DNA of 64,000 nucleotides from an uncultured Endomicrobiia bacterium (GTDB lineage Bacteria; Elusimicrobiota; Endomicrobiia; DTEH01): positions 1 through 64,000 of the forward strand of contig CALFVX010000012.1 in NCBI GenBank assembly GCA_937928765.1, written 5' to 3'. This document shows, piece by piece, positions 1-64,000 of this stretch. The position numbers were made by a program, and so were the translations under genes. Positions within the stretch are counted from its first letter, which is position 1; each line of letters starts with the position of its first letter. The notes under the pieces were generated by a model. That model saw nothing but the letters and a program-made list of their open reading frames with translations, searched no databases and was not told the DNA's origin.

Positions 1-1
1 A

Positions 2-1111
2 ATACTTAATAAAATATACAAAAAAATAATTTTATGTATATCCTTTAGTTCAATTCAATATCAGTATGTTAAAGAGTTCATAAAAGAAATAAAATTATTA
101 TCTTTTGAAAACAAAGATATAATTTTTGTTTGTGGGGGTCCTCATCCTACAGGCTATCCTGTGTCAGCTTTAAATATAGGATTTGATTTATGTTTTTTAG
201 GTGAAGCAGAAGAAAGTTTTATTTTATTTTTAGAAAAAATATTAAAAAATGAAAATTTTCAAGATGTTTTATCCATAGCATATTTTGATGAACATAAAAA
301 TCTTGTAATTAGAAGAAATAAAAATTTAATAGATTTAGATAAATATCCACCAATAAGTACATATTTTAACCGTTACGGACCTATAGAGATAACTCGTGGT
401 TGTCCTTATGGATGTTTTTTCTGTCAAACATCACAAATTTTTACTACTAAATTACGACACAGAAGTATAGAAAAAATTTGCCAACTAATAGAATCTATGG
501 CAAAAAGAAAACTTTATGATACAAGATTTATCACACCGAGTTTATTTTTATATGGTTCTGTGAATGAGAAAAGATTAAATTTAGAAATAGTAGAAGAATT
601 ATTCAAAAATGTATCAAAAATAATAAAACCAAAAGGCAAACTTTTTATAGGAACATTTCCGTCTGAAATACGTCCTGAACACATAAACAACGATACTTTG
701 TATTTACTTAACAAATATGCAGACAACGATAATGTGATAATAGGAGCACAGTCTGGTTCTGACAGAATTTTGGAATTATGTAATAGAAAACATACTATAT
801 CTGATGTTTATAAAGCAGTAGAATTGTTGTCAAAAACAAGATTTAAAATTAATTTAGATTTTATTTTTGGTCTTCCTTATGAAGAAGAAAAAGATGTTAA
901 ACAAAATATAAAAGTTATAGATGAACTTACTAAGAGATACAAAGTAAAAATCCATGCACATATTTTTGTTCCACTTGTGGGAACAAAATTTCGAAATTGT
1001 AAACCCCAAAATTTAGAATTTTATCTTAAATACTTTGATATTTTAAAAAACAAAGCTCTTATATACGGCAGCTGGAGAAAACAAATTGATTATGTAAAAA
1101 ATATTAATTAA
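2..1111 (+). CDS. B12-binding domain / radical SAM protein, 5'-truncated by the window edge
   Basis: The frame is open from base 2, so the start lies outside the window; about 369 residues are visible. The first part ends a cobalamin-binding-like Rossmann domain, with the segment GGPHPTGYP near bases 135-160 followed by FLGEAEESF, as in B12-binding radical SAM proteins. The radical SAM cluster motif follows at RGCPYGCFFCQT (C-x3-C-x2-C, bases about 395-430), which binds a 4Fe-4S cluster that cleaves S-adenosylmethionine. The spelling of this motif resembles the MJ_1487-type subfamily, whose substrate I do not know. A GTG at 161 could be taken for a start, but coding similarity clearly begins before it. 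The downstream neighbour is a broken gene of unknown role and gives no help. Family call is firm, function unknown. Confidence 0.85.
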   Translation: MLNKIYKKIILCISFSSIQYQYVKEFIKEIKLLSFENKDIIFVCGGPHPTGYPVSALNIGFDLCFLGEAEESFILFLEKILKNENFQDVLSIAYFDEHKNLVIRRNKNLIDLDKYPPISTYFNRYGPIEITRGCPYGCFFCQTSQIFTTKLRHRSIEKICQLIESMAKRKLYDTRFITPSLFLYGSVNEKRLNLEIVEELFKNVSKIIKPKGKLFIGTFPSEIRPEHINNDTLYLLNKYADNDNVIIGAQSGSDRILELCNRKHTISDVYKAVELLSKTRFKINLDFIFGLPYEEEKDVKQNIKVIDELTKRYKVKIHAHIFVPLVGTKFRNCKPQNLEFYLKYFDILKNKALIYGSWRKQIDYVKNIN

Positions 1112-1136
1112 AAGTTTTTAACAAACCACTAAAATT

Positions 1137-1681
1137 ATGAAAAAAATAACTTTAAAACTTTTACTAGCAACAGAAAAATTGTTTGGTTATTTTGAAAAAC
1201 TTAATTTAATAAAAAAATTAAAATTTTCGAAAGATGTTTTATTTCTGAAAAACAAGGATGGTAGTGTGGAATTGTTTACAAAACATCAAGTAAACATTTT
1301 GGCAATAAACTTATCTATGTATCAAAAAAGTCAGTAGATATTAAACTTACTATCCATCCAGATAACGAAGATTTAATTTTACTAAATCCTACAAAGATAA
1401 AGTTTAAAGAATTATATTTAATAATTGCTCTTTATAATTATAAAACAATAGAGCAAAAAGTAAAATCTAAAAAATTATACCCTTTAGATATTTTAGCAAT
1501 AAAACTTAAGTATAATCATCCTAAATTAAGTTTTTTTACAATATTAAAAAATATCCCACATTGTGAAATAACCATACCTGAAGAAAAAAATTTGCGTCCT
1601 ATATTTTTTGTTACAGAACCTGCTAAACTTCCTATGTATACTTTGAAATTAAATGATTATGAAATAAAATTAAAAATTTAA
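1137..1681 (+). pseudogene. Unknown gene split by a frameshift near 1265-1337
   Basis: An ATG frame starting MKKITLKLLLATEKLFGYF runs to a TAG at 1335-1337. A second frame, open from 1265 (after a TAG at 1262), carries on to a TAA at 1679-1681 and encodes about 115 further residues, including SVDIKLTIHPDNED and LPMYTLKLNDYEIKL. Both halves have the same lysine/isoleucine-rich composition as neighbouring genes, so they look like one protein of about 180 residues broken by a one-base change somewhere in 1265-1337. I recognise no family. The break is either a real mutation or a sequencing or assembly error. It follows the radical SAM gene by 25 bases and could have been its operon partner. Confidence 0.65.
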
Positions 1682-1898
1682 TCTTTAATTTTTATACAAA
1701 AAATAATGCTTTTTAACCTAAAAATTTATACTTTAATGCTTCAACAAAAATTTCTTCTTTTTTTAAATCTTTCGAAAATCTTTTAACTTAATTTATTTTA
1801 AATTTGTTGTTTTCAATTTTTAATTCTTTCTTCTAATGTTGAATTAATATTATAGAATTTATATTTTTAAAATAAAAAATAATTTTTAGGAATATTTT

Positions 1899-2384
1899 AT
1901 GCCTTGTTATATACTTGATGGATATAATATAATAAACCAACTAAAAGAATTTATAAACCAACCTCTTTGTTTTCAAAGAGAAGAACTTATAAAATTTTTA
2001 ATCCAAGAAAAACCACAGGGTTCGTATAAAAACAAAGTTGTAATAATCTTTGATGGTAATCCAGAGGTTGCTACTAATAAATATAAAAACTTAAAAAATT
2101 ATAATATAGAAATTATTTTTACAACATACCAAACTGCAGATGAAAAAATAAAACAAATTGCAAAAACATTAAAAAATCCTAAAGATTTTATTGTAGTATC
2201 AAATGATAAAGAAATTAGAAATTATGTAAGATATTATGGTGTTAAAGTCTTATCTGTAAAAGAATTTATAAAAAAAGATAATAAACCGAAATCACAACAT
2301 AAAGTAAAAGAAAAATTTAATTTTTATGACAAAGAATTTCAACAAATTAATTACGAAATAAAAAAGAAGTTTAACATAAGTTAA
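1899..2384 (+). CDS. NYN (YacP/Rae1-type) PIN-like nuclease
   Basis: The 161-residue protein matches the NYN fold of the YacP/Rae1 family, PIN-like metal-dependent ribonucleases; Rae1 of Bacillus cleaves mRNA in the ribosomal A site. Visible family marks are YILDGYNII at the N-terminus (Asp7), VVIIFDG (Asp52), the TADEKI stretch (Asp81) and VVSNDKEIRNY (Asp103), which together give the acidic metal site. The C-terminal 30 residues are a lysine-rich tail. Rae1 is about 170 residues, so the length fits. The ATG follows a weak AGG at 1888. It stands alone between two AT-rich gaps. The fold is well supported; a ribosome-linked role is inferred from the family. Confidence 0.8.
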   Translation: MPCYILDGYNIINQLKEFINQPLCFQREELIKFLIQEKPQGSYKNKVVIIFDGNPEVATNKYKNLKNYNIEIIFTTYQTADEKIKQIAKTLKNPKDFIVVSNDKEIRNYVRYYGVKVLSVKEFIKKDNKPKSQHKVKEKFNFYDKEFQQINYEIKKKFNIS

Positions 2385-2565
2385 AATTTTTAAAGAAATT
2401 GGTAGGACCATAATTTTACATCATTTTATATCTTGCAATTATAAAATTTGCTTTAAATGAGCATAGAATTTAAGAATTTTATAAAATAAAAAATAGGTCT
2501 TTAAAAAACAAATAAATTTCTTAATTAACTAATAGAAATAAAATAGATAAAGGAGATTTATTTTT

Positions 2566-2931
2566 ATGATGTTGAGGAGGTTTATTTTATATTTATTAAG
2601 ATGGCAGTTAAGCACACCTATTTTATGGCTTGTGGTAAGAAATTTAGGCACAGGTATTTTTTCTACAATATTAGCAAATCTTATCGGTGGAAGTATATTT
2701 TTTTGGGTTGACAGGTTTATTTTTACTTCAAAAGCAGTAGAGATGTGGCATTTTAAAGAAAAAGGAATTTGTGATAATTGTGGTAAAGAAGCATCTTTGT
2801 GGAGGTTAGTTTTAGCACCTGGATATGACAGAAGAAATGCTCCTGCAAAATATCTTTGTCTTGAATGTTCAAAAAAGAAAACTGATGAATTAAGAAAAAA
2901 AGGTATTCCTGTTAGAGGAAGGAGTCAGTAA
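2566..2931 (+). CDS. Small membrane protein with a C-terminal zinc ribbon
   Basis: A 121-residue protein. Residues about 15-53 hold one or two hydrophobic segments (LILWLVV-type and TILANLIGGSIFFWVDRFIF), and the C-terminal half is soluble with CDNC (Cys69, Cys72) and CLEC (Cys98, Cys101), a probable zinc-ribbon knuckle pair. I recall similar short hypothetical proteins in candidate phyla, but no characterised family. The part ending in WVDRFIF weakly resembles GtrA-like membrane proteins. A good ribosome binding site (AAGGAG) sits about ten bases ahead of the ATG. Function unknown. Confidence 0.7.
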   Translation: MMLRRFILYLLRWQLSTPILWLVVRNLGTGIFSTILANLIGGSIFFWVDRFIFTSKAVEMWHFKEKGICDNCGKEASLWRLVLAPGYDRRNAPAKYLCLECSKKKTDELRKKGIPVRGRSQ

Positions 2932-2985
2932 AATTAATTAAAAGATTTACAAAATTAATTTTTGGTAAAAAGGAGTTTAAAATTT

Positions 2986-3456
2986 ATGAATAAAATTTTG
3001 AAATTTATAATTTCTATTTTTCTTCCTTTATTTATTGGATTTTTAGGTTCGTTAGCTACAAAAAATTCTGTAAATAGTTGGTATTTAACTTTGAACAAAC
3101 CTATTTTCAGTCCACCAAATTGGATTTTTGCTACTATATGGAGTTTACTTTTTGTTTTGATAGGGATTTCCTTTTATATTGTGTGGGATAAAACAATATA
3201 TCTTTATTTTAAAAATATAGTTTATTTAATATTTTTTGCTCAGCTAATATTTAATCTTTTGTGGTCAGTTTTATTTTTTGCATTTAAAAAACTAATATTA
3301 GCTTTTGTAGATATTATTCTACTATGGATTTTAGTTTTTTTTAATATAAAAGAATTTTATAAAATATCATCAGTTGCTGGATTAATATTAATACCTTACA
3401 TTTTATGGTTAAGTTTTGCTGCTTTGTTAAATTTTGCAATTGTTTTGTTGAATTAA
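2986..3456 (+). CDS. tspO: TspO/MBR (translocator protein) family membrane protein
   Basis: A 156-residue protein with five predicted membrane helices, the TspO layout. The diagnostic first loop is present: WYLTLNKPIFSPPNWIFATIW, followed by the WSLLFVLIGIS helix, then LIFNLLWSVLFFAFK and the late LIPYILWLSFAALLNF helix. Bacterial TspO binds porphyrins and related ligands and affects tetrapyrrole or stress responses. A TTG 24 bases upstream is in frame, but AAAAGGAG at 2968-2975 places the start at the ATG at 2986. No tetrapyrrole genes are adjacent, so the ligand here cannot be guessed. Confidence 0.9.
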   Translation: MNKILKFIISIFLPLFIGFLGSLATKNSVNSWYLTLNKPIFSPPNWIFATIWSLLFVLIGISFYIVWDKTIYLYFKNIVYLIFFAQLIFNLLWSVLFFAFKKLILAFVDIILLWILVFFNIKEFYKISSVAGLILIPYILWLSFAALLNFAIVLLN

Positions 3457-3484
3457 ATTTTTTGTAAGATTCTTATTTATAGCA

Positions 3485-3979
3485 ATGTCATACAAAACTT
3501 ATAATTTCGCCAACAAACTTATCTTTATTATTTTTTATTTAATAATTCTCAATAGTAAAAATTTTTCTGAAGTGAATAATTATATATTAGGTTTATCATT
3601 GAATTATCCTGGTGTTGGGGTTAAGTTTTTTATAAAAAGAAATTTGTTAGAGTTAAGGTATCAGATTATTGCTGATGAAGTACAGCAGTCAAATCTTTTA
3701 GGGTTAAGATATTATAGACAATTTTATAAAAAGATTTTATCTTATTATATAGGTTTAGAGACATCATTATTTGAAACCATTATAAAACCTGAAGAATTAA
3801 AAAGTTCAGGATATATTGTTGGCAGTTTTTTAGGTATAGAGAAGTTTTTGTATAAAAATTTTTCTTTTAATTTAGATTTTGGTCCTTATGTTGCACAAGC
3901 GAAAATTTATGATACAATTGCTACAGAGTTTGATTTTGTAATTAATATGGCAATTAACTTATATTTTTTAAAAAAATGA
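3485..3979 (+). CDS. Predicted exported outer-membrane barrel-like protein
   Basis: A 164-residue protein with a hydrophobic leader (residues about 10-24, then a Ser/Asn-rich cleavage region) followed by alternating hydrophobic/polar strands such as ILGLSLNYPGVGVKF, LLELRYQIIADEV and FSFNLDFGPYV. It ends in a strand finishing YFLKK. This pattern fits a small outer-membrane beta-barrel; no named family is recognised. The stop overlaps the start of the glycosidase gene by four bases (ATGA), so the two are probably translated together. Decayed copies of the same family appear to lie at 34277-34708. Confidence 0.6.
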   Translation: MSYKTYNFANKLIFIIFYLIILNSKNFSEVNNYILGLSLNYPGVGVKFFIKRNLLELRYQIIADEVQQSNLLGLRYYRQFYKKILSYYIGLETSLFETIIKPEELKSSGYIVGSFLGIEKFLYKNFSFNLDFGPYVAQAKIYDTIATEFDFVINMAINLYFLKK

Positions 3980-5202
3980 AAAAAATTATATTAATATTTT
4001 CATTTTGTAGTTCAATTTTTGCAGTTCAATTTGGAACAATTAATTTTGGCAAAGATACTGCTAAAAAAACAATAAAAAAATGGCAGGAAAAAAATTCACA
4101 AATTTCTGATGAAGAAGAAATATGGCCTAAGATAAATAAAAATCCTAAATTTAAATTACAAGGATTTAATCTCTGTGCTTGGGACAAAAATTGGTATAGT
4201 GATAAAGATTTAGTAAAAAAAGTATTGAAATTTGTTTTAGAAGAAGGTGGGAATTTAGTAATTTTAGATTGGGCAGTGAACTTTAATGACGATGGAACAA
4301 TAGTAGAATATGAAAAATCTTTACATCCATATTGGCAAGATATTGAATGGATTGTACAAAAAGCGAAATCTTTGGGGCTTTATGTAATGCTTAAACCACA
4401 TACGACTCTTTCTAATTCGCCATTGAACAGAAATTATGATAATACAACTGTAGATGAGAATCATTTTAATCCAACAAAATTTTTTGATGATTATAAATTA
4501 TATCTTTTGAAACTTTGTAATTTTGCTTCAAAAAACAAAGTTGATTTTTTATGTATAGGCACTGAGATGAGTCATATTGACTGGCAACCTGAATTAAGAA
4601 ATAGTTGGGTTGATCTAATAAATACAGTAAGAACAAATTTCAATGGCAAAATTACTTATGATGCTTTATTTAACAGATGGTTTAGGAATGTAAAAGATAT
4701 AGAAGAAGTAATTTTTTTAGACCAATTAGATTTTGTAGGTATTTCGTTATATGTTCCTGTAACTAAAGATGATGATGCCGATGTTGAAACAATAAAGCGT
4801 GGCTGGAGAGAAGATTTAGGTGATATTTATGGAGGCGGGGGTTGGTTTGAAATTAACGATGTTGTTCAATATTTATATGATATAGTAGTAAGTTCATATA
4901 ACAAAAAACTTATGGTAGTTGAAGGTGGATATCAAAGTAAAAGTGGTGGGTTGTATAATGTATGTAGTTCAAGTTTTACTTATGAACATTATGATTTACA
5001 ATCTCGTGGGTTGGAAGGATATTTTTATGTTATGGGTGAAGAAAACAAAAAAGGCTGGGTCTTAGGTATTACAGTGTGGGATGTATCACCATATATGATA
5101 TCTGACTACAACCTTCAAACTCCATGGCATACACAAGAGTTCAGTGTATACCAAAAACCTGCAGCTGATGTTGTAAAAAAACATTACTATAACTTAAAGT
5201 GA
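3976..5202 (+). CDS. Exported GH113-like glycoside hydrolase (mannanase-type), possibly C-terminally truncated
   Basis: The 408-residue product begins with a signal peptide (MKKIILIFSFCSSIFA) and folds as a TIM-barrel hydrolase of the GH113 type, a family with beta-1,4-mannanases. The two catalytic glutamates are visible: Glu197 in CIGTEMSH (acid/base) and Glu316 in MVVEGGYQS (nucleophile). Supporting barrel motifs are GFNLCAWD, VMLKPHTTL and ITVWDVSP. The gene overlaps the upstream barrel gene by four bases. It ends at a TGA (5200-5202), but the same frame stays open for 29 more sensible codons (see 5203-5292), so the natural C-terminus may have been lost. Export suggests action on envelope or external glycans; the substrate is inferred from family only. 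Confidence 0.8.
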   Translation: MKKIILIFSFCSSIFAVQFGTINFGKDTAKKTIKKWQEKNSQISDEEEIWPKINKNPKFKLQGFNLCAWDKNWYSDKDLVKKVLKFVLEEGGNLVILDWAVNFNDDGTIVEYEKSLHPYWQDIEWIVQKAKSLGLYVMLKPHTTLSNSPLNRNYDNTTVDENHFNPTKFFDDYKLYLLKLCNFASKNKVDFLCIGTEMSHIDWQPELRNSWVDLINTVRTNFNGKITYDALFNRWFRNVKDIEEVIFLDQLDFVGISLYVPVTKDDDADVETIKRGWREDLGDIYGGGGWFEINDVVQYLYDIVVSSYNKKLMVVEGGYQSKSGGLYNVCSSSFTYEHYDLQSRGLEGYFYVMGEENKKGWVLGITVWDVSPYMISDYNLQTPWHTQEFSVYQKPAADVVKKHYYNLK

Positions 5203-5499
5203 AAAAGTGATAAAAGGCCGGTCGGATTAATTAAAAAAGACGGAACTGAAAAACTTGGCTATAAGAAATGGAAAGAAATATCTGCAAAATAAGAGATATT
5301 CTGATAAATTCAAGGAGAACAAAATAAACCGATTAAAAATAACTATGCCATATTTTTAGAAAGGAAAACTTTATGTATTCTCCAAGATGTGCTTTCTTAA
5401 ATTCAGATGATTCAAATTTTTCTAAAAACTGTGGGCTGACTTTCTTTCTCGGTTGGCAAAATGATTGCTAAATTAGTAAAAAAATTAGGGTAAAAAATT
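5203..5499 (+). other. Spacer with in-frame C-terminal remnant of the glycosidase
   Basis: Bases 5203-5292 continue the glycosidase frame directly after its TGA and encode 29 residues (RPVGLIKKDGTEKLGYKKW in the middle) ending in TAA. This resembles the last strand and helix of many TIM-barrel glycosidases, in the style of GLLDKDGKPKPAYYAWKEI. The rest of the gap, to 5499, holds a 32-codon ATG frame at 5373-5471 after AGAAAGGAAA, which I cannot support as a gene. No terminator or RNA gene is visible. Confidence 0.5.
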
Positions 5500-6387
5500 A
5501 TGTTACCACAAGAGATATTAAAACAGATACGAAAAATAGAGTTTAAAACAAACAAAATTGTAAACGAGATTTTTGCAGGAGAGTATTTAAGTGTTTTTAA
5601 AGGTCGTGGGATGGAGTTTGAAGAAGTGCGTGAATATATCCCAGGTGATGATATAAGAACTATTGATTGGAATGTTACAGCACGGTATGGAAAACCTTTT
5701 GTAAAAAAGTTTGTTGAAGAAAGAGAACTTACAATAATGCTGCTTCTTGATATGAGTGCATCGCAGTATTTTGGTTCAAAACAAAAAACAAAGTCAGAAA
5801 TTACTGCTGAGATTGCATCTATTTTAGCTTTTTCAGCATTAAAAAATAATGATAAGGTAGGAGCGATAATTTTTACTGACAAGCCAGAACTTTATCTACC
5901 GCCAAAAAAGTCATTATCTCATAGTTTAAGAATTATAAGAGAAGTTTTGTATTATAAACCAAAAAGTAAAAAAACAAATATTAGTTCTGCATTACAATAC
6001 TTTTATAATGTTCAAAAGAAAAAGTGTATAGCATTTTTGTTTTCTGATTTCAAAGATGAAAACTATGAGCAATCATTAAGAATTGTTGCAAAAAAGTATG
6101 ATTTGATTTTACTTCGTATTATTGATCCGCTAGAGACAGAAATTTTAACTAATTTTTCTAATGTATATTTTGAATTTAAAGATATTGAAACAGATGAGGA
6201 TATTAGTATATATTTTGCATCTAAAATTATAAAAGAGAAATACAAAAATAAGTTAAAAATTTATAATGAATACTTATTACAAATGATTAAAAAGTATAAT
6301 CTTGATTTAATAAATATAAACACAGATAAACCATATATTGAGGAACTTTTAAAATTTTTTTATAAAAGAGAAAAAAAGTGTAGATAA
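5500..6387 (+). CDS. DUF58 domain protein heading the Bat locus
   Basis: A 295-residue DUF58 protein. The N-terminal signature is complete: GRGMEFEEVREYIPGDD, then RTIDWNVTAR and KPFVKKFVEERE, leading into a von Willebrand-A-like segment (LLLDMSASQYFG). DUF58 proteins normally follow a MoxR AAA+ ATPase and precede the BatA-E genes; here no MoxR is found upstream, only a non-coding gap. The protein is soluble and about the usual length. It is followed after 28 bases by the DUF4381-like gene and is the first of seven co-oriented genes, which presumably form one operon for envelope or oxidative-stress tolerance. Confidence 0.9.
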   Translation: MLPQEILKQIRKIEFKTNKIVNEIFAGEYLSVFKGRGMEFEEVREYIPGDDIRTIDWNVTARYGKPFVKKFVEERELTIMLLLDMSASQYFGSKQKTKSEITAEIASILAFSALKNNDKVGAIIFTDKPELYLPPKKSLSHSLRIIREVLYYKPKSKKTNISSALQYFYNVQKKKCIAFLFSDFKDENYEQSLRIVAKKYDLILLRIIDPLETEILTNFSNVYFEFKDIETDEDISIYFASKIIKEKYKNKLKIYNEYLLQMIKKYNLDLININTDKPYIEELLKFFYKREKKCR

Positions 6388-6415
6388 TTACTTTTCAGGA
6401 TTTCTTTTCTATAAT

Positions 6416-7327
6416 ATGAAAATTGAAAAATTTTTTTTATTTTTATTATTGTTTTTTTTAGAAAATTTGTTTGGCCAAATTAAAACACAAAGTTTTGTTG
6501 ACAAAAAAAATGTTTTTTTAGGTGATATTTTTGAATATAAAATTGTTGTAGAACATAATAAGGATATTGTGGTTTACAACTTTGAAATTTACGATATTTT
6601 AAAAGACACCTCTGGTATTGAGAATTTTTTGTTATTAAACAAAAAAATTAGTATTAAAAAAAACTTATTTAACAATAAAATTAACCAAAGATTTGTTTTT
6701 CAACTAATACCATTAAAAATTGGTAAGTTAACAATTGAGGAATTAAAAATTAATTGTTTTAATAAAATTTCTAATGAAAATCTTACATTAAATATTCCAA
6801 AAGTAGAAATAGAAGTCAAACCTTATCCAAAACCTAAAGGTAAAATATTTGATGGTGAAATTATTGATATCAAAGCACAGATTTGGGTTAAAAATTATTT
6901 GTTTTTAATATTTTTTTTATTTTTAGTATTAGGATTTTTGATATATATAATTTATCAATACAAATTTAAACCTCAACACGATAATATTCAATTGACACAA
7001 CAACAAATAGATATCAAAGAAATTACTTTAAAAAAATTAGATGATTTATGGAATAAAAATTATGTCTCAAATGGGTTAATAAAAGAGTTTTATTTAGAGC
7101 TTACTGAAATAATTAGATGGTATATTGGCAAAAAATATAATATTAACGCATTAGAACTTACTACTGAAGAATTGTTTTTTGTACTTAAAAAGAAAGTTGA
7201 TAAAAAATACAATTTAGAATTAAAATCATTTTTAGACGATGCTGATCTTGCAAAGTTTGCAAAATATATTCCAGAAAAAGGAAAAATTTTAAAAGATTTT
7301 GAGTTTGCAAAAAAATTTATTTTATAA
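6416..7327 (+). CDS. BatD/DUF4381-like membrane protein
   Basis: A 303-residue protein with an N-terminal signal sequence (about 20 residues), a beta-rich periplasmic domain to about residue 155, one strong membrane helix (about 160-180) and a cytoplasmic helical domain. The cytoplasmic part has the DUF4381 look: IKEFYLELTEIIRWYIGKKY followed by LELTTEELFF. It sits between DUF58 and BatA, where DUF4381 genes usually lie. Its fold echoes the C-terminal half of BatD in the same operon. Role unknown beyond being part of the Bat complex. Confidence 0.7.
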   Translation: MKIEKFFLFLLLFFLENLFGQIKTQSFVDKKNVFLGDIFEYKIVVEHNKDIVVYNFEIYDILKDTSGIENFLLLNKKISIKKNLFNNKINQRFVFQLIPLKIGKLTIEELKINCFNKISNENLTLNIPKVEIEVKPYPKPKGKIFDGEIIDIKAQIWVKNYLFLIFFLFLVLGFLIYIIYQYKFKPQHDNIQLTQQQIDIKEITLKKLDDLWNKNYVSNGLIKEFYLELTEIIRWYIGKKYNINALELTTEELFFVLKKKVDKKYNLELKSFLDDADLAKFAKYIPEKGKILKDFEFAKKFIL

Positions 7328-7332
7328 AAAAT

Positions 7333-8322
7333 ATGAATTTTGAACGCCCTTATATACTTTTTTTGTTAGTTATTTTGCCATTTGTATATCTTTGGCTGCT
7401 AAACAAAAAAAATTGTTTGAAGATAAAATTTTCAAATGTTGATATATTAAAAAATGTAAAAAAAGAAACAAAAAGTTTTGATTTAACCAAAACAAATTCT
7501 ATCTTAACAGCTATATGTTTAGGGTTATTGATTATTTCAGCAAGTGGTCCTAGAAAAGGTATTGTCTTAAAAGAAGAAACAAAAAATGTTGTAGATATTA
7601 TGCTTTGTTTGGACACTTCCACAAGTATGCTAGCTTTAGATTTTTATCCTAAAAACAGGTTTGAAGTAGCGGTTGCAGCTGCTAAAGAATTTATTAAAGC
7701 AAGAAAAAATGATAGGATAGGAATAGTCGTGTTTAGTGGAATACCAATTTTAACCTGTCCTCTTACAACTGATATTGACAGTGTGATAAGAATTTTAGAT
7801 AAAACGAATATCGGTATGGTAAAAATTGACGGAACAGCCATTGGCGATGCTATAATAACATGTATTGCTAGGTTTAAACAGGAAAGTAAGTCAAAGGTTA
7901 TAATTTTGTTAACTGATGGAAGAAATAATATGGGAGATATTGATCCAATAACTGCTGCAAAAGCTGCACAATCTTTAGGTATAAAAATTTATACTATAGG
8001 ATGTGGAACTGCAACTGGGAAATCTTTGTATATAATAGATGATCCTTTCTGGGGTAAAAGAGAAGTATATCTTAATCAAGATTTAGATGAGCCTACTTTA
8101 ATACAAATTGCAGATATAACTAAAGGTAAGTATTATAATGTTAGAAGTAAAGAAAAAATGTTTGCTGTATTTAAAGAAATTGATCAGCTTGAAAAGACAG
8201 AAACAAAAGTGAAAGAATATAAAGAATATAAATATCTTTACCAAGGATTGGTTTTTTTAGCATTTATAATTTTCTTAGTTCAGTTTTTTGTTGAAAAAAT
8301 TTTATTATTAAAAATTCCGTAA
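7333..8322 (+). CDS. batA: BatA, von Willebrand factor A membrane protein
   Basis: A 329-residue protein with two N-terminal membrane helices, a central VWA domain and a C-terminal helix, the BatA layout. The metal-ion-dependent adhesion site is intact: DTSTS (Asp94, Ser96, Ser98), followed by the IDGTAIGDAI threonine and ILLTDGRNN aspartate. BatA acts with BatB in the aerotolerance locus first described in Bacteroides; its molecular job is still unclear. Spacing is five bases to the upstream gene and four to batB, with no Shine-Dalgarno at either start. Confidence 0.9.
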   Translation: MNFERPYILFLLVILPFVYLWLLNKKNCLKIKFSNVDILKNVKKETKSFDLTKTNSILTAICLGLLIISASGPRKGIVLKEETKNVVDIMLCLDTSTSMLALDFYPKNRFEVAVAAAKEFIKARKNDRIGIVVFSGIPILTCPLTTDIDSVIRILDKTNIGMVKIDGTAIGDAIITCIARFKQESKSKVIILLTDGRNNMGDIDPITAAKAAQSLGIKIYTIGCGTATGKSLYIIDDPFWGKREVYLNQDLDEPTLIQIADITKGKYYNVRSKEKMFAVFKEIDQLEKTETKVKEYKEYKYLYQGLVFLAFIIFLVQFFVEKILLLKIP

Positions 8323-8326
8323 TTCT

Positions 8327-9340
8327 ATGAATTTTGTAAATAAATTTTGGTTGTGTTCAATATTTATTTTAATTCCTTTATGGATTTTGATAGTATTTTT
8401 TGCATACAGAAAATATAGAAAAGTTGTAGATACATTTTTTAGTTCAAATCTTACATCTAAAATTATTTTTCCAGGATTATTTAAAATTAAAAAAATAAGT
8501 TTTTTAACACAAATTTTAATTTTTGGATTGTTTTTGTTTGTTTTAAGTGGACCTCAATGGGGGATAAAACCTCAGCAAGTAAAATCATACGGAGTTGATG
8601 TTATTTTAGCAATAGATGTTTCAAAAAGTATGCTTACCGAAGATGTGCTACCTAATAGGTTAGAGTTTGTAAAACATACTTGTAAGATTTTGTTAAACAG
8701 AATAGGAGCAAATCGTGTAGGTGTTATAACTTTTGCAGGAATAGCTTTTTATCATTGTCCTATAACTAATGATATTGCTTCAATAGATGATTTTTTATCT
8801 ATTATTGATACTGATATAGTTGCTTATCCAGGTACAAAAATAGCTGCTGTTTTAGAAGAGTCTTTAAGAGTTTTAAAAGAAAGCGGAAAAGGTATTAAAG
8901 TTTTAATATTATTTACAGATGGTGAAGATCATCAGTCATACTATGCTTCAGTACTTGACGAATTTAAAAAAAACAATATAATAGTTTATACAGTAGGTGT
9001 AGGAACTAAAGAGGGTAAACCTATTGCAATTAGAGATGAAAAAGGTAATATTGTAGATTATAAAAGAGATAAACAAGGAAATATTATAACAAGCAGACTC
9101 AACGAAGAGTTGTTGTATGAAATTGCAGAAAAAACTTCTGGTAGATACTTTTCATTAAACTATGGCGAGTTAGCTATTGTAGAACAACTTGTTGAAGAAA
9201 TTTCTAAACTTAAAAATTATGAAACAAAATTAAAAGTATATAACATTTATGTTAATAGATACCATTATTTTGTATATTTAATCTTAATTTTAATGTTAGC
9301 AGAAATTTTTATACCAAAAAGTTGGCTATTAAAATCGTGA
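8327..9340 (+). CDS. batB: BatB, second VWA membrane protein
   Basis: A 337-residue paralogue of BatA with the same helix-VWA-helix layout. The MIDAS motif is DVSKS (Asp97, Ser99, Ser101), followed by the typical BatB run DVLPNRLEF, the threonine in AYPGTKIAAVL, and ILFTDGEDHQ. It starts four bases after batA and ends seven before batC. BatA and BatB probably form a membrane complex with their metal sites facing the cytoplasm or periplasm; the side is not settled by the sequence. Confidence 0.9.
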   Translation: MNFVNKFWLCSIFILIPLWILIVFFAYRKYRKVVDTFFSSNLTSKIIFPGLFKIKKISFLTQILIFGLFLFVLSGPQWGIKPQQVKSYGVDVILAIDVSKSMLTEDVLPNRLEFVKHTCKILLNRIGANRVGVITFAGIAFYHCPITNDIASIDDFLSIIDTDIVAYPGTKIAAVLEESLRVLKESGKGIKVLILFTDGEDHQSYYASVLDEFKKNNIIVYTVGVGTKEGKPIAIRDEKGNIVDYKRDKQGNIITSRLNEELLYEIAEKTSGRYFSLNYGELAIVEQLVEEISKLKNYETKLKVYNIYVNRYHYFVYLILILMLAEIFIPKSWLLKS

Positions 9341-9347
9341 TCTATTT

Positions 9348-9977
9348 ATGAAAACAAAAAAATTTATTATTTTATTTATACTTTTGTACTCTTTGTGTTG
9401 TGAAACTTTTGGTAGTTTTAGAAAAGACATTAATCAGGGAAATAAATTTTTTTATAAAAAACAGTATGATAAAGCCCAACAAAAATATGATTCTGCTGAA
9501 ATTAAAAAACCTAATTCTTCTGTTGTATATTATAACAGGGCAAACAATTTTTATAAACAACAATTGTATGAACAGGCAATAAAAGAATATCAAAAATCTT
9601 TGGGGCTTACAAAAGATAAAAATTTAAAGTCAAAGATTTTCTACAATATGGGAAATACATATCTAAAACTTGGTGATACCCAAAAAGCTAAAGAATCTTA
9701 TAAACAAGCACTGATAAACAATCCTTATGACGAAGATACTAAATATAACTTGCAGTATGCTTTGATAGAATTGCAAAATCAAATAAAAAATACTAGACAA
9801 CAAGAAAAAAATAACCATCAAAAAAACAAAAACCAATCTGAGAAACAACAAAGATATATGTCAGAACAAGATGTGCAAAGATTAATAGAATCTGTAGTTC
9901 AACAACAAAAGGATAAGTTAAAAGATGTCTTAAAACCACAAAAACCAAAATTACCTGAAGTAGAGAAAGATTGGTAA
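9348..9977 (+). CDS. batC: BatC, TPR protein
   Basis: A 209-residue exported protein: signal peptide over residues 1-22, then tetratricopeptide repeats (SSVVYYNRANNFYKQQLYEQ, then KIFYNMGNTYLKLGDTQKAK and NPYDEDTKYNLQYAL), and a glutamine/lysine-rich charged tail ending PKLPEVEKDW. This is the BatC pattern, a periplasmic TPR scaffold for the BatA/B complex. It starts eight bases after batB. The tail is low-complexity and probably disordered. Confidence 0.85.
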   Translation: MKTKKFIILFILLYSLCCETFGSFRKDINQGNKFFYKKQYDKAQQKYDSAEIKKPNSSVVYYNRANNFYKQQLYEQAIKEYQKSLGLTKDKNLKSKIFYNMGNTYLKLGDTQKAKESYKQALINNPYDEDTKYNLQYALIELQNQIKNTRQQEKNNHQKNKNQSEKQQRYMSEQDVQRLIESVVQQQKDKLKDVLKPQKPKLPEVEKDW

Positions 9978-9998
9978 AAAATTTTAAAAACAAAATTT

Positions 9999-11783
9999 AT
10001 GAAAAATAAATTTGTTATTTTTATATTTTTACTAAATTTAACTTTGAAACTTTTTTCAGATATTACCATCTCTGCTTCTGTAGACAAAAATGTAGTTTCT
10101 TTAGCAGACCAGATTACATTGAAAGTTATAGTGTCTGGGGACATAGCTAATATTCCACAACCACAAATTCCTAATATTTCTGATTTCCAGATATATTCCT
10201 CTGGAAGATCACAAAATATTTCTATCGTAAACGGCCAGATAAGTTCTTCAGTAAGTTTCAGTTATGTGCTTTCTCCTAGAAAAATTGGTGAGTTTGAAAT
10301 TCCACCGATAAAAGTTGAATACAAAGGACAACTTTATCAAACAGAACCTATAAAAATTAAAGTTGAAAAATCACAAACTTCACAGCAACCTCAATCACAA
10401 AAACAGATACCATTACAAGAAAATGTCTATAAAGGTAAAAAAAGAGATATTTTTGTTGAAACATCTGTTGATAAAAAAACAGCATATGTAAATGAACAAA
10501 TAACGCTTACTTTTAGATTTTATACAAAGATAAATCTTTTATCTCAACCACAATATTCACCACCAGATACTACAGGGTTCATTTCTGAAGATTTGCCTCC
10601 ACAAAGAAATTATTACACAACTATTGATGCTGAGAGATATTATGTTTCAGAAATAAAAACAGCGTTATTTGCTGTGTCTTCTGGAAAATTTGTAATAGGT
10701 CCGGCTGTTTTAAGATGTACAATTGAAGATTTTGATATAAACGACTTTTTCTCAGAAAAGTTTTTTAGAAGATTTTTCTTACAAGGCAAAGAGATAGTTT
10801 TAAAATCAGAGCCAATAGAAATAAATGTTTTAGAATTACCACAACCTCAACCAAAGATGTTTTCCGGTAATGTGGGCAATTTTAATATAGAAGTTACGAT
10901 AGATAAAAATGAACTGCAACAAAATGAAACAACTTTTTTAAATATAAAAATTCTTGGTACGGGGAATATAAAATCTATAGTATTTTCAAAATCTTTAATA
11001 GAAGAAATTTTGGGTAATAATTTTTTGGTTTATGAACCAATATCTTCTTTTGATATCAAAAAAGAAAATTATTTAGTTAAAGGTACAAAAACTTTTAAAG
11101 TTCCTATTTCAGCTATTGTTTTAGGGAAAATAAAGGTCCCAGAAATAAAATTTGTATTTTTTAATCCACAACATAAAAAATATGATGTTGTCTATAGTAA
11201 ACCATTAGAGATTAATGTTTTACCAAAAAAAGTTGTTAGATCTTCGTTAGGTGAAAAATATTATAAAGAACAAGAATTAAAGAAAATTGAGTTAGAAGAT
11301 ATAAGATATTTAAAGACAACTTTTAGAACTAAAAAAATATTTTTCAACCAAAGACTTTATATTTATATTCAGTTATTACCTTTATTTTTATGGTTATTTT
11401 TTAGTGGATATAGAATTTATAGATTAAATACATTAAAAAATATAAAAAAGTATCGTTTTACAAAAGCTTTAAAGAATGCTAAAAATGAAATTAAAAAAAT
11501 TAAAAAAGATAATGATTTTATAGAAAAGATTTATGATGTTGTTTTAGTTTATTTATCAGATAAAATGTTTGTTTCTAAAGAAGCATTAAGTATTGAAAGT
11601 ATTAAAAAATTTTTTGAAGGTAAGATAGACAGTAAAACATATGAGGAACTAATTTCTTTGTGGGATAAACTAAATTTTTACCGTTTTGCTCCAACAAAGT
11701 CGAAAGATTTAGATTTCAACTATTTAGTTAACGAAACTGTTAATGTTTTAGAAAAACTTGATTATGAGATACAAAAAATATAG
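9999..11783 (+). CDS. batD: BatD, oxygen-tolerance family protein
   Basis: A 594-residue protein with a signal peptide (about 20 residues), tandem Ig-like beta domains in the periplasm (starting ITISASVDKNVVSLADQITL; a second at DIFVETSVDKKTAYVNEQI), one membrane helix near residue 460 and a cytoplasmic helical tail. The duplicated VDKN/VDKK...ITL repeats are typical of BatD. The end overlaps the start of the next gene by about 20 bases, so the two are translationally linked. Confidence 0.88.
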   Translation: MKNKFVIFIFLLNLTLKLFSDITISASVDKNVVSLADQITLKVIVSGDIANIPQPQIPNISDFQIYSSGRSQNISIVNGQISSSVSFSYVLSPRKIGEFEIPPIKVEYKGQLYQTEPIKIKVEKSQTSQQPQSQKQIPLQENVYKGKKRDIFVETSVDKKTAYVNEQITLTFRFYTKINLLSQPQYSPPDTTGFISEDLPPQRNYYTTIDAERYYVSEIKTALFAVSSGKFVIGPAVLRCTIEDFDINDFFSEKFFRRFFLQGKEIVLKSEPIEINVLELPQPQPKMFSGNVGNFNIEVTIDKNELQQNETTFLNIKILGTGNIKSIVFSKSLIEEILGNNFLVYEPISSFDIKKENYLVKGTKTFKVPISAIVLGKIKVPEIKFVFFNPQHKKYDVVYSKPLEINVLPKKVVRSSLGEKYYKEQELKKIELEDIRYLKTTFRTKKIFFNQRLYIYIQLLPLFLWLFFSGYRIYRLNTLKNIKKYRFTKALKNAKNEIKKIKKDNDFIEKIYDVVLVYLSDKMFVSKEALSIESIKKFFEGKIDSKTYEELISLWDKLNFYRFAPTKSKDLDFNYLVNETVNVLEKLDYEIQKI

Positions 11784-12540
11784 AATAAAAAATGCAATGT
11801 TTATAATATGGATTTTTGTTTTTTTAAATTTTTTATTTTCTGATGACAATATTTATTTAGATAAGTTGTTTAAAGAAGCAGTTGAGTTTTATAACAAAAC
11901 AGACTTTGTATCTTCAGAAAGTAGGTTTTTAGATATTTTAGAGATATTAAAGTCTAAAAAAAAAGTTTCCTTTGAGGTTTTTTATAATTTAGGTAATTGT
12001 TATTATAGACAAAACAAATTAGGTCTTGCAAGATATTATTATGAACTTGCAAAAAGTGTGAATTATCATAATCCTGATGTAAACTATAATCTTAAATTTA
12101 TTAAAAAAATTACGAATAATACTTTGGAAGGAGGATTTTTAGACTTAATAATAGAGATTCTCTCTTTTAAAGAATTACTTGTATTATTTTTTGTTTTTAA
12201 TTTTTTATTTTTTAGTAGTTTGATTTTAGAAAATTTTATCACTTCTGGCGTTATAAGTTGGATTAAAAGATTTTCTTTAGTGTTTTTTGTAATTTTTTCA
12301 TATTTGTCTTTAATAAGTTATACAAAAGAAACTAAAAATATAGGTATTATTGTTGAAACAACACATTTGTTATCTGCTCCGGAAGAAAATGAATTTGTGA
12401 GATCTGTAGATTTGTATGAAGCTAAAAAAGTTGTTGTTTTATCAGAAAAAGATGATTATTTTGCAGTATATTTGCCACAGGATAAAATTCAAGGTTGGGT
12501 TAAAAAAGATAAGGTTAAGAAATTAAAAATTTACAGTTGA
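11764..12540 (+). CDS. batE: BatE-like TPR and SH3-type protein
   Basis: The product has a signal anchor, TPR-like repeats (VFYNLGNCYYRQNKLGLAR and a following YELAKSVNYHNPDVNYNLKF), two membrane helices (about 125-185) and a C-terminal SH3-like domain (LLSAPEENEF ... IQGWVKKDKVKKL). That is the BatE architecture. I prefer the ATG at 11764 (258 residues); a TTG at 11758 and an ATG at 11797 are also in frame, and the last one would still leave a signal sequence. It closes the Bat locus. Confidence 0.8.
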   Translation: MRYKKYRIKNAMFIIWIFVFLNFLFSDDNIYLDKLFKEAVEFYNKTDFVSSESRFLDILEILKSKKKVSFEVFYNLGNCYYRQNKLGLARYYYELAKSVNYHNPDVNYNLKFIKKITNNTLEGGFLDLIIEILSFKELLVLFFVFNFLFFSSLILENFITSGVISWIKRFSLVFFVIFSYLSLISYTKETKNIGIIVETTHLLSAPEENEFVRSVDLYEAKKVVVLSEKDDYFAVYLPQDKIQGWVKKDKVKKLKIYS

Positions 12541-12545
12541 TTTTT

Positions 12546-13031
12546 ATGAATATTTTATTTGCACCGTGGAGAATAAAGTTTGTGAAACAATGTAAGAAAA
12601 AAAAGGGGTGTATTTTTTGTGATAAAATAAAGTCAAAAAATGATAAAAAAAATTATGTTTTGTATAGAGGTGAGTATAGTTTTGTAATGTTAAATATTTA
12701 TCCTTATACAAACGCACATTTGATGGTGGCACCATATAGACATATAGATAATTTGAATGATTTGTCTTCTGAAGAGCTGTACGAACTTTTTGATTTAACT
12801 CGTAAGATGGTGAAAATTCTTAAAATTACACACAATATTGATGGATGCAACATAGGAATTAATTTAGGCAAAGCAGCAGGTGCTGGTGTAGAAAAACATC
12901 TTCATATTCATATTGTTCCACGATGGTTCGGAGATACAAATTTTTTGCCTATTATGGGGAAAACAAAAGTTATCCCTGAGAGTTTAGATAATACATATAA
13001 CACTTTAATAAAGGAGGTGGAAAAATTGTGA
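12546..13031 (+). CDS. HIT-family nucleotide hydrolase/phosphorylase
   Basis: A 161-residue histidine-triad protein. The catalytic HxHxH signature is HLHIHIVPRW (His118, 120, 122), and the N-terminal CIFC (Cys22, Cys25) with the APWR start matches the Zn-bearing branch that includes mycobacterial Ap4A phosphorylase. Substrates in this branch are dinucleoside polyphosphates such as Ap4A; that is inferred. The in-frame TTG at 12537 overlaps the BatE stop, but the ATG at 12546 begins the family-typical MNILFAPWR. The stop overlaps the next small gene's GTG. Confidence 0.9.
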   Translation: MNILFAPWRIKFVKQCKKKKGCIFCDKIKSKNDKKNYVLYRGEYSFVMLNIYPYTNAHLMVAPYRHIDNLNDLSSEELYELFDLTRKMVKILKITHNIDGCNIGINLGKAAGAGVEKHLHIHIVPRWFGDTNFLPIMGKTKVIPESLDNTYNTLIKEVEKL

Positions 13032-13138
13032 CACATAGATGTAAAAGTAAACAAAAACGAAGAAAAATTGAGATACAAAGAAAATGGAAACAAAGGTTAA
13101 AAAGAAAAAAGATATCACAAAAACAACAAAATCAATAA
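13028..13138 (+). CDS. Tiny highly basic protein (36 residues)
   Basis: A GTG at 13028 overlaps the HIT stop (GTGA) and is preceded at 13011-13018 by AAAGGAGG-like sequence, one of the best ribosome binding sites in the window, about eight bases from the start. The product (MTHRCKSKQKRRK, then IEIQRKWKQRLKRKK) has about fifteen Lys/Arg in 36 residues and one Cys. That is typical of ribosome-associated or RNA-binding small proteins, such as the KRRHK-type bS22/AURKAIP1-like peptides, but I cannot name a family. Composition is coherent to the TAA at 13136-13138. Confidence 0.6.
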   Translation: MTHRCKSKQKRRKIEIQRKWKQRLKRKKISQKQQNQ

Positions 13139-13186
13139 CACTAACAACAATCACAGCAATAAAATAAATAATTTAACTAAATAACT

Positions 13187-13960
13187 ATGAAGAAAAATTT
13201 ACAATATCATATTGGTTTAAAAAATGGTGATATAGGAAAATATATTTTACTTCCTGGAGATCCTCAAAGGACACAGTTAATTGCAGAATTTTTTGATAAA
13301 GCAGAAGAAGTTGCTTTTAATAGAGAATTTAGAACTTTTAGAGGGTATATTACTGGTTTTAACGGAAAAAAGATAAAAGTTTCAACAACATCTACTGGGA
13401 TTGGATGTCCATCTGCTGCAATTTGTATTGAAGAATTAGCTAATATTGGTGGAGAAGTTTTTATTCGTGTAGGTACTGCTGGTTCTTTACAAAGAGATGT
13501 TAAAATAGGAGATTTAGTTATTACAACAGCATCAGTAAGAGAAGAAGGTACTTCAAGACAATATGTGCCATTATCTTATCCTGCAGTTGCAGATATAGAT
13601 GTTGTAAATTCTTTGGTTAATGCTGCTAAAAAATTAAATTTTAACTATCATACAGGGATTGTTCATTGTAAAGATGCCTTTTATACAGAAAATTTTTCTT
13701 ATAAATTTTTTTTACCTTTGAAAGAATATAACGAGACATTATGGAAAGTATGGCAAAGAAGTAATGTTTTGGCAACATCTATGGAATCATCAGCACTTTT
13801 TGTTATAGGAAGTATAAGAAAGCTTAAGGTAGGCGAAGTACTAGCAATTATAGGGTCAACTTGTTTTAATAAACCTATTGTAAAAAAAGTAGGCATAAAA
13901 GAAGCAATAAAAGTAGCTATTGAAGCAGTAAAAATTTTAGATTTTTCTGAAACCAAATAG
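13187..13960 (+). CDS. udp: Uridine phosphorylase-type nucleoside phosphorylase
   Basis: A 257-residue member of the NP-I phosphorylase family. Seen: the phosphate-site LLPGDPQR near residue 20, FRTFRGYITGFNGK, the glycine-rich core TSTGIGCPSAAICIEEL, VRVGTAGS-like FIRVGTAGSLQ, and SMESSALF (the ribose-binding Met-Glu-Ser). TASVREEGTSRQYVPLSYPA is the uridine phosphorylase type rather than the purine type. It would split uridine to uracil and ribose-1-phosphate in pyrimidine salvage. Start is ATG without a clear ribosome binding site. Confidence 0.8.
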   Translation: MKKNLQYHIGLKNGDIGKYILLPGDPQRTQLIAEFFDKAEEVAFNREFRTFRGYITGFNGKKIKVSTTSTGIGCPSAAICIEELANIGGEVFIRVGTAGSLQRDVKIGDLVITTASVREEGTSRQYVPLSYPAVADIDVVNSLVNAAKKLNFNYHTGIVHCKDAFYTENFSYKFFLPLKEYNETLWKVWQRSNVLATSMESSALFVIGSIRKLKVGEVLAIIGSTCFNKPIVKKVGIKEAIKVAIEAVKILDFSETK

Positions 13961-13968
13961 AATAATGT

Positions 13969-13993
13969 TATATCTAAAAATTTAATAGATATA
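13969..13993 (+). terminator. Weak inverted repeat after udp
   Basis: TATATCT (13969-13975) and AGATATA (13987-13993) are perfect 7-base arms around 11 bases, followed by TTTTTCT. It lies between udp and grpE and could be a weak terminator or an operator for the grpE-dnaK unit. The arms contain one G/C pair only, so it may be chance in this AT-rich DNA. Confidence 0.3.
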
Positions 13994-14013
13994 TTTTTCT
14001 AAAGGATTTAACT

Positions 14014-14694
14014 ATGAGCAAAAAATCTAATAATGAGGTTGAAGAAGTTTTAAATTTATCCCGTGAAGAAAAAATTAATGAACAAGAATTGTTAAAACAA
14101 TCTATTGATGAAAAAAATAAAATTATAGAAGAACAAAAAAAACTCATTTCTGATTTAGAGAATAAAAATAAGGATTTATATAAACAGATACTTTCATTAA
14201 AAGCAGAGTTTGATAATTTCAGGAAAAGAACTGAAAAAGAAAAACAAAAAAAATTTTTTTTAGGCAAAGTTGATGTATTAGAAAAAATTATTTCTTTATA
14301 CGAAATGTTTTCTTATGCAGTTGAAAGCATAAAAAATATAGAGAAGCAAAATAATGTAAATTCTGAACTTAGCCAAATAACAGAAGGGATTAAACTTTTA
14401 TATAAAGAATTTGAAAACTTTTTTGTTAAAGAAAATATTGAAAAAATTGATTGTTTAAATAAAAAATTTGACCATTTATATAATGAAGTTGTAGAGTATG
14501 AAGAAAATGATGATAAAGAAGAAGGAACAATAATAGAGGTTGTGTCGTCAGGATATGTAATTAAAGATGAGGATGGTGAGTATGTGTTAAGGCCTGCAAA
14601 AGTTAAGGTTGTAAAAAATAAAATTGGACTTAAAGATGAAATGAAAGATGAAAAAATTGAAACTAACGATACTTTTTCTACATCTAATGAATAG
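14014..14694 (+). CDS. grpE: GrpE, nucleotide exchange factor for DnaK
   Basis: A 226-residue protein with a long N-terminal coiled coil (KQSIDEKNKIIEEQKKLISD), the GrpE core LKAEFDNFRKRTEKEKQ, and the C-terminal beta-wing end with GYVIKDEDGEYVLRPAKVKV. GrpE releases ADP from DnaK. It is placed 105 bases before dnaK; no hrcA or dnaJ is adjacent. A weak AAAGGA precedes the ATG. The C-terminal acidic/Thr-Ser tail is long. Confidence 0.95.
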   Translation: MSKKSNNEVEEVLNLSREEKINEQELLKQSIDEKNKIIEEQKKLISDLENKNKDLYKQILSLKAEFDNFRKRTEKEKQKKFFLGKVDVLEKIISLYEMFSYAVESIKNIEKQNNVNSELSQITEGIKLLYKEFENFFVKENIEKIDCLNKKFDHLYNEVVEYEENDDKEEGTIIEVVSSGYVIKDEDGEYVLRPAKVKVVKNKIGLKDEMKDEKIETNDTFSTSNE

Positions 14695-14799
14695 GAAGAA
14701 ATTAATTCTTAAGCAGAATTTAAAATGAAAAAAGTGAAAAACTGAAAGGATAATTAGGTTAAAGCAACTAAAAAATCTTTTATTAGGAGGTTAAAAACT

Positions 14800-16716
14800 A
14801 TGGCAAAAATTATAGGTATTGATTTAGGAACCTCAAACTCTGCTGCTGCAGTGTTGGAAGGAGGTAAACCCACAATAATTCCTGCAGCAGAAGGCACTAC
14901 AATTGGTGGTAAAGCATTTCCGTCATATGTAGCATTTACAAGAGATGGCCAACTTTTAGTAGGAGAACCTGCAAGAAGACAGGCAGTATCTAATCCTGAA
15001 GGTACTGTTTATGCGTTTAAACGCAAGATGGGAACAGATTATAAGTATAAAATCTACTCTAAGGAATATACTCCACAACAACTTTCAGCATTTTTGCTAC
15101 AAAAAATCAAGCGCGATGCTGAAGCTTTCCTAGGAGATAAAGTAGAAAAAGCAGTAATAACTGTTCCAGCATATTTTAATGATAATCAAAGACAGGCGAC
15201 AAAAGATGCTGGTGCTATTGCTGGACTTGAAGTTGTAAGAATTATAAACGAACCGACTGCTGCATGTCTTGCTTATGGTATAGACAAAGCTGCTCATGAA
15301 GAAAAAATTTTAGTTTTTGACTTAGGTGGAGGAACATTAGATGTTACAATAATGAGATTTTGGGAAGTTTCTGGTGCGAAAAGTTTTGATGTAATATCTA
15401 CTGCTGGTGATACACAACTTGGTGGTACTGATATGGATAACGCATTGATAGAATATATAGTTGAACAGTTTAGAAAAGAAACCGGTATTGAATTAAGAAA
15501 TGATAAAATGGCAATGCAAAGAATAAGGGAAGCTGCTGAAAAAGCTAAAATTGAACTTTCAAGTGTTCTTGAAACAGATATAAACTTACCGTTTATTACA
15601 GCAGATGCTTCAGGTCCTAAACATTTAACTATGAAGATTACCCGTGCTACACTTGAACAACTTGTCAAACCTATAGTTGAAAGATGTGCAAAGTCTATTG
15701 ATCAAGCAATTGAAGATGCCAAATCAAAATCTACAAGTGGAATAAATTCAATAAAAGATATTACAAGAATAATTCCCGTAGGAGGGCCTACAAGAATGCC
15801 TATAGTGATAAAATTTTTAGAAGATTATATTGGTAGGAAAGTAGAACGTGGTATTGATCCTATGGAATGTGTAGCATTAGGTGCTGCAATTGAAGCAGGC
15901 ATTATTGGTGGTGAAGTTAAGGATATTGTGCATTTAGATGTCACTCCTTTATCTTTGGGAGTTGAAACATTAGGTGGTGTGTTTACAAAATTGATTGAAA
16001 GAAACACAACAATTCCTACAAAAAGGTCAGAAATATTTACAACTGCTACTGATAATCAAACTTCGGTAGAGGTTCATGTTTTGCAAGGAGAACGTCCTTT
16101 AGCAAAAGACAATACTTCTTTAGGAAAATTTTTTCTGGAAGGTATTCCGCCTGCACCTCGTGGTGTACCAAGAATTGAAGTTACTTTTGATATTGACGAA
16201 AATGGTATATTACATGTTTCTGCAAAAGATTTAGGTACAGGAAAAGAACAATCAATTCGTATAACTGCACCCCAGAAACTCTCAAAAGAAGAAATTGACA
16301 AAATGATAAAAGAAGCTGAACGGTTTGCAGAAGAAGATAAAAAACGTAAAGAACTTATTGAAGAAAGAAATAATCTTGATGGTATAATATATACAACTGA
16401 AAAATCGTTAAGAGAATATGGAGATAAACTTACACAGGAAGAACGTCTTGAGATAGAACGTGCATTAAATGAAGCAAAAGAAAAGTTAAAATCTGAAGAT
16501 ATTAATGAAATAAGAAGAGCAAAAGATGAGTTAATTAGAAAATCTCATAAATTAGGCGAGGTGGTGTATAAAGAAGCTCAACAAAAATCACAACAACAAT
16601 CATCTACTCAAGGATATACTTCTAGTAGTGCTAACAATACTTCGCAATCAACTGATAGTCAATCAAGTAAAAATGACAAAGGTGAAGTAATTGATGCTGA
16701 CTATAAAGAAAGTTAA
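14800..16716 (+). CDS. dnaK: DnaK (Hsp70) chaperone
   Basis: A full-length 638-residue Hsp70. The start [20 protein letters not shown] holds the phosphate-1 loop, [10 protein letters not shown] the phosphate-2 loop, and VGGPTRMP the adenosine motif; the substrate-binding domain is seen at [13 protein letters not shown] and the C-terminus ends in a flexible Ser/Gln/Thr stretch before DADYKES. It refolds and protects proteins with GrpE and a J-protein. TTAGGAGG about ten bases ahead is a strong ribosome binding site. No CIRCE element is seen upstream, so any heat regulation is by other means. Confidence 0.98.
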
Positions 16717-16798
16717 AAACTTATCATAAATTTATTTTTATCATATTGTGATTTCAATAAAAATTTTGTATTAAAAATATAAGGTGGTTTGGTTTTTT

Positions 16799-17566
16799 AT
16801 GATAAAAATAATAATAAATGGTGCATTAGGAAAGATGGGTAAAAGAATTATTGAGGTTGCTTTGCAGGATAAAGAGTTAGAAATAACAGGATTAGTAGAT
16901 TTAGAAGAAAAAGATATTAATATTCTTTCAAAGTTTTATAAAGTAACAAATAATATAGAAAAACACATTGATTTATCAGATGTAGTTATAGATTTTTCCT
17001 CTCCTGAAGGGACAATTAATGTTTTAGATATATGTAGAAAATATAAAAAACCTGTAGTTATTGGTACTACTGGCCATAATGAAGAACAAATAAAAAATAT
17101 AGATAATATTTCTAAAAAAATACCAATAGTTTTTTCACCTAATATGAGTTTAGGAGTTAATCTTTTATTTAAACTTGTAGATTTTGTAACAAAAATTTTT
17201 GCAAATAAAGATTATGATATAGAAATTTTGGAAATACACCATAGTAAGAAGAAAGATGCTCCTTCAGGAACAGCAAAAAAAATTATGCAAATAATAAAAA
17301 CTATAAGGCCAGAGACAAATTTTGTTTTTGGCAGAAATGGTATTTTGGCAGAAAGAAATAAGAATGAAGTTGGTGTAAGTGTCATTCGTTGTGGTGATAT
17401 TGTGGGAGAACATATTTTGATTTATTCTACCGAGGGTGAAAAGTTAGAACTAAAGCACACAGCTACTTCAAGAGATACTTTTGCAAAAGGTTCGTTAATT
17501 GCTGCAAAATGGATTGTAGGAAAAAATCCTGGTTTATATAGTATGTTTGATGTGCTAGGAATTTAA
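16799..17566 (+). CDS. dapB: 4-hydroxy-tetrahydrodipicolinate reductase
   Basis: A 255-residue DapB that reduces 4-hydroxy-tetrahydrodipicolinate with NAD(P)H in lysine and diaminopimelate synthesis. The N-terminal Rossmann loop is NGALGKMGKRI, the cofactor end is VIGTTGHNEEQ, and the substrate/catalytic loop is EIHHSKKKDAPSGTAKK with the conserved His pair, Lys and Thr. The in-frame GTG at 16784 is not used, as AAGGTGG at about 16782 serves the ATG at 16799. It stands alone from other dap genes. DAP supports a peptidoglycan wall. Confidence 0.95.
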   Translation: MIKIIINGALGKMGKRIIEVALQDKELEITGLVDLEEKDINILSKFYKVTNNIEKHIDLSDVVIDFSSPEGTINVLDICRKYKKPVVIGTTGHNEEQIKNIDNISKKIPIVFSPNMSLGVNLLFKLVDFVTKIFANKDYDIEILEIHHSKKKDAPSGTAKKIMQIIKTIRPETNFVFGRNGILAERNKNEVGVSVIRCGDIVGEHILIYSTEGEKLELKHTATSRDTFAKGSLIAAKWIVGKNPGLYSMFDVLGI

Positions 17567-17594
17567 ATTTTTTAAGAAATAAGTTATATTAATA

Positions 17595-18359
17595 ATGATT
17601 AAATATGCAAGATTATTATGTGGCAGAAAAGAAGTTTATGCTATTATTAATGACGATAAAACCTTTAAAAAAATCTCACCTTCGTATTTTGTAGATAATT
17701 ATTATGTATCAAAAAGAAACTACAAATTAAACAATAATATCAAATTTTTAACTCCAACTAAACCAACAAAAATAATTTGTTTAGGTTTAAATTATAAAGA
17801 TCATGCTAAAGAACTTAAAATGAAAATTCCTAAAGAACCGATTATTTTTATAAAACCATCATCCTCAATAATTGCTCATAAAGAAAATATAATATATCCA
17901 AATTTTGTAAAACAACTTGATTATGAAGGTGAGGTTGCAGTTGTAATTAAAAAACAAGCAAAAAACATTTCTATTAAAGAAGCTAAAAATTATATTTTAG
18001 GTTATACTTGTTTTAACGATGTTACTGCAAGAGATTTACAAAAGAAAGATATTCAGTGGACACGAGCAAAATCTTTTGATACTTTTGCACCAATTGGTCC
18101 TTATATTTTAGCAGGTATAGACATAGAAAATTTAACTATCAAAACTATATTAAATGGTAAAATTGTGCAAAATTCTAACACTAAAAATATGATTTTTTCT
18201 GTAGATTATGTATTAAGTTTTATCTCAAAAATTATGACATTATATCCACAAGATGTGATTTCTTTAGGTACACCGCCAGGTGTAGGACCTATGAAAAAAG
18301 GAGATACTATAACTGTAAAAATTGAAAATATTTTAGAATTAACAAATTTTGTAAAATAA
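17595..18359 (+). CDS. Fumarylacetoacetate hydrolase (FAH) family protein
   Basis: A 254-residue FAH-superfamily enzyme. Family marks: KIICLGLNYKDHAKEL, PIIFIKPSSSII, the metal-binding LDYEGEVAVVI (Glu pair) and GYTCFNDVTARDLQ, then RAKSFDTFAPIGPYIL and the end SLGTPPGVGPMKKGDTI. FAH proteins include acylpyruvases, 2-hydroxyhepta-2,4-diene-1,7-dioate isomerases and oxaloacetate decarboxylases, so the substrate is open. It starts 28 bases after dapB. Confidence 0.88.
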   Translation: MIKYARLLCGRKEVYAIINDDKTFKKISPSYFVDNYYVSKRNYKLNNNIKFLTPTKPTKIICLGLNYKDHAKELKMKIPKEPIIFIKPSSSIIAHKENIIYPNFVKQLDYEGEVAVVIKKQAKNISIKEAKNYILGYTCFNDVTARDLQKKDIQWTRAKSFDTFAPIGPYILAGIDIENLTIKTILNGKIVQNSNTKNMIFSVDYVLSFISKIMTLYPQDVISLGTPPGVGPMKKGDTITVKIENILELTNFVK

Positions 18360-18370
18360 AATTTAAAATT

Positions 18371-19945
18371 ATGAAAAAAATTTTTTTAATTTTTTGTTTT
18401 TTGTTTTTAACACATTTTAAATGTTTTGCATTTAAAAAGTCATATTATATTTATACTGAAGGATTAATTTATTTATATAAAAACGATTATCAATCAGCAA
18501 TAAAAAAGTTTGAAGAAGTAATAAAGTTGGATCCTGAATCAAAAGATGTATTTCGTCAGTTGATATATTTGTACATAATAACACAAGATAGAAATAAAAT
18601 AAAGGATAGCATCAAAAATATTGAAAAAAATATTACAGATCCAAAAGAACTAATAGACATAGCAAATTTGTTATTTATATATGGCGAAAAAGATTTATCT
18701 AAAATGGTGTATGAAAAACTCTATGTTTTAAAACCGGATGATTCAGATGTAATACTAACATTGGCAAAGTTAAACTTTTCTTCTGATACTAAGAAGTCAG
18801 CAGAATATTATAAAAAATATTTAAAAAATAATCCTGGTGATACAGAAGCTTTATTCCAATTAGGTATTGCAGAATATAAATTAGGTAATAAAGATGAAGC
18901 AATAAAAATTTTTAAAAAAATTGTTGAGGTACAGCCAAATAATTATACTGCAAAGTTGTTGTTGTCAAATTTACTTATTTCTTCTACAGATTTTGTTAAC
19001 ATTACAGAAGAAAATAAAGAGATAAAAAAATTTTATAAAGATATAATTTATAATGATGAAGGAGATTATGAAAGTATAGCTAACTTTGTATATTTATTAC
19101 TATCTGAAGAATCTTATCAACAAGCAGAAGAATACATAAAAAAACTTATTTCGGCACCAAAAGAAAAATTTTTGCCTGAGTATAACCTTTTAATTTCACT
19201 ATTTTTTGAATACAAAAAAGATTTTGAAAAATCATCAAAATATATGGAAAAATATATTAGAACTAATAAGACACAAAATGAAGAATTACCATATTTAAAA
19301 TTAGGATATTATTACTATTCTTTAAAAAATTATAAAAAAGCAGAAAAAATATTAAAGTTTGTAGAAAAAAAATTTAATTCTTATAAAGCAAGAATAATGT
19401 TGTCTTATTTATACATAGATACAAAAAATTACAAAAAAGCAGCAAAAATTTTACATACTTTTGAAAACGAAAAATCTGATTATTTTAATAAGTTAAATTT
19501 TTATTTAGGTATTTGTTATGACCAGATGAAAAATTTCAACATAGCAGAAAAATATCTATCAAAGGCAATAGAAGAAAATCCACAAGATCATGAAGCAATG
19601 AATTATCTAGGTTATCTTTATGCAGAAAGAAATATTAATTTAGATAAGGCAGAAGAATTAATAACCAAAGCTTTACAATTTGAGCCAACAAATTATGCAT
19701 ACATAGATTCCTTAGGTTGGATTTATTATAAAAAAAATCGGTACAAAGAAGCCGAAGAATTACTTCTAAAAGCAGCAGAAGCTCATGAGGATTCAATTAT
19801 ATATGAGCATATTGGTGATGTTAAAGTTAAACTTGAAAAATATGACGAAGCTATAGAATATTATAATAAAAGTTTGAAATTAAATCCTAGAAATATAAAG
19901 GTAATAAAAAAGTTAAAAAGTATAAAAAACAGATGCAAAAATTAG
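18371..19945 (+). CDS. Exported tetratricopeptide repeat protein
   Basis: A 524-residue protein with a signal peptide (residues 1-20, ending CFAFKK) followed by about eight to ten TPR units, for example FEEVIKLDPESKDVFRQLI, FQLGIAEYKLGNKDEAIKIF and AMNYLGYLYAERNINLDKAE. The C-terminal part resembles the large TPR proteins often found in outer-membrane lipoprotein or pilus contexts. It ends 12 bases inside ispE, so they are coupled. Function is unknown; a periplasmic scaffold is likely. Confidence 0.75.
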   Translation: MKKIFLIFCFLFLTHFKCFAFKKSYYIYTEGLIYLYKNDYQSAIKKFEEVIKLDPESKDVFRQLIYLYIITQDRNKIKDSIKNIEKNITDPKELIDIANLLFIYGEKDLSKMVYEKLYVLKPDDSDVILTLAKLNFSSDTKKSAEYYKKYLKNNPGDTEALFQLGIAEYKLGNKDEAIKIFKKIVEVQPNNYTAKLLLSNLLISSTDFVNITEENKEIKKFYKDIIYNDEGDYESIANFVYLLLSEESYQQAEEYIKKLISAPKEKFLPEYNLLISLFFEYKKDFEKSSKYMEKYIRTNKTQNEELPYLKLGYYYYSLKNYKKAEKILKFVEKKFNSYKARIMLSYLYIDTKNYKKAAKILHTFENEKSDYFNKLNFYLGICYDQMKNFNIAEKYLSKAIEENPQDHEAMNYLGYLYAERNINLDKAEELITKALQFEPTNYAYIDSLGWIYYKKNRYKEAEELLLKAAEAHEDSIIYEHIGDVKVKLEKYDEAIEYYNKSLKLNPRNIKVIKKLKSIKNRCKN

Positions 19946-20802
19946 CTCCTGCAAAAGTTAATCTTTTCTTAAAAATAACTTCTAAAAGAAAAGATGGATA
20001 TCACAACTTAATCTCTTTATTTCAAACAATCTCATTATATGATAAAATAAATATTTCAGTTATTGATAAAGACGAAATTATCGTTGATTCTAATATTGAA
20101 CATATAAGAGGTAAAAAAAATTTATGTTATAAGGTTGTAGAATTATTTAAAAAGAAGTATAATTTAAAAAGTGGATTTAAAATATATATTGAAAAAAATA
20201 TTCCTTTAGGTAGTGGTTTAGGAGGAGCATCTTCTGATACAGCAACAGTTGTTGAATCTTTAGTTGAAATATTAAATATAAAAATTGTAAAGGAAAAATT
20301 AATTGAATTTTGTAAATATTTAGGTAGGGATATACCCTATTTTTTTTATAAAGGTTTATGTTTAGTAGAGTCTACTGGAGAAAGAATTACTAAGATTGAA
20401 AATCCTCCATGGAAAAATAATCCTTTGTGGTTTGTTTTGATTTATCCTAATAAAGAATTACAAACAAAAAAAGTTTATCAAAAATATGATGAAATACTAA
20501 GTAGAATAAAGATTCTTAAAGATAAATATAATAAGAAAAAAATTTTAGAATATGTAAAAAATTTAGATATATATTCTTTGTTATATAACGATTTGGAGTT
20601 TCCAGCAGAAGAATTATTGTCTGAAATCAGATATTTAAAAGATACAATGATAAATTTAGGTGTAAGAAATGTTTCTATGAGCGGTTCTGGTTCTACGGTG
20701 TTTGGAGTATTTTTGGATAAATCTGAAGCTTATAAGTTTTATAAAAAAATCAAAAATTTATTAACTGATTACAAGATATTTCTTGCTAAAAGCTTGTGTT
20801 AA
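19933..20802 (+). CDS. ispE: 4-diphosphocytidyl-2-C-methyl-D-erythritol kinase
   Basis: A 289-residue GHMP kinase for the non-mevalonate isoprenoid pathway. The N-terminal APAKVNLFLKI and KRKDGYHNL match IspE exactly; the ATP loop is IPLGSGLGGASSDTATV, and the third motif is VSMSGSGSTVFGVF. It overlaps the end of the TPR gene by 13 bases. The ispE-spoVG order is also seen in Firmicutes. Other MEP genes are not in the window. Confidence 0.95.
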   Translation: MQKLAPAKVNLFLKITSKRKDGYHNLISLFQTISLYDKINISVIDKDEIIVDSNIEHIRGKKNLCYKVVELFKKKYNLKSGFKIYIEKNIPLGSGLGGASSDTATVVESLVEILNIKIVKEKLIEFCKYLGRDIPYFFYKGLCLVESTGERITKIENPPWKNNPLWFVLIYPNKELQTKKVYQKYDEILSRIKILKDKYNKKKILEYVKNLDIYSLLYNDLEFPAEELLSEIRYLKDTMINLGVRNVSMSGSGSTVFGVFLDKSEAYKFYKKIKNLLTDYKIFLAKSLC

Positions 20803-20808
20803 AAATAA

Positions 20809-20859
20809 TATCACAAAAGAAGTGTTGATGCATTTTATTGATATACTTCGTTTGTGATA
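20809..20859 (+). promoter_or_regulatory. Long stem-loop between ispE and spoVG
   Basis: TATCACAAAAGAAGT (20809-20823) and ACTTCGTTTGTGATA (20845-20859) pair over 15 positions with one A-G mismatch and a 21-base loop. No T tract follows, so it is not a classic terminator. It ends 31 bases before spoVG and would lie in the spoVG leader if read through from ispE. It may be an mRNA-stability or control element. Confidence 0.5.
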
Positions 20860-20890
20860 ATAAATTTAAAAAGTCAGGAGGATAATATAG

Positions 20891-21175
20891 ATGCAAGTCA
20901 CAGAAGTAAAAATCTATCCACAAAAAGAAAAAAAAGTAAAAGCTTATGCTACAATAACACTGGATAACGAGTTTGTAGTGCATAATTTACGAATAGTAGC
21001 CTTTCAAGATGGTGTAAAAGTTTTTATGCCTTCTAGAAAAACAAATGATGGAACACACAAAGATATTGCTCATCCTATAACAACCCAGTTAAGACAACAG
21101 ATAGAACAAAAAGTTATTGCTGCATATAAAGAAAAAACAGGTGAAGATTTACAATTAAAAAATAAAAATAAATAA
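20891..21175 (+). CDS. spoVG: SpoVG, RNA/DNA-binding regulator
   Basis: A 94-residue SpoVG. Family signature: MQVTEVKIYP at the start, LDNEFVVHNLRIV, MPSRKTNDGTHKDIAHPI and the helix KVIAAYKEKTGED. SpoVG is a small nucleic-acid-binding regulator, widespread in non-sporulating bacteria too, so sporulation need not be implied. Upstream is a strong AGGAGG (20877-20882, about ten bases from the start) and an unusual stem-loop. It is followed by two symmetric elements before purB. Confidence 0.95.
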   Translation: MQVTEVKIYPQKEKKVKAYATITLDNEFVVHNLRIVAFQDGVKVFMPSRKTNDGTHKDIAHPITTQLRQQIEQKVIAAYKEKTGEDLQLKNKNK

Positions 21176-21204
21176 TTAAATTTTTATTTAAAATATAATT
21201 TATT

Positions 21205-21236
21205 TTAGCTTTTTAATTATTAATAGAAAAAGCTAA
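21205..21236 (+). terminator. Hairpin downstream of spoVG
   Basis: TTAGCTTTTT (21205-21214) and AAAAAGCTAA (21227-21236) are perfect 10-base arms with a 12-base loop. It lies 30 bases after the spoVG stop. The downstream bases are GATCTTAATTATATTT rather than a pure T run, so termination is possible but not certain. Confidence 0.45.
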
Positions 21237-21294
21237 GATCTTAATTATATTTAAATCTTAATTGAATTTTTTAGAAATCAACTACAAAGAATCT

Positions 21295-21308
21295 AAATTC
21301 TAGAATTT
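21295..21308 (+). promoter_or_regulatory. 14-base perfect palindrome ahead of purB
   Basis: AAATTCTAGAATTT is a perfect palindrome and ends about four bases before the ribosome binding site TTAGGAGG of purB. Its place and symmetry suit an operator for a dimeric regulator or a start-site hairpin. No purine regulator gene is nearby to support a named site. Confidence 0.35.
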
Positions 21309-21322
21309 GGTTAGGAGGTGTT

Positions 21323-22615
21323 ATGATAGCAAGATATTCTTTAGCTGAAATGTCTAATATATGGTGTGAAGAAAAAAGGTTTAATATTATGTTAAATATT
21401 GAAGTTGCTGTTTTAGAAGTTTTGTCAGAAAGAAAAATTATTCCTAAAAAAGATTTTGAAGAAATAAGAAATAAAATAAAACTTGATATTAATCGAATTA
21501 AAGAAATTGAGAAGATTACAAAGCATGATATAGCAGCTTTTGTTGACCAGTTGAGCGAGTCAGTAGGTTGTGATGCTGCAAGATGGATACATTTTGGTTT
21601 AACTTCGTCTGATGTTTTAGATACAGCAACTGCAATACAGCTTAAATTAAGTTGTGAATTAATAATAAAAAAGTTAGAAATATTGTTAAGTATACTTAAA
21701 AAACAAATAAAAAAATATAAAGATATTGTAATGATCGGTAGAACACATGGTATGCATGCAGAACCGATAACTTTTGGATACAAACTTGCTGGATGGTATC
21801 ACGAAATGTTGCAACATTTGAACATGTTAAAATATGTAAAATATATAGTAAGTGTAGGAAAAATTTCAGGTGTTGTAGGAACCTATTCACAATTATCTGT
21901 TGATATTGAAAAAAAAGTATTAAAAAAATTAGGACTTAATTCTGAACCTGTTTCAACACAGGTTGTGCCAAGGTATAGATATGTGTATTATTCAACAGCT
22001 TTAGCAAATATAGCAGCTTCTTTAGAACGATTTGCTACAGAAATAAGGCACTTGCAAAGGTCAGAAGTAATGGAGGTAGAAGAAGAGTTTACTAAAGGAC
22101 AGAAAGGTTCCTCTGCTATGCCACATAAAAGAAATCCTGTAGGTTCAGAAAATATATGTGGTTTAGCACGGCTTATCCGGGGATATGCTAATGTAAGTTT
22201 CGAAAATGTTGCTTTATGGCATGAACGAGATATTTCGCATTCTTCTGCTGAAAGAATAATTTTACCAGATATAAGTATTGCTACCGATTATATATTATAT
22301 AGGTTCACTCATATCATAAAAAATATAGTAGTTTATCCGCAAAATATGTTGTATAATTTGTCTAAATCATACAATACTTTTTACTCTCAAACTTTACTAT
22401 CTGAACTTATAAAACAAGGATTAACAAGAATACAAGCATATCAAATTGTTCAGTCTATAGCACATAAAGCAATTCTTGATAAAAAAGATTTTATAGAATT
22501 ATGTGTTAAAGATAAAATGTTGACTAAATATATAAAGCCAGAAAGAGTTAAACATTTGTGTTCAATAAAATATCTTTTAAGAAATATAAAACAAAAATTT
22601 GATGAAATATTATAA
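21323..22615 (+). CDS. purB: Adenylosuccinate lyase
   Basis: A 430-residue PurB, which cleaves SAICAR and adenylosuccinate in purine synthesis. The family signature loop is SSAMPHKRNPVGSENI; the catalytic histidine region is MIGRTHGMHAEPITFGYK, and WIHFGLTSSDVLDTA is the first conserved motif. TAGGAGG about seven bases before the ATG is a good ribosome binding site. It overlaps the following gene by 14 bases. No other pur genes are in the window. Confidence 0.97.
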   Translation: MIARYSLAEMSNIWCEEKRFNIMLNIEVAVLEVLSERKIIPKKDFEEIRNKIKLDINRIKEIEKITKHDIAAFVDQLSESVGCDAARWIHFGLTSSDVLDTATAIQLKLSCELIIKKLEILLSILKKQIKKYKDIVMIGRTHGMHAEPITFGYKLAGWYHEMLQHLNMLKYVKYIVSVGKISGVVGTYSQLSVDIEKKVLKKLGLNSEPVSTQVVPRYRYVYYSTALANIAASLERFATEIRHLQRSEVMEVEEEFTKGQKGSSAMPHKRNPVGSENICGLARLIRGYANVSFENVALWHERDISHSSAERIILPDISIATDYILYRFTHIIKNIVVYPQNMLYNLSKSYNTFYSQTLLSELIKQGLTRIQAYQIVQSIAHKAILDKKDFIELCVKDKMLTKYIKPERVKHLCSIKYLLRNIKQKFDEIL

Positions 22616-23807
22616 ATTATTCTTAGGAGTTTTTATTTTACTTTTAATATATGTTTTCATAAAGTCAAAATATCTTACAGTAAAAATTTTTATATTAGAA
22701 AAAAATATAAAAATCTCAACATCAACAATAAACATACCTTTTGAATTTATCCCTCTTAAAGATTCTGTAAATAAAATAAAATTTTATTTCAAAGAAAAAA
22801 AACAAAAAAAATTTATTCTTCCTGAATATACTTTAATTCTTAAAAAAGGACAAAAATATAATAATGAACATATCATTAAAGTAGAAGACATAAGACATAG
22901 ATATTCTAAATTTTATGTTTCTATAGAAGAGATTTTACCTACAAGAAAAGCAAAAAGTTTTAAAGTTTTAAGTAAAAAACAAATTGAAAAAATTTTTCAA
23001 CTTGTTTCAATCAAAGAAAAAAAAATAAACTCAAAACAAGAAATACAAACTAATTTAAACATTTCTACTTTTTCAGTTAAAGAAGTAAAATCGCAACTTA
23101 TTATACCTACAGTTTCTGTTGAAAAAACAAAAGTTGTTGAAGAAAAAGAAAAAATTATTGCTTTAAAAGAAAAACCTGATTTTGAAATTTATGTTTCAAC
23201 TGAAGAAATAAAAAATAAATATTTCTTAGCTGATAAATTAAACTTTCGGTATTATCTAATTAATAAAAATAAAAATCTTTCTTATAAAGCAGAGACAAAT
23301 TTCTATCTAAAGGATTCTTTTGATAATATAATCTCTACACAAAATTATAAATTTTCTGTTGCTCCTAGCCAAATATATGAAAAATTTATTCAGTTTGAAA
23401 TACCTAAAGATATTTCTTTAGGAATCTACTATATTCAAGTAATTACAAATATCAATGAAAAAAAAGATACTAGAAATTTAGGGAGTTTTTTTATTTCAGA
23501 TTCACCACCAAAAATAAGTTTAACAAAAAAACCTAATATAAAATACAAAATGACGAATACAATTCTTGTAGAAATTGAAGATGACAGAGGTGTAAAAAAT
23601 GTTGATTTTGTAGAAATACTTCCTAAATCAAATCAAGAAAAAAAATATTCTATGTTATTAATTGCTGGAGATAAAAAAACAGGTTTATATAGTTATACTA
23701 CGCAAAAGATTACATATAAAGGAGTTTATAGATTTTATATTCAAGCTGAAGATGTTGATAACAATATTGTTAAAACAGAGATTTATGAAATAGGAATTTT
23801 TAAATGA
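22602..23807 (+). CDS. Membrane-anchored beta-rich extracytoplasmic protein, partner of the cyclase gene
   Basis: A 401-residue protein with an N-terminal membrane anchor (YKLFLGVFILLLIYVFIK), a lysine/glutamate-rich linker (residues about 120-200, with repeated VSVEKT/KVVEEKEK-like segments) and C-terminal Ig-like sheets (FEIYVSTEEIKNKYFLADKL; FISDSPPKISLTKKP; LVEIEDDRGVKNVDFVEIL). The last domain resembles bacterial Ig-like modules. The TTG at 22599 precedes the ATG at 22602 directly and is not needed. The stop overlaps the cyclase gene by four bases (ATGA), so a sensory pairing is likely. I do not recognise a named family. Confidence 0.65.
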   Translation: MKYYKLFLGVFILLLIYVFIKSKYLTVKIFILEKNIKISTSTINIPFEFIPLKDSVNKIKFYFKEKKQKKFILPEYTLILKKGQKYNNEHIIKVEDIRHRYSKFYVSIEEILPTRKAKSFKVLSKKQIEKIFQLVSIKEKKINSKQEIQTNLNISTFSVKEVKSQLIIPTVSVEKTKVVEEKEKIIALKEKPDFEIYVSTEEIKNKYFLADKLNFRYYLINKNKNLSYKAETNFYLKDSFDNIISTQNYKFSVAPSQIYEKFIQFEIPKDISLGIYYIQVITNINEKKDTRNLGSFFISDSPPKISLTKKPNIKYKMTNTILVEIEDDRGVKNVDFVEILPKSNQEKKYSMLLIAGDKKTGLYSYTTQKITYKGVYRFYIQAEDVDNNIVKTEIYEIGIFK

Positions 23808-25615
23808 ATAAAAAATTTTCATTATGGAGTTTATGTATTTTTATTTTTGTAATTTTTAACTCTTCTCTATATATATTTACTAATTTTTATCTTCCTTTGG
23901 AAAATATAATTTATGATTTAAGATTTAAAATAAGAGGAGCAATAAAACCCAAAGATAGAGTAATAATTGTAAAGATAGATCAGGAATCGTTAGAAGTTTT
24001 AGGTAGGTGGCCATGGGATAGAAAAATTTTAGCAAAAACAGTAGAAAATTTGTTTAAAGCAGGAGCAAAAATTGTTGGGTTGGACATTATTTTTCCTGAA
24101 GAAAGTAATAAAATATCAGATGAATTATTATCTGAAGCACTAAAAAAGGGCAGTTGTATAGTTGCATCACATTTTGAAAAAATTTATGAAAATATTCTTG
24201 TAGAAAATGTTATTAAAAAAATTATAACTGAAAAATATATTGTTCCTATAGAACAGATATATAATTCAGCTAAAATAGGTTTTGCAAATGTAGAACCTGA
24301 TAATGATGGTGTTGTAAGAAAAATAGATCTTATTAAATTTTATAATGAAAAATATTATTATTCATTTGATTATGTTATTGTTAAAACTTACCTAAACAAC
24401 GAAGATATAAATATTCCTAAAAGTATATATATAAATTTTTATGGGCCATCAGAATTTGTAGATGTCAAAAATAAAAAAATTACTTCTACTTTTAAAAAAT
24501 ATTCTTTTGTTTCTGTTTATGAAAATATAATTCCTCATTCATGGTTAAAAGATAAGATAGTATTAATCGGTTCTACTGCAACTGGATTGTATGACCATTA
24601 TCCAATACCTTTTGTAGAATCATATCCAGGTGTGGAAATACATGCTACTGTTATTGAAAATTTACTTTCAAATTCTTATCTCCAAAAAAAATTAAATAAA
24701 ACACATAATATTTTGTTAATTACATTGTTAAGTTTAATTTTAGGATATATTTTCTATAAAATACATCCTGTTGCTACAACATTTTTTATTATCTTTTTAA
24801 ACTTAGGATGTTTTTTTGTTTCGTATCTTTTGTTTTTAAATAATATAATTTTAGAGATAACACCTTATTTATCTTCAGTATTTTTTATAGGTTTTGGTAG
24901 CATACTATATAAATTGCTGTTTGAACAACAAGAAAAGAAACTTATCAAAAAAACATTCTCAAAATATATTAATCCTTATATTATGGAAGAATTACTTAAT
25001 AATCCAAAAAGTAGTTTATTATCTTTAGGAGGAGAAAAAAGAATTATAACGGTTGTGTTTACAGATATAAGAAAATTTACTACTATTTCTGAAAAAATGT
25101 CGCCAGAAAATGTAGTTGAATTTTTGAATCAATATTTTGAAGTTATGAATAGTTTGATATTTAAATACAATGGAACTGTTGATAAGTATATTGGGGATTC
25201 AATTATGTTTTTTTGGAATGCTCCATTGCAACAACCCCAACACGAATTTTTAGCTTTAAGTTGTGTTTTAGATATGTTTTCTAAAATAGAAGAACTTAAT
25301 AATTGTTTGGGAAAAGATTTTAAGTTACAAATTGGTGTAGGAATAAATACTGGAGAAGCAATTGTTGGCAATATTGGTTCATCAAAGCTTATGGAGTACA
25401 CAGCAGTAGGGGATACAGTAAATATTGCATCTAGACTTCAGGATTTAACAAAAGAATATAACTCTCCTATAATAATTTCAGAATTTGTATATCAGAAAGT
25501 ATACCAAAAAATTAGCAATAAAATACCTATTTATTCTTTAGGTAAAATAAAACTTCGTGGTAAAGAGAAAGAAATTGAGATTTTTAAAGTAGGTGATTTT
25601 TGTTATTATTGGTAA
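23804..25615 (+). CDS. CHASE2-domain adenylate cyclase (class III)
   Basis: A 603-residue receptor-type cyclase. Residues about 12-30 form a first helix, a CHASE2 extracytoplasmic sensor follows to about 300 (DRVIIVKIDQESLEVLGRWP and GVEIHATVIENLLSNSYL are characteristic), three helices reach about 370, and the catalytic domain runs from about 410. Metal aspartates are Asp421 (VFTDIRKF) and Asp465 (KYIGDSIM), with Lys461 and Asp537 (YTAVGDTVN) as the adenine-selecting pair, and Asn540 and Arg544 for the transition state. All key residues are present, so it should make cAMP. It forms an overlapping pair with the upstream Ig-like protein. Confidence 0.92.
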   Translation: MNKKFSLWSLCIFIFVIFNSSLYIFTNFYLPLENIIYDLRFKIRGAIKPKDRVIIVKIDQESLEVLGRWPWDRKILAKTVENLFKAGAKIVGLDIIFPEESNKISDELLSEALKKGSCIVASHFEKIYENILVENVIKKIITEKYIVPIEQIYNSAKIGFANVEPDNDGVVRKIDLIKFYNEKYYYSFDYVIVKTYLNNEDINIPKSIYINFYGPSEFVDVKNKKITSTFKKYSFVSVYENIIPHSWLKDKIVLIGSTATGLYDHYPIPFVESYPGVEIHATVIENLLSNSYLQKKLNKTHNILLITLLSLILGYIFYKIHPVATTFFIIFLNLGCFFVSYLLFLNNIILEITPYLSSVFFIGFGSILYKLLFEQQEKKLIKKTFSKYINPYIMEELLNNPKSSLLSLGGEKRIITVVFTDIRKFTTISEKMSPENVVEFLNQYFEVMNSLIFKYNGTVDKYIGDSIMFFWNAPLQQPQHEFLALSCVLDMFSKIEELNNCLGKDFKLQIGVGINTGEAIVGNIGSSKLMEYTAVGDTVNIASRLQDLTKEYNSPIIISEFVYQKVYQKISNKIPIYSLGKIKLRGKEKEIEIFKVGDFCYYW

Positions 25616-25666
25616 TATTTTTAAAATATTGAGTTGTGTTTTTAAAATTTTATAAATAAAAAAATT

Positions 25667-26359
25667 ATGAAAATTTTTTTTAGATTATTATTAGCACATC
25701 TTTTAGCGGATTTTACCTTGCAAACAGATTTTATTGCTAAATGGAAAAAAGATAATTTTTTTGGAGTTATCGCACATTCATTAATATTTTTTATTTTATC
25801 TTTAATTTTTACTTTTTCAGAAATTAATAAAGTTTGGATTTCTTATCCTTTGAAAATTAGTGGATGGATATGTTTATTTTTACTTTTTTTGTTACATATT
25901 TTAGAAGATGAATATCGCTCTTATAATGTAAGACATTACAAGGTTAATGATAATCTTTTATTTTTTTTATGGGACCAAGTAATTCACATAGTATTTTTAT
26001 TTGCATTTTCACCTTATGAAAATTTTGAATTAGAACCTATAGTTATTATCTTATGTTTATTTGTTTTGGGAACACATTTTACAAGTGTCTTAATTTTATA
26101 TTTGGAGATTATGTTATATAGCAAAGAATTGGCATATAGAAATTTTAATAAAAAAAATCATTATATCTTTTTAAGGTTAATAACTATGTTACTTTTTCTT
26201 TTACCAGATAAGTTTTTATTTTTGTCTTATTTAATGTTTCCATTATTTATAATTTTGAAAATTAAGTCTAAACATTTTTCTTTTGCTTCTTTTGGGCTAA
26301 ATATTTTGTCAACATATTTTTTTGGATTTTTAATTTTATACCTATCAAGAAAGATATAA
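25667..26359 (+). CDS. DUF3307 membrane protein
   Basis: A 230-residue multi-helix protein. The N-terminal LLLAHLLADFTLQTDFIAKW and the following GVIAHSLIFFILS are the DUF3307 signature. Six to seven helices are predicted; the second His (HILEDEYRS) and the WDQVIHI stretch are also typical. Function is unknown; DUF3307 genes sit near regulators in many genomes. It follows the cyclase by 51 bases and starts without a clear ribosome binding site. Confidence 0.8.
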   Translation: MKIFFRLLLAHLLADFTLQTDFIAKWKKDNFFGVIAHSLIFFILSLIFTFSEINKVWISYPLKISGWICLFLLFLLHILEDEYRSYNVRHYKVNDNLLFFLWDQVIHIVFLFAFSPYENFELEPIVIILCLFVLGTHFTSVLILYLEIMLYSKELAYRNFNKKNHYIFLRLITMLLFLLPDKFLFLSYLMFPLFIILKIKSKHFSFASFGLNILSTYFFGFLILYLSRKI

Positions 26360-26377
26360 AACTACATTTATGAAAAT

Positions 26378-27148
26378 ATGAAAACAATTTTTTCATTAGT
26401 GGTTTTTTCTATAAAAGAAAATATTAAAACGAAAATATATTTAATTCTTAGCATTTTCAGTATTTTGATGATCTTTGTATCACTTTTACTTACAGGTTTA
26501 AGTGGATTTGAACAACCACAGAGAATTTTAGTAAATACAGGTATTGCAATGATAGAACTTTTTTGTTTAGTAGTTATATTGTTAAACTCAGCAGGATTAT
26601 TATTACAAGATATCGATACAAAAAGTATTTACCTTGCCTTATCTAAACCGATTTCCAGAGGGCAATATATATTAAGCAAATATTTAGGATTAATAAGTAT
26701 AACACTATTTAATCTGATAATTATGTCTTTTATTCATATTATTTTTATCAAAATTTTAAAATGGTATATTGACAGCAGATATTTTTTAACTTTGTTTACA
26801 ACATTTTTAAAAATAGGTTTGATAAGTTCTATATCATTATTTATGATAATTACAATGACTTCTCAAACAGGTGCTGTTGTAACATCTTTATTATTATGGA
26901 TAGTAGGACATTTTACTTCAGAAATAAATTTTATAATAAATAAAATTACATCATCAATTTTACGAACAGTTTTTAAGATAATACTTTATATCATACCCAA
27001 TTTTCAGTATTTTAATATAAAAGATTATTTTGATTCATATTATTTTGTGTCTAAGATAAATTTTAGTTTAGGAATTTTATACTGGTTTAGTTATAATTTT
27101 ATGATGATTGTTCTTACAATATATGTGTTTAAAAATAAAGATTTATGA
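26378..27148 (+). CDS. ABC-2-type transporter permease, orphan
   Basis: A 256-residue protein with six hydrophobic segments, a first helix near residue 20-40, and the ABC-2 loop LLLQDIDTKSIYLALSKPIS followed by RGQYILSKYLGL, typical of NosY/Yhg-type permeases. An ATPase subunit is expected next to such a gene, but none is present on either side. It overlaps the next gene by four bases. Substrate unknown. Confidence 0.75.
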   Translation: MKTIFSLVVFSIKENIKTKIYLILSIFSILMIFVSLLLTGLSGFEQPQRILVNTGIAMIELFCLVVILLNSAGLLLQDIDTKSIYLALSKPISRGQYILSKYLGLISITLFNLIIMSFIHIIFIKILKWYIDSRYFLTLFTTFLKIGLISSISLFMIITMTSQTGAVVTSLLLWIVGHFTSEINFIINKITSSILRTVFKIILYIIPNFQYFNIKDYFDSYYFVSKINFSLGILYWFSYNFMMIVLTIYVFKNKDL

Positions 27149-27963
27149 AAGAAAAAAGTATAGTTTTTATTATAATAATTTTGTTAATTTTTGTTATTGG
27201 TTTAAATTCTGTGTTAATAAAATCTATTGTTAGCCCTTTTTCTAAAATTTATGAAACAAAAATTCTTATAGATAAATATTTTATACTTGATAGTGTAGGG
27301 ATAATATTTGGTTTAAGAAAAGTTGTAAGTGATCTCGCATGGATACAGCTTTTGCAGTATTATGGTACGCAACCTGAAGAGCTTAAAGAAGAAGATAAAG
27401 GAATCTTACAAAATCAATATAAAGAATTTACTGATTCTACTAATTATCGTTATAAAAGTTTTAATCATTTTGAACACATTACAAAAATTAAACCAGGAAA
27501 ATATAAGCATCTTTTAAAATATTTAAAACGAGTAGTTTTGTTAGACCCTTTGTATAGTTTTGTATATTTTTATGGTATAGGAAGCTTAGCATGGAACTTA
27601 GATCGTCCAGAAGAAGCTTTAGATTTGGCAAATATAGGATTAAAAAATCTTGAGTTTCAAAAAGAACAAATTTCAAGTGATTATTGGGAGATTGTAAAAT
27701 ATCAACAAGCAATTTATTACAAAGTTGGTGGGAAATATAAAGAAATGTTAGATAAACTTGAAGAAATACTCCAAAGTGGTAAGCCACCTAATGTTGTAAA
27801 ATCTATAATTGCTAATTTATATAAAAAATATGGGATGTATGAAAAAAGTCTAAAATTGTGGGAAGAATTGTTATTAAGTGGTGACCCGGAATATGTTGAA
27901 CGTGCAAAAATACAAATTATACAAGTTAATAATCTAATTAAAGAGGGAAAAATTTATGAATAA
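27145..27963 (+). CDS. Membrane-anchored helical repeat (TPR-like) protein
   Basis: A 272-residue protein with one N-terminal membrane segment (SIVFIIIILLIFVIGLNSVL), the motif GLRKVVSDLAWIQLLQYYG, then TPR-like helices (VYFYGIGSLAWNLDRPEEA, IIANLYKKYGMYEKSLKLW). I have seen this type of protein in candidate-phylum genomes, without known function. It overlaps both neighbours (four bases before, eight after), placing it in an operon with the permease and accD. Confidence 0.65.
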   Translation: MKEKSIVFIIIILLIFVIGLNSVLIKSIVSPFSKIYETKILIDKYFILDSVGIIFGLRKVVSDLAWIQLLQYYGTQPEELKEEDKGILQNQYKEFTDSTNYRYKSFNHFEHITKIKPGKYKHLLKYLKRVVLLDPLYSFVYFYGIGSLAWNLDRPEEALDLANIGLKNLEFQKEQISSDYWEIVKYQQAIYYKVGGKYKEMLDKLEEILQSGKPPNVVKSIIANLYKKYGMYEKSLKLWEELLLSGDPEYVERAKIQIIQVNNLIKEGKIYE

Positions 27964-28780
27964 AATAGTACAAATACCAAAAGAAATTTTTGAACATTGC
28001 CCAGGATGCAATAAAATTTTGCTTAAAAAAGAATTACAAGATAATTTCAAAATTTGTCCTAAATGTGGTTACATTTTTAGATTATCATCTAAAGAAAGAA
28101 TTGATCTTATTGTTGACAAAGGAAGTTTTAAAGAATTTGCTAAAAATTATACTCCACAAAATATACTTGGTTTTCCTGAATACGATCAAAAGATTAAATA
28201 TTCTGAAAAAAAATCTCAATTGAAAGAAGCCTGTATAATTGGAATATGTAAAATAGATGGAATAAAAACTGTGTTGTGTTTGTTAGATTTTAACTATATG
28301 GGCGGAAGTATGGGTTCTGTTGTAGGAGAAAAAGTTGCTTTAAGTTTTGAAAAAGCAGAAAAGTTAAAACTACCAATAGTTATAGTATCTTCAAGTGGTG
28401 GTGCAAGAATGCAAGAAGGAGTAATTTCGTTAATGCAGATGGCAAAGACTTCTTCTGCTTGTGCAAGATTTAAAAAAACAGGTTTACCTTATATTTCTGT
28501 ATTAACAGATCCTACAACTGGCGGTGTTACTGCGTCGTTTGCTATGTTAGGTGATATTAATATTGCTGAAAGCAAAGCACTTATAGGATTTGCAGGACCA
28601 AGAGTTATTGAACAAACAATAAGACAGAAACTTCCTGAAGGATTTCAATCAGCAGAATTTTTGCTTGAACACGGATTTGTAGATATTGTTGTGCAAAGAA
28701 AAGAGCTTAAAAATGTGTTAGCAAATGTTTTGAGATTATGTTTGAATAATAAGATTTCAAAAAAAGCAAAAAGAATATAA
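27956..28780 (+). CDS. accD: Acetyl-CoA carboxylase carboxyltransferase beta subunit
   Basis: A 274-residue AccD. The N-terminal zinc ribbon has CPGC and CPKCGY, then the crotonase-like core with MGGSMGSVVGEKVALSFE, VIVSSSGGARMQEGVISLMQ and PTTGGVTASFAMLGDI. AccD joins AccA to move CO2 from biotin to acetyl-CoA at the start of fatty-acid synthesis. AccA is not adjacent and not in the window. It overlaps the upstream gene by eight bases. Confidence 0.95.
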   Translation: MNKIVQIPKEIFEHCPGCNKILLKKELQDNFKICPKCGYIFRLSSKERIDLIVDKGSFKEFAKNYTPQNILGFPEYDQKIKYSEKKSQLKEACIIGICKIDGIKTVLCLLDFNYMGGSMGSVVGEKVALSFEKAEKLKLPIVIVSSSGGARMQEGVISLMQMAKTSSACARFKKTGLPYISVLTDPTTGGVTASFAMLGDINIAESKALIGFAGPRVIEQTIRQKLPEGFQSAEFLLEHGFVDIVVQRKELKNVLANVLRLCLNNKISKKAKRI

Positions 28781-28849
28781 TTTTTATTTTTTAAAATTTT
28801 AATAAAATATATTTAAAAATTTTTTACTAATTTCTAGGAGAGTTTTAGT

Positions 28850-30097
28850 ATGAAACAAAAAATAGTTTTAGCGTATTCTGGCGGTCTTGATACCTCGGTA
28901 ATTCTTCACTGGTTAAAAAATAATTATAACTCAGACATTATAGCTTGTATTGTAGATGTTGGACAAAATGAAGATTTTGAACTTATGAAAAATCGTGCGT
29001 TATCTGTAGGAGCTAAAAAAGTCTATGTTATAGATGCAAAAGAAGAGTTTGTAAATGAGTATATTTTTAAGATATTAAAAGCAAATGCTATTTATGAAGG
29101 TAAATATTTACTTGGAACTTCTATAGCAAGACCTTTAATTGCAAAAAAAGTTGTAGAAGTTGCGAAAAAAGAAAATGCAAAAATTTTATCTCATGGAGCC
29201 ACAGGAAAAGGTAATGACCAAGTAAGGTTTGAGTTAGCTTTCAAATGTTTGTATCCAGAAGCAAAAATTATTGCTCCATGGAGAATATGGGAAATAAAGT
29301 CTCGCGAAGATGAAATTAATTATGCTAAAAAATATAAAATACCTGTTGCTGTAACAAAAGAAAAACCATATTCTTCAGATGCAAATTTGTGGCATATAAG
29401 TTATGAGGGCGGTATATTAGAAGATTTGCAAAATGAACCACAAGATAGTATGTTTAATTTGACCGTATCAGCTAAGAATGCACCTGATGACTATGAAATT
29501 TTAGAAATTGAGTTTAATAAAGGTATACCTGTGAAAATTGTTTATAAAGAAGGTGAAATATTACTAAAAAAAGATGGATCCTCAAAATTGATAAAAACCT
29601 TAAACAAAATTGCAGGAAGAAATGCTATAGGAAGAGTAGATATAGTAGAAGACCGTCTTGTAGGAATAAAATCTCGTGGTGTCTATGAAGCTCCAGCTGC
29701 TACAGTTTTATATTTTGCACATCGTGAATTAGAATATTTAGTTTTAGATCGCGAAACATTTCATTATAAAGAATACATTGCTTTAGAATATGCAAAGATA
29801 GTATATTATGGTGAATGGTTTACAACAAAAAGGGAAGCCTTGGATAAATTTATTGATGAAACACAAAAATATGTATCAGGAAAAGTTAAACTTAAACTAT
29901 ACAAAGGAAACATTATTGTAGTTTCAAGAAGTTCTAAATATTCATTGTATGATGTTAATTTAGCATCTTTTGATAGAGAATCAAAAGGATTGTTAGAATA
30001 TGACCAAAAAGATTCTGAAGGATTCATAAATCTTTTTGGTCTTCAACACAAAGTTTCTTCTGTAGTTAAGAATAAAATTATTAAAAAAATAATATAG
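28850..30097 (+). CDS. argG: Argininosuccinate synthase
   Basis: A 415-residue ArgG that joins citrulline and aspartate using ATP. The pyrophosphatase loop AYSGGLDTSVILHWL is at the start, then GKYLLGTSIARPLIAK, SHGATGKGNDQVRFEL (citrulline/aspartate site) and KPYSSDANLWHISYEGGILE. TAGGAGAG lies about ten bases ahead of the ATG. argF is elsewhere in the window (45.6 kb); argH is not seen. Confidence 0.97.
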   Translation: MKQKIVLAYSGGLDTSVILHWLKNNYNSDIIACIVDVGQNEDFELMKNRALSVGAKKVYVIDAKEEFVNEYIFKILKANAIYEGKYLLGTSIARPLIAKKVVEVAKKENAKILSHGATGKGNDQVRFELAFKCLYPEAKIIAPWRIWEIKSREDEINYAKKYKIPVAVTKEKPYSSDANLWHISYEGGILEDLQNEPQDSMFNLTVSAKNAPDDYEILEIEFNKGIPVKIVYKEGEILLKKDGSSKLIKTLNKIAGRNAIGRVDIVEDRLVGIKSRGVYEAPAATVLYFAHRELEYLVLDRETFHYKEYIALEYAKIVYYGEWFTTKREALDKFIDETQKYVSGKVKLKLYKGNIIVVSRSSKYSLYDVNLASFDRESKGLLEYDQKDSEGFINLFGLQHKVSSVVKNKIIKKII

Positions 30098-30117
30098 AAT
30101 TATTTAAGCTATTAAAA

Positions 30118-30135
30118 AATAAAAAATTTTTTATT
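30118..30135 (+). terminator. A/T palindrome after argG
   Basis: AATAAAAAATTTTTTATT is a perfect 18-base palindrome 20 bases after the argG stop, ending in a T-rich half. It has no G/C pair in the stem, so the hairpin would be weak. It could act as a bidirectional end point or be chance in this AT-rich DNA. Confidence 0.25.
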
Positions 30136-30161
30136 CTTTGACAAGGAGGTTTTTATCATAA

Positions 30162-31541
30162 ATGAATAAAAATAAAAAAATTTTGTTGTCAGAACAAGAA
30201 ATCCCAAAAGAATGGTATAATATCTTAGCTGATTTAGCAGAACAACTACCACCACCTATAAATCCTATAACACAAAAACCTGTTGAACCTAAAGATTTGT
30301 TAGCAATATTTCCGATGGGACTTATTCAACAAGAAGTTTCTTCTCAAAGATGGATTCCTATACCTGATGAAGTTTTAAAAGTTTATAAAATTTGGCGTCC
30401 TACACCTTTGGTTCGTGCATATGAACTTGAAAAATATCTAAATACGCCTGCGAGAATTTATTACAAAAATGAAAGTGTATCACCAGCAGGAAGTCATAAA
30501 CCTAACACTGCTGTTGCACAAGCGTATTATAATAAAATTGAAGGTGTAAAAAACTTAACTACAGAGACAGGAGCAGGACAATGGGGTTCTGCATTAGCGT
30601 TTGCATGCAACATTTTTGGTTTAAAATGTAAGATTTATATGGTAAAAGTTAGTTATGAACAAAAACCTTTTAGAAGATCACTTATGCATATTTGGGGTGC
30701 TGAAGTATATCCTTCCCCAACAAATTTAACAGATGCAGGAAGAAAGGTTTTAGAAGAAAATCCTAACTCGCCAGGATCTTTAGGAATAGCAATATCTGAA
30801 GCGGTTGAAGATGCAGCAACTCATCAAGATACAAAATATTCTTTAGGCAGTGTTTTAAATCATGTTTTACTTCATCAAACAATCGTAGGTCTTGAAACAA
30901 AAAAACAGCTAGATCTTATAGATGAAAAACCAGATATATTGATAGGATGTGTTGGTGGAGGAAGTAATTTTGGTGGTTTCATATTACCGTTTGTTGATGA
31001 TAAACTGAAAGGGAAAATAAATACACAATTTCTTGCAGTAGAACCTACTGCGTGTCCTACATTAACTAAAGGATTGTATTTGTATGATTATGGTGATACT
31101 GTTGGGTTAACTCCACTATTAAAAATGTATACCTTAGGACATAAATTTATACCAGCAAAAATTCATGCCGGTGGTTTAAGATATCATGGTGACGCACCAA
31201 TATTGTGTTATTTAGTTAACAAAAAAATAGTTGATGCAGTTGCATACCCACAAAAATCTGTATTTGAGGCAGCAACAATTTTTGCAAAAACAGAAGGTTT
31301 CTTACCTGCGCCTGAAACATCTCATGCTATAAAGGCAGCAATTGATGAAGCGTTAAAATGTAAAGAAAAAAAAGAAGAAAAATGTATTGTTTTTAACTTT
31401 AGTGGTCATGGGCATTTTGACATTACTGCATATGATAAATATTTTGAAGGAGAACTTGAAGACTTCGACCATCCAGAAGAAGAAATAGAACAAACATTAA
31501 AAGAAATTAAGAGTTTACCTGTTAACAAAAATATTTTATAA
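30162..31541 (+). CDS. trpB: TrpB2-type tryptophan synthase beta-like enzyme
   Basis: A 459-residue PLP enzyme of the TrpB2 branch (longer than the 400-residue TrpB1). The PLP lysine is in [15 protein letters not shown]; the phosphate loop is [23 protein letters not shown] matches the GAGQ site, and the end [10 protein letters not shown] is typical of TrpB2. TrpB2 usually makes tryptophan from indole and serine or phosphoserine without TrpA. No other trp genes are near, so it may recycle indole. AAGGAGG at about 30143 serves the ATG. Confidence 0.9.
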
Positions 31542-31681
31542 AAAATTTATATTTGATTTTTAAATTTACGAAATTTGTGAAATTGCTAGGTTGGTATTAT
31601 TGTAAATAAAATCTTTGGATATATTATTTTTGATCTTTAAGATATTCTAGTAGTGTAATAATTTAAAAATATCTAAGAAAT

Positions 31682-32215
31682 ATGAAAACAAAAATTTTAC
31701 ATAAAATAAATATAGAATATACTCAAGGTGATATAACAAAACAACCTGATATTGAAGCAATAGTTAACGCAGCAAATGCATATCTTAAACCAGGAGGTGG
31801 TGTTGCAGGAGCTATACATTGTGCTGCAGGAATTGAGCTTGAGAAAGAATGTGCAAAATATGCTCCAATAAAAGTTGGCCAAGCTGTGATAACCAAAGCA
31901 TATAATTTACCTAACAAATATGTTATTCATTGTTTAGGCCCAAGATATAAAATAGATAAACCTGAAGAAAAACTTCTGGCAGATTGTTATATAAACTCAC
32001 TTAAAATCGCTGAAGAGAATAAAATTTTTTCAGTTGCATTTCCTTCTATTTCTACAGGTGCTTTTGGTTATCCTATAGAAGAAGCAACAAATGTTGTAAT
32101 TGAAACAATAAAGATTTTAGCACCAAAATTGAAATTTGTCAAAAAAATAAGATTTGTGCTTTTTAGTAGATATGATTTTGAGGTCTATAACAGAATAATT
32201 TCAGAAAAATTATGA
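31682..32215 (+). CDS. Macro domain protein (ADP-ribose-binding deacetylase type)
   Basis: A 177-residue single macro domain. The ligand loops are AIVNAANAYLKPGGGVAGAI (Asn and the GGG loop) and FPSISTGAFGYPIEEA. It binds ADP-ribose and in related proteins removes acetyl groups from O-acetyl-ADP-ribose or reverses ADP-ribosylation. Its stop overlaps the fhs start by four bases, a link I would not expect. Upstream is a 140-base AT-rich gap with no clear promoter. Confidence 0.9.
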   Translation: MKTKILHKINIEYTQGDITKQPDIEAIVNAANAYLKPGGGVAGAIHCAAGIELEKECAKYAPIKVGQAVITKAYNLPNKYVIHCLGPRYKIDKPEEKLLADCYINSLKIAEENKIFSVAFPSISTGAFGYPIEEATNVVIETIKILAPKLKFVKKIRFVLFSRYDFEVYNRIISEKL

Positions 32216-33873
32216 ATATATTACCTATTAAAAAAATTGCAAGAAGATATGGTATTTTAGATAAAGAATTAGAATTATATGGAGATTATAAAGCGAAAGT
32301 AAAGATTGAAATTCTTAAAAGAATAAGTTCTGAAAAAAAGGGCAAATATATAGTTGTCTCAGCTATAACTCCTACAAATTTTGGTGAAGGTAAAACTACT
32401 ACAACAATAGGACTTTCCTTAGCATTAAATAGGTTAGCAAAAAAATCCTTTTGTTGCATAAGACAACCTTCTTTAGGACCTTTGTTTGGCATAAAAGGTG
32501 CATCAAGTGGTGGTAAAGCAAAAGTTATTCCTGAAGAAGATTTTAATATACATCTCACAGGCGATTTTTATGCTGTTTCGGTAGCACATAATTTGTGTAT
32601 GTCATTTTTTATGAATGCAATTTATAGAAGAAAAATTGAAGTTGATAAAGAATCAATTTTATGGAGATATATTTGGGATGTTTCTGACAGATTTCTAAGA
32701 AATGTTTTAATAGGTAATGAAATAAAAGGTAATGATTTTTTCCCTTTGAAGACAGGTTTTGATATTTCCGCATCTTCTGAAATAATGTCGATTTTATCTT
32801 TTTGTTTATCTTTGTCAGATTTAAAAGAAAGATTAAGTAGAATAGTTTTAGGTTTTTCAAAAGATAAAAAACCAGTTACTGCAGAAGATATAAAAGTAGT
32901 AGGTGCAATGTTAGCTGTACTTAAAAATGCTATAAAACCAAATTTACTTCAATCATCTGAGAACACACCTGTTTTTATTCATACAGGACCTTTTGCTAAT
33001 ATTTCTCACGGAAATAGTTCTATAATTGCAGATTTGATTTCATTACATTTATCTGACTATGTTATTACTGAAAGTGGTTTTGGCGCAGATTGTGGATTAG
33101 AAAAGTTTTTTAATATAAAATGTAGATATTCTAATCTTGTAGCTGACTGTGTAGTTTTAGTATGTACTACTAGAGCATTAAAAATACATTCTGGAAAAAT
33201 TGATTTTCTTTATAATAAACCTTTACCTGAAGAGTTAACAAAAGAAAATTTACAACTTTTAGAAGAAGGGTTATGTAATTTAGAAAAACAAATTGAAAAT
33301 GTTTTATTGTATGGTTTACCTGTAGTAGTGGCTATTAATAGATTTTCTACTGACACAGATAAGGAGTTAGCTCTCATTCAAAAAAAAGCAAAAGAATTTG
33401 GTGCTGAAGATGCTGTAGTTTCTGAAGTATGGCAAAAAGGTTCAAAAGGAGGCATAGATCTTGCAAAAGCTGTAATAAAAGCATCAAGCAAACCTAAAAA
33501 TTTTAAATTTTTATATCCACTTGATATGTCTATAAAAGAAAAAATCTATACAATAGCAACAAAAATTTATGGAGCAAAAGATATAGAATATTCATCCTTA
33601 GCAGAAGAAAAAATAAAACTATACACAGAACTTGGTTGGGATAAACTACCAGTATGTATGGCAAAAACACATCTTTCTTTAAGCTGTAATTCTTTACTAA
33701 AAGGAAGGCCTAAAAATTTTGTTTTACCTATAAGAGATATACTTCCCTCAGTAGGTGCTGGATTTATTTATCCTTTATGTGGTGATATAATGACAATGCC
33801 AGGACTGCCTTCTTTACCTGTAGGTACTACTGTTGATGTTGACGAGAATGGTAGAGTTATAGGATTATTTTAA
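32212..33873 (+). CDS. fhs: Formate-tetrahydrofolate ligase
   Basis: A 553-residue Fhs, the usual size, making 10-formyl-THF from formate, ATP and THF, the first step of the Wood-Ljungdahl methyl branch. Motifs: TPTNFGEGKTTTTIGLSLAL (ATP loop), RQPSLGPLFGIKGASSGGK, HLTGDFYAVSVAHNL, and the C-terminal MTMPGLPSLPVGTTVDVDE. It is translationally coupled to the macro domain gene. The rest of the pathway begins after the decayed region at 34.7 kb. Confidence 0.97.
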   Translation: MNILPIKKIARRYGILDKELELYGDYKAKVKIEILKRISSEKKGKYIVVSAITPTNFGEGKTTTTIGLSLALNRLAKKSFCCIRQPSLGPLFGIKGASSGGKAKVIPEEDFNIHLTGDFYAVSVAHNLCMSFFMNAIYRRKIEVDKESILWRYIWDVSDRFLRNVLIGNEIKGNDFFPLKTGFDISASSEIMSILSFCLSLSDLKERLSRIVLGFSKDKKPVTAEDIKVVGAMLAVLKNAIKPNLLQSSENTPVFIHTGPFANISHGNSSIIADLISLHLSDYVITESGFGADCGLEKFFNIKCRYSNLVADCVVLVCTTRALKIHSGKIDFLYNKPLPEELTKENLQLLEEGLCNLEKQIENVLLYGLPVVVAINRFSTDTDKELALIQKKAKEFGAEDAVVSEVWQKGSKGGIDLAKAVIKASSKPKNFKFLYPLDMSIKEKIYTIATKIYGAKDIEYSSLAEEKIKLYTELGWDKLPVCMAKTHLSLSCNSLLKGRPKNFVLPIRDILPSVGAGFIYPLCGDIMTMPGLPSLPVGTTVDVDENGRVIGLF

Positions 33874-34043
33874 TTTTTTATATAAATAAGTTTTTAGAAA
33901 TATAGTTAATTATTTTCAAAAATATCAAATAGATAAAATAACACATTTGAACTTCAATAATTATTTTATATTTATGAACTATCTTTAAAATTCTCCAATA
34001 ACTAAAATATATATTGCTAAAGAAAAAAGTTATAATGTATATA

Positions 34044-34299
34044 ATGCAAAGTAAAAAAATATTATCTTACCTTTAAATTTTATATTATTTACTATATTTA
34101 TTTTTGCAAATGGTTTTGGATATATTAAAAATTTAAATAATAAATTTCAATTAGATATTAATATTTCAGGATGTACTTTTTAAGCGAAATTCGCATTTCT
34201 TATTATAATGACACAAATGGCAATTTAGGATATGAAAAATTAGAGGCATAAAAAATTTTTCAAAATAAAAATTTAAATATTTTTGGTTTTAATTTATAG
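34044..34299 (+). pseudogene. Decayed exported protein remnant 1
   Basis: An ATG at 34044 begins MQSKK; after an A7 run (34053-34059) a shift to another frame gives a convincing signal peptide (ILPLNFILFTIFIFANGFGY) and strands (NKFQLDINISGCTF) to a TAA at 34181-34183. A third frame carries SEIRISYYNDTNGNLGYEKL to a TAA at 34249-34251, and that same frame then reads to a TAG at 34297. Two frameshifts and one or more stops mark it as dead. Barrel-like composition suggests an exported protein, possibly kin to the 3485 gene. Confidence 0.5.
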
Positions 34300-34708
34300 T
34301 AGTTATTTATTTTGTGAAAACAAATTAGTTATAGGTTTTGACTGGTATTATTTTAGTATAAAATACAACTTCTTAAATAAATTATCTTCTCTGAGATTAG
34401 ATTTGCTACTGCTGAAGTAATAAATTTTTATTCTTTAGAGTTTATTTGAGAATTTTATTTTATCAAAAAAGTAATTTTAAAAAATATTATAAATATACAC
34501 TTAAAATCTTTCACTGTTAATAAAAAATTAAGTTTTTTTGCACTAATATAAATTATAATTATACAAAGACAATTTTTTTTAATATACTACTAAAAGTTGA
34601 TTTTTTCCCCTAAATATGATAAAACAAAATTTAATCTTTTAGTATTAAATATGACTAAAATTATTTCTTTATTTAGTTGCTTCTTTTTTAAAACTAATCT
34701 TTTATAAA
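34277..34708 (+). pseudogene. Decayed copy of the barrel gene at 3485-3979
   Basis: A signal-like stretch (FLVLIYSSYLFCEN) leads to KLVIGFDWYYFSIKYNFLNK, matching the pattern of the intact gene's ILGLSLNYPGVGVKFFIKRN. After frame changes the remnant continues LRLD/FATAEV (intact: LRYQIIADEV), then a TGA, EFYFIKKVIL (intact: RQFYKKIL), FNILLKVDFFP (intact: FSFNLDFGP) and YDKTKFNLLVLNM (intact: YDTIATEFDFVINM). Order and spacing agree along the whole length, with several shifts and stops. It ends five bases before the metV-rnfC gene. Confidence 0.55.
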
Positions 34709-34712
34709 TTTT

Positions 34713-36701
34713 ATGAATCTTAATTTTGCTAAGTTTGATTTAAAACCAGAACAAGAATTAAAATTTCTTCTTAAAAAAAAAGATGATCTTATCCTTATTG
34801 TTTGTAGTAAATGTTTTGTTAATTACACATCAGAAGAAGTTTCACAATCTTGCAAACCAGTATTTGAAATTTTTAAAAGATTAAATAAAAAAATTAAAAA
34901 ATGTATAGAATTAAATTTTTTATGCAGTACATATATAAACAAAGAAAAAATTTTAGAGATTATTAATAAATATGAAAGATATGAAATTTGTGTTTTCAGT
35001 TGTGGTTTGGGAATACAAAATATAGCAAAATTAATAGAAAAAGAAATTGTTGCTATTTCTAATTCTATACAACCAAAATATAGTTATAATTCAGAAACAC
35101 TTCATCACGGAATATCTTTAGACAATGATAAATTTTGTGCAACTTGCGGAGAATGTTTTTTAAATTATACTTCAGGGATATGTCCAATAGTTGAATGTCC
35201 TAAAAGCTTGTTAAACGGACCTTGTGGTGGTGCAAAAAATGCTAAATGTGAAGTTGATAAAGAAAAAGATTGTGTTTGGATAAAAATCTATAATATTTTA
35301 AAAGAAAAGAATTATAAAACTAATAGCAAGGTTTTAATAAGAAAATACAACAATCTATTGTTTGAAGAAAATAAAAAGCTGATAGAAAAAAATTTAGCTA
35401 TTCGTGTTAAAGATTTCTGTGGCGGTGTTTACCCACAAGAAAATAAAAATATTACCCAAAATATATCTACAGAAAAATTTTTATCTCCACAAATTGTAAA
35501 AATTTTTTTATCTCAACATATAGGTAAGCCATCAATACCATTGGTAAAGATTGGCGATTATGTTTTTTTAGGACAAAAAATTGCAAAATCTGACGGATTT
35601 CTCTCTGCAAATATTCATTCAAGTGTAAGTGGTAAAGTAATTGATATAAAAGAAATTTTCCATCCTATAGCCAAAAAAAATTTACCAGCAATAGTCATAG
35701 AAAATGATAATAAAGAATTAAAAGATTATAAAATAAAACCTAAAAATAATTGGAAAAATCTTAATAAACAAAAAATTTTAGAAATAATTTTTGAAAAAGG
35801 TATAGTTGGACTTGGTGGCGCAATGTTTCCTACACATGTAAAGTTGTCTTCAAATAAAAAAATTGATACTTTAATTATCAACGCTTCTGAATGTGAGCCA
35901 TATATAAATGTAGATAACAGAACAATTTTAGAAAATACAAAAGAAATAATTGAGGGAATAAATATCATAAAATTTTTGTTAGATATAAAAAATACTATTT
36001 TTGCAATAGAAGATAATAAAATAGAAGCTATTGAGAAATTAAGATCTATTTTGCCAAAAGAAATAAAAATTGAAGTTTTGAAAACAAAATATCCTCAAGG
36101 TGCTGAAAAAATTTTGATAAAGAAATTGTTGAATTTAAAAATACCTAAGAATAAAATTCCATTAGAATACGGCATTTTGGTACATAATATATCGACTGTT
36201 TATTTAATATATAAAGCAGTAGTTGAAGGAATTCCTTTTATTGAAAGAACTGTCACAATTGCTGGTGATGAAGAAATTAAAAAAAAATATGGCAACTACA
36301 TCATAAAAATTGGAACACCAATAGATTTTATTGTAAAAAATTCTTTTAATGAAAATTTTAATTTAGAAAAATTTTTGTTAAAATTTAGTGGTTATATAAT
36401 GGGGGTTGAACTTAAAACATTAGATACTGCTATTATTAAAGGATGTAATAGTATCTTAGGGTTAATTAAAAAAAATAATTATAGCTTATATAACAAATGT
36501 ATAAAATGTGGCAGATGTGTAGATGTTTGCCCAATGGAACTTGAACCTTTAGAATTTGTGTTTTCTTACCAAGAAAATAAAATGGATAATTTAGAAAGAT
36601 TAAATATGAAAAATTGTATAGAATGTGGTTGTTGTGAATATATATGCCCATCTAAAATTTACATTGTAGAAATTATAAAACAATTAAAAAATAGATTCTA
36701 A
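34713..36701 (+). CDS. MetV-RnfC fusion, methylene-THF reductase partner and electron-input module
   Basis: A 662-residue two-part protein. Residues 1-200 are a MetV (MTHFR C-terminal-like) domain with the run CATCGECFLNYTSGICP, then LLNGPCGGAKNAKCEVD and DCVWIKIYNIL. Residues about 255-662 are an RnfC-like module: lipoyl-like N-terminal sandwich (VKIGDYVFLGQKIA), the NADH/FMN loop GIVGLGGAMFPTHVKL, ASECEPYINVD, and two 4Fe-4S motifs (Cys596/599/602/606 and Cys635/638/641/645). In Acetobacterium woodii MetF, MetV and RnfC2 form a three-subunit NADH-linked reductase; here two of them are one chain. The gene starts a run metV-rnfC, metV, metF, fchA with 4, 17 and -4 base spacing. Confidence 0.85.
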   Translation: MNLNFAKFDLKPEQELKFLLKKKDDLILIVCSKCFVNYTSEEVSQSCKPVFEIFKRLNKKIKKCIELNFLCSTYINKEKILEIINKYERYEICVFSCGLGIQNIAKLIEKEIVAISNSIQPKYSYNSETLHHGISLDNDKFCATCGECFLNYTSGICPIVECPKSLLNGPCGGAKNAKCEVDKEKDCVWIKIYNILKEKNYKTNSKVLIRKYNNLLFEENKKLIEKNLAIRVKDFCGGVYPQENKNITQNISTEKFLSPQIVKIFLSQHIGKPSIPLVKIGDYVFLGQKIAKSDGFLSANIHSSVSGKVIDIKEIFHPIAKKNLPAIVIENDNKELKDYKIKPKNNWKNLNKQKILEIIFEKGIVGLGGAMFPTHVKLSSNKKIDTLIINASECEPYINVDNRTILENTKEIIEGINIIKFLLDIKNTIFAIEDNKIEAIEKLRSILPKEIKIEVLKTKYPQGAEKILIKKLLNLKIPKNKIPLEYGILVHNISTVYLIYKAVVEGIPFIERTVTIAGDEEIKKKYGNYIIKIGTPIDFIVKNSFNENFNLEKFLLKFSGYIMGVELKTLDTAIIKGCNSILGLIKKNNYSLYNKCIKCGRCVDVCPMELEPLEFVFSYQENKMDNLERLNMKNCIECGCCEYICPSKIYIVEIIKQLKNRF

Positions 36702-36705
36702 AATT

Positions 36706-37308
36706 ATGTTTGTATTAAAAGTTAAAAAACAAGAAGAAATTTTTGAATTAATAAATAATAAAAAAACTTTTGTTTTTATATGCGAAGGATGCAATGAAAT
36801 TTTTCTTTATAGAGAAGAAATTACCAAATTCTTAGATTCATTATCAAAAGAAAATATTATTGATACAAAAATTGTAGATTATATTTGTAACCCAGAATAT
36901 ATTAAAAATTATTTCGAGATATTTAAGAAAACAATAGATCTATCTGATATAATTTTAATATTTTCTTGTGGTGTTGGAGTACAAACTGCAAATAAAATTT
37001 CAAACTTACCTGTGTATACAGGATGTGATACTTTACATATTCCAGGATATAAAGGAGTTGAAACTGTTGCAGATGAAAATTATGATTGTATTTTATGTGG
37101 GAATTGCTATCTAAATTATACAGCTAACATTTGTCCTTTAACTTCATGCCCAAAAGAGTTGTTAAACGGACCTTGTGGAGGAGCCAAAAATGGTAAGTGT
37201 GAAATTGATAACAAAAAAGATTGTTCTTGGGAAAAAATTTTCGAAAAATTGAAAAAATATAACAATTTTGAAAAAATAAAAAATGAAATTTTAACAAGAA
37301 AATTTTAA
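36706..37308 (+). CDS. metV: Second, stand-alone MetV
   Basis: A 200-residue MetV paralogue of the fusion's N-terminal domain. The cysteine pattern is the same: CEGC (Cys26, Cys29), SCGVGVQ (Cys88), CILCGNCYLNYTANICP, then LLNGPCGGAKNGKCEID and CSWEKIFEKL. MetV is an iron-sulfur partner of MetF in acetogens and related anaerobes. It begins four bases after the fusion gene and ends 17 before metF. The two MetV copies differ enough to have been separate for a long time. Confidence 0.88.
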   Translation: MFVLKVKKQEEIFELINNKKTFVFICEGCNEIFLYREEITKFLDSLSKENIIDTKIVDYICNPEYIKNYFEIFKKTIDLSDIILIFSCGVGVQTANKISNLPVYTGCDTLHIPGYKGVETVADENYDCILCGNCYLNYTANICPLTSCPKELLNGPCGGAKNGKCEIDNKKDCSWEKIFEKLKKYNNFEKIKNEILTRKF

Positions 37309-37325
37309 ACAAATTTATAAAAATT

Positions 37326-38210
37326 ATGATTTTAAAAGATATATTTTTCAAAAAATTTGTTATAACAGCAGAAATAGGTCCACCTAAAAGTTGGCAAGTT
37401 GAAAGTTTAATACAACAATATAAAAAATATTTGACAGAAAAGATTGATGCAATAAATGTTACTGACAACCAAGCATCAGTGATGAAATTTGGCTCGCTTG
37501 GGATGAGTATTTTATTGAAGCAAAATGGTTTTGAACCAATATACCAGATTACCTGTAGAGATAGAAATCGTATTGCATTACAATCTGACATACTTAACGC
37601 TGCTTTTTTTGGTATACAAAATTTGTTGTTGTTAACTGGAGATCATCCTATAGTAGGGGATCACAAAAATGCAAAACCCGTTTTTGATTTAGATTCTGTA
37701 TCTTTAATCTATACCGTAAAAAATCTAATGCAAGGATATGATTTAGCAGGAAACAAACTTTCAGGAGAACCACCAAAATTCTGCATAGGTGCAGCTGTAG
37801 CACCAGAAACAGAATATTTAGATTCACAAATTTTTAAAATGGAAAAAAAAATTAATGCTGGAGCAGAATTTTTTCAAACACAACTTGTCTTTAATCCTGA
37901 AAAATTTATAAAATTTATAAATATAGTTAGAAAAAATTTTGGCAAAATTCCAATAATGGCAGGAATTACTATTTTGAAATCAGTTAATATGGCCAAATTT
38001 ATGAATGAAAATATACCAGGTATAAATATACCAGAAAGTATTATAAAACAACTTGAATTAGATAAAGAAAAAACAAAATCTGGCCAAAAAGGATTAGAAA
38101 TTGCTGCTAATATTATAAAAGATATAAAACCATATTGCGAAGGCATTCATATAATGCCTTTGGGATGGATAAATAAAATACCACAATTACTTTCTCTTGC
38201 TGAATTATGA
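37326..38210 (+). CDS. metF: Methylenetetrahydrofolate reductase
   Basis: A 294-residue MetF, an FAD-dependent TIM barrel. Motifs: VITAEIGPPK (acidic Glu near the start), AINVTDNQASVMKFGSLGMS, YQITCRDRNRIALQSDIL, LLLLTGDHPIVGDH and KPVFDLDS, then EFFQTQLVF. It lacks the C-terminal NADPH-binding domain of eukaryotic forms, as in bacteria. Next to two MetV domains and RnfC-type electron input, it should reduce methylene-THF to methyl-THF. Its stop overlaps fchA by four bases. Confidence 0.95.
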   Translation: MILKDIFFKKFVITAEIGPPKSWQVESLIQQYKKYLTEKIDAINVTDNQASVMKFGSLGMSILLKQNGFEPIYQITCRDRNRIALQSDILNAAFFGIQNLLLLTGDHPIVGDHKNAKPVFDLDSVSLIYTVKNLMQGYDLAGNKLSGEPPKFCIGAAVAPETEYLDSQIFKMEKKINAGAEFFQTQLVFNPEKFIKFINIVRKNFGKIPIMAGITILKSVNMAKFMNENIPGINIPESIIKQLELDKEKTKSGQKGLEIAANIIKDIKPYCEGIHIMPLGWINKIPQLLSLAEL

Positions 38211-38872
38211 AAGATAATATTAACTACATTTCTGAATATTCAGATACTTTAAAGAATTATCTAAAGTTAAGTATAAAATCCTTTTTAGATGATTTGTCTT
38301 CAAACTTACCAGTACCTGGTGGAGGTGCTGCTTCAGCATTAGTATCATCTTTAGGAGCAAGTTGTTTTTTAATGGTAGCTAATTTTACTTTGAATAAAAA
38401 GGGATATGAAAAGTATCAACAAGAAGTAAAAGAGTTAATAGAAAAATTTACTGGATATAAAAATCATCTAGAACAACTTATAAATAAAGATATAGAAGCT
38501 TATAATGAAGTTAACAAATCTTATAAATTACCGAAAACAACACTTCTGGATTCAGAATTAAGAAATAAACAAATTCAACAAGCACTAAAAAATTCTACAT
38601 TAGTAGCATTTGAGATAATTGAAATATCACACAACTGTATTATATTAGCTGACAAATTATTGAAAGTTGGGAATAAAAATCTTATAACTGATATTGCTTG
38701 TGGCGTATTGTTTTTATCATCTGGAATTTCTGCTGCAAAATATAATGTATTGATAAATCTTAAAAGTATAAATGATTCTAAGTTTTGTTCAGAAATAAAA
38801 AAAAGAATAAAAAAAATCTATACTGACACAAAAATAATAACAAAAAAATTTTTACAAAAAATAAATATATAA
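38207..38872 (+). CDS. fchA: Methenyltetrahydrofolate cyclohydrolase (FchA, cyclodeaminase-like)
   Basis: A 221-residue protein of the formiminotransferase-cyclodeaminase family. The folate loop LPVPGGGAASALVSSLGAS is clear, followed by NFTLNKKGYEKYQ and the acidic DIEAYNEV. Stand-alone members next to C1 genes are methenyl-THF cyclohydrolases. A separate enzyme fits the FolD variant found downstream (40382), which has lost the cyclohydrolase lysine. It is coupled to metF by a four-base overlap. Confidence 0.88.
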   Translation: MKDNINYISEYSDTLKNYLKLSIKSFLDDLSSNLPVPGGGAASALVSSLGASCFLMVANFTLNKKGYEKYQQEVKELIEKFTGYKNHLEQLINKDIEAYNEVNKSYKLPKTTLLDSELRNKQIQQALKNSTLVAFEIIEISHNCIILADKLLKVGNKNLITDIACGVLFLSSGISAAKYNVLINLKSINDSKFCSEIKKRIKKIYTDTKIITKKFLQKINI

Positions 38873-38997
38873 TTTAACAGTTCACTATTTATGATTTTTG
38901 TTTACAACAAAAAATGTAGAAAATTTGATAGCTAGGGTTTTAAAAAATCTTTTGTATACCTATATTTAATAATAAAAAAGGAGGAAGTAAAAAACAT

Positions 38998-39477
38998 ATG
39001 AATGAAATAAAAAAACAACAAAGAAAATTTCTTAGTTTTTTATCAGTTGGTGAATTAAAATTTTGGTATTTTAAATATATAATAGGTATGATGTTGTTTG
39101 CTATAATAGTAGCAGGGATTACTATTCATTTTGCCTTATCTCATTCTGCACAAATAATAAAATTTTTAGCAAAACAATCAGAATTGACTTCTGTCTCTTT
39201 ATCACTTGATACTATTGTGGAAATTTTAAGAAGTACCCAAATAATAGTAAGGAATGCACTAATTGTTGAAAGTATTGTTTTGATAATAATAGGTATTTTT
39301 ATAAGTTTATATTTTGTGCACAAAATAATTGGCGCTTTAAAAAGAATAGATAGAGAGGTGACACAGATGTTAACAGGAACTACACCTTACCATGAGATAA
39401 CATTAAGAAAAGGTGATTATTTAAAACCATTTGTAGAGATAATGAATAGACTTATCAATAAGATATCAAAAAGCTAA
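38998..39477 (+). CDS. Small membrane protein with HAMP-like end
   Basis: A 159-residue protein with two membrane helices (IIGMMLFAIIVAGITIHFAL and ALIVESIVLIIIGIFISLYF) separated by about 40 periplasmic residues, followed by a short cytoplasmic HAMP-like helix pair (IIGALKRIDREVTQMLTG ... FVEIMNRLINKI). It lacks any output domain. A clear AAGGAGG stands 14 to 20 bases ahead. I know no family name. It could pair with a receptor elsewhere. Confidence 0.7.
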   Translation: MNEIKKQQRKFLSFLSVGELKFWYFKYIIGMMLFAIIVAGITIHFALSHSAQIIKFLAKQSELTSVSLSLDTIVEILRSTQIIVRNALIVESIVLIIIGIFISLYFVHKIIGALKRIDREVTQMLTGTTPYHEITLRKGDYLKPFVEIMNRLINKISKS

Positions 39478-39509
39478 TTAACAAAAAAATAACATCTAAT
39501 CATATATTT

Positions 39510-40376
39510 ATGAATTTCTTTTCTGATAAAATTTCTACTCTCATTAGTTTTTTAGTAAATTTGTTTTTAGTAATTATTAAATTTTTATCAGGAATATTTG
39601 GTAAAAGTCAAACAATGATAGCAGATGCTATACATTCATTATCAGATGGTATTGCTACTATAATTGTATATATATCTTTAAATTTTTCTAAAAAACCTGC
39701 TGATAAAAATCATCCTTATGGTCATGGTAATATAGAAGTTATCGTTGCTATATTTGTATCATTTTTAATTTTTCTAACAGGCTTTTTTTTAGGCTATTCT
39801 GCCATTCATAGTATTATTCATAAACATTATTATGACACAATACCAGAAAAATTTACAATTTATATTGCTATTTTATCTATAATTGTCAAAGAATTACTTT
39901 ATAGATATACATATTTTGTTGGTAAAAAATTAAATTCTCCTATGATTATAGCTAATGCATATGACCATAGATCAGACGCTTTATCTTCTGTTGGAGCATT
40001 GTTAGCAATAATTTTTGCAAGGGTTGCTGTACCAATAATGGATCCTTTAGGAAGTATTATAATATCTTTATTTATTTTAAAAATGGGATTTGAAATCCTA
40101 AAAGATAATATATTTATAATTATGGATACTGTTCCGTCTGATAAATTACAAATAGAAGTGAATAATCTGATAAATACTGTAAAAGGTGTAAAAAGTTCGT
40201 ACTCAACAAGAATTCATCCAGTAGGAAGACATTATTTTATTGAAACAGAAATTGTAGTAGATAAAGAGATAACAGTTGAACAAGCACATAATATTGCTGA
40301 AGAAGTAAAAACTTTGTTAAAAAATAGTAATAATTTAATAAAAGATGTTATTGTGCATATAGAACCAAAGGTATAA
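39510..40376 (+). CDS. Cation diffusion facilitator family transporter
   Basis: A 288-residue CDF protein with six helices and a C-terminal cytoplasmic domain. The metal site is visible in TM2 (ADAIHSLSDG) and TM5 (AYDHRSDALSSVGALL), and the HPYGHGNIEVI loop is typical. CDF proteins export zinc, iron or manganese with proton exchange; the metal is not set by sequence alone. It ends five bases before folD, an association that is probably only operonic. Confidence 0.92.
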   Translation: MNFFSDKISTLISFLVNLFLVIIKFLSGIFGKSQTMIADAIHSLSDGIATIIVYISLNFSKKPADKNHPYGHGNIEVIVAIFVSFLIFLTGFFLGYSAIHSIIHKHYYDTIPEKFTIYIAILSIIVKELLYRYTYFVGKKLNSPMIIANAYDHRSDALSSVGALLAIIFARVAVPIMDPLGSIIISLFILKMGFEILKDNIFIIMDTVPSDKLQIEVNNLINTVKGVKSSYSTRIHPVGRHYFIETEIVVDKEITVEQAHNIAEEVKTLLKNSNNLIKDVIVHIEPKV

Positions 40377-40381
40377 TTTTC

Positions 40382-41329
40382 ATGAAAACACAAATTATTG
40401 ATGGTAAAAATATTGCTAAAAGAATAAAGGATGAAGTTTTAGATGAAATCTTAAAATTTAAAAATAAATTTAAAATTATACCTAAAATTGCTTCAATAAC
40501 AGTTGGAGAAAATTCTGCTACTAAAATTTATTTAAATACCCAGTTAAGAATTTGTAACGATTTAGGTATTGATATTGAAATTTTTAATTTTAAAGAGAAC
40601 ATTTCACAAAAAGAAATTGAAAAAAAAATATTAGATCTAAACAATGATAAAAAAATCAATGCAATAATTTTAAATTTACCATTGCCACAACATTTAAATA
40701 AAAGAAAAATACAAAATTTAATTTCTCCAAAAAAAGATGTGGAAGGTATAACATCAGAAAATCTTGGTAAATTATTTTATACATCAGAAGAACTTTTAGT
40801 AGCACCTTGTACTGCATTATCAATAATAGAATGTTTAAAAGAGACAAAAGTTAATCTTAAAAGTAAAGAGGTTGTTATAGTAGGACATTCAGAAATTGTG
40901 GGTAAACCTGTTTTACTTATGTTATTATCATCTTTGTTATCTTCACCTACAGTTACAGTATGTCACATAGCAACAAATAATCTTAGTTTTCATACAAAAA
41001 GAGCCGATGTTTTAATAGTAGCTGTTGGTAAGCCTAAACTAATTACTGAAAATATGGTTAAAAGAGGTGTTATTATAATAGATGTGGGAATAAACTATGT
41101 AAATGTGAAAAATTGTAATGATAAAAAAATCATAGATCAAAAAGCTAAAAATCCTAAGCTGAGACTTGTAGGAGATGTTGATTTTGAAAATGTTTCTAAA
41201 AAAGCTTCATTTATAACACCAGTACCTGGCGGTGTTGGTCCTGTAACTAATTCAATTTTGATGAAAAACTTAGTTAATTTATTAAAACTGCAATATGGTT
41301 TATCATTAAATGGATATAAAATTTTCTAA
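40382..41329 (+). CDS. folD: FolD, methylene-THF dehydrogenase with altered cyclohydrolase site
   Basis: A 315-residue FolD. The folate pocket is IYLNTQLRICNDLG, ILNLPLPQHL and KKDVEGITSENLG; the nucleotide loop is VIVGHSEIVGKPVLLML and the end TPVPGGVGPVT. Numbering matches E. coli FolD. Tyr50 is kept, but the key Lys54 is Gln (codon CAG 40541-40543), Gln98 is Asn and Asp121 is Glu. In the human enzyme the Lys-to-Gln change removes cyclohydrolase but spares dehydrogenase. It should therefore be dehydrogenase only, with FchA doing the cyclohydrolase step. It lies between the CDF gene and thiD2. Confidence 0.93.
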   Translation: MKTQIIDGKNIAKRIKDEVLDEILKFKNKFKIIPKIASITVGENSATKIYLNTQLRICNDLGIDIEIFNFKENISQKEIEKKILDLNNDKKINAIILNLPLPQHLNKRKIQNLISPKKDVEGITSENLGKLFYTSEELLVAPCTALSIIECLKETKVNLKSKEVVIVGHSEIVGKPVLLMLLSSLLSSPTVTVCHIATNNLSFHTKRADVLIVAVGKPKLITENMVKRGVIIIDVGINYVNVKNCNDKKIIDQKAKNPKLRLVGDVDFENVSKKASFITPVPGGVGPVTNSILMKNLVNLLKLQYGLSLNGYKIF

Positions 41330-41360
41330 AATAATTTTAACGACGAAAAAATAATTTTTT

Positions 41361-41762
41361 ATGAATAAAAATATTTTAAGAATAATTGATGCAAGTGTTA
41401 ACCGTTCTACAGAAGGACTAAGAGTTATTGAAGAAATCGTAAGATTTCTTTACAATGATGAAAAAACTTATAAAAAACTTAGAATTATTAGACATAAAAT
41501 ACCAAGATTATTTATAAATTATTATCCTCAAAGTGTTTTACAAAGGAATAGTTGCAAAGATCCGGGTAAAAAAGTCAAGGAAAAAAAATATAAAAATATA
41601 AAACATATAGTTATATCTAATTTTCATCGTATAAGTGAATCATTGCGAGTATTAGAAGAGCTTGCAAAGATGATACAACCTAAAAAAGTTCAAAAAATAA
41701 AAAATCTAAGATACAAAATTTATGATTTAGAAAAATTTGTTGTTGAAAAAATTTGTAGATGA
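41361..41762 (+). CDS. thiD2: ThiD2-like HMP-phosphate kinase
   Basis: A 133-residue helical protein with the ThiD2 signature: RIIDASVNRSTEGLRVIEEI, then the repeat ISESLRVLEELAK and the LRIIRHKIPRLF stretch. ThiD2 phosphorylates hydroxymethylpyrimidine phosphate and is often fused to the N-terminus of ThiE; here it is a separate gene overlapping thiE by four bases. No ThiD of the ribokinase type is in the window, so it may be the only HMP-P kinase here. Family call is from remembered pattern. Confidence 0.8.
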   Translation: MNKNILRIIDASVNRSTEGLRVIEEIVRFLYNDEKTYKKLRIIRHKIPRLFINYYPQSVLQRNSCKDPGKKVKEKKYKNIKHIVISNFHRISESLRVLEELAKMIQPKKVQKIKNLRYKIYDLEKFVVEKICR

Positions 41763-42379
41763 AAGAGTTAATCAAGGGACTGTATTGTATTTTACCAGAA
41801 TTTGATACAATAAAAAAATATAAAAGATTTGTAACTAAGCTGTTAAGATTTAAACCTAATATTATACAGTTGAGAATAAAATATAAGTCTGATTCATTCT
41901 TCTATAAAGTTGCTTATGAAATAAAAAAAATTTTATCTTCAAAAGATATATTTTTTATTATAGATGATAGAGTAGATATTGCGTTATTGATAAAATCACA
42001 TGGAGTTCATCTTGGACAAGATGATTTATCTCCTTTAGAAGTTAGAAATTTAGTTAATAATTTAGGATTAAAAAAATTTATAATAGGATATTCTACTCAT
42101 TCTCTAGAACAAGCAAAAATTGCTCTTAATTTCTGTGTTGATTATATATCTATAGGTCCTATATTTAAAACAAATACAAAACCAGACTATATTCCTGTTG
42201 GAATTGACACATTAAAAAAAGTAAAGGAATTTATAAAAAATAAAATTCCTATAGTTGCAATTGGTGGTATAAATGATGAAAATGTTGATTTAGTAAAAAA
42301 AATTGGTGTTGATGCTATTGCTACAATATCTGCAATAAGAGACTTAAATCCTAAAAAAATTGAAAAATTAAAATTTTAA
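41759..42379 (+). CDS. thiE: Thiamine-phosphate synthase
   Basis: A 206-residue TIM barrel that joins HMP-PP with thiazole phosphate. Motifs: NIIQLRIKYKSDSFF, FIIDDRVDIALLIKSHGVHLG, SPLEVRNL and VDYISIGPIFKTNTKPDY, then VAIGGINDENVDLV. IIDDR replaces the usual IINDR, a minor change. It overlaps thiD2 and is followed after three bases by the acyltransferase gene. Confidence 0.93.
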   Translation: MKELIKGLYCILPEFDTIKKYKRFVTKLLRFKPNIIQLRIKYKSDSFFYKVAYEIKKILSSKDIFFIIDDRVDIALLIKSHGVHLGQDDLSPLEVRNLVNNLGLKKFIIGYSTHSLEQAKIALNFCVDYISIGPIFKTNTKPDYIPVGIDTLKKVKEFIKNKIPIVAIGGINDENVDLVKKIGVDAIATISAIRDLNPKKIEKLKF

Positions 42380-42382
42380 AAA

Positions 42383-43108
42383 ATGTCTAAAATTTTCCCT
42401 ACGATATATTTTTATTGTAGTCTTTTTATTCTTATATTTAAAGCATATTTAAAACTAATATTTAAAAAATTTTTTTGGCAAGATTTCGTTAAATATTCAG
42501 GAAAAGTTTTAGAAATAATAAAAAATCTTAAAACTAAAGTTGTAATTGAAGAAAACAATAATTTATCAAAAATTTCCTATCCAGTGATTTTTATAAGCAA
42601 CCATATGAGTTCTTTGGAAACCTTATTGTTTGGTTATGTTTTAGCTAGACATACAAGAATAACCTTTATTGTAAAAAAAAGCTTATTATATTATCCTATT
42701 TTTGGTAGAATACTTAAATTTTTAAATCCTATTGTATTAAGTAGAACTAATCCAAGAAAAGACTTCAAAATAGTTTTAAAAAAATATAGAACTTTATACA
42801 AAGACAAAGTTTCACTAGTTGTCTTTCCTCAAGCAACAAGAAGTTTAAAAATAGAAGAAAATAAATTCAGCAGTATAGGCATAAAAATTGCAAAAATTTT
42901 TAATATTGGCATTGTCCCAATATTTGTTAAGACAGATTTTTTAAGTGTTGGAAAAATAATAAGAGATATAGGAAGCATAAATATAAAAAAAGATGTTTAT
43001 ATAAAAATCTTTCCTTGTATACTTCCCGAAGAAATAAATAGAAATACAAATACTCAGATAATAGAAATGTTTAAAAAAGAGTTTTTTAAATCTTATCTTA
43101 AAAAGTAG
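42383..43108 (+). CDS. PlsC-like lysophospholipid acyltransferase (HX4E variant)
   Basis: A 241-residue LPLAT-type acyltransferase with one N-terminal membrane segment. The catalytic box is NHMSSLET, so His-x4-Asp is His-x4-Glu, and block III is VVFPQATRS where most PlsC proteins have FPEGTRS. FVIKTDF-like VPIFVKTDFLSVGK follows. These changes occur together in a known branch of acyltransferases in diderm candidate phyla, so it is likely active. It lies between thiE and thiC with no evident link to thiamine. Confidence 0.85.
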   Translation: MSKIFPTIYFYCSLFILIFKAYLKLIFKKFFWQDFVKYSGKVLEIIKNLKTKVVIEENNNLSKISYPVIFISNHMSSLETLLFGYVLARHTRITFIVKKSLLYYPIFGRILKFLNPIVLSRTNPRKDFKIVLKKYRTLYKDKVSLVVFPQATRSLKIEENKFSSIGIKIAKIFNIGIVPIFVKTDFLSVGKIIRDIGSINIKKDVYIKIFPCILPEEINRNTNTQIIEMFKKEFFKSYLKK

Positions 43109-43134
43109 ATATAAAGAATTGTTGAATTTATATC
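43108..43134 (+). terminator. Stem-loop directly after the acyltransferase stop
   Basis: GATATAAA (43108-43115) and TTTATATC (43127-43134) are perfect 8-base arms with an 11-base loop, followed by TGTATTTTT. It begins at the last base of the stop codon and ends 46 bases before thiC. It may be a weak terminator. No TPP riboswitch (THI box) elements are visible in this gap. Confidence 0.35.
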
Positions 43135-43180
43135 TGTATTTTTGATATAAATAAAATTTATTAAAAAGGAAAAATTTAAT

Positions 43181-44461
43181 ATGAGTATAATAAAACAATT
43201 AAAAAATAATAAAATTCCTAATTTTATAAAAAAAATTTCTAATGATGAAAAAGTTGAAGTTGAAGAAATTCTAAATAATATTATTGATGGAAAGATTGTA
43301 GTATTAAAAAATACAAAATCAAACAGAAAACCTGTTGCTGTAGGAAAAAATTTAAAAACAAAGATTAATGCTAACATAGGAACATCACCAGATCTTGTTG
43401 ATATAAAATTGGAACTTGAAAAATTGAATTTTGCTATAAAAGCTAAAACAGACATGGTAATGGATTTATCTACCGGAGGGGATATTGATTATATAAGAAA
43501 AACTATTTTACAACATTCACCTTTACCAGTAGGAACTGTGCCAATATATCAAGTTGTTTGTGAAGTATTAAGAAAAGGTAAAAAAATAAGTGATATTTCA
43601 GTAGAACATATTTTTGAGGTGATAGAAAAACAAGCAGAAGATAGCGTTGATTTCTTTACTATTCATTGTGGTTTAACAAAGAAAAATTTGGAAATTTTAA
43701 AAAAACAAAAAAGAATTTGCGGTATAGTAAGTCGTGGTGGCGCATTTTTAGCAGAATGGATTTTAAAAAATAATAAAGAAAATCCGTTATACGAACATTT
43801 TGACAGATTATTAAAAATTGCTAAAAAATATAATATTACTTTAAGTTTAGGTGATGGGTTAAGACCCGGAAGTATATTTGATGCTAATGATGAAGCACAA
43901 ATTGCTGAGTTAAAAACATTATCAAAACTAGCAAATATTGCAAACAAAGAAGATGTCCAAGTTATGATAGAAGGTCCTGGACATATGCCAATAAATACTA
44001 TAGAAAACCATGTGAAACTCCAAAAAGAACTTACTAATGAAAAACCATATTATCTTTTAGGCCCACTTGTTACAGATATTGCAGCTGGATATGACCATAT
44101 AAACTCAGCAATAGGTGCAGCAATAGCAGCGAAGGCAGGTGCTGACCTTATTTGTTATGTTACAGCAGCAGAACATTTGCGCCTTCCAACACCACAAGAT
44201 GTATATGAAGGAGTTATTGCTGCACGTATTGCAGCACACGCTGCAGATATTGTAAAAAGAAAAAAGTTTAAAGACGACTTTTTAGATTTAGAAATGTCAA
44301 AAGCAAGAAAAAATTTAAACTGGCGCCTTCAACAAAAATATACTTTAGATAAGTATAAATTTAAAGAAGAAAGAAATAAAATATTAAGTAATACAAAAAA
44401 AGTTTGTTCAATGTGTGGTTCATTTTGTGCAATGAAAGAATCTACAAAAATAGGAATATAA
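43181..44461 (+). CDS. thiC: Phosphomethylpyrimidine synthase
   Basis: A 426-residue ThiC, the radical SAM-like enzyme that makes HMP phosphate from AIR. Motifs: VAVGKNLKTKINANIGTSPD, MDLSTGGDID, LPVGTVPIYQ, GDGLRPGSIFDANDEAQ, EGPGHMPINTI and LGPLVTDIAAGYDHI. The C-terminal cluster motif is CSMCGSFC (C-x2-C-x3-C), as in the short anaerobe-type ThiC. AAAAGGAAAA precedes the ATG. Together with thiD2 and thiE it supplies the pyrimidine half of thiamine; no thiazole genes are in the window. Confidence 0.96.
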   Translation: MSIIKQLKNNKIPNFIKKISNDEKVEVEEILNNIIDGKIVVLKNTKSNRKPVAVGKNLKTKINANIGTSPDLVDIKLELEKLNFAIKAKTDMVMDLSTGGDIDYIRKTILQHSPLPVGTVPIYQVVCEVLRKGKKISDISVEHIFEVIEKQAEDSVDFFTIHCGLTKKNLEILKKQKRICGIVSRGGAFLAEWILKNNKENPLYEHFDRLLKIAKKYNITLSLGDGLRPGSIFDANDEAQIAELKTLSKLANIANKEDVQVMIEGPGHMPINTIENHVKLQKELTNEKPYYLLGPLVTDIAAGYDHINSAIGAAIAAKAGADLICYVTAAEHLRLPTPQDVYEGVIAARIAAHAADIVKRKKFKDDFLDLEMSKARKNLNWRLQQKYTLDKYKFKEERNKILSNTKKVCSMCGSFCAMKESTKIGI

Positions 44462-44484
44462 GTTATAAAAACGAAAATTTTTTT

Positions 44485-45393
44485 ATGAAACTAAAAATAA
44501 AAACACCAGCAACTACAGCAAATTTAGGTCCTGGGTTTGACTGTTTAGCTGCGTCGTTGTCATTATATAACGAATTTGAAATTGTCTTAGTAAGTAATAA
44601 ACAAAAATTGAAAATTACAGTTGAAGGTGTTGATAGCAAATATATATCAGAAAATGAAGATAATATTTTTTATGAAGCAATAAAAAAAATTTTTGATAAA
44701 CAAAAAATTCAAATTCCATCGATAGAAATTTATATAAGAAATAATATTCCTATAAAAAGAGGATTAGGTTCTTCAGCTTCAGCTTGTGTTGCAGGGGTTA
44801 TTGCAGGAAACATTCTATGTGGAGAACCATTGTCAGAAAATGAGTTGTTAGATGTTGCTTTAGAACTTGAAGGACATCCTGATAATATTGTAGCTTGTAT
44901 GTTTGGCGGATTATGTATAAGTTCTGTTATTGAAAATAAGGTTAAATTTGTAAAACTTAATCTACCAGCAGATATTTTAGCTCTTACAATAATACCACAA
45001 CAGAAAATTTCTACAAAAGAAGCAAGAAAAATTCTTCCTGAAAAAATTTTTTTCAAAGATGCAGTAAAAAATATATCAAATGTAGCATTATTAGTTTCTT
45101 CATTAATTACTAAGAAATACGAATTTTTAAAATTTGCGACACAAGATTTTTTACATCAACCTTATAGAAAAAAATTAATGCCTTGGATGCAGAAAGTCTT
45201 TGAAATCTGTTTAGAAAATAAATCTTTGTGTTGTATGTTAAGCGGGTCAGGTTCAACTGTAGTTGCTATTTATAAGAAGTCAGACATAAACAATGAGTTA
45301 TTAGAAAAAATAGAAACAAAATTAAGAAAAGTTGTAACTTGTGAATTTAAAGTTTTGCCTTTTATAAATAAAGGTGTTATTATAAAACAATAA
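44485..45393 (+). CDS. thrB: Homoserine kinase
   Basis: A 302-residue GHMP kinase. The start MKLKIKTPATTANLGPGFDC is the ThrB signature; the ATP loop is PIKRGLGSSASACVAGVIAG and the third motif CCMLSGSGSTVVAIY. It phosphorylates homoserine on the way to threonine. An in-frame ATG at 44404 would overlap thiC by 58 bases and add a non-matching leader, so 44485 is chosen. No other thr genes are adjacent. Confidence 0.94.
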   Translation: MKLKIKTPATTANLGPGFDCLAASLSLYNEFEIVLVSNKQKLKITVEGVDSKYISENEDNIFYEAIKKIFDKQKIQIPSIEIYIRNNIPIKRGLGSSASACVAGVIAGNILCGEPLSENELLDVALELEGHPDNIVACMFGGLCISSVIENKVKFVKLNLPADILALTIIPQQKISTKEARKILPEKIFFKDAVKNISNVALLVSSLITKKYEFLKFATQDFLHQPYRKKLMPWMQKVFEICLENKSLCCMLSGSGSTVVAIYKKSDINNELLEKIETKLRKVVTCEFKVLPFINKGVIIKQ

Positions 45394-45582
45394 AAAATTT
45401 TTTTTATAAAAATTTTGTTTAAATTAATTGGTGTGTAAATAAATATATAGATATCCTTAGGGTAATGAATATAAATTATAATTTTCTATTTTTTATAAAA
45501 ATAAGAAGTTAAAAAGTATCTGTTCATTAATTGTACTTAGTTTAAAAAAGTTAACAAGACTTATCACAAAGGAAATTTAAAT

Positions 45583-46464
45583 ATGAATCTAGTAAGTATA
45601 AAAGATTTAACTAAACAACAAATAAAAGAAATTTATGATTTAGTACCAAAATATAAAACAAAAGATTTAATTCCAGAATTAAAAAATAAATATATAGGTT
45701 TAATTTTTGAAAAACCTTCTACAAGGACAAGAATTTCTTTTGAAGTTGGTATACAACAACTTGGTGCTGTTCCTATAGAATTAAACGAAAAACAACTACA
45801 GATATCTCGTGGTGAAACAATAAAAGATACTGCTAACATTTTCAATTGTTATTTAGACGGATTAATTTTAAGAGTTAAAAAACATGACACAATTTTAGAA
45901 TTTACAAGGTATTCAAAGATACCTGTTATAAATGCATTAAGTGATAAAGAACATCCTTGTCAGATTATATCAGATATATGGACGATAATAGAATCTAAAA
46001 AAATTTCTTTGGATGAAATAAACAAGATTAAATTTGTTTACATAGGTGATGCAAATAATGTTTCTATGTCTTTAATTTATATCTCAGAAATTCTTAATAT
46101 GAACTCATATTTTATAATACCAAAGAAATTTCAGCCTAAAGAAAAGTTTAAAGAAAATATTGTTATAACAGATGATATAAAAGCAATAAAAGATTCAGAT
46201 ATTGTTTATACTGATGTTTGGATTTCAATGGGACAAGAGAAAGAAAGAAAAAAAAGAATTAAAATTTTTAAACCTTATCAGCTAAATTCTGAACTTTTAG
46301 CGTTAGCAAAAAAAGATTGTATAGTTATGCATTGTTTACCTGCGAACCGTGGTTTAGAAATAGCAGAGGAAGTTTTAGATGGTAAAAATTCTATAGTATT
46401 AAAACAAGCAGAAAACAGGTTATATGTACAAAAAGCGTTAATAGTATATCTTTTTAAAAGATAA
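45583..46464 (+). CDS. argF: Ornithine carbamoyltransferase
   Basis: A 293-residue OTCase. The carbamoyl-phosphate loop is KPSTRTRISFEV, then DKEHPCQIISDIW, and the ornithine site MHCLPANRG. It makes citrulline, the substrate of ArgG at 28.9 kb. The 189-base gap upstream is AT-rich; at 45466-45480 it holds TGAATATAAATTATA, a loose match to an arginine-repressor box, which I do not trust. AAAGGAAA about ten bases before the ATG may serve as ribosome binding site. Confidence 0.96.
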   Translation: MNLVSIKDLTKQQIKEIYDLVPKYKTKDLIPELKNKYIGLIFEKPSTRTRISFEVGIQQLGAVPIELNEKQLQISRGETIKDTANIFNCYLDGLILRVKKHDTILEFTRYSKIPVINALSDKEHPCQIISDIWTIIESKKISLDEINKIKFVYIGDANNVSMSLIYISEILNMNSYFIIPKKFQPKEKFKENIVITDDIKAIKDSDIVYTDVWISMGQEKERKKRIKIFKPYQLNSELLALAKKDCIVMHCLPANRGLEIAEEVLDGKNSIVLKQAENRLYVQKALIVYLFKR

Positions 46465-46488
46465 AAATATAATTGGAGGATATTTTAT

Positions 46489-46791
46489 ATGGAGCAACAA
46501 GAGAAAAAAGAACAACAAATACAAATTGAGATTGACGACATTACTGCTCAAGGCATTTATTCAAACTTAGCAATTATAAGTCATTCACCGGATGAATTCA
46601 TTTTAGATTTTGTTTTTATTCAACCTCAGATACCAAAAGCTAAAGTAAGAGCAAGAATTATAACTTCACCTCAGCATATAAAACGTTTTCTTAATGCTTT
46701 AGAAGATAACATCAAAAAATATGAAGAAAAATTTGGCAAAATAAAAGTTGATAATGAGCAAAAAATACCAAAAATAGGGTTTGTTCATTAA
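46489..46791 (+). CDS. DUF3467 protein
   Basis: A 100-residue protein with the DUF3467 pattern: IDDITAQGIYSNLAIISHSP, EFILDFVFIQPQ, KAKVRARIITSPQHIKRFL and NIKKYEEKFGKI. Its function is unknown. TTGGAGGA about eight bases ahead is a clear ribosome binding site. It lies between argF and cinA without evident functional link. Confidence 0.88.
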   Translation: MEQQEKKEQQIQIEIDDITAQGIYSNLAIISHSPDEFILDFVFIQPQIPKAKVRARIITSPQHIKRFLNALEDNIKKYEEKFGKIKVDNEQKIPKIGFVH

Positions 46792-46830
46792 TTTATTATA
46801 TAAAAAGTTTAAGATATTAATATAAGTAAT

Positions 46831-48120
46831 ATGGTAAAAATATCAGTAATATCAATAGGAACAGAATTATTAAAAGAAAAATCTAATACTAACCTTTTTT
46901 ATATCTCAAAAAAACTTTTCTCATTAGGGTTAAATATAAATTTTTGTTCAGTTTTACCAGATAACGAAAATGTTTTAACAGAAATTTTTAAATATCATAT
47001 TGATTCTTCTGATATAATAATTCTTACTGGAGGGCTAGGTTCTACAGTTGATGATATTACAATACAAACTATAGCAAAATTTTTAAATAAAAAGCTTGTA
47101 TTTGTTAGAAAAATTTATGAAAATATTGTAAGATATTTTATTGATAAAGGGCAAGAACTACCACAACTTGTGAAAAAACAAGCATATGTTATTGAAGGTG
47201 CAGAAATAATTTTTAACAAGGTAGGTCAGGCTCCAGGAGAAAAAATTGTACTTAAAAAAGATAAAGGTCAAAAAATAATTTATATACTTCCTGGTCCACC
47301 AAGAGAATTGCAACAGATGTTTGATGAATATGTATTTGTTGAATTAAAAAAGTATCAGACAAAAGTATCAAAAGAAGTTGTCCTTCATATATGTGATATT
47401 CCTGAGTCTAAAATAGAAGAAATCATAAAACCAGTAATTGAGTCAGAAAAAAAATATTCTTCTGATATTAATTTTTCTATTTTGCCACATCTTAATATTG
47501 TAGATTTAAAAATTACAATAACTTCTGAAGATGAACTAAAAGTTGATGAAGAATTAAAACTGATAAAAAAACAAATTTATGATTGTTTTGAAGAACATAA
47601 TTTAAAACACAAGATATACGCAGAAGATAAACAAACTTTAGAACAAGTTGTAGGTTTTATTTTAGGAAAAAATAAGAAAACTCTTGCAGTAGCAGAATCT
47701 TGCACAGGTGGACTTTTAGCTCATAGAATAACAAATATTGCTGGAAGTTCATTTTATTTTTTAGGTGGTGTAGTTGTATATTCTAACCAGCTTAAGATGA
47801 AGCTTTTGGATGTTAAAAAAGAAACACTTGAAACATATGGTGCTGTGTCTGAAGAAACAGTAAAAGAAATGTGTTTAGGTATTAAAAAGCTTACAGGTGC
47901 TGATTATTGTATTTCAATCTCAGGCATAGCAGGACCTACTGGTGCTACTAAAGATAAACCCTTAGGCACAGTATGGATTTGTATTTTTGACGGAAAAATT
48001 TTTAATACGAAATGTGTTAGATTTTTGGGTTCAAGGTTAGAAGTTAAAGAACAAGCAGTAAACACAGCACTTGATATGTTAAGTAATCACATTTTATCTT
48101 TACTACATCACAAAAAATAG
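46831..48120 (+). CDS. cinA: CinA, nicotinamide-nucleotide amidase with MoCF-like domain
   Basis: A 429-residue CinA. N-terminal half: SVISIGTELLKEKSNTN, ILTGGLGSTVDDITIQTIAK and LPGPPRELQQMF, the MoCF-like COG1058 domain that can act as an ADP-ribose pyrophosphatase. C-terminal half: LAVAESCTGGLLAHRITNIA and SISGIAGPTGATKDKPLGTV, the amidase domain that recycles NMN to NAMN. It starts without a ribosome binding site and ends four bases before thpR, the usual cinA-thpR order. Confidence 0.95.
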   Translation: MVKISVISIGTELLKEKSNTNLFYISKKLFSLGLNINFCSVLPDNENVLTEIFKYHIDSSDIIILTGGLGSTVDDITIQTIAKFLNKKLVFVRKIYENIVRYFIDKGQELPQLVKKQAYVIEGAEIIFNKVGQAPGEKIVLKKDKGQKIIYILPGPPRELQQMFDEYVFVELKKYQTKVSKEVVLHICDIPESKIEEIIKPVIESEKKYSSDINFSILPHLNIVDLKITITSEDELKVDEELKLIKKQIYDCFEEHNLKHKIYAEDKQTLEQVVGFILGKNKKTLAVAESCTGGLLAHRITNIAGSSFYFLGGVVVYSNQLKMKLLDVKKETLETYGAVSEETVKEMCLGIKKLTGADYCISISGIAGPTGATKDKPLGTVWICIFDGKIFNTKCVRFLGSRLEVKEQAVNTALDMLSNHILSLLHHKK

Positions 48121-48124
48121 TAAC

Positions 48125-48691
48125 ATGAGAACATTTATAGCAATAGAAATTTCTAAAGATATTATTGAAAAGATAAACAATTTTATATTTAAAACATACC
48201 AAGAGATAGATAAAAATAAAATTTCTTGGGTAAAAAAAGAAAATTTACATATTACACTAAAATTTTTAGGTGAAATTAATGAAAATCAGATTGAAATTGT
48301 AAAAAATGTGTTAAAATATATAGCTAAAGATGTTGAAGATTTTTTTATAAGTTTAGAAGGTTTAGGACTTTTTCCTAATTTAAAATCGCCAAGAGTTATA
48401 TGGATAGGAATAAAAAAAGGTGAAGAAAAACTTAAGTTTCTTTCAAACATAATAAATGAAAATCTTTCAAAATACGGATTTCTTAAGGAAGAAAAAGAAT
48501 TTGCATCCCATCTTACAATAGCAAGAATAAAAAAAATAAAAAGTATAAACGAAATCATAAATTATTTTGAAAAGTATAAAAATCAATTTTTTGGAATAAG
48601 TAAAGTCAAAAATATAACATTTTTCCAAAGTATACTTAAGCCAGAAGGTCCTGAATATTTTGTAATAGAAAAAATTTTTCTAAGTAAATAA
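48125..48691 (+). CDS. thpR: RNA 2',3'-cyclic phosphodiesterase
   Basis: A 188-residue 2H phosphoesterase. The two catalytic HxT motifs are LHITLKFLGE and SHLTIARIK, and RTFIAIEI is the family start. It opens 2',3'-cyclic phosphates at RNA ends. cinA and thpR are neighbours in many bacteria. It ends eight bases from the end of the convergent minus-strand gene. Confidence 0.92.
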   Translation: MRTFIAIEISKDIIEKINNFIFKTYQEIDKNKISWVKKENLHITLKFLGEINENQIEIVKNVLKYIAKDVEDFFISLEGLGLFPNLKSPRVIWIGIKKGEEKLKFLSNIINENLSKYGFLKEEKEFASHLTIARIKKIKSINEIINYFEKYKNQFFGISKVKNITFFQSILKPEGPEYFVIEKIFLSK

Positions 48692-48698
48692 GTGATAA

Positions 48699-49844
48699 TC
48701 AATCCGTTTTAGTAGAAGTTTCAGCTTTATAATTTTCAGGATAAATTTGTATTATGTCATCAAATATTTCCAAGGTATATTTACATTTAGGATCCCACAA
48801 AAGCCAATCAAATATTCCCTGATCATAACATGCTTTTATTTGTGCTTTAACTTCATTAAGTCCATATTTATAACCAAGAGAAAAATCTTGTAGATAAGGT
48901 CTAAGTTTATATGATTTTTCAGCTAAAAGTTTTTTTGCATCAGAAACAGTTTTATATACAGTTCTATATGGTTCTTTGTTAGGATCAGAAATACCATATT
49001 CGCCTTTTTTATAATGTGAAGGATACATCATTGGAGAGACAAAATCTATAATTTCTACCATTTTTATAAATCTTTGTCCTATACCCATATCATGCTCTAC
49101 TGAAGGCGTTAAACCAAAAACATCTATTGAAATAGTTGTGTTAGGAAGTTTTTCTTTTGCATATTTTAAAAATTCTACTAATATTTCTGATGCTGTAGTT
49201 GATGTATGTTTTTGCGAATATCTACACAATTTAACATTTCCATCTGAAGGAAAACGAATATAATCAAATTGTATCTCTTCAAATCCAACTTCTATTGCTT
49301 TCTTTGCTACTTCAATGTTATAATCCCAAACTTCTTTATTATAAGGCGAAACCCAAGAATTCCCTTTATAATCATTCCATACAGTACCATCGGGATTTTT
49401 AACTGCTAGATGTGGAAAGTTTTTAGCTAAATAATTATCTTTAAAAACAACTATTCTTGCTATTGTATAAATATCTTTTGATTTTAGTTCTTCTAAATAT
49501 TGCTCAAGTTTAGGAATAGGAATTATGGGAGTGTTATATTTTTTCTTTAGTTCAGAAACATTTATGTAAACTTCTCCTACATATTCTTTTATAGCAATTA
49601 CAATAGTATTTAGTTTATCTTTCCCTAGATATGGTTCAAAACGTTTTTTATATTTTTCTGATCCTGCAACCCAGCTAGATAAATGTATCCCACGAACATA
49701 TTTCGGCTTTCCTACAAGTTTCTTAATTTCTTTGTAAGAAGAAGATTCTGTTTGATTATTATTTATTTGTTGATTTTGAGATTGTTGTGCACAGGCAGTA
49801 TTGAAAGATATAAATAATAAAAAATACAAAATTTTTATTTTCAT
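48699..49844 (-). CDS. DUF4015 putative glycoside hydrolase, exported
   Basis: The only minus-strand gene in the window. The 381-residue product has an N-terminal signal (MKIKILYFLLFISFNTACAQ; the cysteine could be a lipobox, but Asn and Thr before it are unusual), then a barrel of the DUF4015 glycosidase-like family: VRGIHLSSWVAGSEK, LNTIVIAIKEYVGEVYI, PDGTVWNDYKG, and the acidic FDYIRFPSDG. It probably acts on envelope or exopolysaccharide. Its 111-base upstream gap is shared with the divergent ABC transporter genes and has no clear promoter. Confidence 0.88.
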   Translation of the reverse strand: MKIKILYFLLFISFNTACAQQSQNQQINNNQTESSSYKEIKKLVGKPKYVRGIHLSSWVAGSEKYKKRFEPYLGKDKLNTIVIAIKEYVGEVYINVSELKKKYNTPIIPIPKLEQYLEELKSKDIYTIARIVVFKDNYLAKNFPHLAVKNPDGTVWNDYKGNSWVSPYNKEVWDYNIEVAKKAIEVGFEEIQFDYIRFPSDGNVKLCRYSQKHTSTTASEILVEFLKYAKEKLPNTTISIDVFGLTPSVEHDMGIGQRFIKMVEIIDFVSPMMYPSHYKKGEYGISDPNKEPYRTVYKTVSDAKKLLAEKSYKLRPYLQDFSLGYKYGLNEVKAQIKACYDQGIFDWLLWDPKCKYTLEIFDDIIQIYPENYKAETSTKTD

Positions 49845-49955
49845 AATTTTTTAGTTAAAATAAAAAATATATTTTTATGTTTCAACATATAGAAAAAAAA
49901 TTTGTTTTTTTATAAAATTATCCTTGCAATAAAAAATTTTTAGGGAAAAAATATC

Positions 49956-50927
49956 ATGATGGTAAAAATAATATTTAAAAAAATGTTATATTTAATTATA
50001 ACTTTTATTGGGATAAGTTTTGTAACATTTTTAATAATAAGTATTTCACCAGGCAAACCACAAGATATGTTAGAATTTTCTTCAAAAATTTCTTACGAAG
50101 CAAAACAAAAAATTTTAAAACTTTATGGGTTAGATAGACCGATACATATAAGATATATAAAATGGTTTTTAAGATTTGTTAGGTTGGATTTTGGTAATTC
50201 TTTAAAAGATGAGAAACCTGTCATAGAAAAAATTTTACAGAGATTACCTGCAACATTGATGTTGAATACTTTGTCATTGAGTATTATTTTTTTTGGTGGC
50301 TGTTTACTTGGGGTTCTATCTTCTATTTATAAAAATAAATTTTTAGATAAATTTATTTCTTTTATTGTATTTTTAGGTTATTCTATGCCAAAATATTGGC
50401 TGGCTATATTATGTATGATATTTTTTGGGATAAAATTAAAAGTATTGCCAATTTCTGGATTAAGAAGTGTTAATTTTGATTATTTAACATTTTTTGAAAA
50501 AGTTTTAGACATTGCTAAACATTTACTACTGCCTGTATTAATTTCTGCATTTGGTGGTCTAGCTGGACTTACTAGATATGTTCGTGCGAGTATGATAGAA
50601 CAACTTAATTCTGAGTATGTAAGATTTGCATTAAGTAAAGGATGTGATACTAAAAAAATTGTATTTTATCATTCGTTTAAAAATGTTTTAATTGCTGTGG
50701 TAACAATTTTGGGTTTATCTTTGCCAGATCTTATAGGGGGAGGATTTATTTTTGAAACAATATTTGCTTATCCTGGTATGGGAAGGTTAGGTTATGAAGC
50801 TGTAGTTTCTAGAGATTATCCCTTGATTATGGGAATAAGTGTTATTACTGCTTTTCTTACATTATTAGGTAATTTTTTAGCTGATATAATATATGTATAT
50901 ATAGATCCAAGAATAAAGTATAAATAA
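49956..50927 (+). CDS. Peptide-type ABC transporter permease (DppB-like)
   Basis: A 323-residue inner-membrane permease with six helices. It has the DppB/OppB pattern: LYLIITFIGISFVTFLIISI, LYGLDRPIHIRYIKWF, ASMIEQLNSEYVRFALSKGC (the EAA loop) and GGGFIFETIFAYPGMGRLG. It starts a four-gene run of permease, permease, ATPase, ATPase with no substrate-binding protein among them. Peptides or nickel are the common substrates of this family; which applies is not seen. Confidence 0.9.
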   Translation: MMVKIIFKKMLYLIITFIGISFVTFLIISISPGKPQDMLEFSSKISYEAKQKILKLYGLDRPIHIRYIKWFLRFVRLDFGNSLKDEKPVIEKILQRLPATLMLNTLSLSIIFFGGCLLGVLSSIYKNKFLDKFISFIVFLGYSMPKYWLAILCMIFFGIKLKVLPISGLRSVNFDYLTFFEKVLDIAKHLLLPVLISAFGGLAGLTRYVRASMIEQLNSEYVRFALSKGCDTKKIVFYHSFKNVLIAVVTILGLSLPDLIGGGFIFETIFAYPGMGRLGYEAVVSRDYPLIMGISVITAFLTLLGNFLADIIYVYIDPRIKYK

Positions 50928-50941
50928 AAAGTATAAATTAA

Positions 50942-51751
50942 ATGAAAAAAAATAGTTCATTGATTGCTGGCTTAACAATAGTAGGTGTTTTAATAATAAT
51001 TGCTTTTTTTGCAAAATTCATCTCTCCATACAATCCTTATGAACAAAATTTAACTTCTCGTCTTAAACCACCTTCTTATAAAAATTTTTTTGGTACTGAC
51101 GAATTAGGAAGAGATGTTTTTTCAAGAATGATTTATGCATCAAGAGTATCATTAAGCGTTGGATTTATTTCTGTAGGTATAGCAACTTTTATTGGAACAA
51201 TTTTAGGACTTATAAGTGGCTACTATGGTAAGTTCATAGATGATTTTATAATGCGGTTAGTGGACATAATGTTGTGTTTTCCAACATTTTTTTTAATAAT
51301 TTTAGTAATTGCTTTTTTAAAACCGAGTATCTACAACATTATGATAGTTATAGGAATAACTTCATGGCCAGGATTAACACGTTATGTTCGTGCAGAAGTG
51401 TTAAGGATAAAATCGTTAGAATATGTTTTGTCAGCAAAACTTGCTGGATTGTCTTCGTTTAGGATATTGTTTGTTCATATTTTACCAAATATATTAGCAC
51501 CTGTAATAGTATCATTTAGTTTAGGTATTAGTTCAGCAATATTGACTGAATCAGGATTGTCCTTTTTAGGTTTAGGTATTCAACCGCCAGAACCCTCTTG
51601 GGGAAATATTTTATCTTCAGGAAAAGATTATATTCATATTGCATGGTGGCTTTCTTTATTTCCAGGTATTGCTATTTTTATTACTGTGGTTAGTTTTAAT
51701 TTGCTAGCAGAAGGATTAAGAATATTTTTCAACCCAAAAGAAAAAATATAA
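50942..51751 (+). CDS. Peptide-type ABC transporter permease (DppC-like)
   Basis: A 269-residue permease. Marks are FGTDELGRDVFSRMIYASR near the start, LRIKSLEYVLSAKLAGLSS (EAA loop) and SGLSFLGLGIQPPEPSWGNI near the end, all typical of DppC/OppC. It starts 14 bases after the DppB-like gene and ends two bases before the first ATPase. Confidence 0.9.
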   Translation: MKKNSSLIAGLTIVGVLIIIAFFAKFISPYNPYEQNLTSRLKPPSYKNFFGTDELGRDVFSRMIYASRVSLSVGFISVGIATFIGTILGLISGYYGKFIDDFIMRLVDIMLCFPTFFLIILVIAFLKPSIYNIMIVIGITSWPGLTRYVRAEVLRIKSLEYVLSAKLAGLSSFRILFVHILPNILAPVIVSFSLGISSAILTESGLSFLGLGIQPPEPSWGNILSSGKDYIHIAWWLSLFPGIAIFITVVSFNLLAEGLRIFFNPKEKI

Positions 51752-51753
51752 AA

Positions 51754-52770
51754 ATGACAGAAAATACAATACTAAAAATTGAAAATCTTAATGTTAGTTT
51801 TAAATTAAACAAAAAAATTTTTTATATATTAAGAGATATTAATATTAATATACATAAAAAAGAAAAAATTGCTATTGTTGGTGAATCAGGTTGTGGAAAA
51901 ACTACTTTAGCAAATACGATTTTGCTTCTTAACGACGAAGTAATAACAGATTATTCAGGCAACTTAGAGTTTTTTTCAACAAAAGGTTGTTGCAAAAAAA
52001 ATAAATATGAGCTTATAAAGCAACACAAGTTTCTTTCTAAAGATGAAATTAAGCATATTCGTGGAAATCACATAAGTATAATTTTTCAAGATCCATTTAA
52101 TGCGCTAAATCCTGTAGTAGCTGTAGGTAAACAAATTGATGAAGTAATTTTAAACCATCATAAGGAATATAACAAAAAAGAAGTATATAATAGTACAATA
52201 AAATTATTAGAAATGGTAAACTTAAAAGAACCTGAATTAGTTTATAAAAAATATCCTCACCAACTTTCTGGCGGACAAATACAACGCATATGTATAGCTA
52301 TTGCTATTGCCAACAAGCCAGAAATTATAATTGCTGACGAACCCACTACTGCTTTGGATGCTGATTTAAAAGATTCGATATTAAAAATGTTAAAAGATTT
52401 GGTCGATAAAGAAACTTCAGCTTTAGTTTTGATTACACATGATATCAGTATAATAAAAAATTATGTGGATTATATTTTTATACTTTATTTAGGAGAGATT
52501 ATAGAAGCTGGAAAAACAATACAAGTTTTTGAAAATCCACTTCATCCTTATACACAATTTCTATTATCCTGCTATGTAGATGCTACAAAAAAGGGAAAAA
52601 AACTGCCAACTTTGCCTTATGATCCAATAAATCTATATGATAAAAATTTTATTTTTAAAAAATGTATTTTTTTAAACCGTTGTAGTAAAAAGATAAAAAA
52701 ATGTGAAACTTTAAAGCCTGAAGTCTTTAAAATAGAATCTCAGAAAGTTAAGTGCTGGTTGTATGAATAA
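51754..52770 (+). CDS. Peptide-type ABC transporter ATPase (DppD-like)
   Basis: A 338-residue ATPase. Walker A GESGCGKTT, signature LSGGQIQRI, Walker B IIIADEPTTALD, and the C-terminal oligopeptide domain with CIFLNRCSKKIKKCE, which carries the Cys cluster seen in DppD/OppD ATPases. The TonB-independent import family applies. It begins two bases after the DppC-like gene. Confidence 0.92.
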   Translation: MTENTILKIENLNVSFKLNKKIFYILRDININIHKKEKIAIVGESGCGKTTLANTILLLNDEVITDYSGNLEFFSTKGCCKKNKYELIKQHKFLSKDEIKHIRGNHISIIFQDPFNALNPVVAVGKQIDEVILNHHKEYNKKEVYNSTIKLLEMVNLKEPELVYKKYPHQLSGGQIQRICIAIAIANKPEIIIADEPTTALDADLKDSILKMLKDLVDKETSALVLITHDISIIKNYVDYIFILYLGEIIEAGKTIQVFENPLHPYTQFLLSCYVDATKKGKKLPTLPYDPINLYDKNFIFKKCIFLNRCSKKIKKCETLKPEVFKIESQKVKCWLYE

Positions 52771-52800
52771 ATATTTTAACTTAATAAAAATATAAAAATT

Positions 52801-53526
52801 ATGATAGATGAAAATATTTTAGAAGTAAAATCCTTGTCAAAAAGTTATTCTGTTTATTCGAATCTATTACAGCTAGAAATTGATAAAAAAATAATTTTTA
52901 AAAATTTAAGTTTTGTATTAAAGTTTAATACATCATTAGGAGTTTTAGGAGCTTCTGGTGTTGGTAAAACAACTTTGATAAAAATTGTTTCAAGAATAGA
53001 AGAGCCTGATAGTGGAGAAATAATTCTTGATGGAAAAAATATAAAAGAATATGATTATAAAGAATTTGCTACTAAACTACAGTTGTTGTTTCAAAATTCA
53101 TTTTCTATGCTTAATCCTAGATATAAAATAAAATTTTTGATAAAAGAAAGAGTTAAACAATATTTTAAATTAAACAATCTAGAATATAACAAAAAAATAA
53201 TAAATCAAAAAATTGAAGAGTTGTTAGAAATTACAAAATTACCAAAGACAGTTTTAGATGCATATCCATACCAACTTTCTGGTGGACAAAAACAGCGCGT
53301 TGCAATACTTTTAATTATATCTTTATATCCTAAAATAATAATTTTAGATGAACCTCTCTCAGCTTTGGATATTTCTTTACAAGCTCAGATGTTAAATTTT
53401 TTTTTAGAATTAAAAGAGAAATTTAAACTTTCATATATATTTATTACACATGACAGAAATTTAGCAGAATATTTTTGTGATAATATTTTAGTTTTACATG
53501 AAGGCGGATCTTATGAGATCAAATAA
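52801..53526 (+). CDS. Peptide-type ABC transporter ATPase (DppF-like, short)
   Basis: A 241-residue ATPase. Walker A GASGVGKTTL, signature LSGGQKQRV, Walker B IIILDEPLSALD and the switch His in ITHDRNLAEY. It lacks the C-terminal oligopeptide domain usual in DppF (about 320 residues), ending at LHEGGSYEIK. Its last 14 bases overlap the preferred start of the next gene. The core is complete, so it may still work with the DppD-like partner. Confidence 0.88.
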   Translation: MIDENILEVKSLSKSYSVYSNLLQLEIDKKIIFKNLSFVLKFNTSLGVLGASGVGKTTLIKIVSRIEEPDSGEIILDGKNIKEYDYKEFATKLQLLFQNSFSMLNPRYKIKFLIKERVKQYFKLNNLEYNKKIINQKIEELLEITKLPKTVLDAYPYQLSGGQKQRVAILLIISLYPKIIILDEPLSALDISLQAQMLNFFLELKEKFKLSYIFITHDRNLAEYFCDNILVLHEGGSYEIK

Positions 53527-55021
53527 AGATATTCTATTACGAATTTTACACAGCATAGATGGTAAATTTGAAAATACATATGTTGTTGGCGGAATATTAA
53601 GAGATATTATAATAGAGAAAAAATTTTTGCTGGACAATAAAGAATATTTTGACATTGATATAATTATAGAAAATTTAAAAATAGATAAATTAAAAAATCT
53701 CATTCAAAAATTTAACTTGCCATTTGTAATTTTAGATGAAAAGAACAAAATTTATCGTACTGTAATAAGAAATGCTGAAATTGTTATAAATATTGATATT
53801 TCATCATATACTAATTTAAAAGAAGACATTTCTAGACGAGACTTTACAATAAACACTTTATGTATAAAGTTAAGTTATTTTGTAGAATATTTGCATACGA
53901 AAAATAAAAATATCATAATAAAAAATTTGATAGATTTAACAAACCGCGCTTTAAAAGATATTAAAAATAAAACTTTATATGTTGTTAAAGAGAATAATAT
54001 AAAAGAAGACCCATTACGAATTTTACGTGCAGCAAGGTTTATCTGTTATGGATTTAAAATAGATAAAGCCACAGAAAATTTTTGTATAAAATATAAGTCG
54101 TTGTTAAAATATGTAGCAAAAGAAAGAATTAATGAAGAAATAAAAAAAATTTTTAATTTAAACTCTTATGATGTATTAGAATGGTTAGATAGAAACAAAA
54201 TTTTAGAAGAGATTATTCCTGAAATAAAAATTTTAAAAGTTAAAGGAAAAAACAAACAGTTTAAAAAATTTTATTTCCATAAGGAAGGGCTGTGGCAACA
54301 TACAAAACTTACTTATAAAGAGTTAGAAAAAATAGTTAATTTTATTAACAAACATTATCCTAAATATAATAAAGATATTTATTTTGAAGTTCAAAAAAAT
54401 ATTTATTTGTTAAAGTTAGCATCTATTTTTCACGATATAGCCAAACCTTTGGTTGTAAGGAAAGAAAAAAACAGGGCAAGATTTTTTCATCATGAAATTA
54501 AATCAGCAGAGATTTCTTCTAAAATATTAAAAGATTTAAAATTTAGTAATGAGGAAATAAAACTTACATATGAAATTATAAAAAATCATATGAGGATAGG
54601 TAGTTTGTTTAATAATTATAAATCGCTTACTGAGCGAGCATACTTAAAGTTGTTTAGAGAAGCAGAAAAGTTTTTGTATTTACTTTTGATACTTTGTTTA
54701 GCAGATAGGTTGTCATACGAAATTATTCCTTTAGAGGAAAGAAGAAAATATTTCAAAAATTTTCAACCTATAAAAAAATTTATAAAATTTGAAAATTTAA
54801 TATTAGAAAAATATAAAGAATACAAAACAAAATCTTCATTGCCAAAGCTAATAAATGGATATGATGTTATGAAGAATTTGAATATTTCTCCTGGTCCTAT
54901 AGTTGGTAAAATTTTAAAATTAATAGAAGAAGCACAGATTCTTGGCAAAATCTCTACAAAAACCGAAGCTATAAAATTAGCAAAACAGTATTATAAAAGA
55001 TTATATAAAGATATTTCTTGA
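53513..55021 (+). CDS. cca: CCA-adding-type tRNA nucleotidyltransferase/poly(A) polymerase with HD domain
   Basis: A class II nucleotidyltransferase of 502 residues from the ATG at 53513 (507 from 53498). Motifs: VVGGILRDIII, FDIDIIIENL (metal DxD), DISRRDFTINTL (B motif), DPLRILRAARF and ERINEEIKKIF, then an HD domain with IFHDIAKPLVV and KNHMRIG. It adds CCA to tRNA 3' ends. AAGGCGG before 53513 supports that start. It overlaps the DppF-like gene. Confidence 0.88.
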   Translation: MRSNKDILLRILHSIDGKFENTYVVGGILRDIIIEKKFLLDNKEYFDIDIIIENLKIDKLKNLIQKFNLPFVILDEKNKIYRTVIRNAEIVINIDISSYTNLKEDISRRDFTINTLCIKLSYFVEYLHTKNKNIIIKNLIDLTNRALKDIKNKTLYVVKENNIKEDPLRILRAARFICYGFKIDKATENFCIKYKSLLKYVAKERINEEIKKIFNLNSYDVLEWLDRNKILEEIIPEIKILKVKGKNKQFKKFYFHKEGLWQHTKLTYKELEKIVNFINKHYPKYNKDIYFEVQKNIYLLKLASIFHDIAKPLVVRKEKNRARFFHHEIKSAEISSKILKDLKFSNEEIKLTYEIIKNHMRIGSLFNNYKSLTERAYLKLFREAEKFLYLLLILCLADRLSYEIIPLEERRKYFKNFQPIKKFIKFENLILEKYKEYKTKSSLPKLINGYDVMKNLNISPGPIVGKILKLIEEAQILGKISTKTEAIKLAKQYYKRLYKDIS

Positions 55022-55053
55022 AAAAAAATATTAGTTTTTATAAATAAAATCTG

Positions 55054-55557
55054 ATGAAAAAATATAATTTTACTGTGGTTTATCCAGGCAGTTTTGACCC
55101 ACCAACAAATGGTCATCTAGACTTAATCACTCGTGCTATAAAAATGTTTAAGAAAGTTATAGTTCTTGTAACAAACAACACTTTTAAAAAATACACTTTT
55201 TCTGTAGAAGAAAGAGTTGATATGTTAAATTTAGTAATAAAAAAAAATAAGCTTCAAAATGTTAAGGTAGAAAAACACAATGGATTATTAGTAGATTATC
55301 TTAAAAAAAATAATATTAACATTGTCTTACGTGGATTACGAGCAGTAAGTGATTTTGAATACGAGTTTCAAATGGTTTTAACAAATCGTAAAATGTTTCC
55401 TCAAATGGAGACAATTTATTTAATGCCAGATATTAAATGGATATATTTATCATCAAGTTTAGTAAAAGAAATATCAAAATTTGGTGGAGATATATCTTGT
55501 TTTGTTCCCAAAGTGATAATTAGTATTATAAAACAAAAATTTGAAAAGTTGAAATAA
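55054..55557 (+). CDS. coaD: Phosphopantetheine adenylyltransferase
   Basis: A 167-residue CoaD that adenylates 4'-phosphopantetheine for CoA synthesis. The nucleotidyl motif is YPGSFDPPTNGHLDLITRA, followed by RGLRAVSDFEYEFQM and YLSSSLVKEIS. It ends eight bases before the first PilB gene. Confidence 0.96.
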   Translation: MKKYNFTVVYPGSFDPPTNGHLDLITRAIKMFKKVIVLVTNNTFKKYTFSVEERVDMLNLVIKKNKLQNVKVEKHNGLLVDYLKKNNINIVLRGLRAVSDFEYEFQMVLTNRKMFPQMETIYLMPDIKWIYLSSSLVKEISKFGGDISCFVPKVIISIIKQKFEKLK

Positions 55558-55565
55558 AACAAACA

Positions 55566-57311
55566 ATGGAAATACTTTCTCCCCATAGAAAGTTAGGCGA
55601 AATGTTAGTCTCTTTAGGTTTTTTGACGGAAGAACAATTAAAGTCTGCTTTAGAAGAACAAAAAAAAACTGGTTATAAACTTGGAGAAATACTTTTAAAT
55701 TCAAAATTAGTTAGCGAAGAAATATTATTTGCTATTTTAGCAAAACAATTTAATATACCTTACATATCTTTATCAGAATATGGAGAAATACCTCAAGAAG
55801 TTTTATCTCTTGTCTCAGATAAAATAGCAAAAACTTATCAACTAATACCTATAGAATATAATTCTAAAACTAAAGTTTTAACAGTGGCGATGTCAGATCC
55901 ATTAGATTTAGTTGCTATAGATAATTTAAAACTTAGCACAAAATGTGATATTAGAATTGTTGTTGCAAGGAAAAATGAAATTTTAGAAGCTATTTCTAAA
56001 TATTATGAGAAAAAAGAGAGTATAGAAGAAATTGAAAAAGATGCTGAGAAAGAATTTTCATCTAATTCTGATGTTGCTATTATAGAGGATAAATCTGAAA
56101 TTACAGAACTTGAACTTAAAGCAGACGCTGCTCCTGTAGTGAAAGCTGTAAATTACATAATAGATCAAGCGTTAAGTTTTAAAGCTTCAGATATACTTAT
56201 AGAACCTCAGGAAAAACAAATACGGATTAGGTATCGTATAGATGGAGTTTTTCATGACCAGAAACCTTTACATAAAAAGTTGTTAGCTTCAGTAGTTACA
56301 AGAATAAAAATTATGGCAAAAATGGATATTACAGAAAGACGAAAGCCACAAGATGGTAGAATAAGATTATCTTATGGAGATAGACAAATAAATCTCCGTG
56401 TATCCACAATACCCACAGCTTATGGTGAAAAAGTTGCAATAAGAATACTAGATGCAAAAGCACTTATTCTTGCTTTGTCAGAATTAGGGTTTGAAGAAGA
56501 ACAACTAAAACTTTTTGAAAAAGCTATAAAACAACCTTATGGTATGATACTTGTTACAGGACCAACAGGTTCTGGTAAAACTACGACCCTTTATTCGGCA
56601 TTAAATGTGTTAAATAATCCAGATGTTAATATTATGACGGTGGAAGATCCAGTAGAAGCAGTAATTTATGGCATCAACCAAGTAAATGTTAATGAAAAAG
56701 TAGGATTAACTTTTGCAGCAGCACTTCGCGCGTTCTTAAGGCAAGATCCCGATGTTATAATGGTTGGAGAAATTAGAGATAAAGAAACTATAGAAATAGG
56801 TATAAATGCAGCTTTAACAGGACATTTAGTTTTTGCTACACTACATACTAACGAAGCTGCTTCTGCTATTACAAGATTAATAAATATGGGAGTTGAACCA
56901 TTTTTAATTGCTTCAACTTTAACTATAGTTATTTCACAAAAACTTGTAAGAAAAATTTGTAAAAATTGTAGACAACAATATAAAATTAATTTACAACAGT
57001 TGAAACCTTTAGGAATAAATCCTGATATTTTTAAGGAACTAAAAGAAGAGGTGATTTTATACAAAGGTGTTGGCTGTGATAAATGTCAAGATGGCTACAA
57101 AGGAAGGATAGGAATTTTTGAAGTATTGGATTGTAACGACTCTATAAAAGAATTAATATTAAAAAAAGCAACTCATTTTGAAATTAAAGAAACAGCAATA
57201 AAAAACGGAATGATAACTTTAAGAGAAGCAGCGTTAAAAAAATTACTTTTAGGAAGTACAACTATTGAAGAAGTAATAAAAAATACATTTGCTGATGAAA
57301 TACAGGATTAA
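55566..57311 (+). CDS. pilB: PilB/GspE type ATPase 1
   Basis: A 581-residue assembly ATPase. N-terminal MshEN domain (LGEMLVSLGFLTEEQLKSAL), then Walker A GPTGSGKTTTLYSAL, Asp box and Walker B DPDVIMVGEIRDKET, His box ATLHTNEAASAITRLINMG, and a zinc finger of CKNC and CDKC. It powers type IV pilus extension or type II secretion. The next gene is a tandem paralogue; a retraction ATPase follows. Confidence 0.93.
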   Translation: MEILSPHRKLGEMLVSLGFLTEEQLKSALEEQKKTGYKLGEILLNSKLVSEEILFAILAKQFNIPYISLSEYGEIPQEVLSLVSDKIAKTYQLIPIEYNSKTKVLTVAMSDPLDLVAIDNLKLSTKCDIRIVVARKNEILEAISKYYEKKESIEEIEKDAEKEFSSNSDVAIIEDKSEITELELKADAAPVVKAVNYIIDQALSFKASDILIEPQEKQIRIRYRIDGVFHDQKPLHKKLLASVVTRIKIMAKMDITERRKPQDGRIRLSYGDRQINLRVSTIPTAYGEKVAIRILDAKALILALSELGFEEEQLKLFEKAIKQPYGMILVTGPTGSGKTTTLYSALNVLNNPDVNIMTVEDPVEAVIYGINQVNVNEKVGLTFAAALRAFLRQDPDVIMVGEIRDKETIEIGINAALTGHLVFATLHTNEAASAITRLINMGVEPFLIASTLTIVISQKLVRKICKNCRQQYKINLQQLKPLGINPDIFKELKEEVILYKGVGCDKCQDGYKGRIGIFEVLDCNDSIKELILKKATHFEIKETAIKNGMITLREAALKKLLLGSTTIEEVIKNTFADEIQD

Positions 57312-57320
57312 TTAAAATTT

Positions 57321-59048
57321 ATGGCGATACAAAAATTAGGTGAGATGTTGGTATCAACAGGTATAATTACAGAGAAACAATTACAAGAAGCATTGGTTTT
57401 ATGTAAGCAAACAGGCAAAAAACTAGGCTATATATTAGTTAACCTTGGATATATTACAGAAGATGTATTATTATCTTTTTTAGCAAGGCAACAAGGATTA
57501 GAATTTGTATATTTATCCGAATATGAAATTAAAGAAGAAACAATTAAAATGCTTCCAAGAACATTTATTGAAAAACATAATTTTTTGCCATTAGAGTTTG
57601 ATAAAAAAACAAATACAATAACAGTTGCTGTGAGTGATCCATTTAATATGTTTATTATTGATGATATAAAAATTTCAACAGGCTATAATGTTAAACCTGT
57701 AATTGCAACTTATAATGATATAAAAGAAAATATTAACAAAATATTTTTAAATGAACAACCAGAATTAATGGAAAAAGTTTTAACTGAATTAGAGAAACTA
57801 CAACCTACAAGTAGTATAGAGTTAGAAGAAATTACAGAATATACAAGTAGTTTACAATTAGCTGAGGAAGAACCCATAGTAAAACTTACAAATAATATAA
57901 TAATTACTGCTGTAAGAAAAAAATCTTCTGATATTCATTTAGAACCTTTTGAAAAAAAATGTAGATTAAGATATAGAATAGATGGTGTTGCTCATGAAGA
58001 AACTTTTTTTAAAAGAGAAATTTACAACGCTATAATAGCAAGAATAAAAATTATGTCAAAATTAGATGTTACTGAAACAAGAAAACCACAAGATGGTAGA
58101 ATTAAAATGAAGATTGATAATAGAGAGATAGATTTTCGTGTATCAATACTTCCTGTATTATATGGTGAAAAAGCAGTATTAAGAATTTTAGATTCAACTG
58201 CCTTATGTCTTGATTTATCAAAGTTAGGTTTTGAAGAAGAAACTTTAGAAATTTTTATGAGAGCAATAAGATCTCCTTTTGGGTTAATATTAATTACCGG
58301 ACCAACAGGTTCTGGCAAATCTACAACTTTGTATTCAGCATTGTCAACATTAAATCGTCCTGAGATAAATATACTAACAATAGAAGATCCAGTAGAATAT
58401 TTGATACAAGGCATAACTCAAGTAAACGTAAATCCTGAAGTAGGATTAACATTTGCTTCTGGATTAAGAGCATTTTTAAGACAAGCTCCGGATATTATTC
58501 TTGTTGGAGAAATCCGAGATCAAGAAACAGCAAAAATAGCAGTACAAGCAGCTTTAACTGGTCAGCTTGTTTTTTCTACTTTACATACAAATGATGCACC
58601 TTCTGCTATTACAAGATTACAGAATATGGGTATAGATTCTTTCTTAATATCTTCTACTTTAATACTTGTTGAAGCACAAAGGTTGGTAAGAAAAATTTGT
58701 CCAAATTGTAAAGAAGAATACCAAGTTTCTGTAGAAAAATTATATCCTTTGGGTGTTACAGATGATATGGTTAAAGGACAAAAAATAGTCAAACTTTATA
58801 AAGGTAAAGGATGTTCTAATTGTAATAATGGATATAAGGGGCGTATTGGAGTATATGAAATTATGGAAGTAAATGATGAAATAAGAGAAATGATATTGAA
58901 AAATGCTTCTGATGTAGAAATAAGAAAAGTGGCTATTGCAAATGGTATGCAAACATTAAGAAAATCTGCATTAAGAAAGATGTTGTCAGGTATTACTACC
59001 ATGGAAGAAGTTTTACGAGTAACAATCGCTGAACAAGAAGCTAATTAA
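57321..59048 (+). CDS. pilB: PilB/GspE type ATPase 2
   Basis: A 575-residue paralogue with the same layout: MshEN start (LGEMLVSTGIITEKQLQEAL), Walker A GPTGSGKSTTLYSAL, Walker B APDIILVGEIRDQET (Ala where the first has Asp), His box STLHTNDAPSAITRLQNMG, and CPNC/CSNC zinc finger. It starts nine bases after the first and is similar throughout, so it is a tandem duplicate that has diverged. Two extension motors may serve different pili or form a mixed hexamer. Confidence 0.92.
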   Translation: MAIQKLGEMLVSTGIITEKQLQEALVLCKQTGKKLGYILVNLGYITEDVLLSFLARQQGLEFVYLSEYEIKEETIKMLPRTFIEKHNFLPLEFDKKTNTITVAVSDPFNMFIIDDIKISTGYNVKPVIATYNDIKENINKIFLNEQPELMEKVLTELEKLQPTSSIELEEITEYTSSLQLAEEEPIVKLTNNIIITAVRKKSSDIHLEPFEKKCRLRYRIDGVAHEETFFKREIYNAIIARIKIMSKLDVTETRKPQDGRIKMKIDNREIDFRVSILPVLYGEKAVLRILDSTALCLDLSKLGFEEETLEIFMRAIRSPFGLILITGPTGSGKSTTLYSALSTLNRPEINILTIEDPVEYLIQGITQVNVNPEVGLTFASGLRAFLRQAPDIILVGEIRDQETAKIAVQAALTGQLVFSTLHTNDAPSAITRLQNMGIDSFLISSTLILVEAQRLVRKICPNCKEEYQVSVEKLYPLGVTDDMVKGQKIVKLYKGKGCSNCNNGYKGRIGVYEIMEVNDEIREMILKNASDVEIRKVAIANGMQTLRKSALRKMLSGITTMEEVLRVTIAEQEAN

Positions 59049-59084
59049 TTTTTTTTCTATATTGTAAAAAAGCAAGAAAGTGAA

Positions 59085-59211
59085 AATATTAGAAGAAGTA
59101 GATGTATAACATAAGGTATTAATTAGTGAGTGCTTGATTTAGTTACACTTTTATTTTTTTATTTATAGTGCAATAAAATGGTTGTTTTTACTAAAAATCA
59201 CTTCTAATATT
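59085..59211 (+). repeat. Spaced inverted repeat in the PilT leader
   Basis: AATATTAGAAG (59085-59095) and CTTCTAATATT (59201-59211) are perfect 11-base arms 105 bases apart in the 241-base gap between the second pilB and pilT. The arms could pair in a pilT leader RNA or be a chance repeat. The gap has no gene or clear terminator. Confidence 0.3.
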
Positions 59212-59289
59212 GTTAGTATATTTATCTCTGTTATTGGCATCTTATTAAAGAAAGTTAACAAAACTACTATAACAAGGAGGGGGATTATA

Positions 59290-60366
59290 ATGGAACAACT
59301 TCTTAAAATGGAAAATTTGATTCTTATAATGCATGAAAGAAATGCTTCTGATTTACATTTAACTGCAGGATTACCCCCAATGCTAAGAATAGATGGAAAA
59401 TTAACTCCTACAGAATTTGGAAAACTTACTGCAGATGTTTGTCAGAAACTTATTTATTCTGTGCTTACAGATAAACAAAAAGAAAAATTTGAAACTATGA
59501 ATGAACTTGATTTATCTTTTGGTATTAAGGATGTTGGAAGAATAAGAATGAATGTTTTTAGACAACGAGGAAGTGTAGCTGCTTCATTAAGATCTATTCC
59601 TACAATACCACCTACATTTGAACAATTAGGGTTACCTAAAATAGTAAATCAATTAGTTGACTTACCTAAAGGTTTAGTTTTGGTTACAGGACCTACTGGT
59701 GCTGGGAAAACCACAACTTTAGCTTCTATGATAAACTATATTAATGAACACAAAAGCGGACACATTATTACTATAGAAGATCCTATAGAATATGTTTTTT
59801 ATCATAAAAACTGTATAGTAAACCAAAGAGAAGTTGGTACAGATACTGAAAATTTTTCTACAGCATTAAAATATGTATTAAGAGAGGATCCTGATATAAT
59901 TCTTATAGGCGAGATGCGTGATCTAGAAACAATCTCTGCAGCGTTAAATATAGCAGAAACAGGTCATCTTGTATTTGCTACATTACACACTACAGATGCA
60001 GTTTCTTCTGTAAACCGTATAGTAGATGTTTTCCCACCACATCAACAACAACAAGTACGACTACAACTATCTTTTGTGCTACAAGCTGTTCTTGCTCAAC
60101 AACTTCTACTACATTCTTCAGGTAAAAGTAGGGTTTTAGCATGCGAAGTCTTATTTGCTACAGCAGCAGTAAGAAATCTTATAAGAGAATGCAAACCTGA
60201 ACAAATTTATACTCATATTCAAACAGGAGCAAAATATGGTATGCAAACAATGAACCAATCACTAGCTGATTTGTATCAACGAAGGTTAATTACATTTGAT
60301 GAAGCGATTTCATCGTCTTCTGATCCGGAGGAACTTAAAAAACTTATTCAAAAGGGAGGATTATAA
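59290..60366 (+). CDS. pilT: PilT, type IV pilus retraction ATPase
   Basis: A 358-residue PilT. Marks: ASDLHLTAGLPPMLRIDGKL, Walker A GPTGAGKTTTLASMINYI, Asp box EDPIEYVF, Walker B DPDIILIGEMRDLET, His box ATLHTTDAVSSVNRIVDVF and the C-terminal RNLIRE. It retracts pili. AAGGAGGGGG (59275-59284) sets the ATG at 59290; an earlier in-frame start adds 36 residues with no match. No pilin or PilC is in the window. Confidence 0.95.
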   Translation: MEQLLKMENLILIMHERNASDLHLTAGLPPMLRIDGKLTPTEFGKLTADVCQKLIYSVLTDKQKEKFETMNELDLSFGIKDVGRIRMNVFRQRGSVAASLRSIPTIPPTFEQLGLPKIVNQLVDLPKGLVLVTGPTGAGKTTTLASMINYINEHKSGHIITIEDPIEYVFYHKNCIVNQREVGTDTENFSTALKYVLREDPDIILIGEMRDLETISAALNIAETGHLVFATLHTTDAVSSVNRIVDVFPPHQQQQVRLQLSFVLQAVLAQQLLLHSSGKSRVLACEVLFATAAVRNLIRECKPEQIYTHIQTGAKYGMQTMNQSLADLYQRRLITFDEAISSSSDPEELKKLIQKGGL

Positions 60367-60375
60367 AAACATACT

Positions 60376-62253
60376 ATGGCAACTATAAGATACGAACTAA
60401 ATCTTTACGATTATTGGAGAATTTTAAAAAGAAGAAAATTTATTATAATAGTATCAATTATTTCAGCATTTTTATTCAGTATTATATATACAAATTTGCA
60501 GGTACCTTTGTATCAAGCGGTTTCTGTAGTAAAAATAGAACCTTCTTTAGTTATTCCTGGAGTAGCTACTGAATCTATTAGTTGGGATATGTACCAAGCC
60601 ATTAACACGGAAGTGAAAATTATAAATTCAAAAATCATCTCAGAACGTGCTGCTAAAAAGTTAGGGTTAATTAAAGAATTTACTTCCAAAGAAGAGATTA
60701 ACGAAATTATATCATCAATCCAAAATAAGGTGAAAGCAGAACGTATTACAGATTCAAATTTAATAAGAATAATAGTTAACTCTTCAAATAAAGAAGAAAC
60801 TGCAAAATTAGCCAATAGCATAGCTGAAGTATATATTGAAAAAGGATTAGAAGATAGGACAAAGCGAGCACGAGAATTAAGAGAATTTATAGAAAACCAA
60901 CTCTTAGATGCCGAAAAAAATTTAAAAGAATCTGAAGAAAAATTAAGAAAATTTTCTGAACAAACAAAAACTACAGGTATAGGTAGACAATTAGCAGTTG
61001 AACTTTTAACATTACAGTCTAAAAAATCAGAGTTGCTAAAAACATATACAGAAAATCATCCAGAAGTAGTATCTGTTACACAAAAAATCAAATTTATAGA
61101 AGAACAGCTTACAAAATTGCCAAAAGAAGAACTTGAATATGCAAGATTAACTCGTGAATTAAAACTTAATGAAGAACTTTACACACTGCTTGCAAAAAGG
61201 TATAAAGAAGCACAAATATCTGAAGCAGATAGAGTACAAACTGCAACAATTGTTACAGAAGCAATTACTCCTAAATATCCTATTAAACCTAACCGCGTCA
61301 CAAATGTATCTTTGGGATTACTTTTAGGATTACTTTTAGGTTTAATATTTGCTTTTGTTGTAGAACATCTTGATACTTCTATTGCTACAATAGAAGAAGT
61401 TGAGTCTTATTTGAATTTGCCTGTAATAGGTATAATACCTCATATAGACCAAAAATTTTTAAAATATAACAAATTTGCTTTCTTTAAAACCAAAGAATCT
61501 ACAGAAACTTTAAAACAAAAATTAATAATATATCATTCGCCAAAATCACCTTTTGTAGAAAATTATCATTCACTAAGAACAAATATTAGATTTTCCCAAG
61601 AACATATTGAAACAAGGGGTATTGTTTTGTTTACTTCTTCAGGTATTGCTGAAGGAAAAACTTTAACTTCTGTAAATTTTGCATTAGCAGCAGCTATTGC
61701 AGGAATAAAAACATTATTTATAGAACTTGATCTAAGACGACCCTCTGTTCATAGATGGCTTGGAATCAACAGGCTGCCAGGATTTGTTGATTGTGTTATT
61801 GGAAGAAAATCTACAGATGAAATAATTCATACAACTACAGATTTTTTATTAGGAGGTATTGAAGTTGAAAAAATTGTATCAATTCCAGGATTAGAAAATT
61901 TTTCTTTCATTTCTTGTGGTAGCATACCTTCTAATCCAATTGATATGTTATCATCCTCTACCGTAGGAGATATTTTTGATGAACTAAAAGAAAAATATGA
62001 ACTTATAGTTTTAGACACTCCTCCTGTACTTTTATTTGCTGATGCTTTAATATTATCAAAATATTCAACATATGTAATATTAGTTTACAGAGTAGGTAGA
62101 ATTGCAAGAGGTGCACTAAAACGTGCAAAAGATTTGCTTACAAGTATAAAAGCAAATGTTGTAGGAGTTGTTTTAAATGATATAAGAACTGAAGAAATGG
62201 AACCTAGATATGGATATTACTATGCATATAAATACTATTCAAAGGAAAAATAA
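60376..62253 (+). CDS. Wzc-type polysaccharide copolymerase and BY-kinase
   Basis: A 625-residue protein. An N-terminal Wzz domain (first helix about 20-40), a long coiled coil (about 165-280), a second helix (about 307-328) and a C-terminal tyrosine kinase domain: Walker A SSGIAEGKTLTSVNFA, A' LFIELDLRRPSVHRW, B ELIVLDTPPVLL. The end RYGYYYAYKYYSK is a tyrosine cluster, the usual autophosphorylation tail. It sets chain length in exopolysaccharide or capsule export and starts the polysaccharide locus ten bases after pilT. Confidence 0.92.
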   Translation: MATIRYELNLYDYWRILKRRKFIIIVSIISAFLFSIIYTNLQVPLYQAVSVVKIEPSLVIPGVATESISWDMYQAINTEVKIINSKIISERAAKKLGLIKEFTSKEEINEIISSIQNKVKAERITDSNLIRIIVNSSNKEETAKLANSIAEVYIEKGLEDRTKRARELREFIENQLLDAEKNLKESEEKLRKFSEQTKTTGIGRQLAVELLTLQSKKSELLKTYTENHPEVVSVTQKIKFIEEQLTKLPKEELEYARLTRELKLNEELYTLLAKRYKEAQISEADRVQTATIVTEAITPKYPIKPNRVTNVSLGLLLGLLLGLIFAFVVEHLDTSIATIEEVESYLNLPVIGIIPHIDQKFLKYNKFAFFKTKESTETLKQKLIIYHSPKSPFVENYHSLRTNIRFSQEHIETRGIVLFTSSGIAEGKTLTSVNFALAAAIAGIKTLFIELDLRRPSVHRWLGINRLPGFVDCVIGRKSTDEIIHTTTDFLLGGIEVEKIVSIPGLENFSFISCGSIPSNPIDMLSSSTVGDIFDELKEKYELIVLDTPPVLLFADALILSKYSTYVILVYRVGRIARGALKRAKDLLTSIKANVVGVVLNDIRTEEMEPRYGYYYAYKYYSKEK

Positions 62254-62288
62254 TATTTAGATAATTTACATAAAATATATAATATAAA

Positions 62289-63662
62289 ATGCTGAAAACA
62301 CAAGAAATAATCATATTTTTATTCTCTATTTTTTTAACTTTTTTTTTAACAAGATTTTTAATATCTAACCCCGATATATTTTTTTTTGGTTTAATTCTTG
62401 CTATTTTATTAATATTTGTTTCATTTTTTTCACCTCAAGCAGGTCTAGCATTTTTAATTTTTTCAATGTTATTATCACCAGAGATAAAACTTGCAGATGT
62501 TCCTGGAAGGGAAGTTGTTGTTAGAATTGATGATTTGTTAATAGCAGCAGTTTTTTTAGGATGGTTTGCAAAATCTATATTCACTAAAAAGTTAGAAATA
62601 GTTGTTACAGAACCTTTATTACCAATTTTTCTTTATACTATGATTTACATAATTTCTACATATTTAGGTATTGTATCTGGTAGGATATTTTTAACAAAAG
62701 CATTTTTTTATCTTCTAAAATATATAGAATATTTTATCATATATTTTTTAACAACACAGATAGTTACTACAAAAAAACAGCTTAGAATTTATATATTATT
62801 ATTTATTATTACTTCAATAATTGTGAACATACACGGATATAGTCTAATTGGTCAAGTGGATAGACTTTATGCACCTTTTGATAAATCAACAGTAGTAATA
62901 AAAGGAATGGAAGTAGGTTCTACTGAAGCAAATACATATGGTGGATATTTATTGATAGTTATTAGTTTATTAATTTCTTTATTTTGTTATTCTAATAATG
63001 TCAATTTAAGTTTAATATATTTCTTTTTGACAATTTTTTCTTTAATACCTTTTGCATATACAAAATCCAGAAGTAGCTATTTAGGCTTTATTTTTATGAT
63101 AATAACATTAATTATTTTAACTGAAAAGAAAAAAATTTTAATTTTAACAATTTTATTTTTACTTTTTGTTTTATCACCGATAATTTTTCCTCAAGCAACA
63201 CAAACTGTAGTTGAACGAATCAAAGAAACTTTTTCTGATACAACTTCCGTCCAAGAAGAAGCAACTATTTTAGGATTTAAAATTCGTGAACTTTCAGCTT
63301 TAGCAAGAGTTAATTCATGGAAAAAAATGTTTACTGAATTTATTCCTAAAAAACCTATACTAGGTTTTGGTGTTACAGCTGTAGGTCTTGTAGATACGCA
63401 AATACCTTTGATCGCAGGTGAGATTGGTATTTTAGGATTATCTATATTTTTTTGGCTAATATTTTCAATCTTTACTTTAACATTTAAAATTTTTAAAACT
63501 TCAGATGATCCTTTATATAAATCAATTTCTTTATGTGTATTTTCAACACTTGTTGGACTTTTATTTCAGTCAACTGCTGCAAACACTTTTATTATTATTC
63601 GTATAATGGAGCCGTTCTGGTTTTTGACAGGATTAGTTATGGTTTTACCACAAATAAAATAA
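62289..63662 (+). CDS. Wzy/O-antigen ligase family polymerase
   Basis: A 457-residue protein with about ten to twelve membrane helices. The large loop and the motif YTKSRSSYLGFIFMIITLI match the Wzy_C (O-antigen ligase/polymerase) family; a second conserved loop has PILGFGVTAVG. It would link repeat units or ligate polysaccharide, next to the Wzc-type regulator. Sequence among Wzy proteins is poorly conserved, so polymerase versus ligase is open. Confidence 0.82.
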   Translation: MLKTQEIIIFLFSIFLTFFLTRFLISNPDIFFFGLILAILLIFVSFFSPQAGLAFLIFSMLLSPEIKLADVPGREVVVRIDDLLIAAVFLGWFAKSIFTKKLEIVVTEPLLPIFLYTMIYIISTYLGIVSGRIFLTKAFFYLLKYIEYFIIYFLTTQIVTTKKQLRIYILLFIITSIIVNIHGYSLIGQVDRLYAPFDKSTVVIKGMEVGSTEANTYGGYLLIVISLLISLFCYSNNVNLSLIYFFLTIFSLIPFAYTKSRSSYLGFIFMIITLIILTEKKKILILTILFLLFVLSPIIFPQATQTVVERIKETFSDTTSVQEEATILGFKIRELSALARVNSWKKMFTEFIPKKPILGFGVTAVGLVDTQIPLIAGEIGILGLSIFFWLIFSIFTLTFKIFKTSDDPLYKSISLCVFSTLVGLLFQSTAANTFIIIRIMEPFWFLTGLVMVLPQIK

Positions 63663-63735
63663 CAAAGAAAAATAATTGATGATTTATAGTATGAGGTATA
63701 AACAATGAATTTATGTTAATTTTTTATAAATGTAA

Positions 63736-64000
63736 ATGGAGGAGAATTTGATATCGGTAATAATTCCAACTTATAACAGACCTGATATACTTTGTAGAAC
63801 ATTAGATAGTTATATTAGTAGTGATGTATCAGAACTAATAATAATAGATGATGGAAGCAGAGTTAGTTATGATAAGTTAATAGAAAAGTTAAAAAATTTG
63901 ACTATAAATTTCAAATATATAAAAAACAAGAAAAATTTAGGATTACCATTGGCAAGAAATATTGGTATTGAAAATGTTTCAAAGAATTCTAAATTTATAT
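63736..64000 (+). CDS. Family 2 glycosyltransferase, 3'-truncated by the window edge
   Basis: The frame runs to the window end. LISVIIPTYNRPDILCRTLD, LIIIDDGSRVSYDK and NKKNLGLPLARNIGIENV are the GT2 (GT-A) N-terminal marks. Two starts are possible: ATG at 63736 or TTG at 63748, the latter preceded by GGAGGA that would itself be the ATG's first codons. It belongs to the polysaccharide locus. Substrate sugar unknown. Confidence 0.85.
   Translation, partial: MEENLISVIIPTYNRPDILCRTLDSYISSDVSELIIIDDGSRVSYDKLIEKLKNLTINFKYIKNKKNLGLPLARNIGIENVSKNSKFI

Follow-up and report, generated by a model that had tools for sequence, protein, structure and literature searches.

In Clostridium perfringens, FolD is reportedly a dehydrogenase only, with FchA supplying the cyclohydrolase. 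A separate FchA is described for some microorganisms in PMC7219735. Cluster II of A. woodii has the order fhs1-fchA-folD-rnfC2-metV-metF, and its RnfC2 carries a 220-residue MetV-like extension (PMC3315566); the methylene-THF dehydrogenase of this organism is reported to be NAD-dependent (Ragsdale and Ljungdahl 1984). The same contrast is on record in older biochemistry: the enzymes of Clostridium formicoaceticum are reported as separate and those of C. thermoaceticum as combined (Ljungdahl et al. 1980). Yeast MTD1 (1edz), a FolD-fold NAD-dependent methylene-THF dehydrogenase, is described as monofunctional.

For the bifunctional enzymes, mutants bear on the cyclohydrolase residues. E. coli FolD K54N has undetectable cyclohydrolase and about 19% of the dehydrogenase, and Q98H has about 1% and 8%, respectively; E. 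coli mutants without cyclohydrolase are viable, the step being also spontaneous (PMC5688156). In the human enzyme, Lys56 has been reported to act in cyclohydrolase proton transfer with Gln100 beside it, and Asp125 to bind the pterin (PMC3368264). Human K56E, as re-read in PMC9173628, has an almost unchanged dehydrogenase isotope ratio and a raised KM; this later analysis leaves the catalytic role of the human cyclohydrolase lysine open, not proven.

A FolD with glutamine in place of the cyclohydrolase lysine

We analysed a stretch of 64,000 nucleotides from an uncultured Endomicrobiia bacterium (the window), which contains an intact folD ORF. Its product was aligned with E. coli K-12 FolD (NC_000913, b0529); the numbering of the two coincides at the active site, where Y50, Q54, N98 and E121 of the window FolD align with Y50, K54, Q98 and D121 of E. 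coli. The gene and the codons concerned are:

40382..41329, + strand: folD of the Q54/N98/E121 type, 315 aa, predicted dehydrogenase-only methylene-THF dehydrogenase
40529-40531, + strand: Tyr50 codon TAT, Tyr as in E. coli
40541..40543, + strand: Gln54 codon CAG, replacing the cyclohydrolase Lys54
40673..40675, + strand: Asn98 codon AAT, replacing Gln98
40742..40744, + strand: Glu121 codon GAA, replacing Asp121

Both the codons and the alignment bear out the original prediction, which had read Gln54, Asn98 and Glu121 here, with Tyr50 kept. The same Y-Q-N-E set is found at these positions of the alignment in two congeneric genomes and in other members of the family, so a sequencing error does not account for it. 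The protein, the sole PF00763 match in its genome (E=1.2e-32), belongs to the FolD/MTHFD family (PF00763 and PF02882) by both sequence and fold; its structure model (pLDDT 82) has FolD/MTHFD structures as nearest folds (Foldseek probability 1.00, TM 0.73-0.84), and it is very distant in sequence from yeast MTD1 (E=7.8e-11, query FolD P0001). With the bifunctional FolDs of E. coli and human MTHFD1 it shares the fold, the dehydrogenase site and Tyr50, but the bifunctional residue set is absent, Lys54, Gln98 and Asp121 all being replaced, and it has no counterpart of the NADP-phosphate Arg/Ser of the Lys54 clade. Among the matches listed, it falls below the cut-off of every NCBIfam model named bifunctional. 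Given Gln54, Asn98 and Glu121, this FolD should not be filed as bifunctional. The mutant data, together with the kept Tyr50 and the family fold, make loss of the cyclohydrolase with retention of the dehydrogenase the expected phenotype, and we infer that the window FolD is in this state.

The gene cluster around folD

Upstream of folD, the window holds the following features:

32212..33873, + strand: fhs, formate-tetrahydrofolate ligase (PF01268, E=2.4e-222)
34713..36701, + strand: rnfC2-like gene, RnfC with a MetV-like N-terminal extension (TIGR01945 at residues 234-660)
36706..37308, + strand: metV, methylene-THF reductase small subunit (PF12225, DUF5981, E=1.4e-27)
37326..38210, + strand: metF, methylene-THF reductase (PRK08645 and TIGR00676 matches)
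38207..38872, + strand: fchA, predicted free methenyl-THF cyclohydrolase (FTCD_C), 221 aa (PF04961, E=9.3e-57)
38998-39477: membrane protein, function unassigned, between fchA and folD
39510-40376: CDF cation transporter, between fchA and folD

Thus fchA lies with metF 1.5 kb upstream of folD, as had been claimed, and two unrelated genes intervene. The window genome thereby has the separate cyclohydrolase gene that goes with the FchA-paired, dehydrogenase-only kind of FolD; the pairing of FolD with a separate FchA is common to it and to C. perfringens, a member of a different phylum (Aluri et al. 2016, Microbiology 162:145-155, doi 10.1099/mic.0.000209). The methyl-branch set of the A. woodii type is present as a whole: fhs, fchA, folD, metV, metF and an rnfC2 with a MetV-like extension, the N-terminal part of the rnfC2-like product being 43% identical to the metV product. 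As in A. woodii cluster II, the cyclohydrolase has a gene of its own. The order differs, running fhs, rnfC2, metV, metF, fchA, two unrelated genes and folD, and the likeness is one of gene content. A further difference from A. woodii concerns the acetyl-CoA synthase subunit CdhC (PF03598), which was found neither in the window genome (G000, 96.5% complete) nor in G003; by this marker the window genome does not encode the full Wood-Ljungdahl pathway. In the phylum sample as a whole, CdhC was found in 17 of the 21 Q54-bearing genomes, two congeners included, and in only one other genome (G038), which has a Lys54 FolD. The methyl branch without CdhC may be a remnant, or the absence may reflect an assembly gap.

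On the reading that we favour, FolD would perform only the methylene-THF dehydrogenase step, probably with NAD(H), while FchA of the same cluster would perform the cyclohydrolase step (methenyl-THF <-> 10-formyl-THF); fhs, fchA and folD with rnfC2-metV-metF would then cover the part of the Wood-Ljungdahl route that leads from formate to the methyl level, as in A. woodii. FchA may be dispensable for this, since E. coli mutants without cyclohydrolase survive by way of the spontaneous step.

The assignment of fchA has to be weighed against another function, as PF04961 takes in both cyclohydrolases and formimidoyl-THF cyclodeaminases. The window match (38270-38812) is the only one in the genome and passes the PF04961 cut-off; its sole NCBIfam match is NF045657 FchA, at 157 bits against a curated cut-off of 275. 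The breadth of PF04961, this sub-threshold score and the fused formiminotransferase-cyclodeaminase genes in other families of the phylum would all suit a cyclodeaminase that works in amino-acid catabolism and has nothing to do with FolD, the missing step being left to proceed spontaneously. However, the window fchA is a standalone gene, the cluster that also contains fhs places it between metF and folD, and the arrangement recurs beside Q54 folD in families f12 and f15 and in Omnitrophota, all of which makes a cyclodeaminase very improbable. As a separate observation, the membrane protein and CDF transporter genes (38998-40376) split fchA from folD in the window, and the two are adjacent in f12, f15 and Omnitrophota.

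Gln54 FolDs and a second cyclohydrolase across phyla

The FolD tree, which is unrooted, was computed without the four trait columns. A single branch set all Q54 rows apart, with a support of 100/99 by a careful method (26 rows) and of 92 by a quick one (48 rows). Within the clade, Gln54 is present in 48/48 rows and occurs together with Glu121 in 47. A mutational origin of Q54 within the class to which the window belongs was rejected (p-AU 2.5e-6 with the class held together); because class monophyly is thereby rejected against the Q54 branch, Q54 is not a recent local loss. The tree gives good support to Q54/E121 as an old FolD clade spanning several phyla, and indicates that exchange or uneven retention of two old FolD types took place in the window's class. 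The original wording, that this FolD "has lost" its residues, must accordingly be given up: by the tree, Q54/E121 was inherited from an old, separate clade. At 1.54 Mb the window genome is small, and it is rich in AT; the residue changes of its FolD might on that account be put down to functionally meaningless drift; yet Gln54 is invariant throughout a clade that is old, well supported and spread over several phyla, and this conservation already refutes drift, to which we assign next to no chance.

A scan of named contigs yielded, among the matches listed, at least 80 FolD loci and was biased towards GHSEIVGK and VIDVGIN patterns; it placed Q54 FolDs in Omnitrophota, Aerophobetes, Planctomycetota, Armatimonadota, SAR324 and Proteobacteria. 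The gene for FchA is either immediately adjacent or close to Q54 folD in the family of the window, in f2, f12 and f15, and in Omnitrophota; in f12 and f15, both of the window's phylum, it is directly upstream of a Q54/E121 folD in 9/9 genomes read. Within the window's own class, FTCD_C was found in 11 of the 12 genomes with a Q54 FolD (the exception, G013, is 79% complete) and in 0/38 genomes with only a Lys54/Gln98/Asp121 FolD. Together with the E. coli K54 and Q98 mutants (PMC5688156), this supports the natural split of functions that was proposed at the outset.

Across phyla, we examined 49 Q54-bearing genomes, 38 with Q54 FolD only and 11 with a Lys54 FolD as well. FTCD_C was present in 34 of the 38, against 7/42 genomes picked for a Lys54 FolD (Fisher 2e-11, a descriptive value that ignores relatedness). 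When both FolD types were encoded, FTCD_C was present in one genome and absent from ten (for example G109 of family f14). Another visible cyclohydrolase, fchA or a Lys54 FolD, was thus found in 45/49 Q54 genomes. The original prediction held that Gln54 in genomes lacking fchA would count against it; taken literally, 14/49 genomes are of this kind, but 10 of the 14 carry a second, Lys54-type FolD. This leaves four in which neither gene was seen (G013, G083, G104 and G106), all metagenome-assembled or incomplete.

The converse relation does not hold. In a Firmicutes class, FTCD_C occurs in 26/73 genomes, and all 30 typed FolDs are Lys54/Gln98/Asp121, 17 of them from FTCD_C genomes; on this count, fchA presence was rejected as a predictor of Q54. 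Many Firmicutes have both a Lys54 FolD and fchA, so that fchA by itself is no proof. The expectation that Gln54 tracks with fchA therefore stands in one direction only: Q54 predicts another cyclohydrolase, and fchA does not predict Q54.

We considered whether Q54/E121 FolDs keep a cyclohydrolase through a rearranged site built on Gln54 and Glu121, with FchA merely adding flux. The joint change of the two residues could be that of a compensating pair, the four Q54-only genomes without another visible cyclohydrolase would fit, and a Lys54 FolD coexists with fchA elsewhere without obvious need. We nevertheless regard this as unlikely: K54N leaves E. coli FolD without the activity (PMC5688156), a lineage with Glu54 (see below) is likewise always accompanied by FTCD_C, and a second cyclohydrolase gene accompanies nearly all Q54 FolDs, as counted above. 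Judged from sequence, it is very probable that the window FolD is a dehydrogenase-only methylene-THF dehydrogenase of the old Q54/E121 clade, probably NAD(H)-linked, with FchA as its cyclohydrolase.

Cofactor site, related lineages and significance

Arg and Ser residues have a role in binding the 2'-phosphate of NADP (PMC3368264). In Lys54 FolDs, Arg occupies E. coli position 167 in 46/49 and Ser position 191 in 40/49; Q54 FolDs have His at 167 in 41/48, Ile or His at 191, and have gained Glu at 169 in 37/48. The window FolD has His169, Glu171 and Ile196 at the positions equivalent to E. coli 167, 169 and 191, and the Arg/Ser pair of NADP-dependent FolDs is absent from it. The NADP-phosphate site varies inside the Lys54 clade too, E. 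coli FolD having Ala167 and Arg191. Without the 2'-phosphate Arg/Ser, the Q54 clade is probably NAD-linked, in agreement with the NAD-dependent A. woodii enzyme. In the sampled proteobacteria and SAR324, Q54 folD adjoins fhs, adjoins fhs plus a Lys54 folD, or lies near a dimethylglycine-dehydrogenase-like gene; these neighbourhoods would fit an NAD-linked C1 route that runs alongside a biosynthetic FolD. Sedimentitalea (L115, L166) has fhs, a Lys54 folD and a Q54 folD side by side, as if the FolD types shared the work.

Family f13 belongs to a third, divergent group of FolDs in the phylum and has Glu54/Pro98 (Ala98 in one genome, L211). FTCD_C is present in 8/8 typed f13 genomes and is unlinked to folD (loci L206-L212 and L234). 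Glu54 in f13 looks like a second route to a cyclohydrolase-less state.

That dehydrogenase and cyclohydrolase can be separate enzymes is long established for clostridia and acetogens, and the window folD is best classed with these. The useful addition here is the sequence signature and the cross-phylum rule; the literature searched, many subscription papers lying outside its reach, yielded no account of either the Q54/E121 clade or the rule of co-occurrence. We think it fairly probable that Q54/E121 FolDs make up a distinct, old subfamily, shared across phyla, of dehydrogenase-only enzymes specific for NAD, which are misnamed bifunctional, run with FchA or a Lys54 FolD and separate NAD-linked routes of C1 reduction or oxidation from the biosynthetic, NADP-linked FolD, and that a second lineage reached the same state by a change of Lys54 to Glu. 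Family models call every FolD bifunctional. The signature, Gln54 with Glu121 and His-Ser-Glu for Arg-Ser-Asn in the cofactor loop, can be read from sequence alone and would flag FolDs that depend on a separate cyclohydrolase and whose cofactor is probably NADH, not NADPH. Energy and redox accounting would be altered for Wood-Ljungdahl organisms and for alphaproteobacteria with both FolD types.

Other divergent FolDs, in families f16 (L213-L215, L231-L233, L236) and f21/f22 (L217, L219, L220, L222-L224), retain Lys54, but position 98 is Glu or Val and position 121 is in some cases Glu; their genomes mostly encode a fused formiminotransferase-cyclodeaminase. Extra FolD paralogues (L218, 454-1548; L221, 471-1799) have Val/Ile at 54 and Glu121, and recall the yeast MTD1 type. 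MTD1-like bacterial sequences of the phylum (G147, G156), with Val/Ile at 54, are separate.
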